Below, in pieces: positions 1 through 64,000 of a stretch of 64,000 nucleotides of DNA. Below the pieces are notes generated by a model, which was given only the letters and a program-made list of their open reading frames with translations, was not told the origin of the DNA and searched no databases. This DNA comes from Sclerodactyla briareus (lineage: Eukaryota > Echinodermata > Holothuroidea > Dendrochirotida > Sclerodactylidae). The first letter of the stretch is position 1. Each line of letters opens with the position of its first letter. The stretch lies in NCBI GenBank assembly GCA_026419785.1, contig JAODTK010002765.1:1-64000 (forward strand), read 5' to 3'. The position numbers and the translations under genes are program-made.

Positions 1-39
1 CTGGGTCTTCTCCATCTTATTCACACATGTTATTTTAAA

Positions 40-125
40 TGCGATGAGGAGTATTTTTTTGGCGGGGGGAGGGGAGGGGGTGGGCATGGGTGGAGGGGGT
101 GTGCATGCTCACATGGCGCCCCACC
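40..125. repeat. Dispersed G-rich repeat, copy 1
   Basis: A segment reading roughly GAGGAGTATTTTTTTGGCGGG, followed by a long G-rich run and a GCATGCTCACATGGCG stretch, is matched in the same order at about 1,488-1,585. The pairing is visible by eye but imperfect. The family is not recognised. The G runs could form quadruplex structures. Confidence 0.5.
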
Positions 126-835
126 CTTGGTTTCATATTACAGTAGAATAGGCCTATTGGGTCATTTAACTGACAAAACAGACGTGCGTTTGTTTTTAAG
201 TAGGAGTTTTCAATGATGGAAGCATAATGCTTGTCCTGATGAAATATTGAAGCACATGCAGTCATGTCAAATATTTGTCAATTGAGCCTCTTCATTCCTA
301 ATACCAGTATGTCCGCTACATATTATTTCGCAAATAGATCCGGAAGGCAAGATATGCCGATCCCACCCCTCAAATCAATGAACGATATTAATTTCTGCGA
401 AACTTGTAAAATAATCCCATTGCAGCAACTGAAAAACCTCGAACAGTTCCTACAGCCATTGCGAAATTCCCAAGCAAGGCTTGGGGTTAAAGGCTTTTTT
501 TTTTACGTAATTAGACTAACTACTACTACTAGACAGACAAACAACCTGATGGCCCACACCCTACCAATCGCCTGAACAGCGGCAGACAGACCTTTGGTTC
601 GTGATAGTGGTATTGATGAAAAAGTGAGTATAGTCCTTTTGGCGTCAGAAAATACATATTCATCAGAGCGATACGCTCAGAGTTGACGCCACGAAATGTT
701 CCACAATTCGACGAAGTGATATACATTCGGCCGCATCAGATCAGTGATGTATGGGTCATTTTCGGTTAAACCCACCCCCCAGGGTTTAATGATTTGAGGA
801 TGATGCTATGCCACGTCAAGATGGATACTGGCCCG
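126..835. other. No recognisable feature
   Basis: Short open frames on both strands overlap each other and show no motif, codon bias or splice context. Nothing beyond ordinary AT-rich sequence is seen. Confidence 0.5.
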
Positions 836-867
<32 letters not shown>

Positions 868-876
868 AAAAAAATA
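836..876. repeat. Poly-A tract
   Basis: A run of about 29 A residues is followed by AAATAAA-like interruptions. It may be the tail of a plus-strand retrocopy, but no retroelement is recognisable upstream, so it is listed only as a homopolymer. Confidence 0.7.
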
Positions 877-1487
877 AAGTGATTCTCAGTAGGGTGATCC
901 CAGTAGATAACTACTTTGACTGAATTTCGTTGAGAAAATGTTTACCGGTTACTGCAATTGTTGAAAACTAAAGCTATTATTCTCAGTGTAAAAACATACG
1001 CGTAATACGACAACTGAAAAAAAAACCCCAGAATAATTACAATTCTTCTTAGCGTATGAAGATGTGATCGTCATCATTTGAAACCTGGCCAAGAACGTGG
1101 TTTCCTAGCTGTCTCGTACTGTCATCACAATACAGGGAAGTAATTATGTTTTGTACTGACACCCACTGTTGTTTAATTGACACTTGATTGATGGTCAGTC
1201 AGCGAAAAGTATACAATAAAACGGGAAGTTACGGGCAAACCAGCATCACAGGCCAAACTCTGGTGCAATGTTAGAGATGGTCTAAGATCATGCGTCGTTG
1301 GAAAAGAAGGAATTTTCGAAAGCCGTTCACGTGTAAAAAAAAAAACTAAACACAGCAAAATGTGGTACCTGCGATTAACTCTGGTTCCATTTCAAATTCA
1401 TCAGCCAAGCCTGATAAACGTTAGAATTCCCATAGGTAGTGAGCTTGATGCCTCATAGGAGCCGGAGCTTAAAACAGCCTGCCTAAA

Positions 1488-1590
1488 GCGGACGAGGAGT
1501 AAATATTTTGGCGGGGGGGTGGGGGGTAATCTGTAAGGGGGATGCATACCACATGACGTCACCATGACCATGCGCTCAGTGGTTAGCCCT
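1488..1590. repeat. Dispersed G-rich repeat, copy 2
   Basis: Sequence GAGGAGTAAATATTTTGGCGG followed by a G run and a GCATACCACATGACG stretch parallels the copy near base 40. The two copies are in the same orientation about 1.45 kb apart, and both begin at a GCG(G)AxGAGGAGTA motif. Confidence 0.5.
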
Positions 1591-1784
1591 ATTCCTTTCG
1601 AATGTTTGAAGATGGAAAAGTGTTGATGTATGAAAGATTATAGAAAAAAAAACAGATGCTATTAATGAGCAGAGGTTGTCTTGAGTGCTATATGTATGTC
1701 AAAAATAGAAGGTGTGGGTGTAAAAGCGGCCTTCAGATTTAACAGTTTGAACTTCCGAAAAGTTGTTTTACCTAATAAAACTAT

Positions 1785-1960
1785 ATACATTCGGTCTCTG
1801 TTGTCCCGGTCGCGGACCCGCTAGGTCGTCGGTCTCGCCTCGGAGTTTGTACTTTCCTGGTCTCGGTCTCGTCATCGTGGTCGTACCTATGGTCGGGTTC
1901 TCGGCCTCGGTCTCGGATTTGCGGGGCTCGACTCCACAACATGACTACATGCTATTTACA
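1785..1960. repeat. Degenerate CTCGGT/GGACTCG-rich repeat
   Basis: The segment is dominated by GGTCTCGG and CTCGGTCTCGG words and ends in GGGGCTCGACTCCACAACATG. That ending resembles the right end (CTCGACTCCAACACTG) of the hAT-like elements at 22-29 kb. It is probably a decayed relative, but no matching left end was found. Confidence 0.35.
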
Positions 1961-2361
1961 TGCGGCGCGGTTTGGTTACTGCGAACTGCCTTGCCGTGAG
2001 TGAGTAGTGGTGTTTAAGTTTAGGCGAATTGGAGGCGTGATTGTGATAGAGGTATTGTGGAAAGACCTATGGATACACCAATATGCCCCACAGAACGGCA
2101 ATTGGAAGAGGTGTCCCATTTGTCGGCAAGTCATTGCAGGATATAGCCAGTGTAGTTACGCAGGGACAAGGTTGAAGGCTCTCAGATTTATGTTGTTAAA
2201 TCCAGTGTGTTGGATCTGTTGAAGCAGGATGCACCCCGGAGGGGTAGGCCATTTCCTTAGTCCAGCTTGGACAGACGACATGGGTGATCAGACTGAAATG
2301 GTACTGGAGTCCAAACACCGACGTAATTATGAAATGCGATGTAATGACAGTGCGGTTGTTT

Positions 2362-2440
2362 CAGTGGCGTAGCTACGGGGAGGCTGGGGGGCGACCCCAT
2401 GAAAGTCCGTCGCCCCCCAGGCACCCCCCCCCCCCCCGCT
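2362..2440. mobile_element. Possible hAT-like terminus with hairpin
   Basis: The stretch starts CAGTGGCGTAGCTACGGGG, resembling the CAGTGGCGTA termini seen on many invertebrate hAT and MITE-like elements (family knowledge). Directly inside is a perfect 11-bp inverted repeat, CTGGGGGGCGA at 2,384-2,394 and its complement at 2,410-2,420, followed by a C run. A weak partner end (ACGTAGCTCCGCGCC) is seen near 3,489 but is too degenerate to define the far boundary. Confidence 0.4.
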
Positions 2441-4785
2441 GAGGAATTTGAGTTTCTTTTGTTCATATGAGAAAAAATCACAAATCATCTCACAAGTCGT
2501 GTCTGTTGCGACAGTAAAACACGAGAGAGGGCAAATTTTGACATCAGTATTCTGAAAAAAATCTCGCGCTTACGCGCGACGATATAAAGGTTGCTGTTTT
2601 GTCCAGGTGTCCTTCATAGTAAACCGCGAACACAGGTGGTACTACCTAAAAATTGTCGGTATATCATCCATATCCAGGACGTGCAAATACCAACTTTGGG
2701 TCAGGAGATTGTATATATTGTAGATACAGTGCACTGAGTGAGTAGCCGTTGGGAATGTGGGGGGGGGGGGGGGAGTTATTCCAGTGACTGGGGTTAATTG
2801 AGGACCGCCCACTTCCCATGTTATTATGCAGGTTTGTTAAGCAGGTAGGCAAGAGAGTATTCGTCCGTGAAAATGGGAGACTAAATTTTCGAGCAAAATA
2901 TTCGGACAAAGAATGGGTGGAAAATGGAATAGTTTAATAGAGGAAAAGATAAGACGGCAGTTGTGCCCGGAAAACCCGAATTTGAAACCGAGGACCTGAA
3001 TTTCAGCCGCGCTCCGCGGCAGTCCTTCGCTTGTACCTATCATGCGGGCAAAGCTCCAATATTCGGTTAGTTATGGGCTGGTCCCCTTGCTTATATGACA
3101 CAACATAGGGGGACATGGCTTCAGCGAAACTAACTTCAACATGTTGAAAAATGTTTTCCCATACATGGCGATCCAGCGGAGGCACATCGAATGCACATAA
3201 AGTTACGCACACCAAAAATGTTGGCCCGCTTGATGATATATAAACAAAATTGTTAGATTAGAATAGATTATGTCAAGGTTGGACGCCAGCGGGGGAGGAG
3301 GAAAGGCTGCCCACCCCACTCCCGTCGGGAACCCCCCCACCTCGGGGATGTTTCCATCTCGTCGGGGAGCCCGGCGAGGGCACGCTAAAAGTTTTACACA
3401 CCCCGACGAGGGTTATTCCCAAAGTAATGATTTCAGCTTCTTTTCCAAAAAATTCTGAAATTCCTATGATTAAAGTGAAAATTTCGGACGTAGCTCCGCG
3501 CCCATTCATATCATTTATAAATGAAAGGTTCCTCGCTCAAGATAGATTACAGGACATTATCTATATTCTATGATATTAATCGACGCATATACATAGGATT
3601 ACACAAGCCTTATGAATAACTTCGGAATGTCCCTGCAAGCGATTAAGTCATAATTTGGTGGGGAGGATGATCGTTCTGCACGACTCAAGTATGCCGCCAC
3701 AATGAATAAACAAAAAATCGTATTTCGACCGAGTAGAGCTGAGTAGGCGGGTGTTTATGGGACCATACCGTAACATATGGTAACGTATTCGGCGGGGCGA
3801 CCGAAAAAAAGGGGAAAGGAGGCCAAAAAGACATAGAAGGCCGGAAAGCCTTGAAGATTTTGAAAAACACTACCGTCTCCCAGAATAGTTTTGACTTTTG
3901 ACTTTTGACAAAGTGATATCGCATATTTGACCGAGGTGTGTGGTAGCGGATCGTGTATGCTAATAGCCCCCTTAACCCCCCACCCCCACATGATCTTCCT
4001 CTGCACGATCCCTGGTTCCAGCGTTCTATCTTGCACCAAACTGAATCAAAGACCACTGAAAGTGCCAAAAATCTCCGGAGTTACGCGGGATCTCATGCAG
4101 GTGAGAAACGATAAATAAGTCCCAAAGCGGACTGATGTTTAGGTGTGCTAATGCAACCAGTTGCACCAACGCCCGCCTGCAAATGCCAGAAGGGAATGGG
4201 CTCATACTCAGACTTGAAACGGAATATAGATTCGCACCAAATTGCATTTAAACAGCTGCCCTGAAATGGTCAGGAAGTGCCATTTCCTGCCATCTGGGGG
4301 TCCATTTGCATGATTTCTTGTAAAGCTCCGCGCGACCATGGTGGAGCGCGCTTAGATGGTTGACTGTCGCACCCCTAGTAAATGGCCCAGCCCCCCTGCG
4401 CCCCCCCCCCCTACGAAAAATCCTGGATGATGCAACTGGGGGGGGGGGTTACATAGAGCTTTAGCATGTCGAGTTATAGGGACATAGGTGTTCAATATCA
4501 TTCCAGAAATCACAACCATTTTTGCAGGCAGGTCCATTTTTCCACTAAGTGCTGAAACGAGCACTGGTATAGACACTAGGATATTGTCAATCGTCCTCTG
4601 AATGCACGTCACACACGAGAATGGCATTTAGTTAATTATCGGGCCACCATTCCAAAAGCGGCGCCATCATTCAGATTAGTTCTCCCAGTGTTCCTGTGGA
4701 TTCCTTGTATAGAGAGGTTGCCGGAACAGATCAAAGTAGCCTCATATTTTCCATTATGGTGCATTAGTAGTGTATAGAGCATAAG
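2441..4785. other. No gene; G/C homopolymer-rich intergenic
   Basis: Poly-G or poly-C runs occur near 2,758-2,773, 3,330, 3,970-3,990, 4,404-4,412 and 4,440-4,449, with CCGCGC-type words around 3,010 and 4,330. Open frames of up to 127 codons overlap on both strands without motifs. No coding exon is supported. Confidence 0.5.
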
Positions 4786-6130
4786 TTTTTATTTTTTATT
4801 TTTTAGTTAAACATTAAAGGGTAAGATCTCGGTTAGCGGTGACGCTATCTCACCCGAGGCCCTTGAAAAAGAAATAAAAATTGTAAAAGATTAAGGACCA
4901 AAGATGAACGTAGAGAAGTTTGAAAAACAATTATAAAATATATATAAAACACGTAAAAATAAACTCCACATATAATTCGTTCAAACGTAGCTGAGGAGTT
5001 GGCGCTTTTGGCATCCATGCGGTAGCTCGTTCCATTCTTTGGCTGCAATGTAGGATAACGATTTGATGCCGTACTGGTTTTTCCCACCCCAGAAACAATT
5101 TTGTTGTGGGTGGGTAGACCGCAGGGATGTGCCCTGTACATCGCCATGAACCGAACATATATATTACTGGTTGCTAGCCTTCAATAGTTGTACAACCATC
5201 ACCAATCTTTTATAATAGCATCAGACTTCAGAGAGTACAGGTTTAGAGGACCAGTTTAGAGGCGAAATAAACTCCCACCTTTGAAATTGGCATTGAGAAT
5301 TATTCGAGCGGCAGCTATGTAAACCTATTTAGCTTCTGTTGCAACCATCAACATGCTTTTTGTTTTGTCGATTATACCCCATTTTATTATTTGCACACCA
5401 TTCAACAATCTGTCCCATATCTCATAGGGGTACATTCTTCCTCTACAGACTTGCCCTTCTTGGAATTTTTGATCGTCCGCAACATATCTGCTTACCGTGC
5501 TAATGACTTGTTTCCATGTCATGTATCAATAAAATACTATAATGGACCAATATCGACCCTTGCGGAAAAACCCACACATGGCACAGGCATGGGGTGAGAG
5601 CACTCCATTATTATAGTAGAATTGCTGCCGTATTTGTAAATGCGACGAAACTCATCAACAGATCTTTTGAACATCCATACATTGAAAACTTATTCAATAA
5701 AATCCTTATTATTAACTAGCGAGAGGCTTTTCTCAGGTCTAGAAATACCGATCCTATAAGTTGTCCATTGTCATTGCTTTGTACCAGTCATTTGCGATCT
5801 TAAATAAAGCCGGCCAGACTGAGCGGCCCGTCAAAGCTCATGTCATTTAAGAACTTAATTAAGCAACCAGTACACGTTTTTTTAAAAGCTTCGATAACAC
5901 GACGGGTGAGAGGGGACTCGAATAATTCGAGAACAGCAAGTGGGACCCACTTTTGAAAAATAGGGACAATCTTAGCCCTTTTCCACAGGGGGGGAAAGAT
6001 TGAACTCCTGAGATTACTGTTCATAGGGAGTGATGCTCGCGCTATTTCAGAGCAGCTGAAATATTTAAAAAATAAGCGGATAATGCGGCAGCTCATGGTG
6101 ATGAATGTCCCCGGGGACCGAACAAGTTAC
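4786..6130 (-). mobile_element. LINE A: decayed non-LTR retrotransposon (RT and C-terminus)
   Basis: Read on the minus strand, this is a reverse transcriptase in several broken frames. In order: an RT entry block IFPPLWKRAKIVPIFQKW at about 5,947-6,000; the motif A region FLDLRKA at 5,725-5,745; the motif B core QGSIL at 5,537-5,562; the ADD catalytic box as VADD at 5,472-5,483; and the C-terminal AKEWNELP signature at 5,021-5,046. The 3' end is an AAAAAAT-type repeat (TTTTATTTTTTA on the plus strand, about 4,786-4,806). Frameshifts and stops separate the blocks, so it is dead. The motif set fits the CR1/L2/jockey group; a finer clade assignment is not possible by eye. The 5' part with the endonuclease is missing or unrecognisable. 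Confidence 0.88.
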
Positions 6131-6139
6131 CATTGACCA

Positions 6140-6240
6140 GGGGTGGGGTACTGGCCTCCCTTGAGCGCTTGAGACCGCATTACGCGTATATAAAGCGATA
6201 TATAAGAACGGTGCAGATCATTAATTATCATTATTAGCTA
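6140..6240 (+). mobile_element. 3' tail of a LINE or SINE (GCGCTT...ATATAAGAAC + TTA run)
   Basis: The sequence GAGCGCTTGAGACCGCATTA, then AAAGCGATATATAAGAAC, ends in a degenerate ATTATCATTATTA run. This layout (AAAGCGCTATATAA plus a short AT repeat) is a widespread 3' end of LINEs and the SINEs they mobilise in animals. It is on the plus strand, immediately beyond the 5' side of LINE A and of opposite polarity, so it is a separate insertion. No body is recognisable upstream, which suggests strong 5' truncation. Confidence 0.6.
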
Positions 6241-6870
6241 GGTCCCAGTGGCCTATAGTTGTCCCTAATCAACAAGGGATGTCAATACAAAATCGTTGGA
6301 AACCGCTGCTTTTGGAAACTAGCACCATCACATAATTAGGGATGCAAATTCTTTCTAAACACTTTCAGAATCTTCGATGCTTTATAGACTTGTCATCAAC
6401 AGCATATTTTGACCATACAGACGTAAAGACTTAATTAAAAGCTCAGCAATTTAACAGGACTGGACAAAAGTTCATATCATCACTAATTATTGTATTAATT
6501 CTCTGGTTGGCATGCATGTTGGTGTAGGTGGATTGGGCGTTTCTAAGCAGCTTCCAGTTAGATTGAATCACCATGCCTTGCATATATAGAATCCTTAAAA
6601 TATTTTGTTGGCAGATCCAAGAGGTCACTTTTGTTACGCCCAGACGCGATGGTAAATGTGATTCAATTATTGTTAATGCTTACTCTCTTGATAGACTGTC
6701 TATCTCTCGTTAAACCCACATGGTTGTTTTTAATGGATCATAATGGATCATGTGGGCATCGATTTGCAGAAACCAACTTGTCATGTTCGTTTCTCAACCA
6801 ATAGAAAAAAAAAACAAGTGCGAAGGAATACTTATGATTAGGACTGTCCCGAGAACTTTGCTTTTCCCGC
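6241..6870. other. No gene; probable 3' flank of the exon at 6,871
   Basis: No motif-bearing open frame is seen. An ATTAAA polyadenylation-type hexamer lies on the minus strand at 6,728-6,733, about 140 nt beyond the stop of the neighbouring exon. A 10-bp word (AATGGATCAT) is repeated back to back near 6,733-6,751. Confidence 0.4.
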
Positions 6871-7160
6871 CTACGCTGCCTTGCCACTCTTCTTGTTCCT
6901 CTTGTTCCTATCCTCCGCCTTTTTTTCCGCTCTAGACCATTCCGTAATCATATTTACATCGATTTCTGACATTGAAATGGGGATTTTCCGCAATACGCTG
7001 AAAAAGATCGCAGTCATGTAATAAGTCAATGTAGCAATGAAACGCTCCCTCTCCAATGTGCTGACCCTAAACATCTCTGCATTTTTAAAAATTTTCAATC
7101 CGTTTGTAAACTTTACTACATCATTTACAATGTGTATGATGAAGAAAACACCATTTATTG
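6871..7160 (-). CDS. Probable 3'-terminal coding exon of a small membrane protein
   Basis: On the minus strand a good acceptor (TTTATATATCTTTTCAG, AG at 7,161-7,162) opens a frame of about 96 codons ending in TAG at 6,871-6,873. The product has a hydrophobic segment at its start (AINGVFFIIHIVNDVV), a second around ATLTYYMTAIFFSVL, and a lysine-rich tail (EKKAEDRNKRNKKSGKAA). Helix, loop, an RER-type helix entry, an LRK exit and a charged tail recall the layout of ER proteins of the BAP29/BAP31 family, but similarity is faint and that identity is only a suggestion. A minus-strand ATTAAA signal lies about 140 nt downstream. No in-frame ATG opens the exon, so upstream exons should lie at higher coordinates; none was found within the satellite DNA there. 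Confidence 0.5.
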
Positions 7161-7279
7161 CTGAAAAGATATATAAATAGCATATCAAGTGAGGCTCTTG
7201 GAAGTATTGTAATTTTCAACCTTTTACCGATTTACTTCAATTAAGTCTAGTTGAAGTAAATGTCGCAAACCATGACGCA

Positions 7280-7904
7280 GTGTAATCCTCTGAAATGCCC
7301 AGTTGACCGAGAAGGTCGGTGTGAACATGAACTTTTTCAGTGTTTGAAAGCTGTTTCATCATCACATGCACTTGCATTCCACACAAATCACCCTTTTGCA
7401 AGGACATAGCTGGATATCAGCTTGTGATAGCAGTTGGTTTTATTTAGTAGGGTCAGATGCAATTGATTACAAACAAACAGTCGATCTTGTCGTCACAAAA
7501 AGCAGAATGTTGGGTCAAATAGGTCAGAAGTTCGGAATGAAGTAGAAGTAAGTTACAGATGTAACACCCAGGTGTATGTGTGATTTTGTGTTGGTTTGAT
7601 GTGTTTTTGTACGTCGGTGAATCGACGGTCTGGTCGATACGAGCAAACGTACCCAGAAGGTCACAACGTCAGGTCAGTATTGAGGTCAACAGCCCCAAAG
7701 AAGTTAAAATAGGTCACTAGATGTAGTTTGCACAGACTGAACAAAATTCTCCATTACGGGCATCCCCTAAAATGTGTCGTTAAGAAGTTATATAAGGATC
7801 GAAATCTATCAGTGTTTTAGAGGCTGTTAGGGGACCCTTTTAAAGAGGAACATTAGCGATTAGTGGGCTAAGCAGGGTTAAATAGGTCGTGCAATTGACT
7901 TATT
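7280..7904. repeat. AGGTCA-rich region flanking the satellite
   Basis: Half-site words RGGTCA occur at 7,512, 7,521, 7,658, 7,671, 7,683 and 7,711, all in the same orientation. The first pair is GGGTCA-AAT-AGGTCA, a direct repeat with 3-nt spacing. The region looks like a diverged extension of the tandem array that follows, not a gene. Confidence 0.4.
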
Positions 7905-8620
7905 GGTTCGTTGCAACGAGAAAAAAATTGACACAGAAGGGCACAAGGTTCATTATGTCAAATAAGGCCCCATGGTTTTTGACCTTCGGTGAAAACTCAC
8001 CGAAGTCACCGCACCATATGTGCACCACTATACCTGATATGATATGAACTTGATATACGATATCGTGCTGACATAATTTCTGAACTCTGCCCTGTCGTGA
8101 CCTTGAGTGACCTTGGACTGGCACTAAAAAAAACAATAGGGTCTGGTCGTCACGAAAAATTGACCCAAAAGGTCACAAGGCCATTACGTCAAAGCAAGGC
8201 CCCATGGTGACCTTCGGTGAACTTGGTCTGACACCAAAACCTATGGGTTCATCATACCATACTGTGCCAACCATAACGGATATGAACTTGATATACGATA
8301 TCGTGCTGACATAATTTCTGAACTCTGCCCTGTCGTGACCTTGAGTGACCTTGGACTGGCACTAAAAAACAATAGGGTCTGGTCGTCACGAAAAATTGAC
8401 CACGAAGGGCACAAGGTCATTATGTCAAATAAGGCCCCATGGTGACCTTCGGTGAACTTGGTCTGACACCAAAACCTACAGGGTTATCCTCACCCTATGT
8501 GCAACCAATATACCTGATATGAACTTGATATACGATATCGTGCTGACATAATTTCTGAACTCTGCCCTGTCGTGACCTTGAGTGACCTTGGACTGGCACT
8601 AAAAACAATAAGTTCATCCA
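7905..8620. repeat. Tandem satellite, three ~238-bp units
   Basis: The block GATATGAACTTGATATACGA begins at 8,041, 8,279 and 8,516, giving periods of 238 and 237 bp. Each unit also holds a GTGACCTTGAGTGACCTTGG segment and, on the other side, an AAAAATTGACC...GGCCCCATGG segment. The first unit carries small insertions relative to the others. The TGACCT-TGAG-TGACCT core reads on the minus strand as two AGGTCA words in direct repeat with 4-nt spacing. Open frames across it are by-products of the repeat. Confidence 0.9.
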
Positions 8621-8715
8621 CTCTCCATCGGAACACCCCGTCCCTAATTTGAACTTGATAACTGTTTGCGTTCGATATCGTGCCGACAAGAGGGCGTCAC
8701 CACATACACATACAA

Positions 8716-8749
<34 letters not shown>

Positions 8750-8760
8750 ATACTGCAACA
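8621..8760. repeat. Satellite end with CA microsatellite
   Basis: A diverged partial unit (GAACTTGATAACTG, GATATCGTGCCGACA) runs into about 15 CA dinucleotides at 8,717-8,748. On the minus strand this reads GT-run, then GTCGGCACGATATC, the same order as the fragment at 14,460-14,530. Confidence 0.75.
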
Positions 8761-10520
8761 CACATTGACTGGCCATATATTTATTTTGATCTTCGGCGAG
8801 GCATGAAAAACAGGCGAGTATTTTTCCTTACCGACCGAATGGCATCGCCGTTGCCTGGAGTTCATCCGAGTCCTGCAATTTTCGATACTACTTCAAGATT
8901 TTTATGGAATCGAGTAGTGTCTGACGGAGACGGATCGGAGTGGCCGAACCTCACGGAACAGAACTTACCCAAACTCCCTCGATTCGCTTCTGTTCTGCTC
9001 TCGGCATTGGCCGTAGCACAATGTGTCTCATAATAACACGCGTGTCTCAGCCCTGAAGTCTTGCTCATTTCCGCGGTTTTTCCTTCCAGAAAACTTCAGA
9101 AAACCTGAAAATTATTTCTTTTCAGTCGCAATTGGACACATGGAACATAGCATAGGTTTCAGTGGGGCAGAATCCTACGCCGTTGTCATAGTTCCAGGCA
9201 ACCACCTGATTGGTCACAGCTGGGGAGTGGCGAGAAAGGTTGCGCAGTAACGGCAGCATTTGTTGCAGCATCATGCGTATTAAGTCCCAGGCCCGTTTGC
9301 CGTTTGTGGCCTTGCATATATATGAGTAATGCATGCGTCATCCCCTCTGCCTTGAAAGAATTGTTATCCCAATTTTCCTGCCTGCAAGAATGATTCTTTT
9401 TTTATAACCATCGAAGGGGTTTAATCGTATTACTTCGAGTATATTTGATGCGTCATATATTTTTTCAGTATATTCAATACGCTTTCCCTTGTCTAGGAGA
9501 AATGTTATGTGGCCCTGTCCTGAAGTACAGGAATATGGTTTTGGGCTAATGAATTTGTATATAACCCCTAGAAAACATAAGGAGATCACACCTTAAGGTG
9601 GAGACCATCAAAGAATAATCAGATATTGATAAATCACATATGTATCCTGGGCGTAATTCGCTCATTTGAATGTGAGTAGGCGTTGCTAGAGCAAGTATCC
9701 TGAGTAATAAAGCGATTCATACCGCAAAACGGATATTACATAATTTTTTTCAGTCATTTCTTCTAATACTGAAGAGCAAATTCGTGTATATTGCATTTGA
9801 TAATGTATACAAACTAGAAGGGGTCTCAATGGAAAAGGGTGTCAATGACTGTTGAGATGAGAGAATAGTTATTTTCGTTCATCCAGCCCTATTTTTCTTC
9901 AAACCGTTTTTCTTCAGTCGTTTCTCTTCTCATTTTTTTTTTTTAGTTAAGTACAACAAGATAACAATATTGAATATGTTTGGGTCTATGGAGCCTAACA
10001 AGAATATTAGTGGCGCGCCAAACCATTTCTAGTTAAACTCTGAATTGCACCTCTGGGGAGAATATAAACGGGTAATTGATCTACAGTACCGTTCAATGAA
10101 TGCAAGTATATAATATTCAGTGTGTCGTGTGTTTTACTATAAACTTGCTGTGAATACCACAAATTGTAGCTCAATGGTTTTCATGAAGTAGGATTGCACC
10201 CTTCTTTCACCTTGACCAGTGTGTGACTGGATGAGGCTTTGTTCCGTATTTGCCCTATAATGGATCATGGAACAACGAAACTGGGTGTCTCCCGCAGAAC
10301 GATGCTAAATATCGGTCCGAGACATTTGAGCTGCCGTTGATCTTTGCGAGTTGACTTCCAAATAAATCAAACAACTACGTGATGCCCTGGCATGCTACAC
10401 GCCCATCCTTCATATTAGTAACGTCGCTAGGCAGGAGAGGCAACCAATCATGAAGAAATCAATATTAACAATCTCTATCCACAACGAAGCCTAAATATCA
10501 ATCAGTACGTGGCTGAAGAG
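8761..10520. other. No recognisable feature
   Basis: Open frames of up to 117 codons run out of the CA repeat. No conserved motif, splice-bounded exon or structural RNA was recognised. Confidence 0.5.
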
Positions 10521-10525
10521 TTAGA

Positions 10526-10529
10526 TAGC

Positions 10530-10580
<51 letters not shown>

Positions 10581-10640
10581 TAGATTAGATAGATAGATAG
10601 ATAGATTGATAGATAGATCGGAAGATAGATAGATAGATAA
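10526..10640. repeat. GATA microsatellite
   Basis: About 25 GATA units (AGATAGATAGAT...) with minor interruptions near 10,580 and 10,615. It lies about 160 bp from the 3' side of LINE B. Confidence 0.95.
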
Positions 10641-10799
10641 TCAGTAAACATAATAGGAAGCAATACTAAAACCAAACATTATGAGAACAGGCCAGTTTGA
10701 AATAACAATTAGGTTAAACGAAACACGAATGATATAAGCGTGAAAAACAGTTGAAAAATGTCAAATAGGAGCTGTGGGTATGAGATAAAAAACACCTGG

Positions 10800-12960
10800 T
10801 AAAATATGCATTGCCAAAGACAAACTGATTACTATAATGACGAGCGATATCTGCCACTGAGCACTACAGAAACCTCATCTTCCACTGCGAGGGATTGGAC
10901 GTACATCAAGTTGGCAATGAGTGGATGACGAGGGTCATCACATTAATTTCAATTTAATTCACTCTAGATAGACTAAATTAGGACATGAACGACCTCCAGT
11001 AAACAATAAGTCATCATTATTTCATTAGTTTTGTCACAGTTACCCAGCCCAAACAGAAAACCCAGTCTGTCACGAGGAAAGATAAAATAATCATAAAAAG
11101 ATGGCAAGTATGTCTGGAGTAACATCAAAAATAATCAGTTAACTAAGCCGTACAACGGGGTTTCGGCTTTTTTCGACGCTAGTGAACTGATCCTTTATCT
11201 CAGTCATCTCAATGACCACAACTAGATCGTTATCCGAGATATAAATGTTACCCGGTTAATTGAAACTGGGTCATAAGTGAAACGGTGACCGCCTCTGAAC
11301 TCGATGATCGTTCCTTTAGTTTTCTGAAAATTTGATGAAATGATTACTATTTTCGGATCAAAATAACCACAACCATTTATGTGAATTATACGTGGACCCA
11401 TGTCATTAAACTAGGCAACTAAGGCAGAGTCGTCTGCATGTTTCCACAATGAAAAGGGAAGGATGAGTAGACCGTAGGTCACGACGTGTCTACTGTAAAT
11501 ATAAAAGGGGCCAAAACTGTCCTTTGAGGACCCTCCATGTATTGATGTCACTACCACAGGGACTTGAGCGTACTGATCATTCAAACAAACTGGAGTACGT
11601 TCGTTGAAATAGGCGAGTAGCCAACCCATCGATGATGATTGTTATTACACGTTCTCAATTAGTTTTCTTGGACTAAAACTTGGGTTGAATCGTGTTAAAG
11701 TGGAGAAGAGGTCAATTGAAAGTACATAATGCGACTTTGGTGTTTTCGAGATGATCGTAACTTTGTCGAGTAAGATAAATATCGCATCTTCTTTTACTGC
11801 GACCTTTGTGTACGCAAATTGGAGGGTCATCTCATCAGTGAGTATAGAGCTGAGGAATTTAAAACCAGCTTCTCTCTCACCAAACTTTCATAACCCTGAT
11901 GTCACTGCAACAGGGCCTAAATCATTCATGCAAGAGATTGACGGACCTTTTGGGAACTGGACCATACATGACGCGTCCAACCTAATTTGTTATACAACGG
12001 GTAGTGAGTGGATATCGGGTTAAATATACAGGAATACTGTCAAGTTGACTGGAACCATTTTTAAGAACCCGCGTCGAAAGCCTATTCAGGGCTAGCAGCT
12101 TTGCACGAATTGATTTCAACAAAATGGTTGCGGACCAGTTTTCTGTTCTCGAAGAACTCGTTTGGGACCAACGCAACGGTTTCATGAACATCGTTAATTC
12201 ATCAGAGAAATCAACGCAGTCAGAATTTAAATTGCCACAGCTGTCTGCATACTATCGTTCTTTGCTAGTTTGCGGTTTTTCATCATTATTAACCCTCATC
12301 TGCCGCTATCATGCCAAACATTTCATGTAAATCTCCGTAAAAGCCCCTTTTGTCTTCGTTTTGTACCGCCGTTTTCGTCCGCGATAGCCTCTTCAGTTCC
12401 TCCTGAACCTCTATCAGTTTATCTTCGTCACCCAACCTAACAAGACGTTTTTCTTGTTCTTGTTAATAATCTGCTTGGTTTCCTTAGTTATCCAAGGCTT
12501 TGTTGTTAGTGACACGCCACCTTCTCAGAAGGAATTAGCAATGTCCCTCCGCAATACTCAATATAGGAATTAACAGTAATCTGTCAGTTCATTCATGTCA
12601 GAGCTCAAGTGAATAAGGGCAGACCAGTCAGTGGATCGAAGCTACTCTGTACCAGTCCCACTAGTCCCTCTGACCACACTTTATGTTGATACTTTTTCTT
12701 TCGCCTTTCAACGCTGGACGATGGTGCCGATACCTTTTTTTTAAGGTACGAGTGAATTAGGTTATGATCCTCTTCACTGATACGTGGCAGTCCTGAGGCG
12801 TCTTTGACATTCGATAGCACAATGCAGACTGCGTCATTACTGGTCGAACGAATTGACGTGCGGAAGTAGAGGATCCATGGCGTTTTAGAAAGCGCACGGA
12901 GTTGAGTCCCCATTTACGACTATGAAGCGTCTGGCGATTCTATCTCTAAGCTGCTAATAG
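10800..12960 (-). mobile_element. LINE B: decayed CR1/L2/Rex1-like retrotransposon
   Basis: Minus-strand blocks appear in the order expected for a LINE polyprotein after the endonuclease. They are: EEDHNLIH near 12,752-12,775 with KVWSEGLVGLVQSSFD just after (EN-to-RT linker); TTKPWITKETKQI at about 12,467-12,511, continued in another frame as EVQEELKRL; GPVAVTSG at 11,872-11,918; LQFAYTK near 11,804-11,824; SIDLFSTLTRFN at 11,684-11,719 (motif A, degenerate); LNDQYAQVPVVVTS upstream of a ruined motif B; HADDSALVA near 11,414-11,440 (catalytic ADD); TKGTIIEFRGG near 11,300; and DPRHPLIANL with GRYRSS near 10,850-10,925. Stops and frameshifts throughout show it is inactive. The FSSAFNTI-like motif A and the KPWITKE linker are typical of L2/Rex1-type elements. 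Confidence 0.9.
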
Positions 12961-13745
12961 CATCACTTAATTCATCGGCACCAGTCTTAGCAACAGACTT
13001 ATTCGGGATTTAAACAGTACATAGCAACACGTGAGAAAATTCCATGGCAAGTAAATAATTGATACGAATCATATTCCCAAGTTGGGAATACAAGAACGTT
13101 TTCTAACGGGAACGTTGTTTAAGAATTCTTGCTGACATGAATACACACTCCTCACCCACCTCTTTTCATCACCATTTCCCTCGAGGTCTGTCTCCTCTGA
13201 ACGAGGTGACCCCTTCCAAATGAACAATGTATCGTTGTGAGTGTCTGTTGCCAGGTCATCACTATGAACAGAATACTGGCATTACGAAATTCTGATGAGT
13301 TCTAGATCCACAAAGTTCATCCATCTTGTGCTCTTGCTTTTTTTTACCTCTGCGTCTCACCCCCCGCAGCCTCTCCCCCTCACGGCGTTTGCAGTTCCTT
13401 CGCAGTTCGGCTGATGAGTACAAAATCCTGGGGCTCGCATCGCTCCAAGAATTACACAAAACGAGGCAGTACTGGATGGATGAACTCCAGCAAAATAGGG
13501 ACAAACAGCTTCTCAACATCTTGGTACTAGTTTAGTAACAGAACTGACACAAAAACAGAGAAGCAAAATACGGTGACACAGAGACATATTGCGACTGTGG
13601 GTCGCCACTATGGCACGCCACCAAATCAAGAGGGATCCATTTCAACAATGAATAAGCAAAGAAAATGAGTGACGATCACTCGTTGGCGAAGAGGTTGCTG
13701 ATTTTTTTTATTCGCTCGCCGAGGCCAAGGTTTATGTAGACATAT
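12961..13745. other. No gene recognised; possible 5' part of LINE B
   Basis: An endonuclease domain would be expected here on the minus strand, but no readable EN motif was found. The overlapping open frames at 13,262-13,535 on both strands show only charged low-complexity sequence. Confidence 0.35.
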
Positions 13746-13746
13746 T

Positions 13747-13940
13747 TTGTGTGTTGTGTTGTGTGTATGTGTGTGTGGTGCTGTGTTTGTTGTGTGTGTG
13801 TGTATGTGTGTGTGTGGTGTGACACCCCTTGTCAGGACGATAACGCCGCAAACAAGGTATAAAGTGGTAGAGGAGACCCCCTATTGTTCTAGAACTAGAT
13901 TAGGTCATTTAAGGTCAAACAGGGAGGGCAAAGTTGAAAA
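13747..13940. repeat. GT-rich tract with satellite-family fragment
   Basis: An irregular GT tract (13,747-13,822) is followed by CCCTTGTCAGGACGATAACG and, at 13,902-13,917, AGGTCA-TTTA-AGGTCA, again a direct repeat with 4-nt spacing. The order GT run, TGTC-GGACGATA, then AGGTCA pairs matches the family at 7.9-8.75 kb. Confidence 0.55.
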
Positions 13941-14459
13941 AACCTGTCAGTATGATAAGCCACTGAAGGCAGTTTTTTAAGTTCATATTATATTCAAAGG
14001 AAGAGACGTGTTACTTGAACAACCTGACAGCGCTGAATCCGGACGTGTGGGTTTATGTTGAGTTAAAATTATTCTGCTACTTGTCCTTTGCCTGCTCATG
14101 AATGAATATTAAGATTTTACTGAAAGTGTCCTCCAAACCTCTCGTTACTGGTTGTAATATTTACCAAGAATCACTACGGCATAGTTGCGTTCTTGTTTGA
14201 AGTAGTTCATCATGTTTGGCCTATACTTCTTGATCGTGTTTTCCCTGTTCATAAGAGTACACACTTGTTGTGTGGCTGCCCTCTTTCATTAATTAAGTAG
14301 GCGTTGATTTTATCCTGGGGGTTTCTTTGCGTGGCGCCTAATCGAGTGGGAATGAAGAACTCATATACCTTCAGAAGTCATCCCCTAATTTTTTCTTTAG
14401 TTCTGAGTTTGTTGTTCTTGCCGAAAACAAAATGGATCTCTGCAGTCACGCAGTTGTGT

Positions 14460-14560
14460 GCACAATTGCGTGGTGTGTGTGTCTGTCTGTGTCACGCTTG
14501 TTCGTGAGCACGATATCTTCAGGACGAACGGCCCTTGAAGTTTGAAATCACAGGTCATGT
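14460..14560. repeat. Fragment of GT-run/CACGATATC repeat family
   Basis: The sequence GTGTGTGTGTCTGTCTGTGTC is followed by GAGCACGATATCTTCAGGACG and TTTGAAATCACAGGTCA. The word order (GT run, CACGATATC, then an AGGTCA-type site) resembles, on the plus strand, the unit seen in reverse at 8.6 kb. Confidence 0.5.
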
Positions 14561-16110
14561 AGTTGTTTATATAGCGACATAAAAAACATTGTTCTTAGTA
14601 TTAGTTTCCAAAGGTCATACAATTCCGTGGGAAGCTGAACAAGGGGAACCGATATCATCCCTTGATTAGCCTTTTTTTTTTTGGCTGTCTGATCATGTTC
14701 AAATATCTGCCTTTCATTTCCTCTTTCTCTCCGTTGCATCGAGATGGATTACATGTTACTAACAAACACTCCTTTAAACCCTGGTCCTTTAACTAGATCT
14801 GGATAACATCACATCCCCAGTTCCACCTCATTAATCTGATGAAGATCCCTCTGCCTTTATTAACAAACCGATCGACTATATTTGCAGCAACAATGCACAG
14901 GCTGGATGGATTCCCAAAAATTATTGGTACGTTCACCATGCTGTCAATGTATCAAGTTCACGTGAACTATTTCTCCATGTATGTGAACTCATTGGTCAAT
15001 TCCACCCACTGTCCTTTCATACTAGTCATTTCAATGTTATGACGAAATAAAAACAACACTCCTCACTCGCTGTATGGATAATATATATATATATATGAAT
15101 TAGCAATCTAAGTGAGTCTCCGTACTTATTCAAGCGATTACCAAGAGAAATCGACTAGAAGCAAATGTCACAAACCAACCTCATGCAATGGATTTCATTG
15201 AATTTGTGCAGCCATGGGTAATACAACCTGTTGTTCAGATGGGCGCATATTTTCATGTTCCTTGTTGCTGCACATTGCTTTTGGAAGCAAGAAAATTATT
15301 AGAATTTGAATTTATTCGTTCATTACATGCCATGGTGACTGTATATCATCCAACAGGTATATAGAGGATGAATGCAGCAATTACTGAGGTGTCTGGTTAT
15401 GTACGTGTTCATCATGACTAGGACATCACTAATGGGAGCAATGTGTCATCGATTATGAAAATGCAATAGGAATGACATAAGTTTTAACTTAATAATAAGA
15501 CCTTTGTCTATTACGTGTGTGCGTGTGAGCTATCATGATTGTATAGGCCTTACAGCTAAACCGTTTCGTGTTTTGTTGTTTTTTTCGAGATCTGAACAAA
15601 CGTCAACCGAGGTACAAAACAGAGTTCAAGTCTGGAAACGTGTGACCATATGAGTCGGAATAAATAAGATTCCGACCAAAAATCCCGATGATTCAAGCTC
15701 ATACGTCAAGGTTCCCCTTAATGAGTCCCAATAACTCTCATTTTTTAGGGTCAAACAAAAATAGAAATAACAAGAACTTATCTAAAATCCTGTGCTATGT
15801 GGCCTGTTTATGTGGAACGTACTCACCTTTAGACTTGTTTATGCTAGGAACGAGGGGATTTTTTTTTGCTGAACACTTTTCTCTGTGATTTGCACGCTGT
15901 TCTGCTGGCGAATTTTGGCATTTCCAATTGTGACAACATACTCGCCCACTATTTATGAATGTGGAGGGTCTGATCTGATTCACTCTACTAACCCTGTGAA
16001 TTTTTCTATCACGCCAAAATCACGCGTGTACAACATAACAGTGTAAAAAAATGGGTGTCTTTCGGAGAGCACGATATTAGCCCTAAACATTTAATGATAG
16101 CCAAGAATTA
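14561..16110. other. No recognisable feature
   Basis: A short TA run lies at about 15,079-15,096. Otherwise this is AT-rich sequence with short unrelated open frames. Confidence 0.5.
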
Positions 16111-16114
16111 ACTT

Positions 16115-17830
16115 AGGACATATGGAACGAAGAGAAGGCTAATAAAACACCGCTGAAAGGCAAAACTATCAAGATTTTATCCAACCAACCACCACCAACC
16201 CAATTCACGAGGAATTTTGCTGACAGAATTCCGCAAATTCCCAACATGCCAGGTGAGCCAGAAATCCTGGAAGGAGAGGGTGACCTCGCTACGGAAACAA
16301 AAGAGCGATGGAATAAATCACCTGATGGTTCGTCCATGTTACAAGTCAGAAGAGCTACACGCATCTGGAGGCTCGGGTGTAGAAATCATGCATCAACCAA
16401 TTTCTTACAAAAATTTATGGAATGAGGAAACCTTTTCAGATGACTTATGGAAGGCATCATAACACCAATCTATAGAGTGAAAGAATAACTGGACTTGGTG
16501 ACTACATACTCACAGCTTGCCTGAGTCTGTCAGTCAAAATAACACTACGCACTCGGCCATCAGGCGAATGAGAAGAGCTAATAACCAGAAGAAATACTAT
16601 CAGAAGCCCATCATTATTTCGTCGAGGAAGGTCTGCAGTCGATCACAAACTCCTCACTCTGAGACACCTGACAGAGAAGTACATCGAAAAAGAGCAAACC
16701 CGTACTGGCTGCACTTGACTCTACAAATGCCTAGACTCTGTGTACCGGAGGTTTGTGGAAAGCTCTTTGCCTCCAAGGTGTCAGTGAGAGTACACGGCGA
16801 ATTCTTACAGATTTTCTTCTTAGCACTCCTGTGGGTGTACGACAAGGCGGTGGTATCTCATTACATCTTGTTCCTTTTTATGTTGAATACGGATGTTGTA
16901 TCGCCATCACTGACGAATTCGTATGGATAAAATCCCCGGGGGAGTAGCAGTCAACAAATTGTCAGCATTCGCTGACACATCGCTCTAATCCCGAACACCT
17001 AACGGTCTCCGGACCTTAGTGGCGATGGAACGTTAGCAAGAGCTCCGATCTAATACTGACGATCCCCCCCCCTCAAGGTTAACGCGTAGAGAAGTTGTAA
17101 CAACTGCGTAGAAACCGAAAGCCATTTCGACTAGTTGGTGTTTCAATACACGTCCTACTTTCTCCTCTCAACTTCTCTCCATCCCCCGCTCTTCTCTCTA
17201 CTCCTCTCTCTCTCCATCTCTCTTCTCTCTCTAATGATGATGCGACAACATTACTACGGGAAGACATCCCGTCTATCGGCTGACGTACGTCACACGACGA
17301 TGAAATAACAACAAGGTGAAAAACGAGCTACTCTCTTGAGCTAGCCTCAGTCCTATTCCTCAACAATTACTTAAACAGCCTGAACACAAACAGGTAAAAA
17401 TTAGGATGAAAAAAACCGCCTTCTTGGTGTCGAAATGATGGCTCACAGGAAACTACCGTAAGCGACCCGTCTCGACAGGACTGCAACATCTTTATCAGAC
17501 GATCCTTGGCTCAACTCACTGTCATCGACGAATTGCAATTCGGAGAATGCGCTATTTTGGACACATCCAGAGAATACCATTACAGAGATACCCCATAACT
17601 ACTGTTTGATGGAAGTGTGGATGAGAAGAACTCAGAGTAGACCACATTACAACTGGGGATATTGCCTCGAAAATATTGCAGATCATTAAGACTGGCCCGC
17701 TAACCAAAGCTCAAGACCGCCAACACTGGCAGATCGGCATGAATATACGGCACGGCGATGGCGCCCACCCTGCCTACGCTTTAAGTCAAATAAGTCAATA
17801 TGGAATTGTTCCTAACCCTCATTCACCCTA
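16115..17830 (+). mobile_element. LINE C: decayed RTE-like retrotransposon
   Basis: Plus-strand blocks in order: a spacer reading PPTQF/PTTTNPIHEE near 16,180-16,215; an RT entry block with ASGGSGVEIMHQ and LWNEETFSDDL at 16,361-16,454, continued in another frame as EGIITPIYR at about 16,450-16,479; RRGRSAVDH and LRHLTEKYIE near 16,625-16,690; a broken motif A; GVRQGGGISLHLVPFYVEY at 16,834-16,890 (motif B of RTE-like elements, consensus GVRQGC); and a C-terminal block RRMRYFGHIQRIP at about 17,541-17,579 followed by a degraded tail. The ADD box is not intact. A pyrimidine-rich tract (17,157-17,233) interrupts the element. The GVRQG motif and the late FGH-R block distinguish it from LINEs A and B. 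Confidence 0.85.
17157..17233. repeat. CT-rich tract inside LINE C
   Basis: A strand-asymmetric run of CTCTCT, TTCTCTC and CCCC words about 75 nt long. It lies between the RT core and the C-terminal block of LINE C, so it probably expanded after insertion. Confidence 0.75.
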
Positions 17831-18640
17831 ATTCATCGTTTTGTGATAGAGAGTGTTGTAACTTTATATTTCATCTACTCTCAACCTGTCCCCTGTCAAA
17901 AATCACAACACTCATCTATCAAACCACAATTGAACTCGACCACATCGGGAAATGTCACAGAGAGGACTGTCTGAATCGCCATCACACTTCTATTACATTG
18001 CAGCATTCATGGAACTAGCCAGAAATCTAAGTATCATGTTTCTCGTTTTCCATGATAACTCGGATATTCACATACACTATATGTTGTTCTATAAGATGTA
18101 ATGATCTCACACTACCGAGGCAACGGCAACTTTCCGATGATGTGGTCATTTCGAGATCAGCATATAGCTGTCACACCCAAATCAATCATCAGCAAAGATA
18201 TCCCTGTCCGTTCGTCTCAATTGCCGCTCCTCATGTATTCCCATGTACAACATAGACCACACTTTCCTTTCTTGTGAAATTGTTGAAAACAGTTTTGTAC
18301 ACGACATTAATACTAACGCTCACTATTCAATGAATAGCGCGAAAGCCGATTGCGGGTTTACACATGACTTTAAGATCTAGCGGAGAGAATCTTTGTATGC
18401 GTTTTGCCAGTTTCCGTTAATCAAAAATACTATTCCAAGTATTAATAATCGTTTGTAACCTTGCTCATAACTGGAGGGAACATGAGATGTGTTCCGTCTC
18501 CTTTAAGGAATCGGAGCTGTGATTTTTAAAGTTATAGTTTATATTGTGTGAAACAGATTCCTGAAATGCTCGATTATAAACACTTAAGTAGGGTGCCCTG
18601 CCCTTGCCAATGACTCCCACCATTGTTCCCTCAATGTCTT
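17831..18640. other. No recognisable feature
   Basis: Short open frames only; nothing with motif or splice support. Confidence 0.5.
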
Positions 18641-18642
18641 AT

Positions 18643-18873
18643 TTATAGTACTCTGACGTACGAATCAGGTGATTCATAATTGTGTCGGTTTTGTCGCAGT
18701 GAACGTTCATGGGCTATTACTCGCTGTATGACTTGATTGAATTCAGTATTGGGCTGACACTTATAGTTTGCTCTTTGTTTTCGCGCGTGCAAACTGTTCT
18801 TGCTGCAAGCAACACAAAAAGTTTTAACGGAAGATATATGTGTGCATATAGAGCATAGATGCCAGCTCTTCAT
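18643..18873 (-). CDS. Small ORF with paired CxxC motifs, function unknown
   Basis: An ATG-initiated frame of 76 codons. Residues 7-10 and 20-23 form two CxxC pairs (LCSICTHISSVKTFCVACSK) nine residues apart, followed by a basic stretch (HARKQRANYK) and a helical-looking segment (EFNQVIQRVIAHERSLRQ). Two CxxC pairs are the minimum of a zinc-ribbon or knuckle, and transposase C-termini often end this way, but no family is recognised. There is no splice or codon evidence and the length is compatible with chance. Confidence 0.25.
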   Translation of the reverse strand: MKSWHLCSICTHISSVKTFCVACSKNSLHARKQRANYKCQPNTEFNQVIQRVIAHERSLRQNRHNYESPDSYVRVL

Positions 18874-21459
18874 AAGGTTGCATACAAAGTATTAATCAAT
18901 TTTAGATTAATGGCTCATCTTTGAGATTCACTTTGACAGTTTAAATTTGTTTTTCCCTTTTTCCCTCTAATTCATATCAACTGCTCAAAAGGAACATGAA
19001 TCTCAATAATATTAACACATTAAATACGCATGGAAAACGTAATCATGACAGACACATCCTAACGATCAATGGACCTATAAACGATACATAAACAATTTTA
19101 CCATTAGTATTGAGTTAGTAATTGAGTTAGTCCTATAATTCACAATTAAATCGACGAACGAAGGCAGTCGGTTATGGCACTCGCCATAAACAAAGCGTGA
19201 CGATCGTAAGAGTGGAACAATGTTGTACAAAAATGTGATTTTTGCATTGTTTGCATTGTTGGTTGACTTTGAATGTATGATAGGTCCGTCTAAATTGTTC
19301 TGTGTGCCAAAGTTACCCTTTAAAGTCTTGGGGGATCGCGGTCCAGGACGATACTCCTGGCGATTGGTGGGTCTCGAGGACGATCTGTCCTCATCAATTC
19401 ATTTGCAGTTCAGTTTTATGCTGACTTATTAACCAATCCCCGGCTCTGATGGTGCCATGTAGATGTTACAAGAATTTGTTGAGCAAGCTAACGAGGAAGC
19501 GTATCTCACAGAGACTAGCCAGGAATTTGGGACATGACTTAGACTTCATATCCCGGTCATGAAGAGTTCACGAAGTTTACGCCGAACCTTGGAGTCCTGC
19601 TGACAATATCCTTTAATGTGCTATGTTCACGATTAATGTTGACACTGAGATTTAATATTTTTAGGATTTGAAAGCGCCTGTTCGTAACGACAACATTGGG
19701 AATTGTAATTTTTTCTCTCACTACACAACCATAGAGCATTTAGATAAAACTGCAAAGACTCGCCCTATGACGAGCAATCAGATTTGTTGAGACATAACGA
19801 CTGTCATTGCGAGCTTAAAAATTTTTTTAAAATCGCTGCGGTACACTGTCGGCTTTCTATGCATTCCTTGCAAATCATTCATATGCAGGAGAATATATTA
19901 CAACACAACAAAACACATACAAACAACCGAGAACGGTCCCCTGTTGGTACTTCGATGCAATGACAAAGATACGGTAACCTATCGATAACAACGCGCTGTT
20001 TTCACGAAGAAATAAATAAAACGAGAGCTCCCATGTGATTTGAGGACAAAGGTCCTGAGGTAATATTACAAACATTTGCTGCAAACATAGCGAAAAGTAG
20101 AGGGTCTTCCGTCGCAACGATGGTGCCAGTGCTGGTTGTGGTGGGGCTGACATTTGATGATGAGGCAATGTAAAATGCTCGTTGTACCTTTTCTGTCATT
20201 TGAAATCAAGAACAGCATTCTATTAAAATAATTCCAATGATGAGTACACGCTTGTATTCTTTTAATTTCCATATATAACCTTATATACCCAATATATGTC
20301 TCTTGCCTGATCAGTGAATTTACTACTGCATGAAATTAAATACTAAAGTTTAGCAACCAATGGCCCAACATGACTACCCACAATCGGATTCTATGTTATT
20401 GATGTTCAATACTACAGGCATGTATTAGCTTTCCAGGTGTCCTTCCAATATCCAGGGTTTTGTATAACCTGGTGGCCAACTCGTTACTTATAGATAACCA
20501 GATAACCTCGTCCTAGGTGGTTTTCGTACCTAGCTGTCAATCTCCGCTTACAGATTATTAAGGGTGGTATCCTTCATGTCATTCGAACTCATCAAATTTC
20601 AATCCACAGTGTCATTGCATTCCCCTGAGGAATCAGGGCAACGTGTCTGCGAGTCATACATTTGTCATGGAAACAAATGGAACTAGGTCGTAGAGCAATC
20701 AGACGTTCTCCTCACCCCCCACTCTCGTTGCGTATCTTGTTTCACATCGAATTTAATAAGGTACCACACCAGGTTCCGGTCTCATTCCAATGCGGAATTG
20801 ATGGTGAAGCAATAATTCCGCCACAGAATAGAGGCATCCAGCTATGTTAGCCATCTTACCTCGCGGGCAAAATTCCCGGAAGAAAGTACGGAAAATAAAC
20901 GTTCAAAGGTTACCTAAGCATAGACAGGCCATCCGTCTGGGAATCTTCGTAGTGTTTTGAATGATGACAGGGTCAACGTTTATTTCACACATCGTAGATA
21001 ATATATGCCAGATATTTTTGGATATCCCTCTAACCGGACAATTAAGTAGCTGGGTGGGGATCAGTTGGTTCGTAGTTGAGATGGAATGTTCCGGTTGCTT
21101 TGCAGAAGATCTCGGTCCGAGAGACTCTGCCCGTTGAATAACCGATTATTAGGGGGGGTTGGAGACGGGAAACACAGATATAAAAGGAGCCCGAAGAACG
21201 ATAACGACAACCACAATTTCCGTTTCCTTCTAACATTGCAAAGAAAAACAACTTGGGCAGTTTTCTATATTTTTATATTCCAATACTAACTCACTTGTCA
21301 TAGTCACGCCCCTCCAAATCGTTCCGTTTCATTGAACATAACCTGTGAATTTTTTAACTAATGCTGAAGGACAATGTGATTCATTCAATCTATAAAAATA
21401 ACTGTTGAGTATTTAAAGGCGAAACTAAATTTGACAGAGTATCTTCACTGCTGAACTAA
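18874..21459. other. No gene recognised
   Basis: Open frames at 19,220 (ATG, hydrophobic start), 19,557 and 19,875-20,272 were read and show no family motif. No repeat structure stands out. Confidence 0.5.
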
Positions 21460-22189
21460 CACACACATGACCTTCGTTTACGTTTTTACATCCTTCGTCA
21501 ATCGCGCATGTCGTAAAATAAAAATCTGATCACATAGGGAGGTTTCTTTTTCCTGTCCCCCTATCATGACGTTCATCCCAGTTTTATTTTCTGTCACCAA
21601 ATCCCCTGTATTTGTTTCATCATGTCCTACATGTGGCCCTTGCCATATACGCGCACCCGTCTCGCAGTGGGACATTATTCCCCAGCAAATTTGTTTGATT
21701 TATGTATGGACGTTTTCTTCATATACACATGCAGTGTCGAAACAATCATCACTCTTTACAATCAATTTTGATTCAGCACAAACTATGATCGTCCAATCAG
21801 ATACTAATGATGTAACTCGAGCTGTGCTTCTGTAGAGTACTTTTGAATGTTACAGTTTGTTTAGTGGACCCGCGACTCAAATCAACAGTTCGAAACTTGT
21901 GCCTGGCGGTCAGGTAGCCCTTCTTTTTTTTTTTTGGTAAACTATGGTTACTTCAACCCCACACAACTAGCTCCACCTGTGGCAGTGTGTTTGGCCACTA
22001 TTTTGGAGTTTGCCTGCCATCAATCTGGCGAAATTAGACATTTTTTTTTTATGGTCAATAGCCATTCACCTGCGATCCATATCCGCTTTTTTACTCACAT
22101 TTTTCCTAGATCACGCTATTTCGCATCCCTCATTCGAGAATCCAGCCTATCCAGTTACGTAGCAATTGTTGTTTTAACCAGTTTTTTGC

Positions 22190-23096
22190 CAGTGTTGGAG
22201 GACTCGAGTCCCCGGTCTCGGTCCGAGACCGATTTTGAAGGACTCGGTCCTCGGACTCCGGACTCGTCCTTGAATGAATCGGACTCGGACTCCGGCCTTC
22301 GGCCTGTTGGGACCGGGACTCGGTCCGCGTCCAAGGTTCAAGACCGCTTCAGAACAAAATCCACAGGGAAATCCCGAAACTTAGGTGTTTTACTACAGAA
22401 TTTTGGAATCGACATTGACATCATAATGCGATTTACTTTCTGTTGTTGTCAATGTCCTCCAAATCACTCAAAATCGAAATCTGAGTTATAGCCATAGTGC
22501 ATTTTATTGACTCAACTGCGCTTGTATCTAGAACCTGGCGTTATCATGTCACCTTGACGCCGGTCCTCACAAGATGGAATATGTTGATGTTCTTGAATGC
22601 AATAACAGAAATACTTCAAAGAGATAACGTTTCTGGAAGTTATTATTGTCCTCGATTTTGCAATGGGTAGTGGGGATCAGGTTAAGTTAAATACCATGAG
22701 TTGTTTCAGAGAGGGCATTTATTTTGTTATTTTTGGCACGGCGGTCATGCAATTTGCATTTACGTGGCTATTGTTATGAACTACCCCAAGATGACTCAAA
22801 CTGGTAAAACAGGTACGGGGCAACCTAAAATTTTTGTATTGGATGAATATGCACATTCAATATCCCTGTTTTGTTGTGGGGTGGGGGGGAAGAGCAACAA
22901 CTACTGTAACTGCACTACGCCTTGCTTCTTTGACCTGATGCCATATATTTTTGCTAAAAAGCCAAGTTGTAATAGGACTCGTGGACTCGGACTCGGACCC
23001 AAGGCTCGGACTTGATCCGGACTCGGATGTTGAGGCTCGGTCTTGGACTCGGACTCGGTCTCTCCGGACCGGTTGGCTGAACTCGACCCAACACTG
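22190..23096. mobile_element. Non-autonomous hAT-like element, copy 1
   Basis: The left end is CAGTGTTGGAGGACTCGAGT and the right end reads CGACCCAACACTG, so the termini are inverted (CAGTGTTGG / CCAACACTG). Flanks are GTTTTTTGC on the left and GTTTTTGC on the right, an 8-bp target duplication with one extra T. An 8-bp duplication and a CAGNG start are diagnostic of hAT elements. Both ends inside the termini are packed with GGACTCGG words (22,200-22,340 and 22,975-23,090). About 0.9 kb long with no transposase frame, so it would depend on an enzyme supplied in trans. The 185-codon frame at 21,934-22,491 only runs through the C/G-rich repeat. Confidence 0.8.
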
Positions 23097-23110
23097 GTTT
23101 TTGCCTCTTG

Positions 23111-23275
23111 TCTATCTATATATATATATAATATATAATATAACTACCATACATCTATATATATTCTATTATAAGGGGTATAAGGGGATTCTATATATAT
23201 ACATATATATATATATATAATAATATATATATATATAAATATATATATTATATATATTATGTGTAAATATAGATA
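23111..23275. repeat. TA-rich microsatellite, copy 1
   Basis: TATATA runs broken by short non-TA words, starting directly after the right target duplication of the hAT-like element (GCCTCTTGTCTATATA). The equivalent position in each tandem copy carries the same tract. Confidence 0.9.
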
Positions 23276-24680
23276 TGTAATGTGTGTGTGTGTGGATTCC
23301 CATGTATGTCGTTGTTTTAAGCCACCTATGTAATTGCCTTTCGCAGACCATAAGGATTGTCTTCCGCGGGCTTGATATGTATGTCAGTTCCTGTCTTTCA
23401 TATTCCATTATGGCATCTGTACTGTTCATATACTAATCACGTAAAGGTTCGTGGTATGTGGGATTTTCGTAGGTATTGATTCCTTTCGAGCATTCAGTGC
23501 AACATTATTTTTTATTGTATTATCATTGGTCCCATGGAACAGACGACCACAATCGTCCGCGGTTTTCCCGCTACTAAAATCTCCTAGGTAAGTCTAGGAA
23601 GACGTGTATTATTATTAAACCAAGAACTAGAGCACGTCAATATGCTGGTGTCATATTAAAACATGGATCTTTAGCCAAGATAGGGATTCAATATCGACAA
23701 TCCACACCGTGAGTATTGTCCCGGTTTTTTGATTGGCGAATGTGGGAATTTGGAAATTTCGAAATGCGGACGGTCGCTGAAGTAAACAACACCATTTGTA
23801 TTTTGTCCTCTCATAGTATATATTCTCTCTGAGTTACCAGTCATCCTGCCCTACTCCAAATACTATGCTACCGCATACACGTAAGAATCCGGGTGATTTT
23901 TTACCAAGTATTGGGTTGAGCTCCCACCCACTCTTGGGTCAAACACGACACTGACCTCGTTTCGTTTTGAACACTCATTCCGTCAATCGAGCAATGTCGG
24001 AAAATAACAATCTGATCAACATAGTGAGGTTTTCTTTTTCCTGTCCCCCTAGCATACGTCATCCCAGTTTTTATTCTGTCACAAAGGCCCCTGTATTTGT
24101 TCATCATGTCCTCTTTGGCCTTGCCAATTTATACCTGCCCAACGTCTCGACAGTGGATTATTCCCAGCATTGTTTGATTATTTGTGGATGGACGTTTTCC
24201 TTCTCATATACACATGCATGTGTAGCGAACCATCATCAATCTTACATCATTGTGATATCACACAAACTCATAAATCTTCCAATATCAGATACCCTAACCC
24301 TAAGGATGGAATCTACTGTGCTGCTGTAGAGTACTGTTGAATGGTTTTACAGTGTTTGTTAGTGGACCCGCTACCAAATCAACAGTTCGAAACTTGGCGG
24401 GGCCGTCCCTTACCCTTTTTTTTTTTTTTGGTAAACTATGGTTACTTCAACACACAACTAGCTCCAATCCAACTGTGGAGTTGTTGGCCACATGTTGGAG
24501 TTTTTGCTTCATCATCTGGACGAATTCGTACTCTTTTTTTTATGGCCAATTCATTCACTGCGATCCATATCAGCTGTTTTACTCACATGTTTCCTAGCCC
24601 AATCGCATTTCGCTTCTCATTCGAGATCCATCCTAATCATTTACGTAGCCAGCATTGTTGTTTTATAACTACAGGTTTGC

Positions 24681-25581
24681 CAGTGTTGTAGGACTCGCAG
24701 TCCGGTCTCTGTCGAGACCCGATTTTGAAGGACTCTGTCTCGGACTCGGACTCGTCCTTGATGACTCGGACTCGGACTCCGGACTCGGCTGTTGGGACTC
24801 GGGACTCGGTCCGAGTCAGGTTTTCAATACGCTCAGAAAAATCACAGGGAAATCCCGAAACTGTAGGTGTTATGCACTCATAAATTTTGACATCGACCTT
24901 GACATCATAATGCGATGTACTTCTTATTGTTGTACTGTCCTCCAGAATTCACATCAATTCAAATCTGAAGTTAGCCATAGTGCATTTTCTTGTGACTAAC
25001 TGCGCTTGTGTGAATCTTGTTCGCAGGTGCATCCTTGGACTCCTGTCTAACAAGATGGATATTTGATAGTTCTTAAATGCAATGAAAAATACTTCAAGAG
25101 ATACTGGCTTTCTGGAGTTATTATTGTTCCTCGAGTATTGCAAATGTGGAGGTGGGTGATCAGGTGAAGTTAAAAATACATGGTGTTCAGGGCATTTATT
25201 TTTGTTAGTTTTGGCACTGCTGTAAATGCAATTTGCATTACGTGGCTTATTGTTATTAAACTACCCCCAATGATGCCTCATCAAACTGTAAAAACAGTAC
25301 GGGGCACCTAAAATTTTGTATGGATGAATATGCAACATTTCAATAACCCTGTTTGTGGTGGTAAGATTGCAAACACCTACTGTAACTGCAATAAACTTGC
25401 TTCTTTGAACATAATGCATATATTATTCGCTAAATGCCAAGTTGAATAGGGACCTCGTGGACCTCGACTCGACACAAGACCGGACTTGATTCGGACTCCG
25501 ATGTTGAGGACTCGGTCTTGGACTCGGTCTTGACTCGGACTCTTCTCGGACTCGGATCGGCTGGAATCGACTCCAACACTG
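24681..25581. mobile_element. Non-autonomous hAT-like element, copy 2
   Basis: Starts CAGTGTTGTAGGACTCGCAG and ends CGACTCCAACACTG, flanked by GGTTTGC and TTTTTGC, a reduced form of the target duplication seen in copy 1. The internal sequence follows copy 1 with many one-base gains and losses. No coding capacity. Confidence 0.8.
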
Positions 25582-25597
25582 TTTTTGCCTCTTGTCT

Positions 25598-25624
25598 ATA
25601 TATATATATATATTATTATATATA

Positions 25625-25709
<85 letters not shown>

Positions 25710-25745
25710 ATATTATATATAAATATAATGTGTATATATATATGT
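25598..25745. repeat. TA microsatellite, copy 2
   Basis: A near-pure TA run of about 140 nt right after CTTGTC. It is self-complementary and prone to slippage. The isoleucine-tyrosine frames across it are artefacts. Confidence 0.95.
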
Positions 25746-28444
25746 TTTGTGTGTGTTGGATTCACATTCGGTAGTTGTTTCAGCCACCTAATGTAAATTG
25801 CCATTCGCAACATAAGGATTTATTCCGCGGGCTTTGATTGGTATTTACATTTCCGGGTCTTTCAAATTCATTATGGCATCTGTAACGTCTGTAATTATAG
25901 TAAAACCGATAACGTAAAGGGTCGGGGGTAGTTGGGAGTTGTCCCTTATGATCCTTTCGAGCCATCAGTACATTATTTATTGTATTAGGCCGGGGGGGTC
26001 CCCGTGGAACAGACGACCACCATGCGCCGTCGGTTTCCGCTAACTAAATATACCTAGTATGTCTAGGAGAGACTTGTATTAATTATTAAACCAAGAAGAC
26101 GAGAGCACGTCAATAATGCTGGTTCAAGTTTTAAACATGGATCTTTATCCGAATAGGGATTCAATAATATCGAACAATCCAACACCGGTAAGAGGTATTG
26201 TTGGTTTTTTTGATTTGCGTCAAATAAAATGGGTGGGAAATTTGGAATTTCGAAGAATTGCTGACGGTCTCCTGAAGTAAACAACACAATTTGTATTTTG
26301 TCCTAGCATAGTAGATATTTTCTCTCTGAGTTACCAGTATGCCTTTCCTAATCCAAATATCTATCTAACCCGACATACCGGAAGAATCTCGGTGTGAATT
26401 TTTACCAACCAGTTAATTGGGTTGAGCTCCCACCCACTCTTGGGTCAAACTTTTACAAAATTTTACCGCCTTTTCACATTGTATCATATTAACCTTATTA
26501 CACAAAGGCGTACTTACTTAACGAATCGCAGCAACTGCTTAATATCTAATATCACAATTCCTGGCGCCCACACACCGCATTCCAAGCCCTCCACACAACA
26601 CAAATTCTTTTTTTTTTTCTCCGCATCGAAATTAAAATTCCCCCAACACGGTCTCACACTCAATCTGTCAAATACTTGTCACGTCGATGATGAACTATGT
26701 CGTTAATGTCGGCTGATGCTTCCGCAAAGTCATCAGCGGTAATATGTTATTAGCATTCATAGTAGGCCACAACAGGCTACAACTGTTCCTAAAATGTGCA
26801 TTGAAACTGTACTAATTCATTTTCCACGGTTATATTTGTTTCGTGGATTATACGTCTGGCCTGCTGACGGTGAATTGTTCATCAGGAATCTACTTGCTGT
26901 GTCGCTGACTCCAGCATAGCTACTTACTTTGGCACACTCCATGTGTTTTCACACGTTGTTAAACAAGCTAAGATCGATACGAATATTTGTGTGTAACTGA
27001 TGCACCTCTTGCACCCTTTCCTCGGACGGTTTGCATGCATCCGACTCATATGGTACTCGCAGTCTATTTTATCCGCTGTCTTTCCTTATCTAATAATGGG
27101 ACCCATCCTCCTTCTCGTTTTTTTTGGTACATAATTGTACTATCTTCTACTTCGAGGATTCCTAACTGACCTTTGGCTGCCGTCCACTGTAGGCTGGTTC
27201 GTGTGTTTGGTGTCCTCGTTGTGGGTTACTGTGCTGGTGGAGCCGTTGTGACGTTCACCCTCCACACACCCAGCTGGCGGTCCATTTCGATTCCTGGAAC
27301 GTTCTCATGCTTCGAGAGGATCTCCGCCTATGTGTCAGGGAGCTAGGTGGTGGCGACAACATTGACAACGACAGTGTCCCTTGTTTCCCTGTTTTTCTTG
27401 GTGTAACGGTGAAACCTAAGGATCACACAAATAGGTTTTTTCAATTAATCGCAGGGACCGCTAGCGACCGAGATAAGTGATTATTAAGAACAACTGTCTA
27501 CGCTCACAACTCAGCCTCTGGCGTCATGATAGCTATGAGTATTGTCTCTGCTCTCATAAAGCCGCACGGCCCGCCGTATAGAACTGCTCCTTGAGCTTTC
27601 AATAGGTTGAGAGCCAGCTGAAGAATCCGGTCTGACGCCGCCGCGGGTATGCTGGATGTGAGCGGTGATACCGAGAGGGATGGGCAGACCTGCTCTTCAA
27701 GGGCGCGAGAATTACATTTCGAATTTGTCGAGGAAGACCTAGGGATCATTTATAAGGGAAATAGCAGATGCATCGACAGTCGGAAGGCCCTAGTGAGTAG
27801 GACCCCTCCTTTTCTAGAGAGTTTCTCTGTACATGGTGCTAGAGCACGAATGTTGTGTAAGAGGACGAATTCGAGTGTCAAAGATGCATACCCCTCTTTG
27901 GAAGCACGGAATGTACACCATGGTTACATTAATTAATACTTAATGGCAAGTATTGAGATGTTATACGCGAAAATTCGATCTTACAATCCAATCATCGAAC
28001 AGTCTAGGCTACTTGCAGTTGTTATGTACTTGGTCTGCATTTCTCCGCCCGCCTTGGTGTGCGTAATGAACTCTATTACAACCCATTTCCGCGACGCAAC
28101 AGGCGATAAGTCTTCCCCTGCAACTTGATTAATCAATCATCGGAATCACATAATATTTACCCCAAAGTTGCAAGTGCCATAAATAGTTGATGACTTGGAT
28201 ATCAAATGCTGTTATCCAAAGAATTGAGAGATCGACTATAGATTACTTATATATCGATATTTATGAGTCCGGAGCTGCCCCATTTTATTCGATCAAGCTA
28301 GATAAGAATAGAGTGAATGCACTGACATATTTCATTACCAAGTACTAAGCTGTTTTACTCACATTGTTCCTAATATCGGCTATATCTCATTCTCATTCGA
28401 GATCCAGCCATCATTTACGTAGCATTGTTTTTTACAGTTTTTGC

Positions 28445-29315
28445 CGTTGGAGACTCGAAGTCCGTCTCGGTCTCGACCGGATTTTTGAAGGACTCGGTCT
28501 CGGACTCGGACTCGTCCTTTATGACTCGACTCGGACTCCGGCCTCGTTTTGGGACTCGGGGACTCGCTCCGAGTCCATGTTCAGACCGCTCAGAAAAAAT
28601 CCACAGGTAACTCCCTGAACTAGGTGTTATACTACGAGAATTTTGACATCGACTGACTATCATAATTCGATGTCTTTCTGATTGTTGCATGTCTCCAGAA
28701 TTCCTCAATCGATCTGAATTATAGCCCATAGTGCATTTTATTTCTACCTGCGCTTGTGTGATGCTGTAGCGGTGGCATCTTGGCGCCTGTCTACAATGGA
28801 TATGTTGATGTTCTTGAAATGCAATGAATAAAATACTTCAAAGGCTACGATTTCTTGGAGGTTATTATTGTCCTCGAGTTTGCAAATGTGGGAGGTGGGG
28901 ATCAGTGAAGTTCATAATACTGAGTTGTTCAGGGTCCTTATTTTGTTAGTTTTGGCACTGCCAGGATGCAATTTGCATTTACGTGGTAGTGTTATGAACT
29001 ACCCAGATGACTCAAACTGTAAAAACGTAGCGGGCAACCTAAATTTTGTATCTGGATGAATATTCAACATTTCAGATATACCCCTGTTTGTGGGGGGAAT
29101 ATGCAACAACTACTGTAACTGCATACTTGGCTTGCTTTGCCTAATGCCATATATTTTTCCTAAAATGCCAAGTTGTATAGGGACTCGTGACTCGACTCGG
29201 CACAAGGGACTCGACTTGATCCGGACTTCGGATGTTGATGACTCGGTCTTGCGACTTCGGTCTTGACTCGGACTCGTTCTCTGGACTCGATTGGCTGGAC
29301 TCTACTCCAACACTG
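28445..29315. mobile_element. Non-autonomous hAT-like element, copy 3
   Basis: The left terminus is damaged (CGTTGGAGACTCGAAGTCC instead of CAGTGTTGGAG). The right terminus is intact (CTACTCCAACACTG). Flanks AGTTTTTGC and GGTTTTTTTTTGCC keep the target duplication apart from T-run length. GGACTCGG-rich subterminal blocks lie at 28,490-28,580 and 29,180-29,300. Confidence 0.75.
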
Positions 29316-29335
29316 GTTTTTTTTTGCCATCTTGT

Positions 29336-29420
29336 CTATATATATCTATATTAATATAATATAGAGTCTATTATATATATATATAATTATATATATAATT
29401 ATATATATATAAATATAGTT
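29336..29420. repeat. TA-rich microsatellite, copy 3
   Basis: Interrupted TATATA tract after CTTGTC, equivalent to the tracts at 23.1 and 25.6 kb but shorter. Confidence 0.9.
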
Positions 29421-31938
29421 ATATCTACTTTATGTATTGTGTGTGTGTGGATTCCATGTGGTAGTTTGGTTAAGCCACCCTATGTATTGCCTTCGCAGAC
29501 CATAAGGATTTCTTCCGGCGTGCTTGATATGTATTTTCATTCGTCTTTCATATTCATTATTGGCATCTGTACTTATTCTGTATACGATAACTACAAGGTG
29601 CGGGTAGTGTGGGAGTGTCTTAGGTATTCCTTTCGGCATTCGTGCTAACGTTAGTTATTGTATTAGGCAGGGGTCCAGTGGAACAGACGAGCCACAATGC
29701 GCCGTCGGTTTTCCGCTACTAAAATATACACTAGTAAGGTCTAGGGAGAGACGTTATTTTTAAACAAAAACGAGGCACGTCCTCATGCTGGTTGTCAGAG
29801 TTAAAACATGATCTTAGAGCCAAGATAGGGATTCATATCGACATCCAGCCCGTAAGAGGTGTCGTCTGTTTTTGATTGGTCAGGAACTGTGTGAATTTGG
29901 AAATTTCGAAGAATTGCGGACGGTCGCTGAAGTAAACAACACACTTTGTCTTTTGTCCGAGCATAGTATCATTCTTCTCTGAGTGTCCAGTATGCCTGCC
30001 TAATCCAAAATTCTATCTACCGACATACACGTAAGATACAGGGTGATTTTTTACCAGTATTGGGTTGAGCTCCCACCCACTCTTGGGTCAAATTTGGACA
30101 AATTTGACCGCCTTTGTCAACAGTGTACGCAATTCCTTAATTACCAAAGGCTACTTACGTAAGAATCTGAGCACACTGCTTAATATTCTATAATCAATTC
30201 GGGCGCCCGCACACAGCCGCATTCCAGCCTCCACACTAACACAATTCTTTCTCGAAATCGAAATTAGAAATTCCCCAACGCTGTCGCACTCATCTGTCAA
30301 TACTGTCACGTCGATGATGAATATGTCGTTAATGTTCGGCTTGATGCCTTCGCAAATGTCCTCAGTTAATATGCTTATTAGCATTCACTATTTGCCACAA
30401 CAGGCTACAACTGTTCCTAAAATGTGCATTGAAACTGTACTAATTCATTTTCCACGGTTATATTTGTTCGTTGATTATACATCTGCCTGCTGAGGTGAAT
30501 TGTTCATCAGGATCTATTGCTGTTGTCGCTGACTCCAGCATTCTAGTACTTTGGGGCACACTCCATGTGTTTCGCGTTGTTAAACAAGCTAAGATCGATA
30601 CGAAGATTTGTGTGTACTGATGCACCTCTTGCAAACCCTTTTTTCCTCGGATTTTTGCTGCTCCGACTCAATGTACTCGCCAGTCTATTTTATCCGCTGT
30701 CTTTCCTTATCTAATAATGGGACCCTCCTCCTTCCTCGTTTTTGGATACATAATTGTACTATCTTCTCTTTCGAGATCTACTGACGCTGCCGTCCACTGT
30801 AGATGGTTCGTGTGTTGTGGTCTCGTGTGGTACTGTGCTGGTTGGACCGTTGTGACTTTCACTCTCCACACAACCCGAGGCTGGCGGTCCAGTGTCAGTT
30901 CCTGGACGTTCTCATGCTCGTGAGTATCCGCCTAATTGTGTCGGGGAGTCTACGGTGGTGGCCCAACCCTGACCGACAGTGTGCGCTTGTTTTCCCTGGT
31001 TCTTGGTGGAACAGGTGAAACCGCGAGGATCACCACACTAGGTGTTTCATATGTATCGCAGGGACCGCTAACACCGAGATAAGTGCATGCATTGAAGAAA
31101 CTGTCTACGCTCAACTCAGCCTCTTGGCGTCAGGGATAGCTATGAGTATTGTCTCTGCTCTCATACAAGCCGGCAGGCCGGATTGAGAACTGCTCAACAG
31201 TGAGCTTCAATGAGTTGAAGCCATCTGAAGAACCGGCTGACGGCCGGCGGGTATCTGGATGTGAGCGTGATAACCGAGATGTCTGGGCAGACTGCCTTCC
31301 AGGCAGCGAAAGTACATTTCGAATTGTCCTAGGAATACCTATGGATATTTTTAGGGATAGCAGATGCAAGCGGACAGTCGGAAGCTAGTGATGGTAGGAC
31401 CCGCCTTTCTAGAGATTTCTGTACATGGTGCTAGAGAGCACGAAGTGTGTGTAGAGACGAATTCGAGTGTCAAGAATGCATACCTCTTTGGAAGCACGGA
31501 ATGTACACCATGGTTACATTAATTAATACTTAATGGCAAAGGGAGTCAAGAGTGATACGCGAAAATTCGATTCTACAATCCATCATCGAACCAGTCAGGC
31601 TCTTGCAGTTGTTTATGTCTGGTCTGCTTTCTTCTCGCCGCTTGTGTGCGGAAATGACTCTTTACAACCCATCGCGCAACAGCTAGCGTAGCGTGTCGTT
31701 CCTGCAATTGATATAATCAATCCGTCGGAAATATCAATAATATTAACCCCAAAGTGCAAGTGCCCATAATAGTTGATGACTTGGATATCCTGCTGTTATC
31801 CCAAGATTGAGAATCGACTATATATTAACTTCTGATATTCGATATTTAAATGATTCCGGAGCTGACCCATTTTATTCGATCACTCTAGATAAGATAGAGT
31901 GAATGCACTGAAATATTTCATTACCAAGAATACATAAG

Positions 31939-34900
31939 CGGTCCACAAAGTAACAACACTGATAGAATACTGCAGTATGAACAAAGAGAATAATGGGTGC
32001 GGATGGCTGAGATACAGTTTCCAATGTCGAAAGTGTAATAGTACAGCAGCGTGTAATAGTAAAGCCTGAGAAAGGAAATGTTGCACTTTGACAAACTCAT
32101 TACATTTGGTCACTAGTATCTCACTACGCTGATGACTAAGCAAGCCATGTCCCCTCAATATTTCTATGGTACTGGCCTCCATTTCTAATTCGAAAATGAC
32201 CGCCATCCTAATGCAACTATTACCTCAATCCTTGTGACAGCAGACAATATGATTCCAGTGCTTAAACTTATGTTCCTATCACAGAGGAATTCACTTTTTA
32301 GTTCTACTAGATTTTCGAAAGGGGCGCCATGTATCTTTTTGGAATGTTTGCATGTTCCCTGTAAAAAAACTAAAAAAATATTTCATGTAATTCATTAGGT
32401 TGTTTGATATGGGTGTTGAACCAAGCACCAATCACTATTACCATGGTACTAGCAGCCATTTTGATTCCCACGATGGCCCTCATTCACTAACATGTGTATA
32501 CCAGCCTATATTACGATATATTTCCAGGTCTTTTCTTTCTCATGTGGACAATTTTCTATCCACATCTGAAGGGGCCCAAGATGATGTAATGGAGCCTTCA
32601 TATTGTCCTCTAGAATTCCAATAGCAGACCTATCACATACCCGACCAACGAACATACGCAGAAAATGATTGACATACATCGTGTCAATATAGGTTAAATG
32701 GCAATTGTCCACTTGGAATTTTGCGTTTTTTTTTTGGACATATGGATTTCGAATCCTGTTACAACTTACACCACTCACCTTTTCAATTTTGGGAAATCCT
32801 CTACTTCCGATTTTTTGACGGACACGGGCGAACTGTAACCTAGACACGCTTCAGCACAGACTTGCTCTGGGTTTTATTTATCCAGTGCAACCCGCCTCAC
32901 TGGCTGTACTACTGTGACAACCTGCATTGCAACGACGTCCATCCTGATCAGTTACAAGTCTAACCTGCTGTCTTGCAAGGTATTGAATGTTGCATAGGCT
33001 ACTTGCGAGACTTGTGACTTGATATACCTGCTGTGGGTGAACAACCCTTTTTACAGGTTGGATCGGGGCCGCCCTAGTTTGGTTGGGATATGCCTAATAG
33101 TCCTGGATTTCCTGAAAAAAAATAGTATTCCCGTGCTTCATTCAACCCTATAAACCTAGAGGTTTTACTGTTTTATATAATGATCATTTTGTCCCAGTAC
33201 CTCCAGAGTTTCTGGCGTTGTTTTTCCTTTGACAGGAAGAGCAAGAACATGTTGCCGAACCTGGATATGCATCTCATGCTGATCATGCGAATTTCTTCTC
33301 ACGACCAAGGAAGATGGAAACAGTGTCACAGCCACTTAGAACATGGAAGACCTGGGAGCATTACGGGATTTGCAGAATATTGGCCATTTCATGGATCGCA
33401 TATGCGAAACTGAACCACCGGTTCCAAAGCTAACTGAGTTCATCCATTCAATCGAATGGACGTGCCCTATGGATAGACCTACAAGCGTCCGTCTAACAGT
33501 ACGAATTTGTACTTGCGGATCCTTGTTTGGCACAATTGGGTGCTGTTGCATGTAGTACCAGGCATGTACCCCTACCTCCTCGGGGAGTTACGTATGTCCC
33601 TCTGTGCCATTCCTTGGTGAATATCGGAAATATGTTTTTAACCAAAGTTACCATGTCGTCCTTATGCAGCAATCCACAATTAATTTTATTGTGAGGCTGG
33701 GACGAACAACTGGAAGTTTCTCGCTCGGAGATGCCCACAACCACTACCTGCATCAGATTACATTTTCAAAAGCCCACGAATGAATGTCTATATACTGTCG
33801 ATGGTGGTTGAACTCCATGTTTGCTGCTTCATGTGAGACGCTGTTCCAAGGGCCCGATTCAGGTATGCTTCCTAATCATTCTTTGGAGGGAATATCGAGA
33901 CTTGCTACCATCCGTTGATACAATCCTTTGTCCTTCAAGAAGACAGAAGCGTCGACACGTCCGGTTGTCCTTAACCTCCACCAATGCCCGTGGCATAGGT
34001 CAATGTATGCGATTGACCATGTTTTTTTTTTCCAGGGTGTATGTGCATGGTTCATACCTGTCAATTGTTTGAGCTGTGAGTACCGCCGTTCATCAGTGTC
34101 CGTAATCCATAACTGAGACGAGTAAAGGGGGAAGCACCACATACTTGTTTCCTTTTTGTCGTCATTCCTCACCAGACTCCATAGGTAAAGAGGCAAATCA
34201 AAGATCTGGCAGTTGTCTTGCTGATGGCCAAAAGAGTGGACTGTAAAGTCACCATTTAAAGGTTATCCACTTTGCAAGTATTCGACAAATGAGCATTAAT
34301 TATTTGGAAAGGAATGCCATCTCTCGATACGGCTCATTTACGAGTAAAACTTCATTCAAACGTTTACAGCAACCCAAATCACTTTAGTTTTTGAGAAAAT
34401 GGTGATTAGCCCGCGATTTCAAACAGCCGCTGGCCGTAACGAATATATCCGTTTATCCACAAGGCCCCATTCCACGGAATTAGAAATTTTGACCTGATAC
34501 TATCGTTTCCACAAAAAAATTCTCGGAGTTTCCTTATAAACAGTTGATACAATAGATTGCCTACAGTATGGGTGCATCGTGGCTGAAAGAGGACATGAAT
34601 AAAGGCCGAACGGAACATTGGTTTTCCCCCCCTGTATGCAATTTATTCAATGTGTCTAGGCCCTACTGAATTACTTCACTCTACCGGGAATCCATACATC
34701 TATGCACTTTTCCCGGGGAAGATAATTGACAGGTTATGAATAAAACATAATAAAGACGAGGTTGGTTTAGTTGTACTGCATATGCGTAATTTTAGTACAA
34801 ACCTAACCCATTGTACACATTATGACACTTCCCAAAAAGTATCAAACTGACACTGCTGACATGATAGAAACAAACGTTGAGGGTTTTCACACTCGTTCCC

Positions 34901-36776
34901 AGGAAAGTATGTTCGTGGTTCACAGAGAGGTGAATAACAGTACCAATTGAGATTCTGACTCCATGACTTCCACAGGTTCGGGTCTATGCTGTAGTAATAG
35001 AGGATTTACATTCTCCGAACGCAGGATGTGGTTATTTCCAGTGAGCACTTGAAATGATATTCGTATTGTGAATCCATCGATTTGCAAAAATTCTTCTTCA
35101 TTTGAAACAACTACGCGGCAATTGGTTCACTCTGATCGGCCTCATGTCGGAACCGGATGAAATATTGCTGGTGCATAAGGAGCGGTTGGTTACACTTTTG
35201 ATTTACCTAAGGTAGCTGGGTAATAACAGCTAGAACATATTTTTGGAATTCTGATAGTAGCTCTATATCAAAGTATCGTCAAACGAGAACCATCGTTAGT
35301 ACTGTAGTAAACATGAACAATTTCGTAGTTGTCAAACGCAGTGCCGAACAAAAAGGTAATACAGGCGATATAACTATATGTATTACTGCAGGATCACTCA
35401 ACATTACATACTCAGCCGAAAGGGTTATCGACAAAAATGCATTATTTAGGTTATTACAGACACTCGCCGCGCAAGCGATGTCTGACAGTCCATGATTTAT
35501 TGCGTAATATATTTGCCAATACAATGAGGGATACTTATCCAAGCCTGTTTTTTAAATTCGTGGTATAGCGTGATTTATGTTCGGTACAACATATCAAAAA
35601 TGGAAGAGACGTTCACGTTATTTGTCGTTGGTCCCAGGCACTCTCTTCATCGTCGTGACAACTTGATGGGAAACCTGATCAAATTTCGGGTTTTACAAAC
35701 AAGTTTTTTTAAACTCGTAGGTCAATTTGTTCTCAAATGACTGAGTGAATTGTCAAATGGTACGACAATTTGCTCTGAGATTTGTAGGTGAAGTTCGTTG
35801 TGCCTTCACGAGATTCGGCAAAATCCGAAGTCTCAGTGTTTCCTTGCAGCCTTGACTGATTTTTGATAATGCATGATCGGATACAGGAACAAATGGGTTA
35901 ATGTACAAGGTTATGATGAGCAACATATCTTATGTCGTTCACAATTTTCCGTTTGAAAAAATGACACCGTCTCAACGAGCGCAATGGGCCTGTAGCACAC
36001 TACTGAAATCCATCGTTACTGGACTAGGCTTTGTTTACTCATCTTGTTTATAAAGGTAAATTGGAGGTAATAGAGGTAAGATCAAAAGAGTTTTTTGTAC
36101 TTTTCACGAGGAGGCTACACACTACGTTTCGACTTTAATGGACCAGCATTCTGGATGTATTATATTTCAGAGGAACTCCGAACCTCTACTTTTGAGCTCG
36201 AGATAACAATGGGCTCCATGTTTTCTTCATCGGTAACATACAATATGGGCTTTATCAATTGAGACGTGGCAAGTTATCATGTTAACGAGCGAAATGTCAA
36301 ATGTTCACGATTCTCTGATATCGAACTATAACTCCACTACCTACCTGAAAATAGCAACATGTAACGAATAACTAATTAGTACAATAAGTTCCCCAGCGAA
36401 ACGGACAAATTGTTCAGACCATCTACAATGGTGACTGTAGTCTCGCTGACGTGTGTGTGACAACGACGTGTCTGTGATTGTATATATTTTCTGTTCTATG
36501 TGTCATTAGATTGTGTCTTGTCCTGACCCCAGAAAAATAGGAGTCATGTATTCATTAAGGTAACACACCTACCACGTGTGAGCTGAATTCATCCGTGTGA
36601 GGTTTAGTTAACTTATTTACGAGCCAACGTTCGCCGATTTTCCTACCGTGAATTACCCCCGTCAATGTCAAAAGCAATGGGGTTCTTGTCACCCCATGGA
36701 GAAGCTACACTCAGTTTTAGTTCGATACGTGAAACGTCCCGGACCTGTTTTCAAGGAATTAATATTTCACCTCTAA
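31939..36776. other. No gene recognised
   Basis: Read on both strands. ATG frames at 33,343 (70 codons) and the minus-strand frames at 32,506-32,847 and 33,876-34,196 have no recognisable motif. An acceptor-like TTTTTTTTTCCAG at about 34,023-34,036 is not followed by a convincing open exon. No repeats beyond short homopolymers. Confidence 0.45.
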
Positions 36777-37350
36777 CAGTCCGGGAGATTCTCCTATTCG
36801 GGAGATAAAATTGTCTCCTGTTAGGAGAATTTGAATAATTCATGAGTCTACCATATTGTATTTTACCCACAATGCAACGTTCTCCCATATGAAAATATAT
36901 AGGAGACATTTATTTCCACCCCTCTTGAAATCCTCATTCCGAGTCTTCAATTTTCATTGCATATTCAGTATCCCTTTTGTCCCAGCTACAATAAAGCTTT
37001 GTTTGGATTAATAGTTGTCAATGTAGATTTCGAGATATTTGAATGAGGATAGACTACTTCCGGTGTAGCTTTTAGGGATTAGATTTGCACAGTCGTTCCG
37101 GACAGCGGTTCGTTGTGACGTAAACTGTGCGTTTGATAAAGAGAGTGTCATTGACTGCAGTAGCACCGTGGCGCTATGGAAACACACGTTACTGTAATTA
37201 TCGACCTCAAACAGCGCAGGGGTCATTAACTGGGAAAGACTATTTTGTATCTAACGGTATCAGAAAGGAAGATTCATATCGTATAACATACCGAGTCTCA
37301 CGAAAGTTAGAATTGCAGAATTCTCCCAAACAGGAGAATCCCACCGGACT
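36777..37350. mobile_element. Short TIR element (MITE-like) with internal hairpins
   Basis: The left end reads CAGTCCGGGAGATTCTCCTA with TTCGGGAG after it. The reverse complement of the right end reads AGTCCGGTGGGATTCTCCTG with TTTGGGAG after it: inverted ends of about 28 bp. Inside each end lies a hairpin: ATTCTCCTA (36,788-36,796) with TAGGAGAAT (36,822-36,830), and ATTCTCC (37,320-37,326) with GGAGAAT (37,333-37,339). Flanks share an imperfect CTCTAAC/ATCTAAT, possibly an old target duplication. At about 575 bp it has no coding potential. The superfamily is not assigned. Confidence 0.6.
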
Positions 37351-40300
37351 ATCTAATGACCATATCCGATTTTCATGTTTCTTGTTTCACGATGCCGGCG
37401 TCCAGACCCCGCGCACTCGCACATATGCACATACAGCGTGACTACATAGATTCCTCGAATTCCGTCCAAAAAAGGGGAGAAAACTATGCAGGATTTTAGA
37501 AAATAAGACATTGATAACCGAACCAGTCAGGAACGGGTTGTAACATCTCAGAGTACTGAGAACATTGACGAATAATGGATAAAACTATAAAATATTAATA
37601 AATAATTAAATAATATCCTTCGATTCGGATTAGAACCAAAACTGTTCAAACCGTGTACAAATTTCTCTTCAGGGTATCGTATCGAGGCGAGGCAAGGGAA
37701 TAGATCAGTCTCAATTATATCGTGGTTAGTTCAGCAGAATATTAGAAGATGTTTATGTAAAAATTATAAATTCAAAATTTCTTATGTCATTTTAATTACA
37801 GAGAAATAATACATTCAATTATTGGAAGTATCTGTACGATGCCAGGAAATATATTTACCCTGCAAGTCAATTTCGGAATTTTTCGATATCAGTTGGAAGA
37901 GAAAAGAATATATTGTTAGGAAATTTCCAGACTATCATTTTTAAATGTAAAAGTGTATTTTGTATCGTTCCTTGAGTTATTATCATGTTCTTGTTGTCTT
38001 GACAAAAATTGATATTCGCCGAGGTTTGGTAACGAAACGATCGTTCAGTTCAAGTATTTAACAAACTACAGAATATCCCAAGTACTGCATGTACACTTGT
38101 CGAACTGCAGCTCAAAACTAGACTGCATCGGAGACTTAAGTGTAGCAGTTATAATCATACGTGATATACATATCGTGCTACGATAACGACCACTGTTATA
38201 TACAGCAAGCAATACAATACAGATTTCATGTAGGACATGGCCCATAAAATACACCGTACTCCAGTGCTGCGACAATAATGAATCATGATGGTAATTAGTA
38301 TTCGCTTGACGCTCATGTAGTCTGCACAATATTTTAGCCTAGGATGATTATCCATCCATGAACCTTTTTGCTGTTTTTATACATAGAGAGAGAAGTACTC
38401 TGGTGCATTTCAAATTTATTGAAAAATTGTTTTTAGTGACTCAATTCTTAGGTCGCCTTCCAGCTCTAGTTATAACTTTTGTACCCCACATGTGGGAACA
38501 CGTGAGTAACATCTGGTCTCCGAATGAACGTTGTACGTAAAATTATGGGGAAGACTGGAAAAGTGGCACCTGGTCGCAAAAATCCACAATCGAGGGTAGG
38601 CCACGTTCGTTTCCTCAGTCAGGGATATAATATTCAAAAATTGATACATATACGATGCGTTATTTATTACCTAAATAATCGTTTTCAGAACGAAAGGTGG
38701 ATTTCTATGGGGCAACGGTTTGTTTAACCACGTCGCATACAAACACATCACGAAAACAAATCATCGGTGGCAAAAATTCTTCTCATTTTCGTTCTCAAAT
38801 CTGTTATCAGAACACCAAGAAAATGAGTTTGCACTTTCGTACTAGGAGTGAGGACGACAGTTCACCGATTGCACTCAGAACGTATGTGCTGGATATTGTG
38901 ATTGGAGAATAATTACCGTCTGAGCGCGGTGTGAAAATATGAATGTAGGAGGAATAGATTATTCTGTGGATAAACCAAAATCGAGTGTTGAGCACCCGAT
39001 TGGAATTTTGTTATCAAGACAGAAAGCCACACTACTTCATATATGCCCATTCTCACAGCGTGAGCTGAACTAACAAACCCATTATGTTCCGGAATATTTT
39101 GATGATGGAAACGAATACAGTGAGGAATTTTGGAAAGCCCACGAAAAGTGGGAAGTAGTTAATGTTGGGAGCATTCGGAATTGGTTACGGAATTGGTTGA
39201 TGAATGTGGTGATGTGATTACCCGCATGGAGTGAAACCGCCTCTCCGCCATACGTCCTCCGCATATAATGGATGGGTCGGGACGTCAGCCTTTTTAGATC
39301 GCCTACCATTCCCTCAATTTCATAGCTAGAACAAACCCTCGAATATGAACTGCCTCACTACATCTCAATTCCTTCGAAGTCATTTTGCTTCCACTGGACT
39401 TTAGTGTCCATCTGGTAAGTTCTATTCACGAGGGCTTACTCATTGACCTCTACTTTGAGGTTATAGGATATAGTTATTTAGACTGATCAATCGTGTTATT
39501 CTCTTGATAGATAGTCAGCCCGTTTCGCGAAAAGAGATATAATGCTGATACACACCAGTGCCTCAACAATTGAGGGGCAATTGTTACATTGGATATAACA
39601 GGATGTTATATCGTGGAGCTTGGTCCGTATGCAGAGTAATCAGGGTCCCTAAAACGGGGAACTCGAAAAGTAGTATCTAAATCTACCCACACCGTCCTAA
39701 TTCACATTCATGTCATTTCTCACATTCGATTGAAGGATATGTATTGCTATAACCATTGGACAAGATTAATCGCGAAATTCTGCCACTGCAACTTTTTTTT
39801 TGAACTTCCCTGTTCCCTGTATCAACATTGTATCAACACCCCGCATTCCAATGTTCATTTTAATTCGTTCATGCTTTCGAGGGAAACCATTGACTCCCCC
39901 ACCTCATATGAATTAATCTCACGAATCATGGCAGCTTTGGGAAGAAACAACACGAACATAAGCATCACCTTAAAATTGCCCCAATCATCGAGTCCGAGTG
40001 TTGCCGTTGTCGGTATTTCAAATCATCGCTGTGGTTTTCAAACTGCAAATTCTTTACAATATGTCACCCCCCTTCCAGCACTCTTCCCAATACGATGTAG
40101 TTTTGCTTATAACGTTGGCGTACGAGCATTCTAGTGGCAGGGACAGCAAGAGTCATTGAATGAGATCTTCTCTCATACATGCCTCACCAATGATTCGCTG
40201 GTGCAATTTGACCGCCGCCAATGTTCACACCAAGCAACTGACGCGCGAGGGGCATTTTTTTTTTACCAATCTGTCTTCTCATCTGAAAACTACTCCACTC

Positions 40301-41228
40301 CCGAGACAACCTTCCCGGAAAGACGAGGGATCTCACCAGGCCTCAGAATTCTCAGCAACTCCCTGCTCCGTTGTGGTCGAGTGACTCGAGTCGAGTCAGC
40401 TTGTCTGGAGTCGACTTGCCATCAACGAGTTTTGCGTACGAAAAAGAGGCCGGGGATGGACCACAAACGAATGCTAGCAATGTTGATCAACGCAGGACGT
40501 ATGAAGCTGATTCGAATTTCGTGGGACGGGATTATCGTCGGTTCGAATGACGTGATAAAGCCATACCCGTTAGGCCGAATTCCATAGGTGCGATTGCGGG
40601 AAGAAGCTTGAACGTGGACATTGCAGTTTTCCGGCAAGAAATGTTTTTTAGGGGAGTCAGGAGAGAATATACTATGAGATCACGTGGGAGAGTATTTGTT
40701 GTTTAGCGGCCCATGTTGTATGGACCGTAAACGTTCAATTGCTTTAGAATTTTTAAATTGCTTTTTTTTTTAGGCATAATGAAATATCAACTTTGTGAGA
40801 AACAAAGGGGAATATTGTATTCATTCGTACGAAACATCGCTTTTACCCAACTAACCATCAATCTCACCCCTACTATAAAAGATGAATATTCTACCCATTT
40901 TATTCTAGAAGCACTTTTCCCATCTCTATCAGACTGCTTGGATATTCAACGACAGACAAAAAGCGATGCTATGAACTGATTTAACACGTCAAGTAGACGT
41001 TACTAAAGCTATGAAACACAAACGAATCGATCTATTGCGCTTTTATCGAAGACTGAACCAAAGCTTGTTGAATAATCCCGGTGTACACCAGGAAACATCG
41101 AAAGGCAATATTTAAAAGTTATTGTTCCCTGGTGGCGGTAGAATCCAGCCAATTTACTCTGTTTATTACACAGTTCTACATTTACAATGCAGTGGTAGGC
41201 CCTGACTAAATGCCCATGTCTCAGAGAG
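37351..41228. other. No gene recognised
   Basis: Frames of up to 143 codons (for example 40,156-40,587, opening at TTG) lack motifs. Two small adjacent hairpins occur near 39,561-39,612 (CCTCAA/TTGAGG and GATATAAC/GTTATATC). A GACTCGAGTCGAGTCAG word occurs at about 40,382. Confidence 0.45.
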
Positions 41229-41232
41229 ATTA

Positions 41233-41311
<79 letters not shown>

Positions 41312-41313
41312 TT
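41229..41313. repeat. ATT microsatellite
   Basis: About 27 ATT units with one phase slip near 41,271. Such runs often follow LINE or SINE 3' ends, but no body is recognisable on either side. Confidence 0.95.
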
Positions 41314-44300
41314 AGTTGTTTGTCCACAGCTATAGTCGGGACATGAAACCTTTATACAGGTTATTCGCGATTACGATTTATGGGGTTTTACACTTCGATT
41401 TCGTTATCTTACATATCGGTCCCCCGCGCTTGTTCAGCATCAGTGAACTCACGTCATGATTAATGAGTTATCGGGTATTCCGTAAGTGCATGCCTGTCAC
41501 TAACGTCGAATTGTACAACATGTTGTAGGTACTTATCTTTCCGAAGGAAGACTTGGCTGTTCAAACCGCGCATTGTTATTATTGTGAACTTTTAACCATT
41601 ATTCATCCAGTGAGTTCGTATCGTGAACAAGTGATCAGAGTAATTACAAAAAATGCAGATGACTTTATATCGTATACGGAATGGAGTGAGGCCCCAGGAG
41701 ACGCATTTTTTTTCGGGTTGTGAACAATAGGAGGCATCATTGTAGTTTAATGGAATGTGAGCACAAATACAAAGCAATAGAGAAGTCCCTGGAGTGACAG
41801 GATCACCAAGCGAATTCTATACAATCCATTGAACTCTTCACTATACATCCTACTCCTCATTTGCACCTAGTATAAAACCATTCTTAGAAACAAAAATGAA
41901 CGAAAAATTGAACAACACCAGAATACAAATACTTGACAAAGCTTTCAAAATGGAGACATTCCCGTCATGCCCAGCCCAGCCGTGGGAGTTAATTAGGCGT
42001 TATGGGTGAAGATCTCCAGGTGTTTGAGATGATGCATTGTGTTACACATGTTCAGCAGCATAATTATTTAAAAACGATCAAACGTAAACACAGTTTGGCT
42101 GATAACCAGTCATACGATTAAGATTAAGATTCGGGTTTATAGTCTTGTATCAAGGCAGCGCCTCTTCCACGACTAGCGACTTAATCCCCTGGTCATTGGT
42201 ATAACCTGATGAAGACCTTGCCCGCACCACGCAGGGTGCACGTTCGATCACGACCTTACTACACCCATGGCAAGCCAACGCAGCGGCGCCTAAACATTCC
42301 TATTATTCATTTTTTAGGGTAAGGATTAGGATTGAGTAAGAAGTGTAGTATAACCAACCACAGGTATTCGTCCGAGAAAGTGCTCACCGACTCACAATAT
42401 TCAGTCGTTCCAGGAATTGGGCCATTTGAAATAGATATCTTACCTAGATAGCTTTCAACTGTACCTTTTCAGTTTTGAACGATCAAGCATCGGCAAAACT
42501 CGATAGCGCCAGCGTTACCGGTTTTCTTTTAAACCTCACTGAACGATGCATATTCGTGTTCACATCATGTCGTCGTGTTTGGTTGAACTAGCCCGTACGT
42601 TACATAGTGTCAGCCCAATATTTTTGTCCATAATTTACCATTGTTTCGGTGAACTTACAAATCGGTTTCAGTAATATATATCTTCTTGAAATATTTGTCT
42701 ATAATAGCATACCTTCTAACTGGTTTACTAGTATTGTATAATTCATTATAAAAATAAGTTACACGTAGTAATGAATGTTCCAGTGTTCCTCTGGATTCAC
42801 ATGGAGCAGCCTACATCGGGAGCAGTCTACATTGGGATGGGGAGAGCGTGATCTATTGGGGAATGCAAATATTCAAAATCATTGACTTGGAACATAATGG
42901 TATGAAGGGCCGCTACTGAAGAAAGATTGGTCTTCGGGGTACCCTGAAGATTTAATGTAATTCTTCAGGCCACGCGGTTAAAACCCACCTGTCAATAGCG
43001 ACCTGTCAATATTAAAGTGATGATCACGCATACTGCAGCAGTCGCATACCACTCGATCCGGCTTTCCGGCAAGTCTCTCTTAGCGGTAGTTAACTCAGGA
43101 CAAAATCAACAACTTTTCAAAGGACTCCTCAAATGATCGAGTCGTCTTGTAAAACTATTGAATAGCAGCTACTAAGTCTTTCTATCCCAAGGTGGTCGTA
43201 AATTCAAAATATAGTGGCTGAAGTTGATTTCGTTACTAGACCATTGCGAGGTCTATCGTCTTCCATCTTTGTCAGTTAACATCACGCCTTCCCGCGTTTT
43301 TACTCGCGCCATACAATATTTGAATTATCGAGTTTGATAAGATGCGCTCCGTCACAATGTGCATCGCATTATATAGCACGTCACACTTCACGCTTGGGGA
43401 GATTCGCCTAATGAATATCAATGAGGCCGACGAGGTTTGCAATCGTACAAATAGATTAGTTCGCACTCGCATCTCAGAGCTAGCCGTGTCTCCACTCAGG
43501 TATCGGAGGAACGCAAACCACTTTCCTCGGCTCTGTCCGCATAAACCACCGCTCCAACCCCGAAGGCATAACACGATAATAACCTTTATCAAATCATCAC
43601 AGCGGGAATATTTATTTATTTCTTGAACACGAGAGCGATCGTTTCGCGCATCTGTTCGACCCAGAGAGCCCGTTTTTCGCCTTACCTAAATATTATTACC
43701 GGTTCTTCGGGGATTCGCCGTTTTCGGATCAATGATTCTCTTTGAAGCTGTTCGCCGACGAGTATTTTAGCCCGTTATCGGCATTCTTTTCATCGGGACC
43801 TCAATGGTTTGTTGTCTGTGCAAGCAATTATTTTTCGTAATTAGAGAATATTGAGAAAGCTATATAGATTTCAATTACGCTAGGAGAGGGTGTACGCCTA
43901 ATTTGAGCCTCTCCGTTTTTCCCCGCCGGCACGTAACATATTTGATACGACTCGTTCATTATTCCTTATTCTTGAATACTCTAGAATAGCGTACTTGCGA
44001 ATGTTTGAAAGTTCTACGTAAGTATCTGTTGTAAGATTCGACATTGAACTATACAGTATTGTTTGTCTCAGCGCAAGTTCAGGACGCAATTTTGCATTGA
44101 GGTATTTGTGAGAAGGTATTTGAAGGTATTGCGAGGTTTCTCTTTTACTTATTGCTGGAACTACTAGATCACCAATGACGATTTGAGATTCATATGTCTG
44201 TTGTTCTACTTGGCTCGTTAAAATCCTGGGAACTGCTACTCATCGGCACTAGTAATCTTTTCATTCTCAGTTTTCTACCGTGTGCCGCTTCAACCAATTG

Positions 44301-44814
44301 AGCAATTTATTTTATCGACCCATTCAAATTATCCTCATGTTCTTAACCAACTACCAATGAGCAGGTTGGGGGTGTATGCGTGTGATAAGATATCCACCTA
44401 GTACATATACTACTTAGCAAAATCGAGTATCTCTTTATAAATATGCTTGACTTGTACTCTCACAAATGTCACTCTGTGATTGAACTTTCATTTTCTTATA
44501 ATCTCTGCCGTATGTTCGAAGTTCAACAGATAATAAAATCTTCGAATTGGGATGGATAATTTCTATTTTCATAGTGACATCACCCGCCAACTATTGGGTC
44601 GATCAAGTATTGCTCCCTATCGACCAAAGTACCTTATACTTGGTCAAAAGTTAGATATTGAGCAATCTATAATACTCTATACTCTACACCTGGGTTCCTT
44701 TGTCTGATCCAACAGGGAACAGTGTTACTTTTCCTGACAGAATTAAGGCCCCTGCCATTATCCGCGAGTTTTCGCGAAAAAAAGGAGAGTACTGTATGAC
44801 TAACAGTTTTTCAC
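41314..44814. other. No gene recognised
   Basis: Opposing frames of about 100 codons at 43,272-43,626 cover the same bases and neither has a motif. A tRNA A-box-like word (GCTCAATTGGTTGAAGC) is present on the minus strand near 44,280-44,297 without a matching B-box or cloverleaf. Confidence 0.45.
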
Positions 44815-45222
44815 AGTTTACATATGATGATGTGAAGTTGTTACACAGTGCTGTGGACATTTTTAAGAAGTGTGTGTGAGTCTGGAGTCTGATGCACGAT
44901 CATATTCGTAATTAATGTTTGAGGTTTACTGAACGGAAAACAGAGCGACAATTCCTAATCAATTCTAGTCCAATGTCATTATCCCCGGGTCGTCATTAAG
45001 AAAATACCGTGGTGACGTCCTAACAGTCTTGTACAGTCTCCATGCACGATTTATGTCTCCGTTGTACAGTTTTCATACAAGACCATTGAATAATGTTATG
45101 AAATAGTGCGAAGTTTTTACACAGTGTTGCAATGTGGACATTTTTCAGGGAGTGTAGAAGTATATGCGGTGTGGGGTCTGCTGCTGGATCATATCGTAAT
45201 TATTGTTTGACTTTTACTGTAG
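44815..45222. repeat. Diverged tandem duplication (~255-bp spacing)
   Basis: The segment GTGAAGTTGTTACACAGTGC, GTGGACATTTTT, GATGCACGATCATATTCGTA, GGTTTACTG (about 44,830-44,935) recurs as GCGAAGTTTTTACACAGTG, GTGGACATTTTT, GCTGGATCATATCGTAATTA, CTTTTACTG (about 45,107-45,220). Same orientation, clearly aligned but with several indels, so older than the 22-32 kb duplication. Confidence 0.7.
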
Positions 45223-45236
45223 CGGAAGATGCGAAG

Positions 45237-45395
45237 GCTTGTTTCTCATGATAAGGCGGACAGTGTCCCGCTTTCAGAAGGAGCCATAGGCTAAACTCCC
45301 TAAAATAAATTTATCACCGAATTAGTGGGAATTGCTAAGACTTGTTCTCATAGGGTCCCAGGTCAGCTTCGGCGAGGGCCATAGGCTGTATTTCC
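45237..45395. repeat. Second short diverged duplication
   Basis: CTTGTTTCTCATGATAAGG...AGGAGCCATAGGCT at 45,238-45,293 is repeated as CTTGTTCTCATAGGGTCCC...GAGGGCCATAGGCT at 45,351-45,386. It follows directly on the preceding duplication and may be part of the same array. Confidence 0.55.
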
Positions 45396-48300
45396 AAAAT
45401 CTTCTTCAATTCATCTAGGTCATGAATTTGGAAAAAAATGTCAGAAATACATTCAGATATCCACAAATTGCTGGCACGAACGAACATTAGTTTATAATGT
45501 TTTATGCACTATTATCACTGATCAATCTCGCGATTACTTCAAAGACATTAAGTGAGGTCCATTTACCTAAATAAATGATGTACTCCAAAAGTTCATCCAT
45601 GTGTTCGAATGTCTGGAGTACTGTCTCAGAGGGAAAAAATCTACAAATCCTTCACTGCCTGATGCACGGATACTTTATGAGCGAGTGCTTGGGTAATGTC
45701 ATTTACCTATCAGGAATAGTAATTCATTGGTGTAAAGGTCGTCGGAATGGAACCCTCTGTTGCAGTATCTATGTGTACCCAACCAACCAATACCGGAATA
45801 TGGTGCAAATGCCTATATTCAATACCCTCCTCGTAGTCAAGATCAATTTGAACTACAAGGATGTCGGGTTATTTTTGCTTAAAAAAGTTGAAATGAACTT
45901 ATCACTTTCCGCCCAATAAACTTGATAATAACATGCCGTAGCTGTAGCATCAAACGGGCAATGAATATTCCATGCCGAGCATTACACATGCCAGTCACAT
46001 GCACATTTATGCATGCATATGTATATGCAGTACGACATTCATGTCCGAACACATTATTCTTGTGTTGTTCCCAGTTTGTCAATGTATACTTGGTAGTACA
46101 TCGTGCACATATGGTGAGTCCTGAGTTTGACGCACATGTGCACTTGGTCCGTCAATGTAGGAATGTCGCGGAATTGGTGAGCACTGTACTCACTAAGTAT
46201 TTACTAAGTCATTGTCGGCAAATGTCAGTCAGAGAATGGGTTTGAGGTACGTCATTTTCGGGCATTGGTCTGTCCACCTTGTGACGCAGGGGTGTCTCAT
46301 AGCAGCCGCACCTAACGGCAATTGATGGGCGATCCCCGGGGGTCCAGGGGCACGTATTATATTGACATGTGCATAACTTGGGTGGGGAACCTTACCTAAT
46401 AGCTAACAAATCATTATTGGTTCAGTGATTTTCGTTTGTCATCTAAAACCTCGGAGAACGAATTAAAGTGCACGAAATCCATTTACCTTCGTTTTCACTA
46501 ATATTGTTATTCGGAACGAACCTACCGTATAGTTTGTTTAAGAGTTTAGAAAGCGTACATTAATCAATGTGTGTCATGCAGTGTAGACAACGATAATATG
46601 TACTTTCGATAGTTACTTTGAAAGTTGCAGTCTGCCGTTCAGTTGGAATCCTGAGTATTTTCCTGGCTCTACCATTGCATTGCCAACCTGTTTTCCGATC
46701 CACGTGCACTCTTAACGACTCTTGTTACTGGCAAATACCATATCATTCGACGATGTTGCGCAATCGCCAATTACATGAATACCTTAAATTACCCCCTTCT
46801 TAGCTGTTGTTTCAGCGACGGAACCTCATTAGCAAATAGACTCGATGTGCTGCCCCAGAATTGTGAAGTTAATTACCCGAGGCGATAGTTCACACCGTGG
46901 CTCGATCGTGGCTCGAACCGATCAGTGGATACACACGTAGCCTATGATGCCGGCGGCATTTGACTGCGTATAAAAGTATACAGTTGTTATACGCTGTAAT
47001 ACTGTCAGGTTGGCGATATAAATTACCAAACCGGATTATCGAGGAATATTTCCTTTTTATTTCCTTTTGCGTCGTTGGAGTGCGATATTGGCACTTTGCT
47101 CCTACTTATGATGCAAGCTGAATTAGCATCGTCTTTGTTGAGGTAAATGTTTCCTCGTCATGTATTTTTTTATCGATAATATTTTCACTCCTTATAATGA
47201 TGAATGCAAAAAATGGGAACTTTGCGGTTCAGATCTTCATAGTACACCACTAAAGCCTATTGAGGATCACGTATGCGTTGTATTCGTTTCGTTTGAAACG
47301 ATCGTTTTCCATCATTTATTGTCTTAGTGGAACAATAAACCAACACGTTGGACACTGTGTTTGGGAAGTCTCTCGTGAAACGTTTAGTCTTATTGTTGTT
47401 GTGAGAAGTGTGAGTGCCCAAAATGACCTATAACGAATTCAGTTGATAGTTCTGTGTCAGAGGGATCTGTCCTGAATGTTGATTCTGTACTCCAATCTGA
47501 ACACTTATCACTACGAAATGGTACAAGGATCTTACCCATGTATATATTCGAGCATATCGATAGTTTTATTGTTCTATTTTGAGGCAAGTCCTGTTTCATT
47601 TAGGAAGACATTGAGCCTAAACTTCAAGTTCGGGTTCAGTCTGATTTTGACAATAGGTATGACGGTCGGTTAATAATCTCCATATGTTGGTCACGGATCG
47701 TCTGCTGATCTGCACCGCCGGAGGATTCAAAATAATTAATAATGCTTACAGTATACAGAAACATTACACTAGTGTCTTGCTAAATTGTACTGGAGATCAC
47801 TATGTAGGCCACATGATAGACTGTTGTTGGATTTTATTTGTGAATGTTCGTCGCTTACGGATTCCGTGACTCCTCCAAAATATAACCAGATAACGAGCTG
47901 TAATTTACAAAGTAGAAGTGATTAAAGTCGCAATTCATCGATCTCATCATTGTTTAGGTTAGGACAGTTTATATTTATTTAATGAATATATTTTCAAACA
48001 CTTATTCCATCGGTTTAGTGCGTTCATTATGACTTTCCTCTCTACTTTCGTTGATGTCACAGAGTACACTAGTATTAATTACTCAGCCTGCTTGATATCG
48101 GTAACTCCGCAGTCATTTGAATCCAAATACAGTATTCTTTGAAACCATCATGGCTTCAGTCATTTTTATTTTATAGGATACATCATTATATTTGTTAACA
48201 AGTATTCCGTTGAAGCAATTTGCATGTTGAGGGAATGGGAGAATGCTGTGTAATAGCTGAAAAAAATCATTGAAGTTGAATGGATTATTCAGCAAAATTG

Positions 48301-48591
48301 ACGCCTGTTGAGAATATATATATATATATTATAGTTCTCGGAAGTTTCTACTTTTATGTGGCATCTTACATTATTCTCCGCCCTATAGTTATGTCACTAT
48401 GGCATTTCTTAAACTATGTTTGTTGTGAAAGTGTCAAGCTGGTGGAATATTACCCAGGCAGCACTTGCAAAGATTCGATTCCGCGCCTGCGTGGTGGGCG
48501 CGACAATAGCTGTATATTACGAAATGCTTATCGCAAACCGAATGTTATCGTCACTTTATCCCATTTAGCATTCAATTTGGTATTTTTTCAG
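45396..48591. other. No gene recognised
   Basis: The ATG frame at 45,575-45,919 (114 codons) has no recognisable motif. A TTG-opened frame at 46,618 looks hydrophobic but lacks an ATG. This region should hold the promoter of any gene starting at 48.6 kb, but no clear core promoter element was identified. Confidence 0.4.
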
Positions 48592-48664
48592 AAGAGCTTT
48601 TCAAGAACCATCGCAATGGCTCGAACGTGTCTCATCCTCATATTAACGTGTCTTGTGCAATGCG
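48592..48664 (+). CDS. Probable first coding exon: signal peptide with phase-1 donor
   Basis: An ATG at 48,616 in good context (GCAATGG, G at -3 and +4) opens MARTCLILILTCLVQC, a compact basic-start, hydrophobic-core leader. It is cut after the first base of the next codon by a near-perfect donor, GTAAGT at 48,665-48,670. Upstream, TATTTTTTCAG (AG at 48,590-48,591) is a possible acceptor, which would make this an internal exon with 24 nt of 5' untranslated sequence. A signal-peptide exon ending in phase 1 is the standard opening of metazoan secreted and receptor genes built from 1-1 exon modules (family knowledge). The mature domains are not visible, and the next exons were not identified between here and 50.7 kb. 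The longer open frame starting at 48,280 just runs through into this leader and is not needed. Confidence 0.5.
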
Positions 48665-48670
48665 GTAAGT
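48665..48670 (+). promoter_or_regulatory. Splice donor (GTAAGT)
   Basis: Consensus donor directly after the signal-peptide coding stretch, leaving a phase-1 junction. Confidence 0.5.
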
Positions 48671-48989
48671 GAACCTGGGCTTTGAAGCCTCTCTTGCAAA
48701 TGAGCAATCTTTCCATTATCTTTTCGGCCGAAAAGACACAGTGGCGTTTTGGTCACCCAAAGGCCGGTAAAATGTGATTACTTTACCGGGAGCTGGGGTG
48801 TAATGAGGCTCAGTCACCATAATCATTGCTTCACATTCACGGCTAGTAATTATTCCCTGTCTCAATGCAAGGTCGTATCGAATGATTGTTTGATAAATCC
48901 GTATTCACTGACCGTCGGTTCCTTCGGGACTGCATAGAGAAACAGATTTCTATAAGTGCTATTCTGAAATGCAACGCTGAGGGCTTCAA

Positions 48990-49255
48990 TATGACACAGG
49001 ACGTCAGTTACTAATATGAACCGTGTGTTTTCTAGTATGAGCTCATGCCTATTTATCTATGGCGTATGTAGTTCAAGATGAACAGGGCGTTGTTACTTCA
49101 AATTAAACAATGTTCAATGAGGTATCTTCATACCTATGTATCGTTTGGACGTGTGTAGATTCAAGATGAGACAGGGCGTTAGTTACTAAATATAAACAAG
49201 TGTTCATGAGTATGCTCATAACTATGTATCGGATGGTCGTGTGTAGATTATACAG
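48990..49255. repeat. Three-copy tandem repeat, 86-89-bp period
   Basis: ACAGGRCGT words at 48,996, 49,082 and 49,171 begin units that each contain a GTTACT word, an AAYATG or AAACAA word, a TCATGCC/TCATACC word, TATNTATCGNTTGG-like sequence and GTGTGTAGATT-like sequence. The units differ by substitutions and small indels. It lies within the putative first intron. Confidence 0.75.
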
Positions 49256-49475
49256 AGACTGCTCATAGATTCGTGTGCTCAGGTTCACACCTTGATGAGT
49301 TGGCCCGTATTGCTGAGGGGTGGGGTGGGGGAGTAACATCACCAGATCCGCTCTGGTCTCCGAGCTTAGCATTGGGCTAATCGATACATAGGTTCAGGTG
49401 ACCGTTTCATAGCATTTTATTTCCGTATACGATCAAAGATTGCCATTAGTGCGGGTGTATGATGTGGAGAAAGTG

Positions 49476-49556
49476 TTGTGTGGGTGTGTGTGTGTGTGTG
49501 TTGTGTGTGTGTGTGTGGGTGTGTGTGTGTGTGTGTGTTGTGTATGTCTGTGTGTT
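49476..49556. repeat. GT microsatellite
   Basis: About 80 nt of GTGTGT broken by GGGT and TTGT interruptions. Confidence 0.9.
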
Positions 49557-50725
49557 AGCTGATTTCGGTGCGTCTCGTCGGGTGGTGGCTGAGGGTTTCA
49601 ATGGAGCTCGTAAATAAGCGGTGGGATTCCCGAAACATCAATTATATAGAGCTAGAACGTTACCACGGACGCACGCCTGCTCATTTAGGAGCGCGACTCG
49701 GGCCCCCTTCGTGAATTGCCCGGAAGGGGAGTGGCGCGAGCGTTCCAAGGATGCGACCGTTTCATAACGTTTACTCCAGGCATGCGTTGAGCGTATGCGG
49801 CAAGACGCCAATAATAGAGGATTCATAACGAGCATAACATAAACGTGCCTAATGATGCTGCAATCATCTTGCAGAGATAGAGACAAGTTCCGTAGGAGCA
49901 AACAAAAAATGTTCCAACTAGTTGGAACGGACACTGTGTGAGAAGGCTTACCCAATGCGGCAGCGATGCCGCATCATAGCAAATTGATTCCGTGCAATAT
50001 CTTCCTTATGAAGCAATTACACGTCCTCACCGTGAACAATTAGGTTTTTTTGTTTTTTGTTTTTCTTCTTTCCAGAAAGGACTAATACGGGATAATCTCC
50101 TCCCCCAAAATCCCGCATACGCCCTCTCGCATCTATGAATCCTAGCTGAAACTTGTTTCGGTTGTGCTTGTATTGCCGTATGTGTAACATGCATGGTCCA
50201 CTGTCAACATTGAAACATAAACAGGAATTTTGGAACAATCAATGGTCTACAAATCGCAATGCCACGTATGACATTCACGCAATTCTAATATTTACAACTA
50301 TAACATACCTCCATTTGCAGTTTTGAGTATACACCCTTAGAAAGTACCTTAGCTAGTAAGCCGCCAGAGTTATATCATGGAATCACCGTGCACTGCATTC
50401 AACAGTCCTATGACCTAACATGCGGTCTCCTCCCTAATGATTTAGGGATATGTTCATATTTCAGCAACACCATATCCCTTAGAACAGTTTGAAAATGAAT
50501 TTGCAAAGAAATATCGGTCTACGTTTATCCTCAATAAGTCTAAGTCTAACTATGTAGACATCTTTGTTCTCCCCACGGAGGTGTGAACACTGTGGTGTAG
50601 GCTATGCGTGTATGTATCTTAACTCTGTACGATTTATCCCCAAATGCCACAGTCTCACTGTCCCATATTCTACAGACAGAAGTTGCAAACCTATTGCAAA
50701 CAGCATGTGTTTACAACCGCAGAAG
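49557..50725. other. No recognisable feature
   Basis: Short frames only, no motifs. A T-rich tract occurs near 50,043-50,071. Confidence 0.5.
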
Positions 50726-50745
50726 GAGTAACCAACGATATGAAG

Positions 50746-51012
50746 CACTAACCGATATGATATAAAAATTGACCGATAATGAATCACTTACCGATAATGA
50801 TATAAAAATTGACCGATAATGAAGTAACAATTTTCTTAACCGATAATGAATCACTTACCGATAATGATATAAAAATTGACCGATAATGAATCACTTACCG
50901 ATAATGATATAAAAATTGACCGATAATGAATCACTTACCGATAATGATATAAAAATTGACCGATAATGAATCACTTACCGATAATGATATAAAAATTGAC
51001 CGATAATGAAGT
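50746..51012. repeat. 40-bp subrepeat array, left arm
   Basis: About six units of ACCGATAATGAATCACTT followed by ACCGATAATGATATAAAAAT and TG, with a variant ACCGATAATGAAGTAAC unit at about 50,813 and at the inner end. The last four units are almost identical, so they were copied recently. Each unit holds the word ACCGATAATGA twice, suggesting an original period of about 20 bp. Confidence 0.95.
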
Positions 51013-51206
51013 AACTTTTTTCATTTTTTTCGAGGAAGGGTGGGGAGAGGGGGGTGGTCACGGAAACCGTAAACATATAACCCGTCAACGGGTCCGATCG
51101 GGCTGGTGCAAATGGTTTCCATCCAATATCGATTTCTCAATGCAATTTTCTATCCGACTATGTATTTTCAACCCTTAACTGACGGCGGAGGGTACAAAAA
51201 ATCAAA

Positions 51207-51578
51207 GTGGCGGATTCCAAAAAGAATATTGTGAACAAGGAATTCGGACCCTTAGAAGCCGAATTTGAGTGTCCCCCGTGGATGAAATTTGCAATTCTTC
51301 AATTTGACATGCTCCGATTCGCATATTTGCTATGTCAAATAGTTAAAAAAGGCCATTTCGGCCGTTTGCCAGGCAAGGAAATGCTTCAAACACTTTTTGT
51401 TTTTTTATTTGCCTCCAGGACGCGAGTGAAATACCCAAGAGTCGGACATATATCATGCATCTCAGATCACGCCGGATCCAATGAGCTCTACCCAGAGCTC
51501 ATAGCATATTGGCATTTTACCGATTATCAGGTCGCTCAGAAATGCTCGGATTTCCAGGCTACCATCGCCTATATCTGA
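51207..51578 (+). other. Open frame inside the left arm, probably not a gene
   Basis: A 123-codon frame lies wholly within the inverted arm. The homologous stretch of the right arm (55,053-55,259 on the minus strand) aligns at DNA level but its frame is shifted and stopped. No domain is recognised. The ORF is therefore taken as accidental, although a small element-encoded protein cannot be excluded. Confidence 0.2.
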
Positions 51579-52035
51579 AAAAAAAACTAAACAAAAGTGA
51601 GGAAATGACCTCTGCGCGGCATTGTGTTCGCCGCCCAAACTATCCACGGTTCCGTTATTTTTTAATTTGATTCAGTAGTGGCGGCTGATTTTTTTAGGAT
51701 CTACCTTTCTCGGCCACCGTAGAGTTATCAAAGAGTGGAATAACCAATGGGGGGGGTTGACTAAACGCGCCATAATTTGTTGTGGACCAAGTGCAACAAC
51801 GTTAGTTTTTGCGTGTTGAAACCGGCGTTTGAGCTTCTTTCGCCCGATCGCTTCCATTGACCAATATGTATAATACGTTAATAATTCTACGTCCTCGGGT
51901 CAAAATACACAACAGAGCTTGGCCTCCAACCTATAAAGCGAATGTTGGCCTTTTATTTAGAATACTTTGGGAATTTCCCTACCAGTACGATAGCGTCTGC
52001 TCGAGCAGGCTAGGGAACTTCTGGACGGGGGCGAC

Positions 52036-52076
52036 GCCAGCGGGGGGGGGGGGGGGAGGGGGGGTGGGGAGGGGAC
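52036..52076. repeat. Poly-G tract in the foldback centre
   Basis: G runs of about 15, 7, 4 and 4 within 40 nt (AGCGGGGGGG...GGGGAGGGG). It is quadruplex-prone and a likely site of sequencing error. Confidence 0.85.
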
Positions 52077-53320
52077 TCAGTCAGTGACTCCCCGTCAGGG
52101 AAAGAAATCGAGGGGGTGTCGGGAGGCTAAACAACTGACATCAACATCACGAGCACAGCAAGCGCGTGCTGGAACTGCGGTGGGGGCCATTTTCATAGGA
52201 TAGCGAGACTTCGGACTAGGGTTGCCAGTGCGATTTTTTTGAAAATCTCTCTTCCAAGAATATGGCTCGTATCTTGAGAATACCGTTTGTCATAGGGGGA
52301 TATTACTTCGGCGTAAAAGATCGACTAACGCATAGATCAGAATCGAAAACATTGGTTATACTGAACTGGTATATCAACGGGTGACGGGTTTATTTCAGAA
52401 TTTGGAATCGGGGTGGCGCCCTGATCTCTTCCCTCGGCCACCGTGGAGTTACTCGGGCGGCGAAAACAGGGCGTATTGAAGGAGGCTTTCCGTACTCAAA
52501 TGGGCGACTAACACCCCATAAACTGTGATGGGAATGCCACGGGGGATGGTGTTGGTCATTCTCTGCTTTCTGGGGACATTCCACGGCCGAGGGTTCATGA
52601 GACCGACGGCCCGCGAGACCGACAGCCCGCGAGACCGGAGGTCCAGTATAAAATAGGGCCAGTCACAACAGCTGATGACGACCGCATATAATAGTGGCGG
52701 TCGGTGGTGTGCCCTAGGACCGTTTTTAACAACTAGTCTGCGCAGGGACTTGTCTCGTACCATGGCAACCAGCTTGTCACGTGGTTTACCACCCTGTACT
52801 CGTTTAATTCAGGTAACCGCTCAGCAGCTCGGTTGACTTTTTTATCTGGCTACGTGGGTTGTGATTGGCTGAGCATAGAATTAGATGAATACGGTGTACT
52901 TGTTTTGCATAGTTAGTTCTACTAATTACTTACTCCTACTACTTACTACTGTCCGCGTGTGGTATAGGTATTAGTGGTCTGCAGACATTCGCACTAATTT
53001 TACATGAACCTGTACGCCGGCGCATAGACCCCAATCGAGTACTGAATGTTTCGCAGGACACGTGACCCACTCTGCAATTTGTCGTTCGGGCCTCACCCTG
53101 GCGCGAATGCGCTAATTACGTCCTCACTTGTGTTAAAAAAACCGTTAGGCCAAACGCCGAAGCCACTAACGTGACTTCTTGAGCATACACGATAGGGCAA
53201 TTTTGCTCCTGTTTACTAAACAGAGTGAACGGGACTAGCTCCATTGGCATCGTCAGGTCATACGGGGTCAAGTTATCAGCTGCCACGCACATTCTTAACA
53301 TGTAAGTCTTTGAGTATGGG
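52077..53320. other. Foldback centre, no gene recognised
   Basis: The word CTCGGCCACCGTRGAGTTA occurs at 51,707 and again at 52,434. A short repeat GAGACCGACRGCCCGC is present two to three times near 52,600-52,637. No transposase or other domain was found on either strand. Confidence 0.4.
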
Positions 53321-53925
53321 GATCCGTGATCGGTTGCGTATTCATACGAACCATTGACTCCACCACTGACACACATAGCTCAATAGATTCCATATTCGTA
53401 CGAACTAATTGCCTCCTCACGGGGCACACGCAGATCAATATCAATTGCATATTCGTACGAACAATCGACTTTCCCACGCACATACTTAGACGCAATAATC
53501 GATACGTTTTTCATACGAAAGCAATTGATTCACCCCGACATACTCATATCAATTGATTGCGTTTTCCATAGCGAACAATTGACTTACACACGGCATATTT
53601 AGATCCATATCGGTTACGGTTTCGCGTACGAACCTATTGAACTCATAACTGACACACATATAATTTATAATGGTTGCGTATTCGTACGATCTAATTTTAC
53701 TCAGTCACGTACCGGTACTACTTTGATCATATTATTCCGTTTTCGTACGAACCAGTTGACTCACCACGGACATACTTATGCCTATAGCAATCGATGGTGG
53801 CGTATCCATCCGTACGAACTAACAACGTACCACGGACGTAGATCTTTATCGATTATCGATACGTTCTCGTACGAACCAGACCAATTGACGCACCACGGAC
53901 ATACGTATATCAATATCCATTCCTT
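53320..53925. repeat. ~57-62-bp minisatellite centred on TTCGTACGAA
   Basis: About ten degenerate units each contain a TTCGTACGAA-like palindrome (for example 53,341, 53,395, 53,452, 53,510, 53,681, 53,742 and 53,867), then a YAATTGACTCACCACGGACA-like stretch and ATACTTAGATCAATATCGAT-like sequence. The palindrome is the best-kept part of the unit. It lies in the centre of the foldback-like element. Confidence 0.85.
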
Positions 53926-55369
53926 TTTGGAGAAAAAGCGTTTGTCGTACACCGCGCGGCGGGTACTTGCTACGAAAAGCGCAGCCCCTCTAAACGGAGC
54001 GCCAGAATGGTGGTCAAGGGATCGTACAAGAAAATGGTTTTTTTCTTCATTTTGACACCACAGATCGATACAAATGACACTTTCTGGCATATGGCCGCAT
54101 CGAACCCCATGGTCCATGTGTCACAATTACGGGGGCGTATATTCCTGCCGCGGAGTTCAAAATTTATGAGAATTATCGTCGTTATCTGCGAATGCTATCA
54201 AAACTGTCAAGCAACTCCTGTTTAAGATGACACTGCATCACACCTCAAATTTTGTCAAATTTTTCTTAACGACGACTTAGGTTTTTATATTGTAATAACG
54301 GAATGCATGCATTTGACGGTCCCACCTATACCAAGTCCTATTTCACGGGATGCATTTTATATTGCGCAATGATGACAGGCTGTTACAGGCCCCTTCAATG
54401 TGTGAGCTGAGGAATTGAACATTCCGACCAGTGTTTTTTGCAACTACGGCTTGTAGATACCCCGATAGGCTACAAGCCTATAAATTTGCGGAAGTTCAGC
54501 GCGAGCAAAACTGTCAATTGCTTTTGCCTATTGGCGTATTTCCATTTCTGCACACAAGTGGGGGGGGGGGGGTTGAACCCCACACCCCCGGTCGCGACGG
54601 TCGGGTGGTTGATTCCCCTACCCCACCCCCCCCCCCCAAAAAAAAAAAAAGAAAAACATACACACCACTCGGTGGCGGGCGGCCATGATTTGTCCTATTT
54701 TTTCAGGAATCAGGTTGCCACTCAAGATCAAAATGAAAGAACAGAACTGAAAGCTGTTTGGGGCGGCAAACACAATGCCGCAATTCATTTCCCCATATCT
54801 TGTTTTATTTTTTGAGATATATAAGCGACGGCAGCTTATGAATCTTGCATTTTGAGTGACAATAAATTAACTCGGGTATAGCTCGAATTTCATCATATCA
54901 TTATGTATATTCATATAATTATATAATAATGTCCGATGGTGTATATTCCTACTTGGTCGATAAAGATAAATTCCGAAAAAGCCGTTTGAAGCCTTTACTG
55001 CCTCATATCGCCTGAAAAATAGCATTTTGAGCACTGTTAGTTGATATAGAAACTATGTGAATCGGAGTTTGTCATATCGATGAAGTGTAATTTCATCACC
55101 TGAACACTTTATTCGGATTTCACGGATCCGAATGACCCGGTTCCATTTTTTTCTGCAATCCACCATCTTGTCCGCCATTTTAATTTTTGCGTACTCGGCC
55201 GTAAAGGGTTGAAAAAAATCATAGTTCGATGAAATTGGCATGAAATCGATTGGAACCAATTTTTTTTTTTCAGCCCGATCGGACCTCGTTTGACGGAGTT
55301 ATGGTTACGGTTTCCGTGACCCACCCCCCCCCCCCACTCCCCCACCCATTCCTCGAAAAAAATGAAAAG

Positions 55370-55686
55370 TTACTTCATTATCGGTCAATTTTTATATCAT
55401 TATCCGTTAGTGATTCATTATCGGTCAAATTTTGTATCATTATCGGTTAGTGATTCATGAAAAAGTCGGTCAAATTGAAAATTGAAAATTATCGGTCAAA
55501 TTGGTGATTCATTATCGGTTAAGAAAATTGTTACTTCATTATCGGTTAGACCCATGATTCGATATCGGTTGAAAAGTTACTTCATTATCGGTCAATTTTT
55601 ATATCATTATCCGTTAGTGATTCATTATCGGTCAATTTTTATATCATTATTGGTTAGTGATTCATTATCGGTTGGTTACTTCATTA
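55370..55686. repeat. 40-bp subrepeat array, right arm (inverted)
   Basis: The reverse complement of the left array: TCATTATCGGTCAATTTTTA and TATCATTATCCGTTAGTGAT words alternate, with a damaged stretch around 55,455-55,500. It is more diverged than the left array. Confidence 0.95.
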
Positions 55687-56077
55687 TATGTTGCCGATAA
55701 AAACACACTGCCCGTTGTTAGTGATGACTAGTTCATGTGCAACTGACGATGCTGCGAGAGTGGACAGAAGGGCCGGGCGAATCGCCTTAGGGAGTTTCTG
55801 GTTCCAGGTAAACAGATTATGTATAAATGAGCACCTACTGGAACTCGAGTTCAATGAAGACACTTTGCTAACTATCGCAGCTGACCAAGATAAAATTCCT
55901 TCATAATCTGAATTTCTGTCTGAAAAGTCTCATACTGTATTGCTGCAAAAAGGGGCGCTCATCTGGATGAATATGGTAGGCTCCGCTCGAGCGCACGCTG
56001 GATGACCCTGTCCTGAGAGCGCGCCGCCGCCCCCAGGTTATCGGCTGAAGTGGTGAGGGCGCGAGCAGTACCGGGAA
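55687..56077. other. No gene confirmed
   Basis: A 72-codon frame (55,688-55,906) contains CAG|GTAAAC near 55,806 that could serve as a donor, but there is no recognisable protein and no clear start. Treated as unassigned. Confidence 0.35.
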
Positions 56078-56093
56078 TCGGCCGCTGCCTCAA

Positions 56094-56126
<33 letters not shown>

Positions 56127-56260
56127 CACCTGAGTAAGTTGGTCCAAGGTAGTGCTCATGAGCATGCATGCGCGCATGCCTCGTATGGTCTTCATGTGAA
56201 TCCAGTGAAACTAGGTTTTAAATTGTCCGTGTCTTGTGCGCATGCCTCGTAGGGTCTTGT
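56078..56260. repeat. Diverged pre-copy of the satellite leader, with poly-T
   Basis: TCGGCCGCTGCCTCAACAA, then a run of about 30 T (56,097-56,126), then CTCATGAGCATGCATGCGCG. A second copy of the same leader, TTGGCCGCTGCCTTAACGAA...TTCGTGAGTGTGCGTGTGCG, directly precedes the 38-bp array at 56,988. A lone monomer-like word, TTGTGCGCATGCCTCGTAGG, is at about 56,234. Confidence 0.6.
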
Positions 56261-56361
56261 ATAAGTGTGTTGGCTGGCTCCAACATCGCTCCATTTTTGT
56301 ACTATTTTGACTGTAATTTCGTCCTTCCTTGCATCATTCGATCCCTGGAACTAATATGTAA

Positions 56362-56381
56362 TGTTTTTTTTTTTTTTTTTT
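56362..56381. repeat. Poly-T tract
   Basis: A run of about 20 T after AATATGTAATG. On the minus strand it would be a poly-A tail, but no retroelement body is recognised. Confidence 0.6.
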
Positions 56382-57025
56382 TATGTTTCTTAATAGTAGG
56401 CTCCATGTATAAATAATGTATGGATACGGTCCACAATCGGTAAAATTATTTGAAAGAGCTACGGAATATCCTATGAGAATCCAAAACACATTTGATCGGC
56501 TGATTCATCAATGAACTGAGGAATAGGTACCAATGTCATTGTGATGCAGAATATTGTACAGAAAATTCATACAGCATAGTGCGTATATGCGTTATACTTC
56601 TTATTTGCATTCTTCTCCAAAAAGTAATTCATTTTCACATTTGGGAAGAGCAAAAATCCCCGAATTGTATTGACTGTGAGCATGAAAAATATGGGGGAAT
56701 CTATGACCAATTTGCCTAAATTATCGAATTCACTACACCATATCAGATGAGTGAATCTATATATTGTATGTCTGTTCTAAACAGTCCCCAGAACTCACGT
56801 GGACCTATTATTGGATGTATCACGCATTGTTAAATGATGTGTATAACCCAAACAATGGCATTCCAGATTACCTAGTTAATAAGCCAAATTAGCTAATTAT
56901 TTATGCAAATGGGCGATCAGAACATTTCTGTACATTTTCTGGATTTGCGACGTATAATAACGGCTGTTATTCTGATGTTGGAATGGAATTGGCCGCTGCC
57001 TTAACGAATATTTCTACGGTACGCG
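56382..57025. other. No recognisable feature
   Basis: AT-rich sequence without motif-bearing frames, ending in the second copy of the satellite leader from about 56,988. Confidence 0.5.
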
Positions 57026-57026
57026 T

Positions 57027-57300
57027 TAAGTAGTGTTCGTGAGTGTGCGTGTGCGCATGCTGTGTAAACTAGCTGAATTAGAGTACGTGTGCGCATGCTG
57101 TGTGGGCTGACTGAATAAGAGTACGTGTGCGCACGCTGTGTAACCTAGCTGAATTAAAGTGCGTGTGCGCATGCTGTGTAAACTAGCTGAATAAAGTTCG
57201 TGTGCGCATGCTGTGTAAGCTGGCTGAATTAGAGTGCGTGTGCGCATGCTGTGTGGACTGACTGAATTAGAGTGCCGTGTGCGCATGCTGTGTGGGCTGA
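57027..57300. repeat. 38-bp minisatellite, first block (~7 units)
   Basis: Units of GAGTGCGTGTGCGCATGCTG followed by TGTGGGCTGACTGAATTA. These first units more often carry the variant TGTAAACTAGCTGAAT. Frames repeating RTRTLIQ and HTACAH on the minus strand are by-products. Confidence 0.95.
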
Positions 57301-57480
57301 CCTAGGCCGGCAATCCAACGCTAACGGCCCTATGCTGGGCTGACGCCGGTGTGTAAAATGGCAGTACGCGCAGTTTTCCATTGTCTTCAGACGCGCTACC
57401 TGAAAATGTCCTTGAAAGAGTAACACAGACCGTAGTTGATCAATCAATTTAACGCGGAAATGTAATCCGTATGCTGTATA
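57301..57480. other. Non-repeat interruption inside the minisatellite
   Basis: About 180 nt without the monomer (CCTAGGCCGGCAATCCAACG ... AAATGTAATCCGTATGCTG). It may be an insertion or an original flank joined by rearrangement. No inverted ends were seen. Confidence 0.6.
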
Positions 57481-58375
57481 TGTTGGCTGAATTAGAGTGC
57501 GTGTGCGCATGCTGTGTGGGCTGACTGAATAAGAGTACGTGTGCGCATGCTGTGTGGGCTGACTGAATAAGAGTACGTGTGCGCATGCTGTGTGGGCTGG
57601 CTGAATTAGAGTGCGTGTGCGCATGCTGTGTGGGCTAACTGAATTAGAGTGCGTGTGCGCATGCGTGTGGGCTGGCTGAATTAGAGTGCTGTGCGCATGC
57701 TGTGTGGGCTGACTGAATTAGAGTGCGTGTGCGCATGCTGGGTGGGCTGGCTGAATTAGAGTGCGTTGCGCATGCTGTGTGGGCTGGCTGAATTAGAGTG
57801 CGTGTGCGCATGCTGTATATGCTGGCTGAATTAGAGTGCGGTGTGCGCATGCTGTGTGGGCTGACTGAATTAGAGTGCGTTGCGCATGCTGTGTGGACTG
57901 ACTGAATTAGAGTGCGTGTGCGCATGCTGTGTGGACTGACTGAATTAGAGTGCGTTGCGCATGCTGTGTGGGCTGGCTGAATTAGAGTGCGGTGTGCGCA
58001 TGCTGTGTGGGCTGACTGAATAAGAGTGCGTGTGCGCATGCTGTATATGTTGGCTGAATTAGAGTGCGTGTGCGCATGCTGTATATGTTGGCTGAATTAG
58101 AGTGCTGTGCGCATGCTGTGTGGGCTGACTGCATTAGAGTGCGTGTGCGCATGCTGTGTGGGCTGACTGAATTAGAGTGCGTGTGCGCATGCTGTGTGGA
58201 CTGACTGAATTAGAGGGCGTGTGCGCATGCTGGGTGGGCTGGCTGAATTAGAGTGCGTGTGCGCATGCTGTATATGCTGGCTGAATTAGAGTGCGTGGTG
58301 CGCATGCTGTGTAAGCTGGCTGAATTAGAGTGCGTTGCGCATGCTGCGTGAGCTGGCTGAACTGGAGTGCACGCG
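57480..58375. repeat. 38-bp minisatellite, main block (~23 units)
   Basis: About 23 units counted by the GCGCATGC word. Common variants are GGCTGACTG or GGCTGGCTG, TGTGTGGGC or TGTATATG, and losses of two bases in GTGCGT(GT)GCG. The array ends at about 58,375 in a monomer reading GCTGGCTGAACTGGAGTGCA. A single diverged monomer also occurs at about 59,928-59,965. Confidence 0.95.
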
Positions 58376-58609
58376 TGTATATTTCCAAAAGGCATTTATT
58401 CCCCAGGGCTGCATGCGTCCCCCTGTGCGTCTCTCCCTACGCGAAGCTCCAACATTAGCAGGAGGCTTCTCGAAGCACTGTTCATATGGAGGAAGCAAGT
58501 CACGCTCGAACGCCCGCGGGCCTGGGGTTTTGATGAATGTATTGGGTAGTGACGTATCCGGGGAAGACATTAGCTTCTGGTTGAGCCTCTCGGCCCTATT
58601 TGCCGCCAT
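58325..58609 (-). CDS. Candidate 5' exon or small ORF, unknown product
   Basis: An ATG at 58,607-58,609 (context GGCATGGCGG) opens a 94-codon frame starting MAANRAERLNQKLMSS, with proline-rich, low-hydrophobicity sequence further on (TFIKTPGPRAFERDLLPPYE). It lies in locally GC-rich DNA (58.4-59.3 kb) beside the satellite and its last 15-20 codons run into the array. A real exon would have to splice before that, but no strong donor is visible (best: GCGTAGGG near 58,437). An opposing 119-codon plus frame covers the same bases, which weakens the case. Confidence 0.2.
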   Translation of the reverse strand: MAANRAERLNQKLMSSPDTSLPNTFIKTPGPRAFERDLLPPYEQCFEKPPANVGASRRERRTGGRMQPWGINAFWKYTRVHSSSASSRSMRNAL

Positions 58610-58690
58610 GCCAGTGGGACTTACTAAACCATTATTTTATTTCGAATCCATGATGCTCTCACCATATACAATAGTAGCGTGTCCAGCGAA

Positions 58691-61600
58691 GTAATGGGGA
58701 GGGTCATGTTGCGTCGGCGTCCACCAAGTATCATGTGACATACCCAAGGCGGGAGATATGCGGTTGGTAGGAGTGGCCGGGGAGGGGGTGGGTATTGAGA
58801 GGGTAGGAGGAAGTTTCCCAGAGGAGGTCGATCCACAGTCTGACGTCTTGACGGGAACTTCACCCCAACCCTCATGTGAAGAAAGAGGCGGGAAAAGATA
58901 CGAAGGGGCAACCGAAATAAGCTATAGGGGGGATATTATGTCGATCTAACGCCAAGTTAATAATGTCTTGTAGGTCAGTGAGAAAAGTAGTTGGGTACAC
59001 AGGTGGAGCCGTAGCAGTATTTTTACATGCTTGGTCTGAGCAGAATAAACCAAGCTCCAGTTTCCAGCTCAATTGACTAATTAGACTCAATTGACGAAGA
59101 GCTATCATTGGTTACCTACTTCATCACCTATTCTTTGGATACCGCTTCTAATTAAGACTGGGTCCAACGAAAGGGTAGGAGGGAATGGTGAGGTCAGCTG
59201 CCTGATTGTGATCGATCCCGTCCCCCGCGTTCTGTCTCCACGAGGCCGCTTTGGGTTAGGGAGGCCGTCCGCCGGGGGCGGGCCATAAGCTCATGGTTTG
59301 CGCATCTGCGCAGGATACCGTCGGATAGTTATGGGGTAGAAGGGACAGGCTCAGCCTGGTCCCTTGCTCAGAGAAGGTTTGGGTGATTGGAAGCGGCGGG
59401 TTGATGCAGCTTAATGCCTTCCAGGCATGCGCTCCCATGATTGATTGTGTTTTGGGCAGAATGAATCGTGAGGAAATTTATGTATGGAATGAAGTTCAGT
59501 AATCTCCAGAAAACGGTTTAATCCAGGTGCCTCTATTTGCGCGTGCTGTCTCCACGACTAGAGAAAGGCTGTAACTGTTGTTTGCTTCGAAATGAGTCGA
59601 TAAACACTTCTTCACGCCTCCTACAAGTTCTAGAAGACCCAGCTTCCAATTGCTTTGACATTAACAATTCTTGGTATTCAAATCATGCCGCCAGGCTTTT
59701 CCCACCGCGTGAAGGCGACAAAGGGACAACTTGTGCTATTCTCAACTAAAATCCCACCATTTTCTCCGTTACGTTAGGCGCCGACACCCATATCCAATCA
59801 AATTATCGTACGACTTTTTATCGCACAAGTGTGAACATCCATCCGATTAAAAATTTGACGCGTATCGTATCGTTTCGCACAAGTTTGAACAGAGCTCTTC
59901 CCGGGTAGTATTATTGATTATGTGGGTGCGCATGAAGTGTAAACTGGCTGGATTGGAGTGCGTGATGTCCATGTTCACACCTTATGTGTTAGTTTTGTTA
60001 CTATTTGTTTCATTGGGGCCGTCGGAGTTGCTCGTGCGACACTATGTATGTAGGTCTATGTATTGAATGCATGAATAATGACGTTGTGTTTTCCCCCATT
60101 TTAGTAAAATGAGCAACAAAGCCGTCTACTCCCCTAATCACTCTCATATTATTGTATTCCGATCTGCTGTATTGGTCGACTGTCCTCCGAAGAGCCCCAT
60201 GCCTGTATCCAAAGAACTGCCAACAATGTGCCGGCTGATCGCCAAAAAAGTGCGGGACGACATTATCACTGTGCCGAGGAGTAGGGGACAATGCATACTT
60301 AATATTACAAAAACGTTATCGATATGTTTAATCTCAACCTTTGCCAGCCAAAGGTTGCGCGACTGACCATATGCTCATTATTGAAAAAAGGCGCCAGTTG
60401 ATAGTAAATGGGTCCATAGCCATTCCTACTTTGGCGAACAGCTGAAGCAGATTCATATGGCAATGAATTTTGTTATCGGTGTCATAACAGCGAGCTTGCG
60501 TCGGAGAACATAGAGGAATATATACCGATGCATAGCATTTTGTGTTTCCACGAGTAAATGTCACATGTCATAGGGGTAGGCCTCAATATGTTGCCTGGAA
60601 TCCACAATGTTTACAGAACAGTAATTTGGCACGACAGAGCTTTTCCTGCCCCCGCCTTGTGTCGTTTACGAAGTACCGCCATGCATAAGTAACCAGTATA
60701 TGATGAGAGAGGTTAATAACGCTCCAACCCATCCGTGTCTTCTTATGGTCGTAATTCGATGCAGCGGTTTGATCTCTTGAGAACTCCCTCTTGTGCTCAT
60801 GACTAGATCCCTCGTCGCTCGGCTGATTTTCATTCAACTTATATCGCACAATGATATTAATTAGATCTGACGTCATCCGAGTCATCCATTCCTGTCCTAG
60901 ATAGGGCAACTGGGACTGAAGGTTATCTTAAACAGTGTTTATGTAAGGTATGGGCGATGCGACCAACTCTCTCGGGATGTTTATGCATATGAAATGAAGG
61001 GAAACAGTACTTTCTCCCTAGTTTAAGGTGTAAGTGTATATATTAAAGTGTGCTTAAAATAGGTTCGCCGTGTATATGCACAGCTACATATGTCCCAAGG
61101 TCCCAAATCATATCTGCGCATATGTCCGTTCTGATTACTGCGCAAATACAACTTTTCAATTCTGGATTCTGTAGATTATATGGAATTTTAACTGATTGAA
61201 ATATGTGGATTTCTGTTAGATTGCTTGCTACATTCATTGCGATCAACTTGTGAACATTGAATTGAGGGTTACTCAGCTTTGGGTATCACCCCCAGTTCAT
61301 TCTGGTCTGTGAAATAACGCCCTAGATCGTCCAAGGCGCACTTCCTGCACGAAAATGCTATTTGCTAAGATGATTGTCAGAGAAATGTAAAGTGTCCCTC
61401 ATCAGTCCTGCATGTCGCTGGCGTTAATCAAACGTCACTTCAGGTCGGGGCAAACACTCTTTCGGGAGAAGCATTCTCCATCATCCGTTTCGTGACTTTA
61501 TCCGCAGAACCGATCGTGACGTGGGACTCCCTGATGGGACCTGGCTAGGGTTAGTTCAACTTCTTGATAGGAGAATACCGGAGGTCGCCTCATAGAATGG

Positions 61601-63249
61601 CAAATATACAAAAAATTACGGTGATTGATCGTTAGGCGATAATTACCTCCCTGCAATGGAGGCGGCGCTCACGGATTTGCAACAACGAACTTAATACGTC
61701 ACGATGTTAGAGTGAGACAATACGCATCCGCGATCATGGGACGTTCCTGGGATATGCAATTATGAACTCTGGCGACACCGCGTGTGGGTCTATGACACGT
61801 ATAGGTGATAGTCTCACGTTCTTCCAGTGTTGTTGGGGCGACGAAGAGTCGCTGTCCAGCAGATACAAGATAATTTCAATAATTGAACATCAATTCGGTG
61901 ACAGTTTTTTACATTAAGGCATCGATCCACTTTCGTTCCCACAGAACGTTACCAGTGTTTTTTTTCTTCTGTATGAGATATGGACGCTGAATAGCTAGAA
62001 CATCGACTCCCCAACCCGAGTTAGCAGCTACATCGTTTCTGCGTGAGAGAAAGCGTGAGACTTCGGGCGCTATTACAGGAAGAATATAGTAAAGGATAAA
62101 AAATAACAAATGATCACAAAATTTAATAATTGTGTTTATTGCATATTTGTCCGAAGGCTATATAGGAAACCATGCACGCAGAGCGTTAGTAGGCCTCATT
62201 TTGTAATCATTGATTTTTCCAGACCACACCAAGGGTCGTATTTATCCTGCTGGACGAACGTTGGTTGTTTAAAAAAAAACCTACATTGTCAGAATTGCAA
62301 CGGAAATATCAAGCATTATTGTTCACTTTTGGGGAGTTCTCTCAAAACAACGAGCGCATTCGTTAACAGAATGGATCATATTGACCTCCACTGTTCGAGC
62401 GATCGGGGTGTGGTTAGTGACTTCAGACAGACAAAGTATGGTTATCCCTGGTCATCTAGCAAGAGACTAGCTGGACGAGGATCATGTGTGTATACAAACG
62501 AAGCAAATGGCTTCATTTTATCTAACCGATAGCTCGCAGTGAGGAACAGCGACTCGTAGTGGTTGGCACAACAGCGATCACTGCTGGTGTCAAAGCGTTA
62601 CGATGCGTCGACAGAGGGGTGCAGAACAATGAGAACACGTCATGGTTTGGTGTGTGGGTCAAAAGCTGTAAAATGGGTCCGTCCGCCCCAACGGAAGGTT
62701 TGTCCACTACTGTTTCGTTGTTGTTACGTTATGTTATTGTCTGTCACCATTTTTGTTCCTCGTGTTCTCGTTAGCGATACCCTTGTATCTTCGTAGCTTA
62801 GTTGCAGTGGGTAGCGTTATGCTCTTGCCGTGCCGTTTTGTGTTTGTGCTGTAACCCGTTCGTGATATCCACTTCCTTCTAATTTGCCGAGTATTCTACC
62901 CACCACCATGCAAATAACGAGTCACAGAAGGAGTGAGAGTGAAACCTAAATGTGAAATAAACTCTTCAATTGCCAGCTATCCAGAAAAAAACATTCACGT
63001 ATCAAAGCATATAATTGTGTTGTCTCGTCTGGACCGGTAGAGGCTGCCTTGTCTCTTCTCTATTTTGTGATGTGATAGTAAAATTTAACAACAAATCAAA
63101 ATAACCACACACATTGTTCGGAAACCACAACTTACTGGGGGCAAGCGCAAAGGAGAGCGACAATGATCATCCCACCCAGAAGACATGGGAATCCACCATA
63201 CCCTCTCAATGCCATTGGCCTTTAGCATCACTGTGGTATTTTCCTCCAG
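58691..63249. other. No gene confirmed; possible introns
   Basis: The ATG frame at 62,110-62,532 (140 codons) and TTG-opened frames at 60,583-60,909 and 60,109-60,366 show no known motif. If the exon at 63,250 belongs to a larger gene, internal exons may be hidden here, but none could be called with confidence. One diverged satellite monomer lies at about 59,928. Confidence 0.4.
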
Positions 63250-63389
63250 GCAAAGAGGCGTCCGCGGCGAGGACAGCAGATGACAAGGTTGTCGTCGTCA
63301 TCGGCTCGACGGTGTTCACCAAGTCGGAGACGTTCGACGAATGCATGGAACGGCTAAAACCAGATCGGGAGACAGCGGATCGGACATGA
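63250..63389 (+). CDS. Probable 3'-terminal coding exon, unknown product
   Basis: A strong acceptor, GGTATTTTCCTCCAG (AG at 63,248-63,249), opens a frame that runs to TGA at 63,387-63,389 in phase 1 (the first two bases complete a codon). Residues read KEASAARTADDKVVVVIGST then VFTKSETFDECMERLKPDRE and TADRT. Third codon positions are strongly G/C (GCG TCC GCG GCG AGG ... GTC GTC ATC GGC TCG ACG GTG TTC ACC AAG) against an AT-rich background, good evidence of coding. A VVVVIGS strand and an amphipathic acidic helix are suggested, but no family is recognised. The overlapping 135-codon minus frame is its shadow. The phase-1 start fits the phase-1 donor at 48,665, 14.6 kb upstream. Confidence 0.55.
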
Positions 63390-63740
63390 AGATCTGTGTC
63401 TCGAGACCACAGACTACGCCAAGTAGGAACTAATTGCCTGCTGTCCTCCGCTGTCACTCCGTCCTGTGCCGTTCTTCTGTCTACTGTCCTTCCGTCTGTT
63501 GAACTAACAGCATGTCGCAATCTTGACCTGGGGCTGAGTAGATTGAACATTTCCTGCTTGCACGACTGGGGGGAAAATTGCGTGATAGAATTTGAATGGA
63601 GTTCAGCTCCCAAGTGTCATTGATTTCTTTGTTTGGTTCATCTTTGTAGGGTGGATATGAACTTTGAATCTAATCGTGTACTCTCCTAAATCGACCAAAC
63701 CTTCTATCCTTCCATCCGAATAAACCAAAAGCTGCATTTC
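63390..63740 (+). other. Probable 3' untranslated region with AATAAA
   Basis: Follows the TGA of the preceding exon. AATAAA lies at 63,719-63,724, about 330 nt beyond the stop, a normal distance for a short animal 3' UTR. Confidence 0.4.
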
Positions 63741-63893
63741 CCGGGTGGTTAGGCGTATATTGAGAGTTGAATATGTTCAAGTATATATAAATATACATTC
63801 CGCAAGAGCCTATCTCATTCAGTATCGTGGGACATTGCAGGGTTGATTGATGAATAATTGGTATCGTTTGGGACACCCGCACACTTCCTGCAG

Positions 63894-63901
63894 TATAAGT
63901 A
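63894..63901 (+). promoter_or_regulatory. Possible TATA box (TATAAGTA)
   Basis: TATAAGTA is followed 44 nt downstream by an ATG (63,938) opening a frame (MYCVMCMHLSMVDTPKRGKL) that runs off the window end. The sequence between lacks a recognised initiator, so this is a weak candidate promoter. Confidence 0.2.
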
Positions 63902-64000
63902 CGCTACACTTGCTTTTACTCTGCCTTACCACTCACCATGTATTGTGTTATGTGCATGCATTTATCAATGGTAGACACCCCCAAGAGGGGCAAACTCTTT

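Follow-up and report, generated by a model that had tools for sequence, protein, structure and literature searches.

What is the 5-kb inverted structure that lies in the 64,000-nucleotide stretch of Sclerodactyla briareus DNA analysed here (the window), and what kind of enzyme could have moved it? Our results identify positions 50708-55705 as one old, decayed copy of a gene-less foldback family. We consider it very probable that this is a family of non-autonomous foldback-type DNA transposons with GC-rich 6-bp target duplications and no recognisable gene in the cores tested. An element of about 5 kb had been placed at 50728-55686 in an earlier note; the element stands, and comparison with other copies moved its borders to 50708 and 55705, between which it reads, with no strand assigned, TGTTTACAACC ... 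AAAAACA. Both ends of this copy are mutated relative to the family.

The architecture is that of a foldback element, in which long inverted, repeat-bearing arms flank a variable middle. The left arm (50708-51342, plus strand) and the right arm (55038-55705, minus strand) are homologous in opposite orientation: 50727-51341 aligns with the reversed 55038-55680 at 76.7% over 664 columns (E = 1.6e-120). The inverted homology had been noted before, but with arms of about 1 kb, whereas the continuous arm measures about 0.64 kb. The greater length is reached only if a weak inner inverted patch is included, where 51558-51639 (plus strand) pairs with 54758-54835 (minus strand) at 74% over 85 columns.

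Each outer arm carries the motif ACCGATAATGA in direct repeat. With up to two mismatches allowed, the motif occurs 12 times in the left array (50772-51009, plus strand, located by motif count and tandem repeats), mostly in steps of 18 or 22 bp, and 14 times in the right array (55375-55691, minus strand, located by motif count). The 40-bp arm unit described earlier is borne out (50839-51010, 4.3 copies, 100% matches) and consists of an 18-bp and a 22-bp half-unit that have ACCGATAATGA in common. Steps of 22 bp (67) and 18 bp (58) are also the commonest across both 420-base ends of 18 element sequences, in five of which one end is not an element end. The same 11-base motif is followed by three different sequences, TATAAAA, ATCACT and AGTAAC. 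In a register of 142 units, conservation is 0.94-1.00 for the motif versus 0.78-0.97 for the AT-rich spacer; in a register of 130 units, a single motif column drops to 0.88, and conservation of the ATCACT spacer equals that of the motif. Given that equally conserved spacer, we do not claim special selection on the motif relative to all spacers.

The structure is not confined to the window. The doubled unit has at least 86 matches on 33 contigs of the 319-Mb genome, and we compared 21 loci, namely the window and up to 10 kb from each of 20 of the other 32 contigs. Inner-arm sequence was present in 18 of the 21, and in 16 of these 18 it occurred in both orientations; the remaining two, L020 and L022, have a single arm, their elements running on to the edge of the compared sequence. 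Three loci (L014, L023 and L025) contain the repeat part alone.

Of the 34 inner arms, the 31 that reach 180 bases were placed in a phylogenetic tree, which divides into an L clade (n = 15), to which the left arm of the window copy belongs, and an R clade (n = 16), to which its right arm belongs, both with 100/100 support. Wherever both arms of an element entered the tree (13 elements), one is of L type and the other of R type. Left out, as too short, was the second arm in each of L016, L024 and L026. In the first two of these loci that arm matches the R query alone, as expected. L026 may have two R-like arms and so be an exception: its first arm is R, and its second fits R better than L (105 versus 98.7 bits). 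Both clades are star-like inside (median end branch, 0.11), and the bootstrap is unsettled (0.923). Such a shape fits a burst from a source whose two arms already differed, followed by decay. The two arms of the window copy are unequal in branch length (0.11 versus 0.024), for which recombination between copies is a possible explanation.

These comparisons bear on whether we are dealing with one element at all. A misassembly could leave a similar picture, as could two insertions that arose independently and point in opposite directions, and the window copy, having no readable target duplication, agrees with either. However, L028, on another contig, aligns with the window element in the same order from end to end at 77.4%, and the 13 elements with one arm per clade speak against both. 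Among the 21 loci, no arms were seen as unrelated single insertions; L026 may have two R-like arms, and three loci show the repeat part alone, as noted above. We regard both explanations as hardly credible, and reject chance or an assembly artefact on the evidence of the dispersed copies, the two arm clades and the target duplications described below.

The family ends are TGTTACAACC...GGTTGTAACA. Read inward, the consensus of the 29 ends whose terminus could be recognised, in some cases positioned by eye, is TGTTACAACCG, giving TG..CA ends. In the 10 copies whose ends both read TGTT, agreement between the two flanks peaks at exactly 6 bp, where 77% of bases agree versus 31% in swapped flanks. 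The duplication is exact in 4 of the 10 copies (L011, ACACTG; L015, CACCAC; L019, CCCCCC; L021, GAGGAG) versus none of 90 swapped pairs. Partial matches were found in L027 and L028 (five of six bases), L009 and L026 (four) and L012 (three). L009, L010, L012 and L017 have no readable duplication, nor does the window copy, where one of the six bases agrees. At lengths of 7 to 10 bp, none of the 10 copies is exact and 30-37% of bases agree, near the swapped level. When the set is enlarged to 14 copies, with ends partly set by hand, the peak stays at 6 bp (69% versus 30%), with 5 of 14 copies exact versus 1 of 182 swapped pairs; the added exact case is L014 (CCCCCA). The 6-mer immediately outside the element has a G+C content of 70% versus 42% for random 6-mers of the window, and none of 2000 samples was as high, the two ends of one copy not being independent in this count.

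L014, a 447-bp copy, also provides an empty-site match. Its joined flanks match 305-311 bp satellite monomers across the junction, with the element absent there; arrays of this satellite lie inside the element in L010 and L020. The match is 70% over 171 columns against L010 (E = 5.8e-11) and 69% over 93 columns against L020 (E = 0.01). There are small gaps in the alignment of the junction, and a harsher setting gave no match. The 13 copies that combine an L-type with an R-type arm, the 6-bp duplications and this empty site show that the element moves as one unit and inserts with a 6-bp stagger, and they support the foldback-like architecture suggested earlier.

What lies between the arms varies. 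The earlier note described an independent palindrome array in the spacer. The palindrome TTCGTACGAA does recur there: it has three exact occurrences in the central array (53395, 53452 and 53742) and a further one outside the array, at window position 40824, and it is seen at up to two mismatches in 10 places within 53341-53967. The real repeat, however, is a degenerate tandem unit of about 58 bp containing TTCGTACGAA, of which nine units are recognised at 53329-53907 (plus strand). TTCGTACGAA sits in a longer imperfect palindrome, and the unit, folded as DNA, forms an imperfect hairpin (z = -2.7). We make no claim of special selection on the palindrome, as its conservation is 0.91 versus 0.87 for the rest of the unit.

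An array of 7-10 such units is present in 8 of the 10 copies tested (the window, L028, L017, L026, L009, L010, L020 and L012), and the other two, L018 and L027, have one unit each. In L009, one of the seven units stands apart. A second core of up to 4.8 kb is wholly or partly common to L027, L018, L012, L015, L021 and L022, and a core of 0.9 kb is common to L011, L016, L019 and L024. L012 combines parts of the array-bearing core with parts of the core of up to 4.8 kb, and the source element was therefore probably longer than the window copy.

We found no recognisable gene in the interior of the window copy (51343-55037, no strand assigned): read-through of the element in six frames (50703-55702) matched no Pfam family, even with E values up to 0.5 allowed. 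Six frames of L027 (1900-6700) gave no Pfam match above the cut-off, the best being DUF7197 (E = 0.089; 12.9 bits, cut-off 27), nor did eight individual frames from L027 and L018, the best being PMI_typeI_C (E = 0.047; 14.3 bits, cut-off 21). The longest consensus frames of cores A, B and D (108, 128 and 101 amino acids) are all below the 95% levels of 200 mononucleotide shuffles per core (161, 134 and 133). The frame of core B comes near its level. Since no frame was unusual and no Pfam match exceeded its cut-off, a coding interior is rejected for the cores tested. Neither an integrase-like transposase nor a Polinton-type protein was present in the cores searched. A tRNA search of 17 loci came up empty, as did an Rfam search of 8 loci and of the window, and a 33-base pattern had no exact match among viral contigs.

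A gene-less inverted repeat might owe its persistence to the host, as a selected source of hairpin RNA (siRNA or piRNA) and not as a mere transposon relic. Folded together as RNA, the arms are predicted to form 535 inter-arm pairs, compared with 50-170 for 20 controls in which 2-base blocks were shuffled, and the long hairpin envisaged in the earlier note is physically possible. Such pairing, however, follows from the inverted arms alone, and the star-like arm clades with their end branches (median 0.11) are what decay is expected to produce. We therefore consider host selection highly improbable; a dsRNA role is a possibility suggested by predicted folding.

A decayed non-autonomous transposon family being the preferred reading, its class can be approached through its duplications and ends. 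The usual foldback classes are Mutator, as for Tetris and Tm1, and the P superfamily, as for Galileo, and a placement in either would agree with the like architecture and with those of our copies that have no readable duplication. The exact peak at 6 bp, with 7-10 bp near the swapped level, argues against it: duplications in the P superfamily, including those of Galileo, are 7-8 bp long. Galileo also differs from our family in sequence and in having a P-type transposase. The sea urchin TU elements, foldbacks whose outer domain is made of short tandem repeats and whose duplication is 8 bp long, resemble our family in general description, a likeness that involves no sequence comparison.

Most foldback elements seem to belong to Mutator according to the paper on Tetris of Drosophila virilis, whose authors place Tetris there and did not find an autonomous copy (PMC4079207). 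Like our family, Tetris is described as a non-autonomous foldback with tandem-repeat arms and a variable non-coding middle, but with duplications of 8-10 bp (PMC4079207), a Mutator length at which our flanks show no peak. Tm1 of root-knot nematodes is similarly described as having composite arms with a varying number of short tandem motifs; it differs in its mostly 9-bp duplications, in a motif of about 14 bp and of another kind, and in a putative transposase encoded by some copies (PMC3169594). Galileo of Drosophila shares with our family long arms with internal tandem repeats, and secondary transposase binding sites were demonstrated within its arm repeats (PMC3688188). The combination of 6-bp duplications and TG..CA ends argues against both Mutator and P, and we consider either class very unlikely. 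Of the earlier proposal of an FB/TU element, the foldback-like architecture holds, whereas the filing under FB/TU is unsupported in view of the duplication lengths of Tetris and Tm1. Our search of the open-access literature turned up no foldbacks that duplicate 6 bp, a weak statement as regards everything in print.

Two further groups with 6-bp duplications have to be weighed. Polinton/Maverick elements have an integrase, 6-bp duplications and AG..CT ends. A non-autonomous derivative of such an element would be in keeping with the 6-bp duplication and long arms seen here, but our family ends in TG..CA and not in AG..CT, and its tested cores have no Polinton-type protein. We regard this origin as unlikely, and that from the hAT superfamily as more doubtful still. 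The ends of hAT elements usually read CAGGG or similar, whereas those of our family read TGTTAC. In favour of a hAT6-like derivative, hAT families with 6-bp duplications are on record (PMC12730594).

Of the groups compared, GingerRoot matches best in ends and stagger. It shares 6-bp duplications and, as a rarer form, TG..CA ends with our family, although its ends are mostly TA..TA (PMC10045372). GingerRoot is defined by an integrase-like transposase, and the excerpted description makes no mention of repeat-built arms (PMC10045372); because our scanned cores have no such transposase, we do not file the family there. IS3EU elements, as described (PMC10045372; defined also in PMC12730594), have mostly 6-bp duplications but TA..TA ends, at odds with TG..CA here. 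The TGTNR ends given for Ginger1 and Ginger2 accommodate our TGTTA, but their duplications are mostly 4 bp, with TDD-4 and TDD-5 (5 bp) as exceptions (PMC2836005). The Polinton integrase is grouped with enzymes of the IS3EU/GingerRoot type in the same account of GingerRoot (PMC10045372).

The mobilising enzyme remains obscure for many foldback elements. For our family, we envisage that a transposase encoded elsewhere would bind the ACCGATAATGA arrays, pair the two ends, cut at TG/CA and insert with the 6-bp stagger. That ACCGATAATGA serves as a binding site is suggested by the three different followers of the same 11 bases and by analogy with the arm repeats of Galileo. From the 6-bp duplication and TG..CA ends we infer that the likeliest mobiliser would be an integrase-like DDE enzyme such as that of GingerRoot, and we put forward that step tentatively. 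With similar reserve, the family may represent a lineage of foldbacks that belongs to neither Mutator nor P and whose integrase-like enzyme would recognise long arrays of 11-bp sites and insert into GC-rich 6-mers. If so, arms built of repeats would have arisen anew, under enzymes that are relatives of retroviral integrases. The terminal sequence offers a concrete key to the autonomous partner, and that partner, once found, would make it possible to ask directly whether such an enzyme owes its specificity to many copies of a short site in long arms, as proposed for Galileo.

A satellite with a 305-311 bp unit recurs in and beside copies of this foldback-type family. It forms arrays within two copies on other contigs, L010 (3167-4995) and L020 (5128-8204), and a further array at L009:7244-8539 lies immediately beyond the right end of the L009 copy, while the short copy L014 is inserted in a relative of the same satellite. 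The window itself carries a 237-bp unit in tandem (8041-8605, 2.4 copies), which gave no match to the L010 satellite at E 1e-3, and a minisatellite with a 38-bp unit containing GCGCATGC (57045-58370), the main block of which spans 57484-58370 and comprises 23.4 copies.

In the family locus L016, a frame at 1514-1768, near a run of 2500 Ns, is similar to the C-terminal part of a helicase (UvrD_C_2, E 0.0011), but its score of 19.2 bits does not reach the cut-off, which is 27.4; the frame appears Helitron-like.

At L009, both outer flanks (L009:2425 and L009:7243) read GTGCTC towards the element, and are thus inverted rather than direct copies of each other, reflecting either chance or later rearrangement. 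In the tree of arms, the end branches of the two window arms (50708-51342 and 55038-55705) are very unequal, one being 0.11 and the other 0.024, contrary to the equal decay of both arms that should follow from one insertion.
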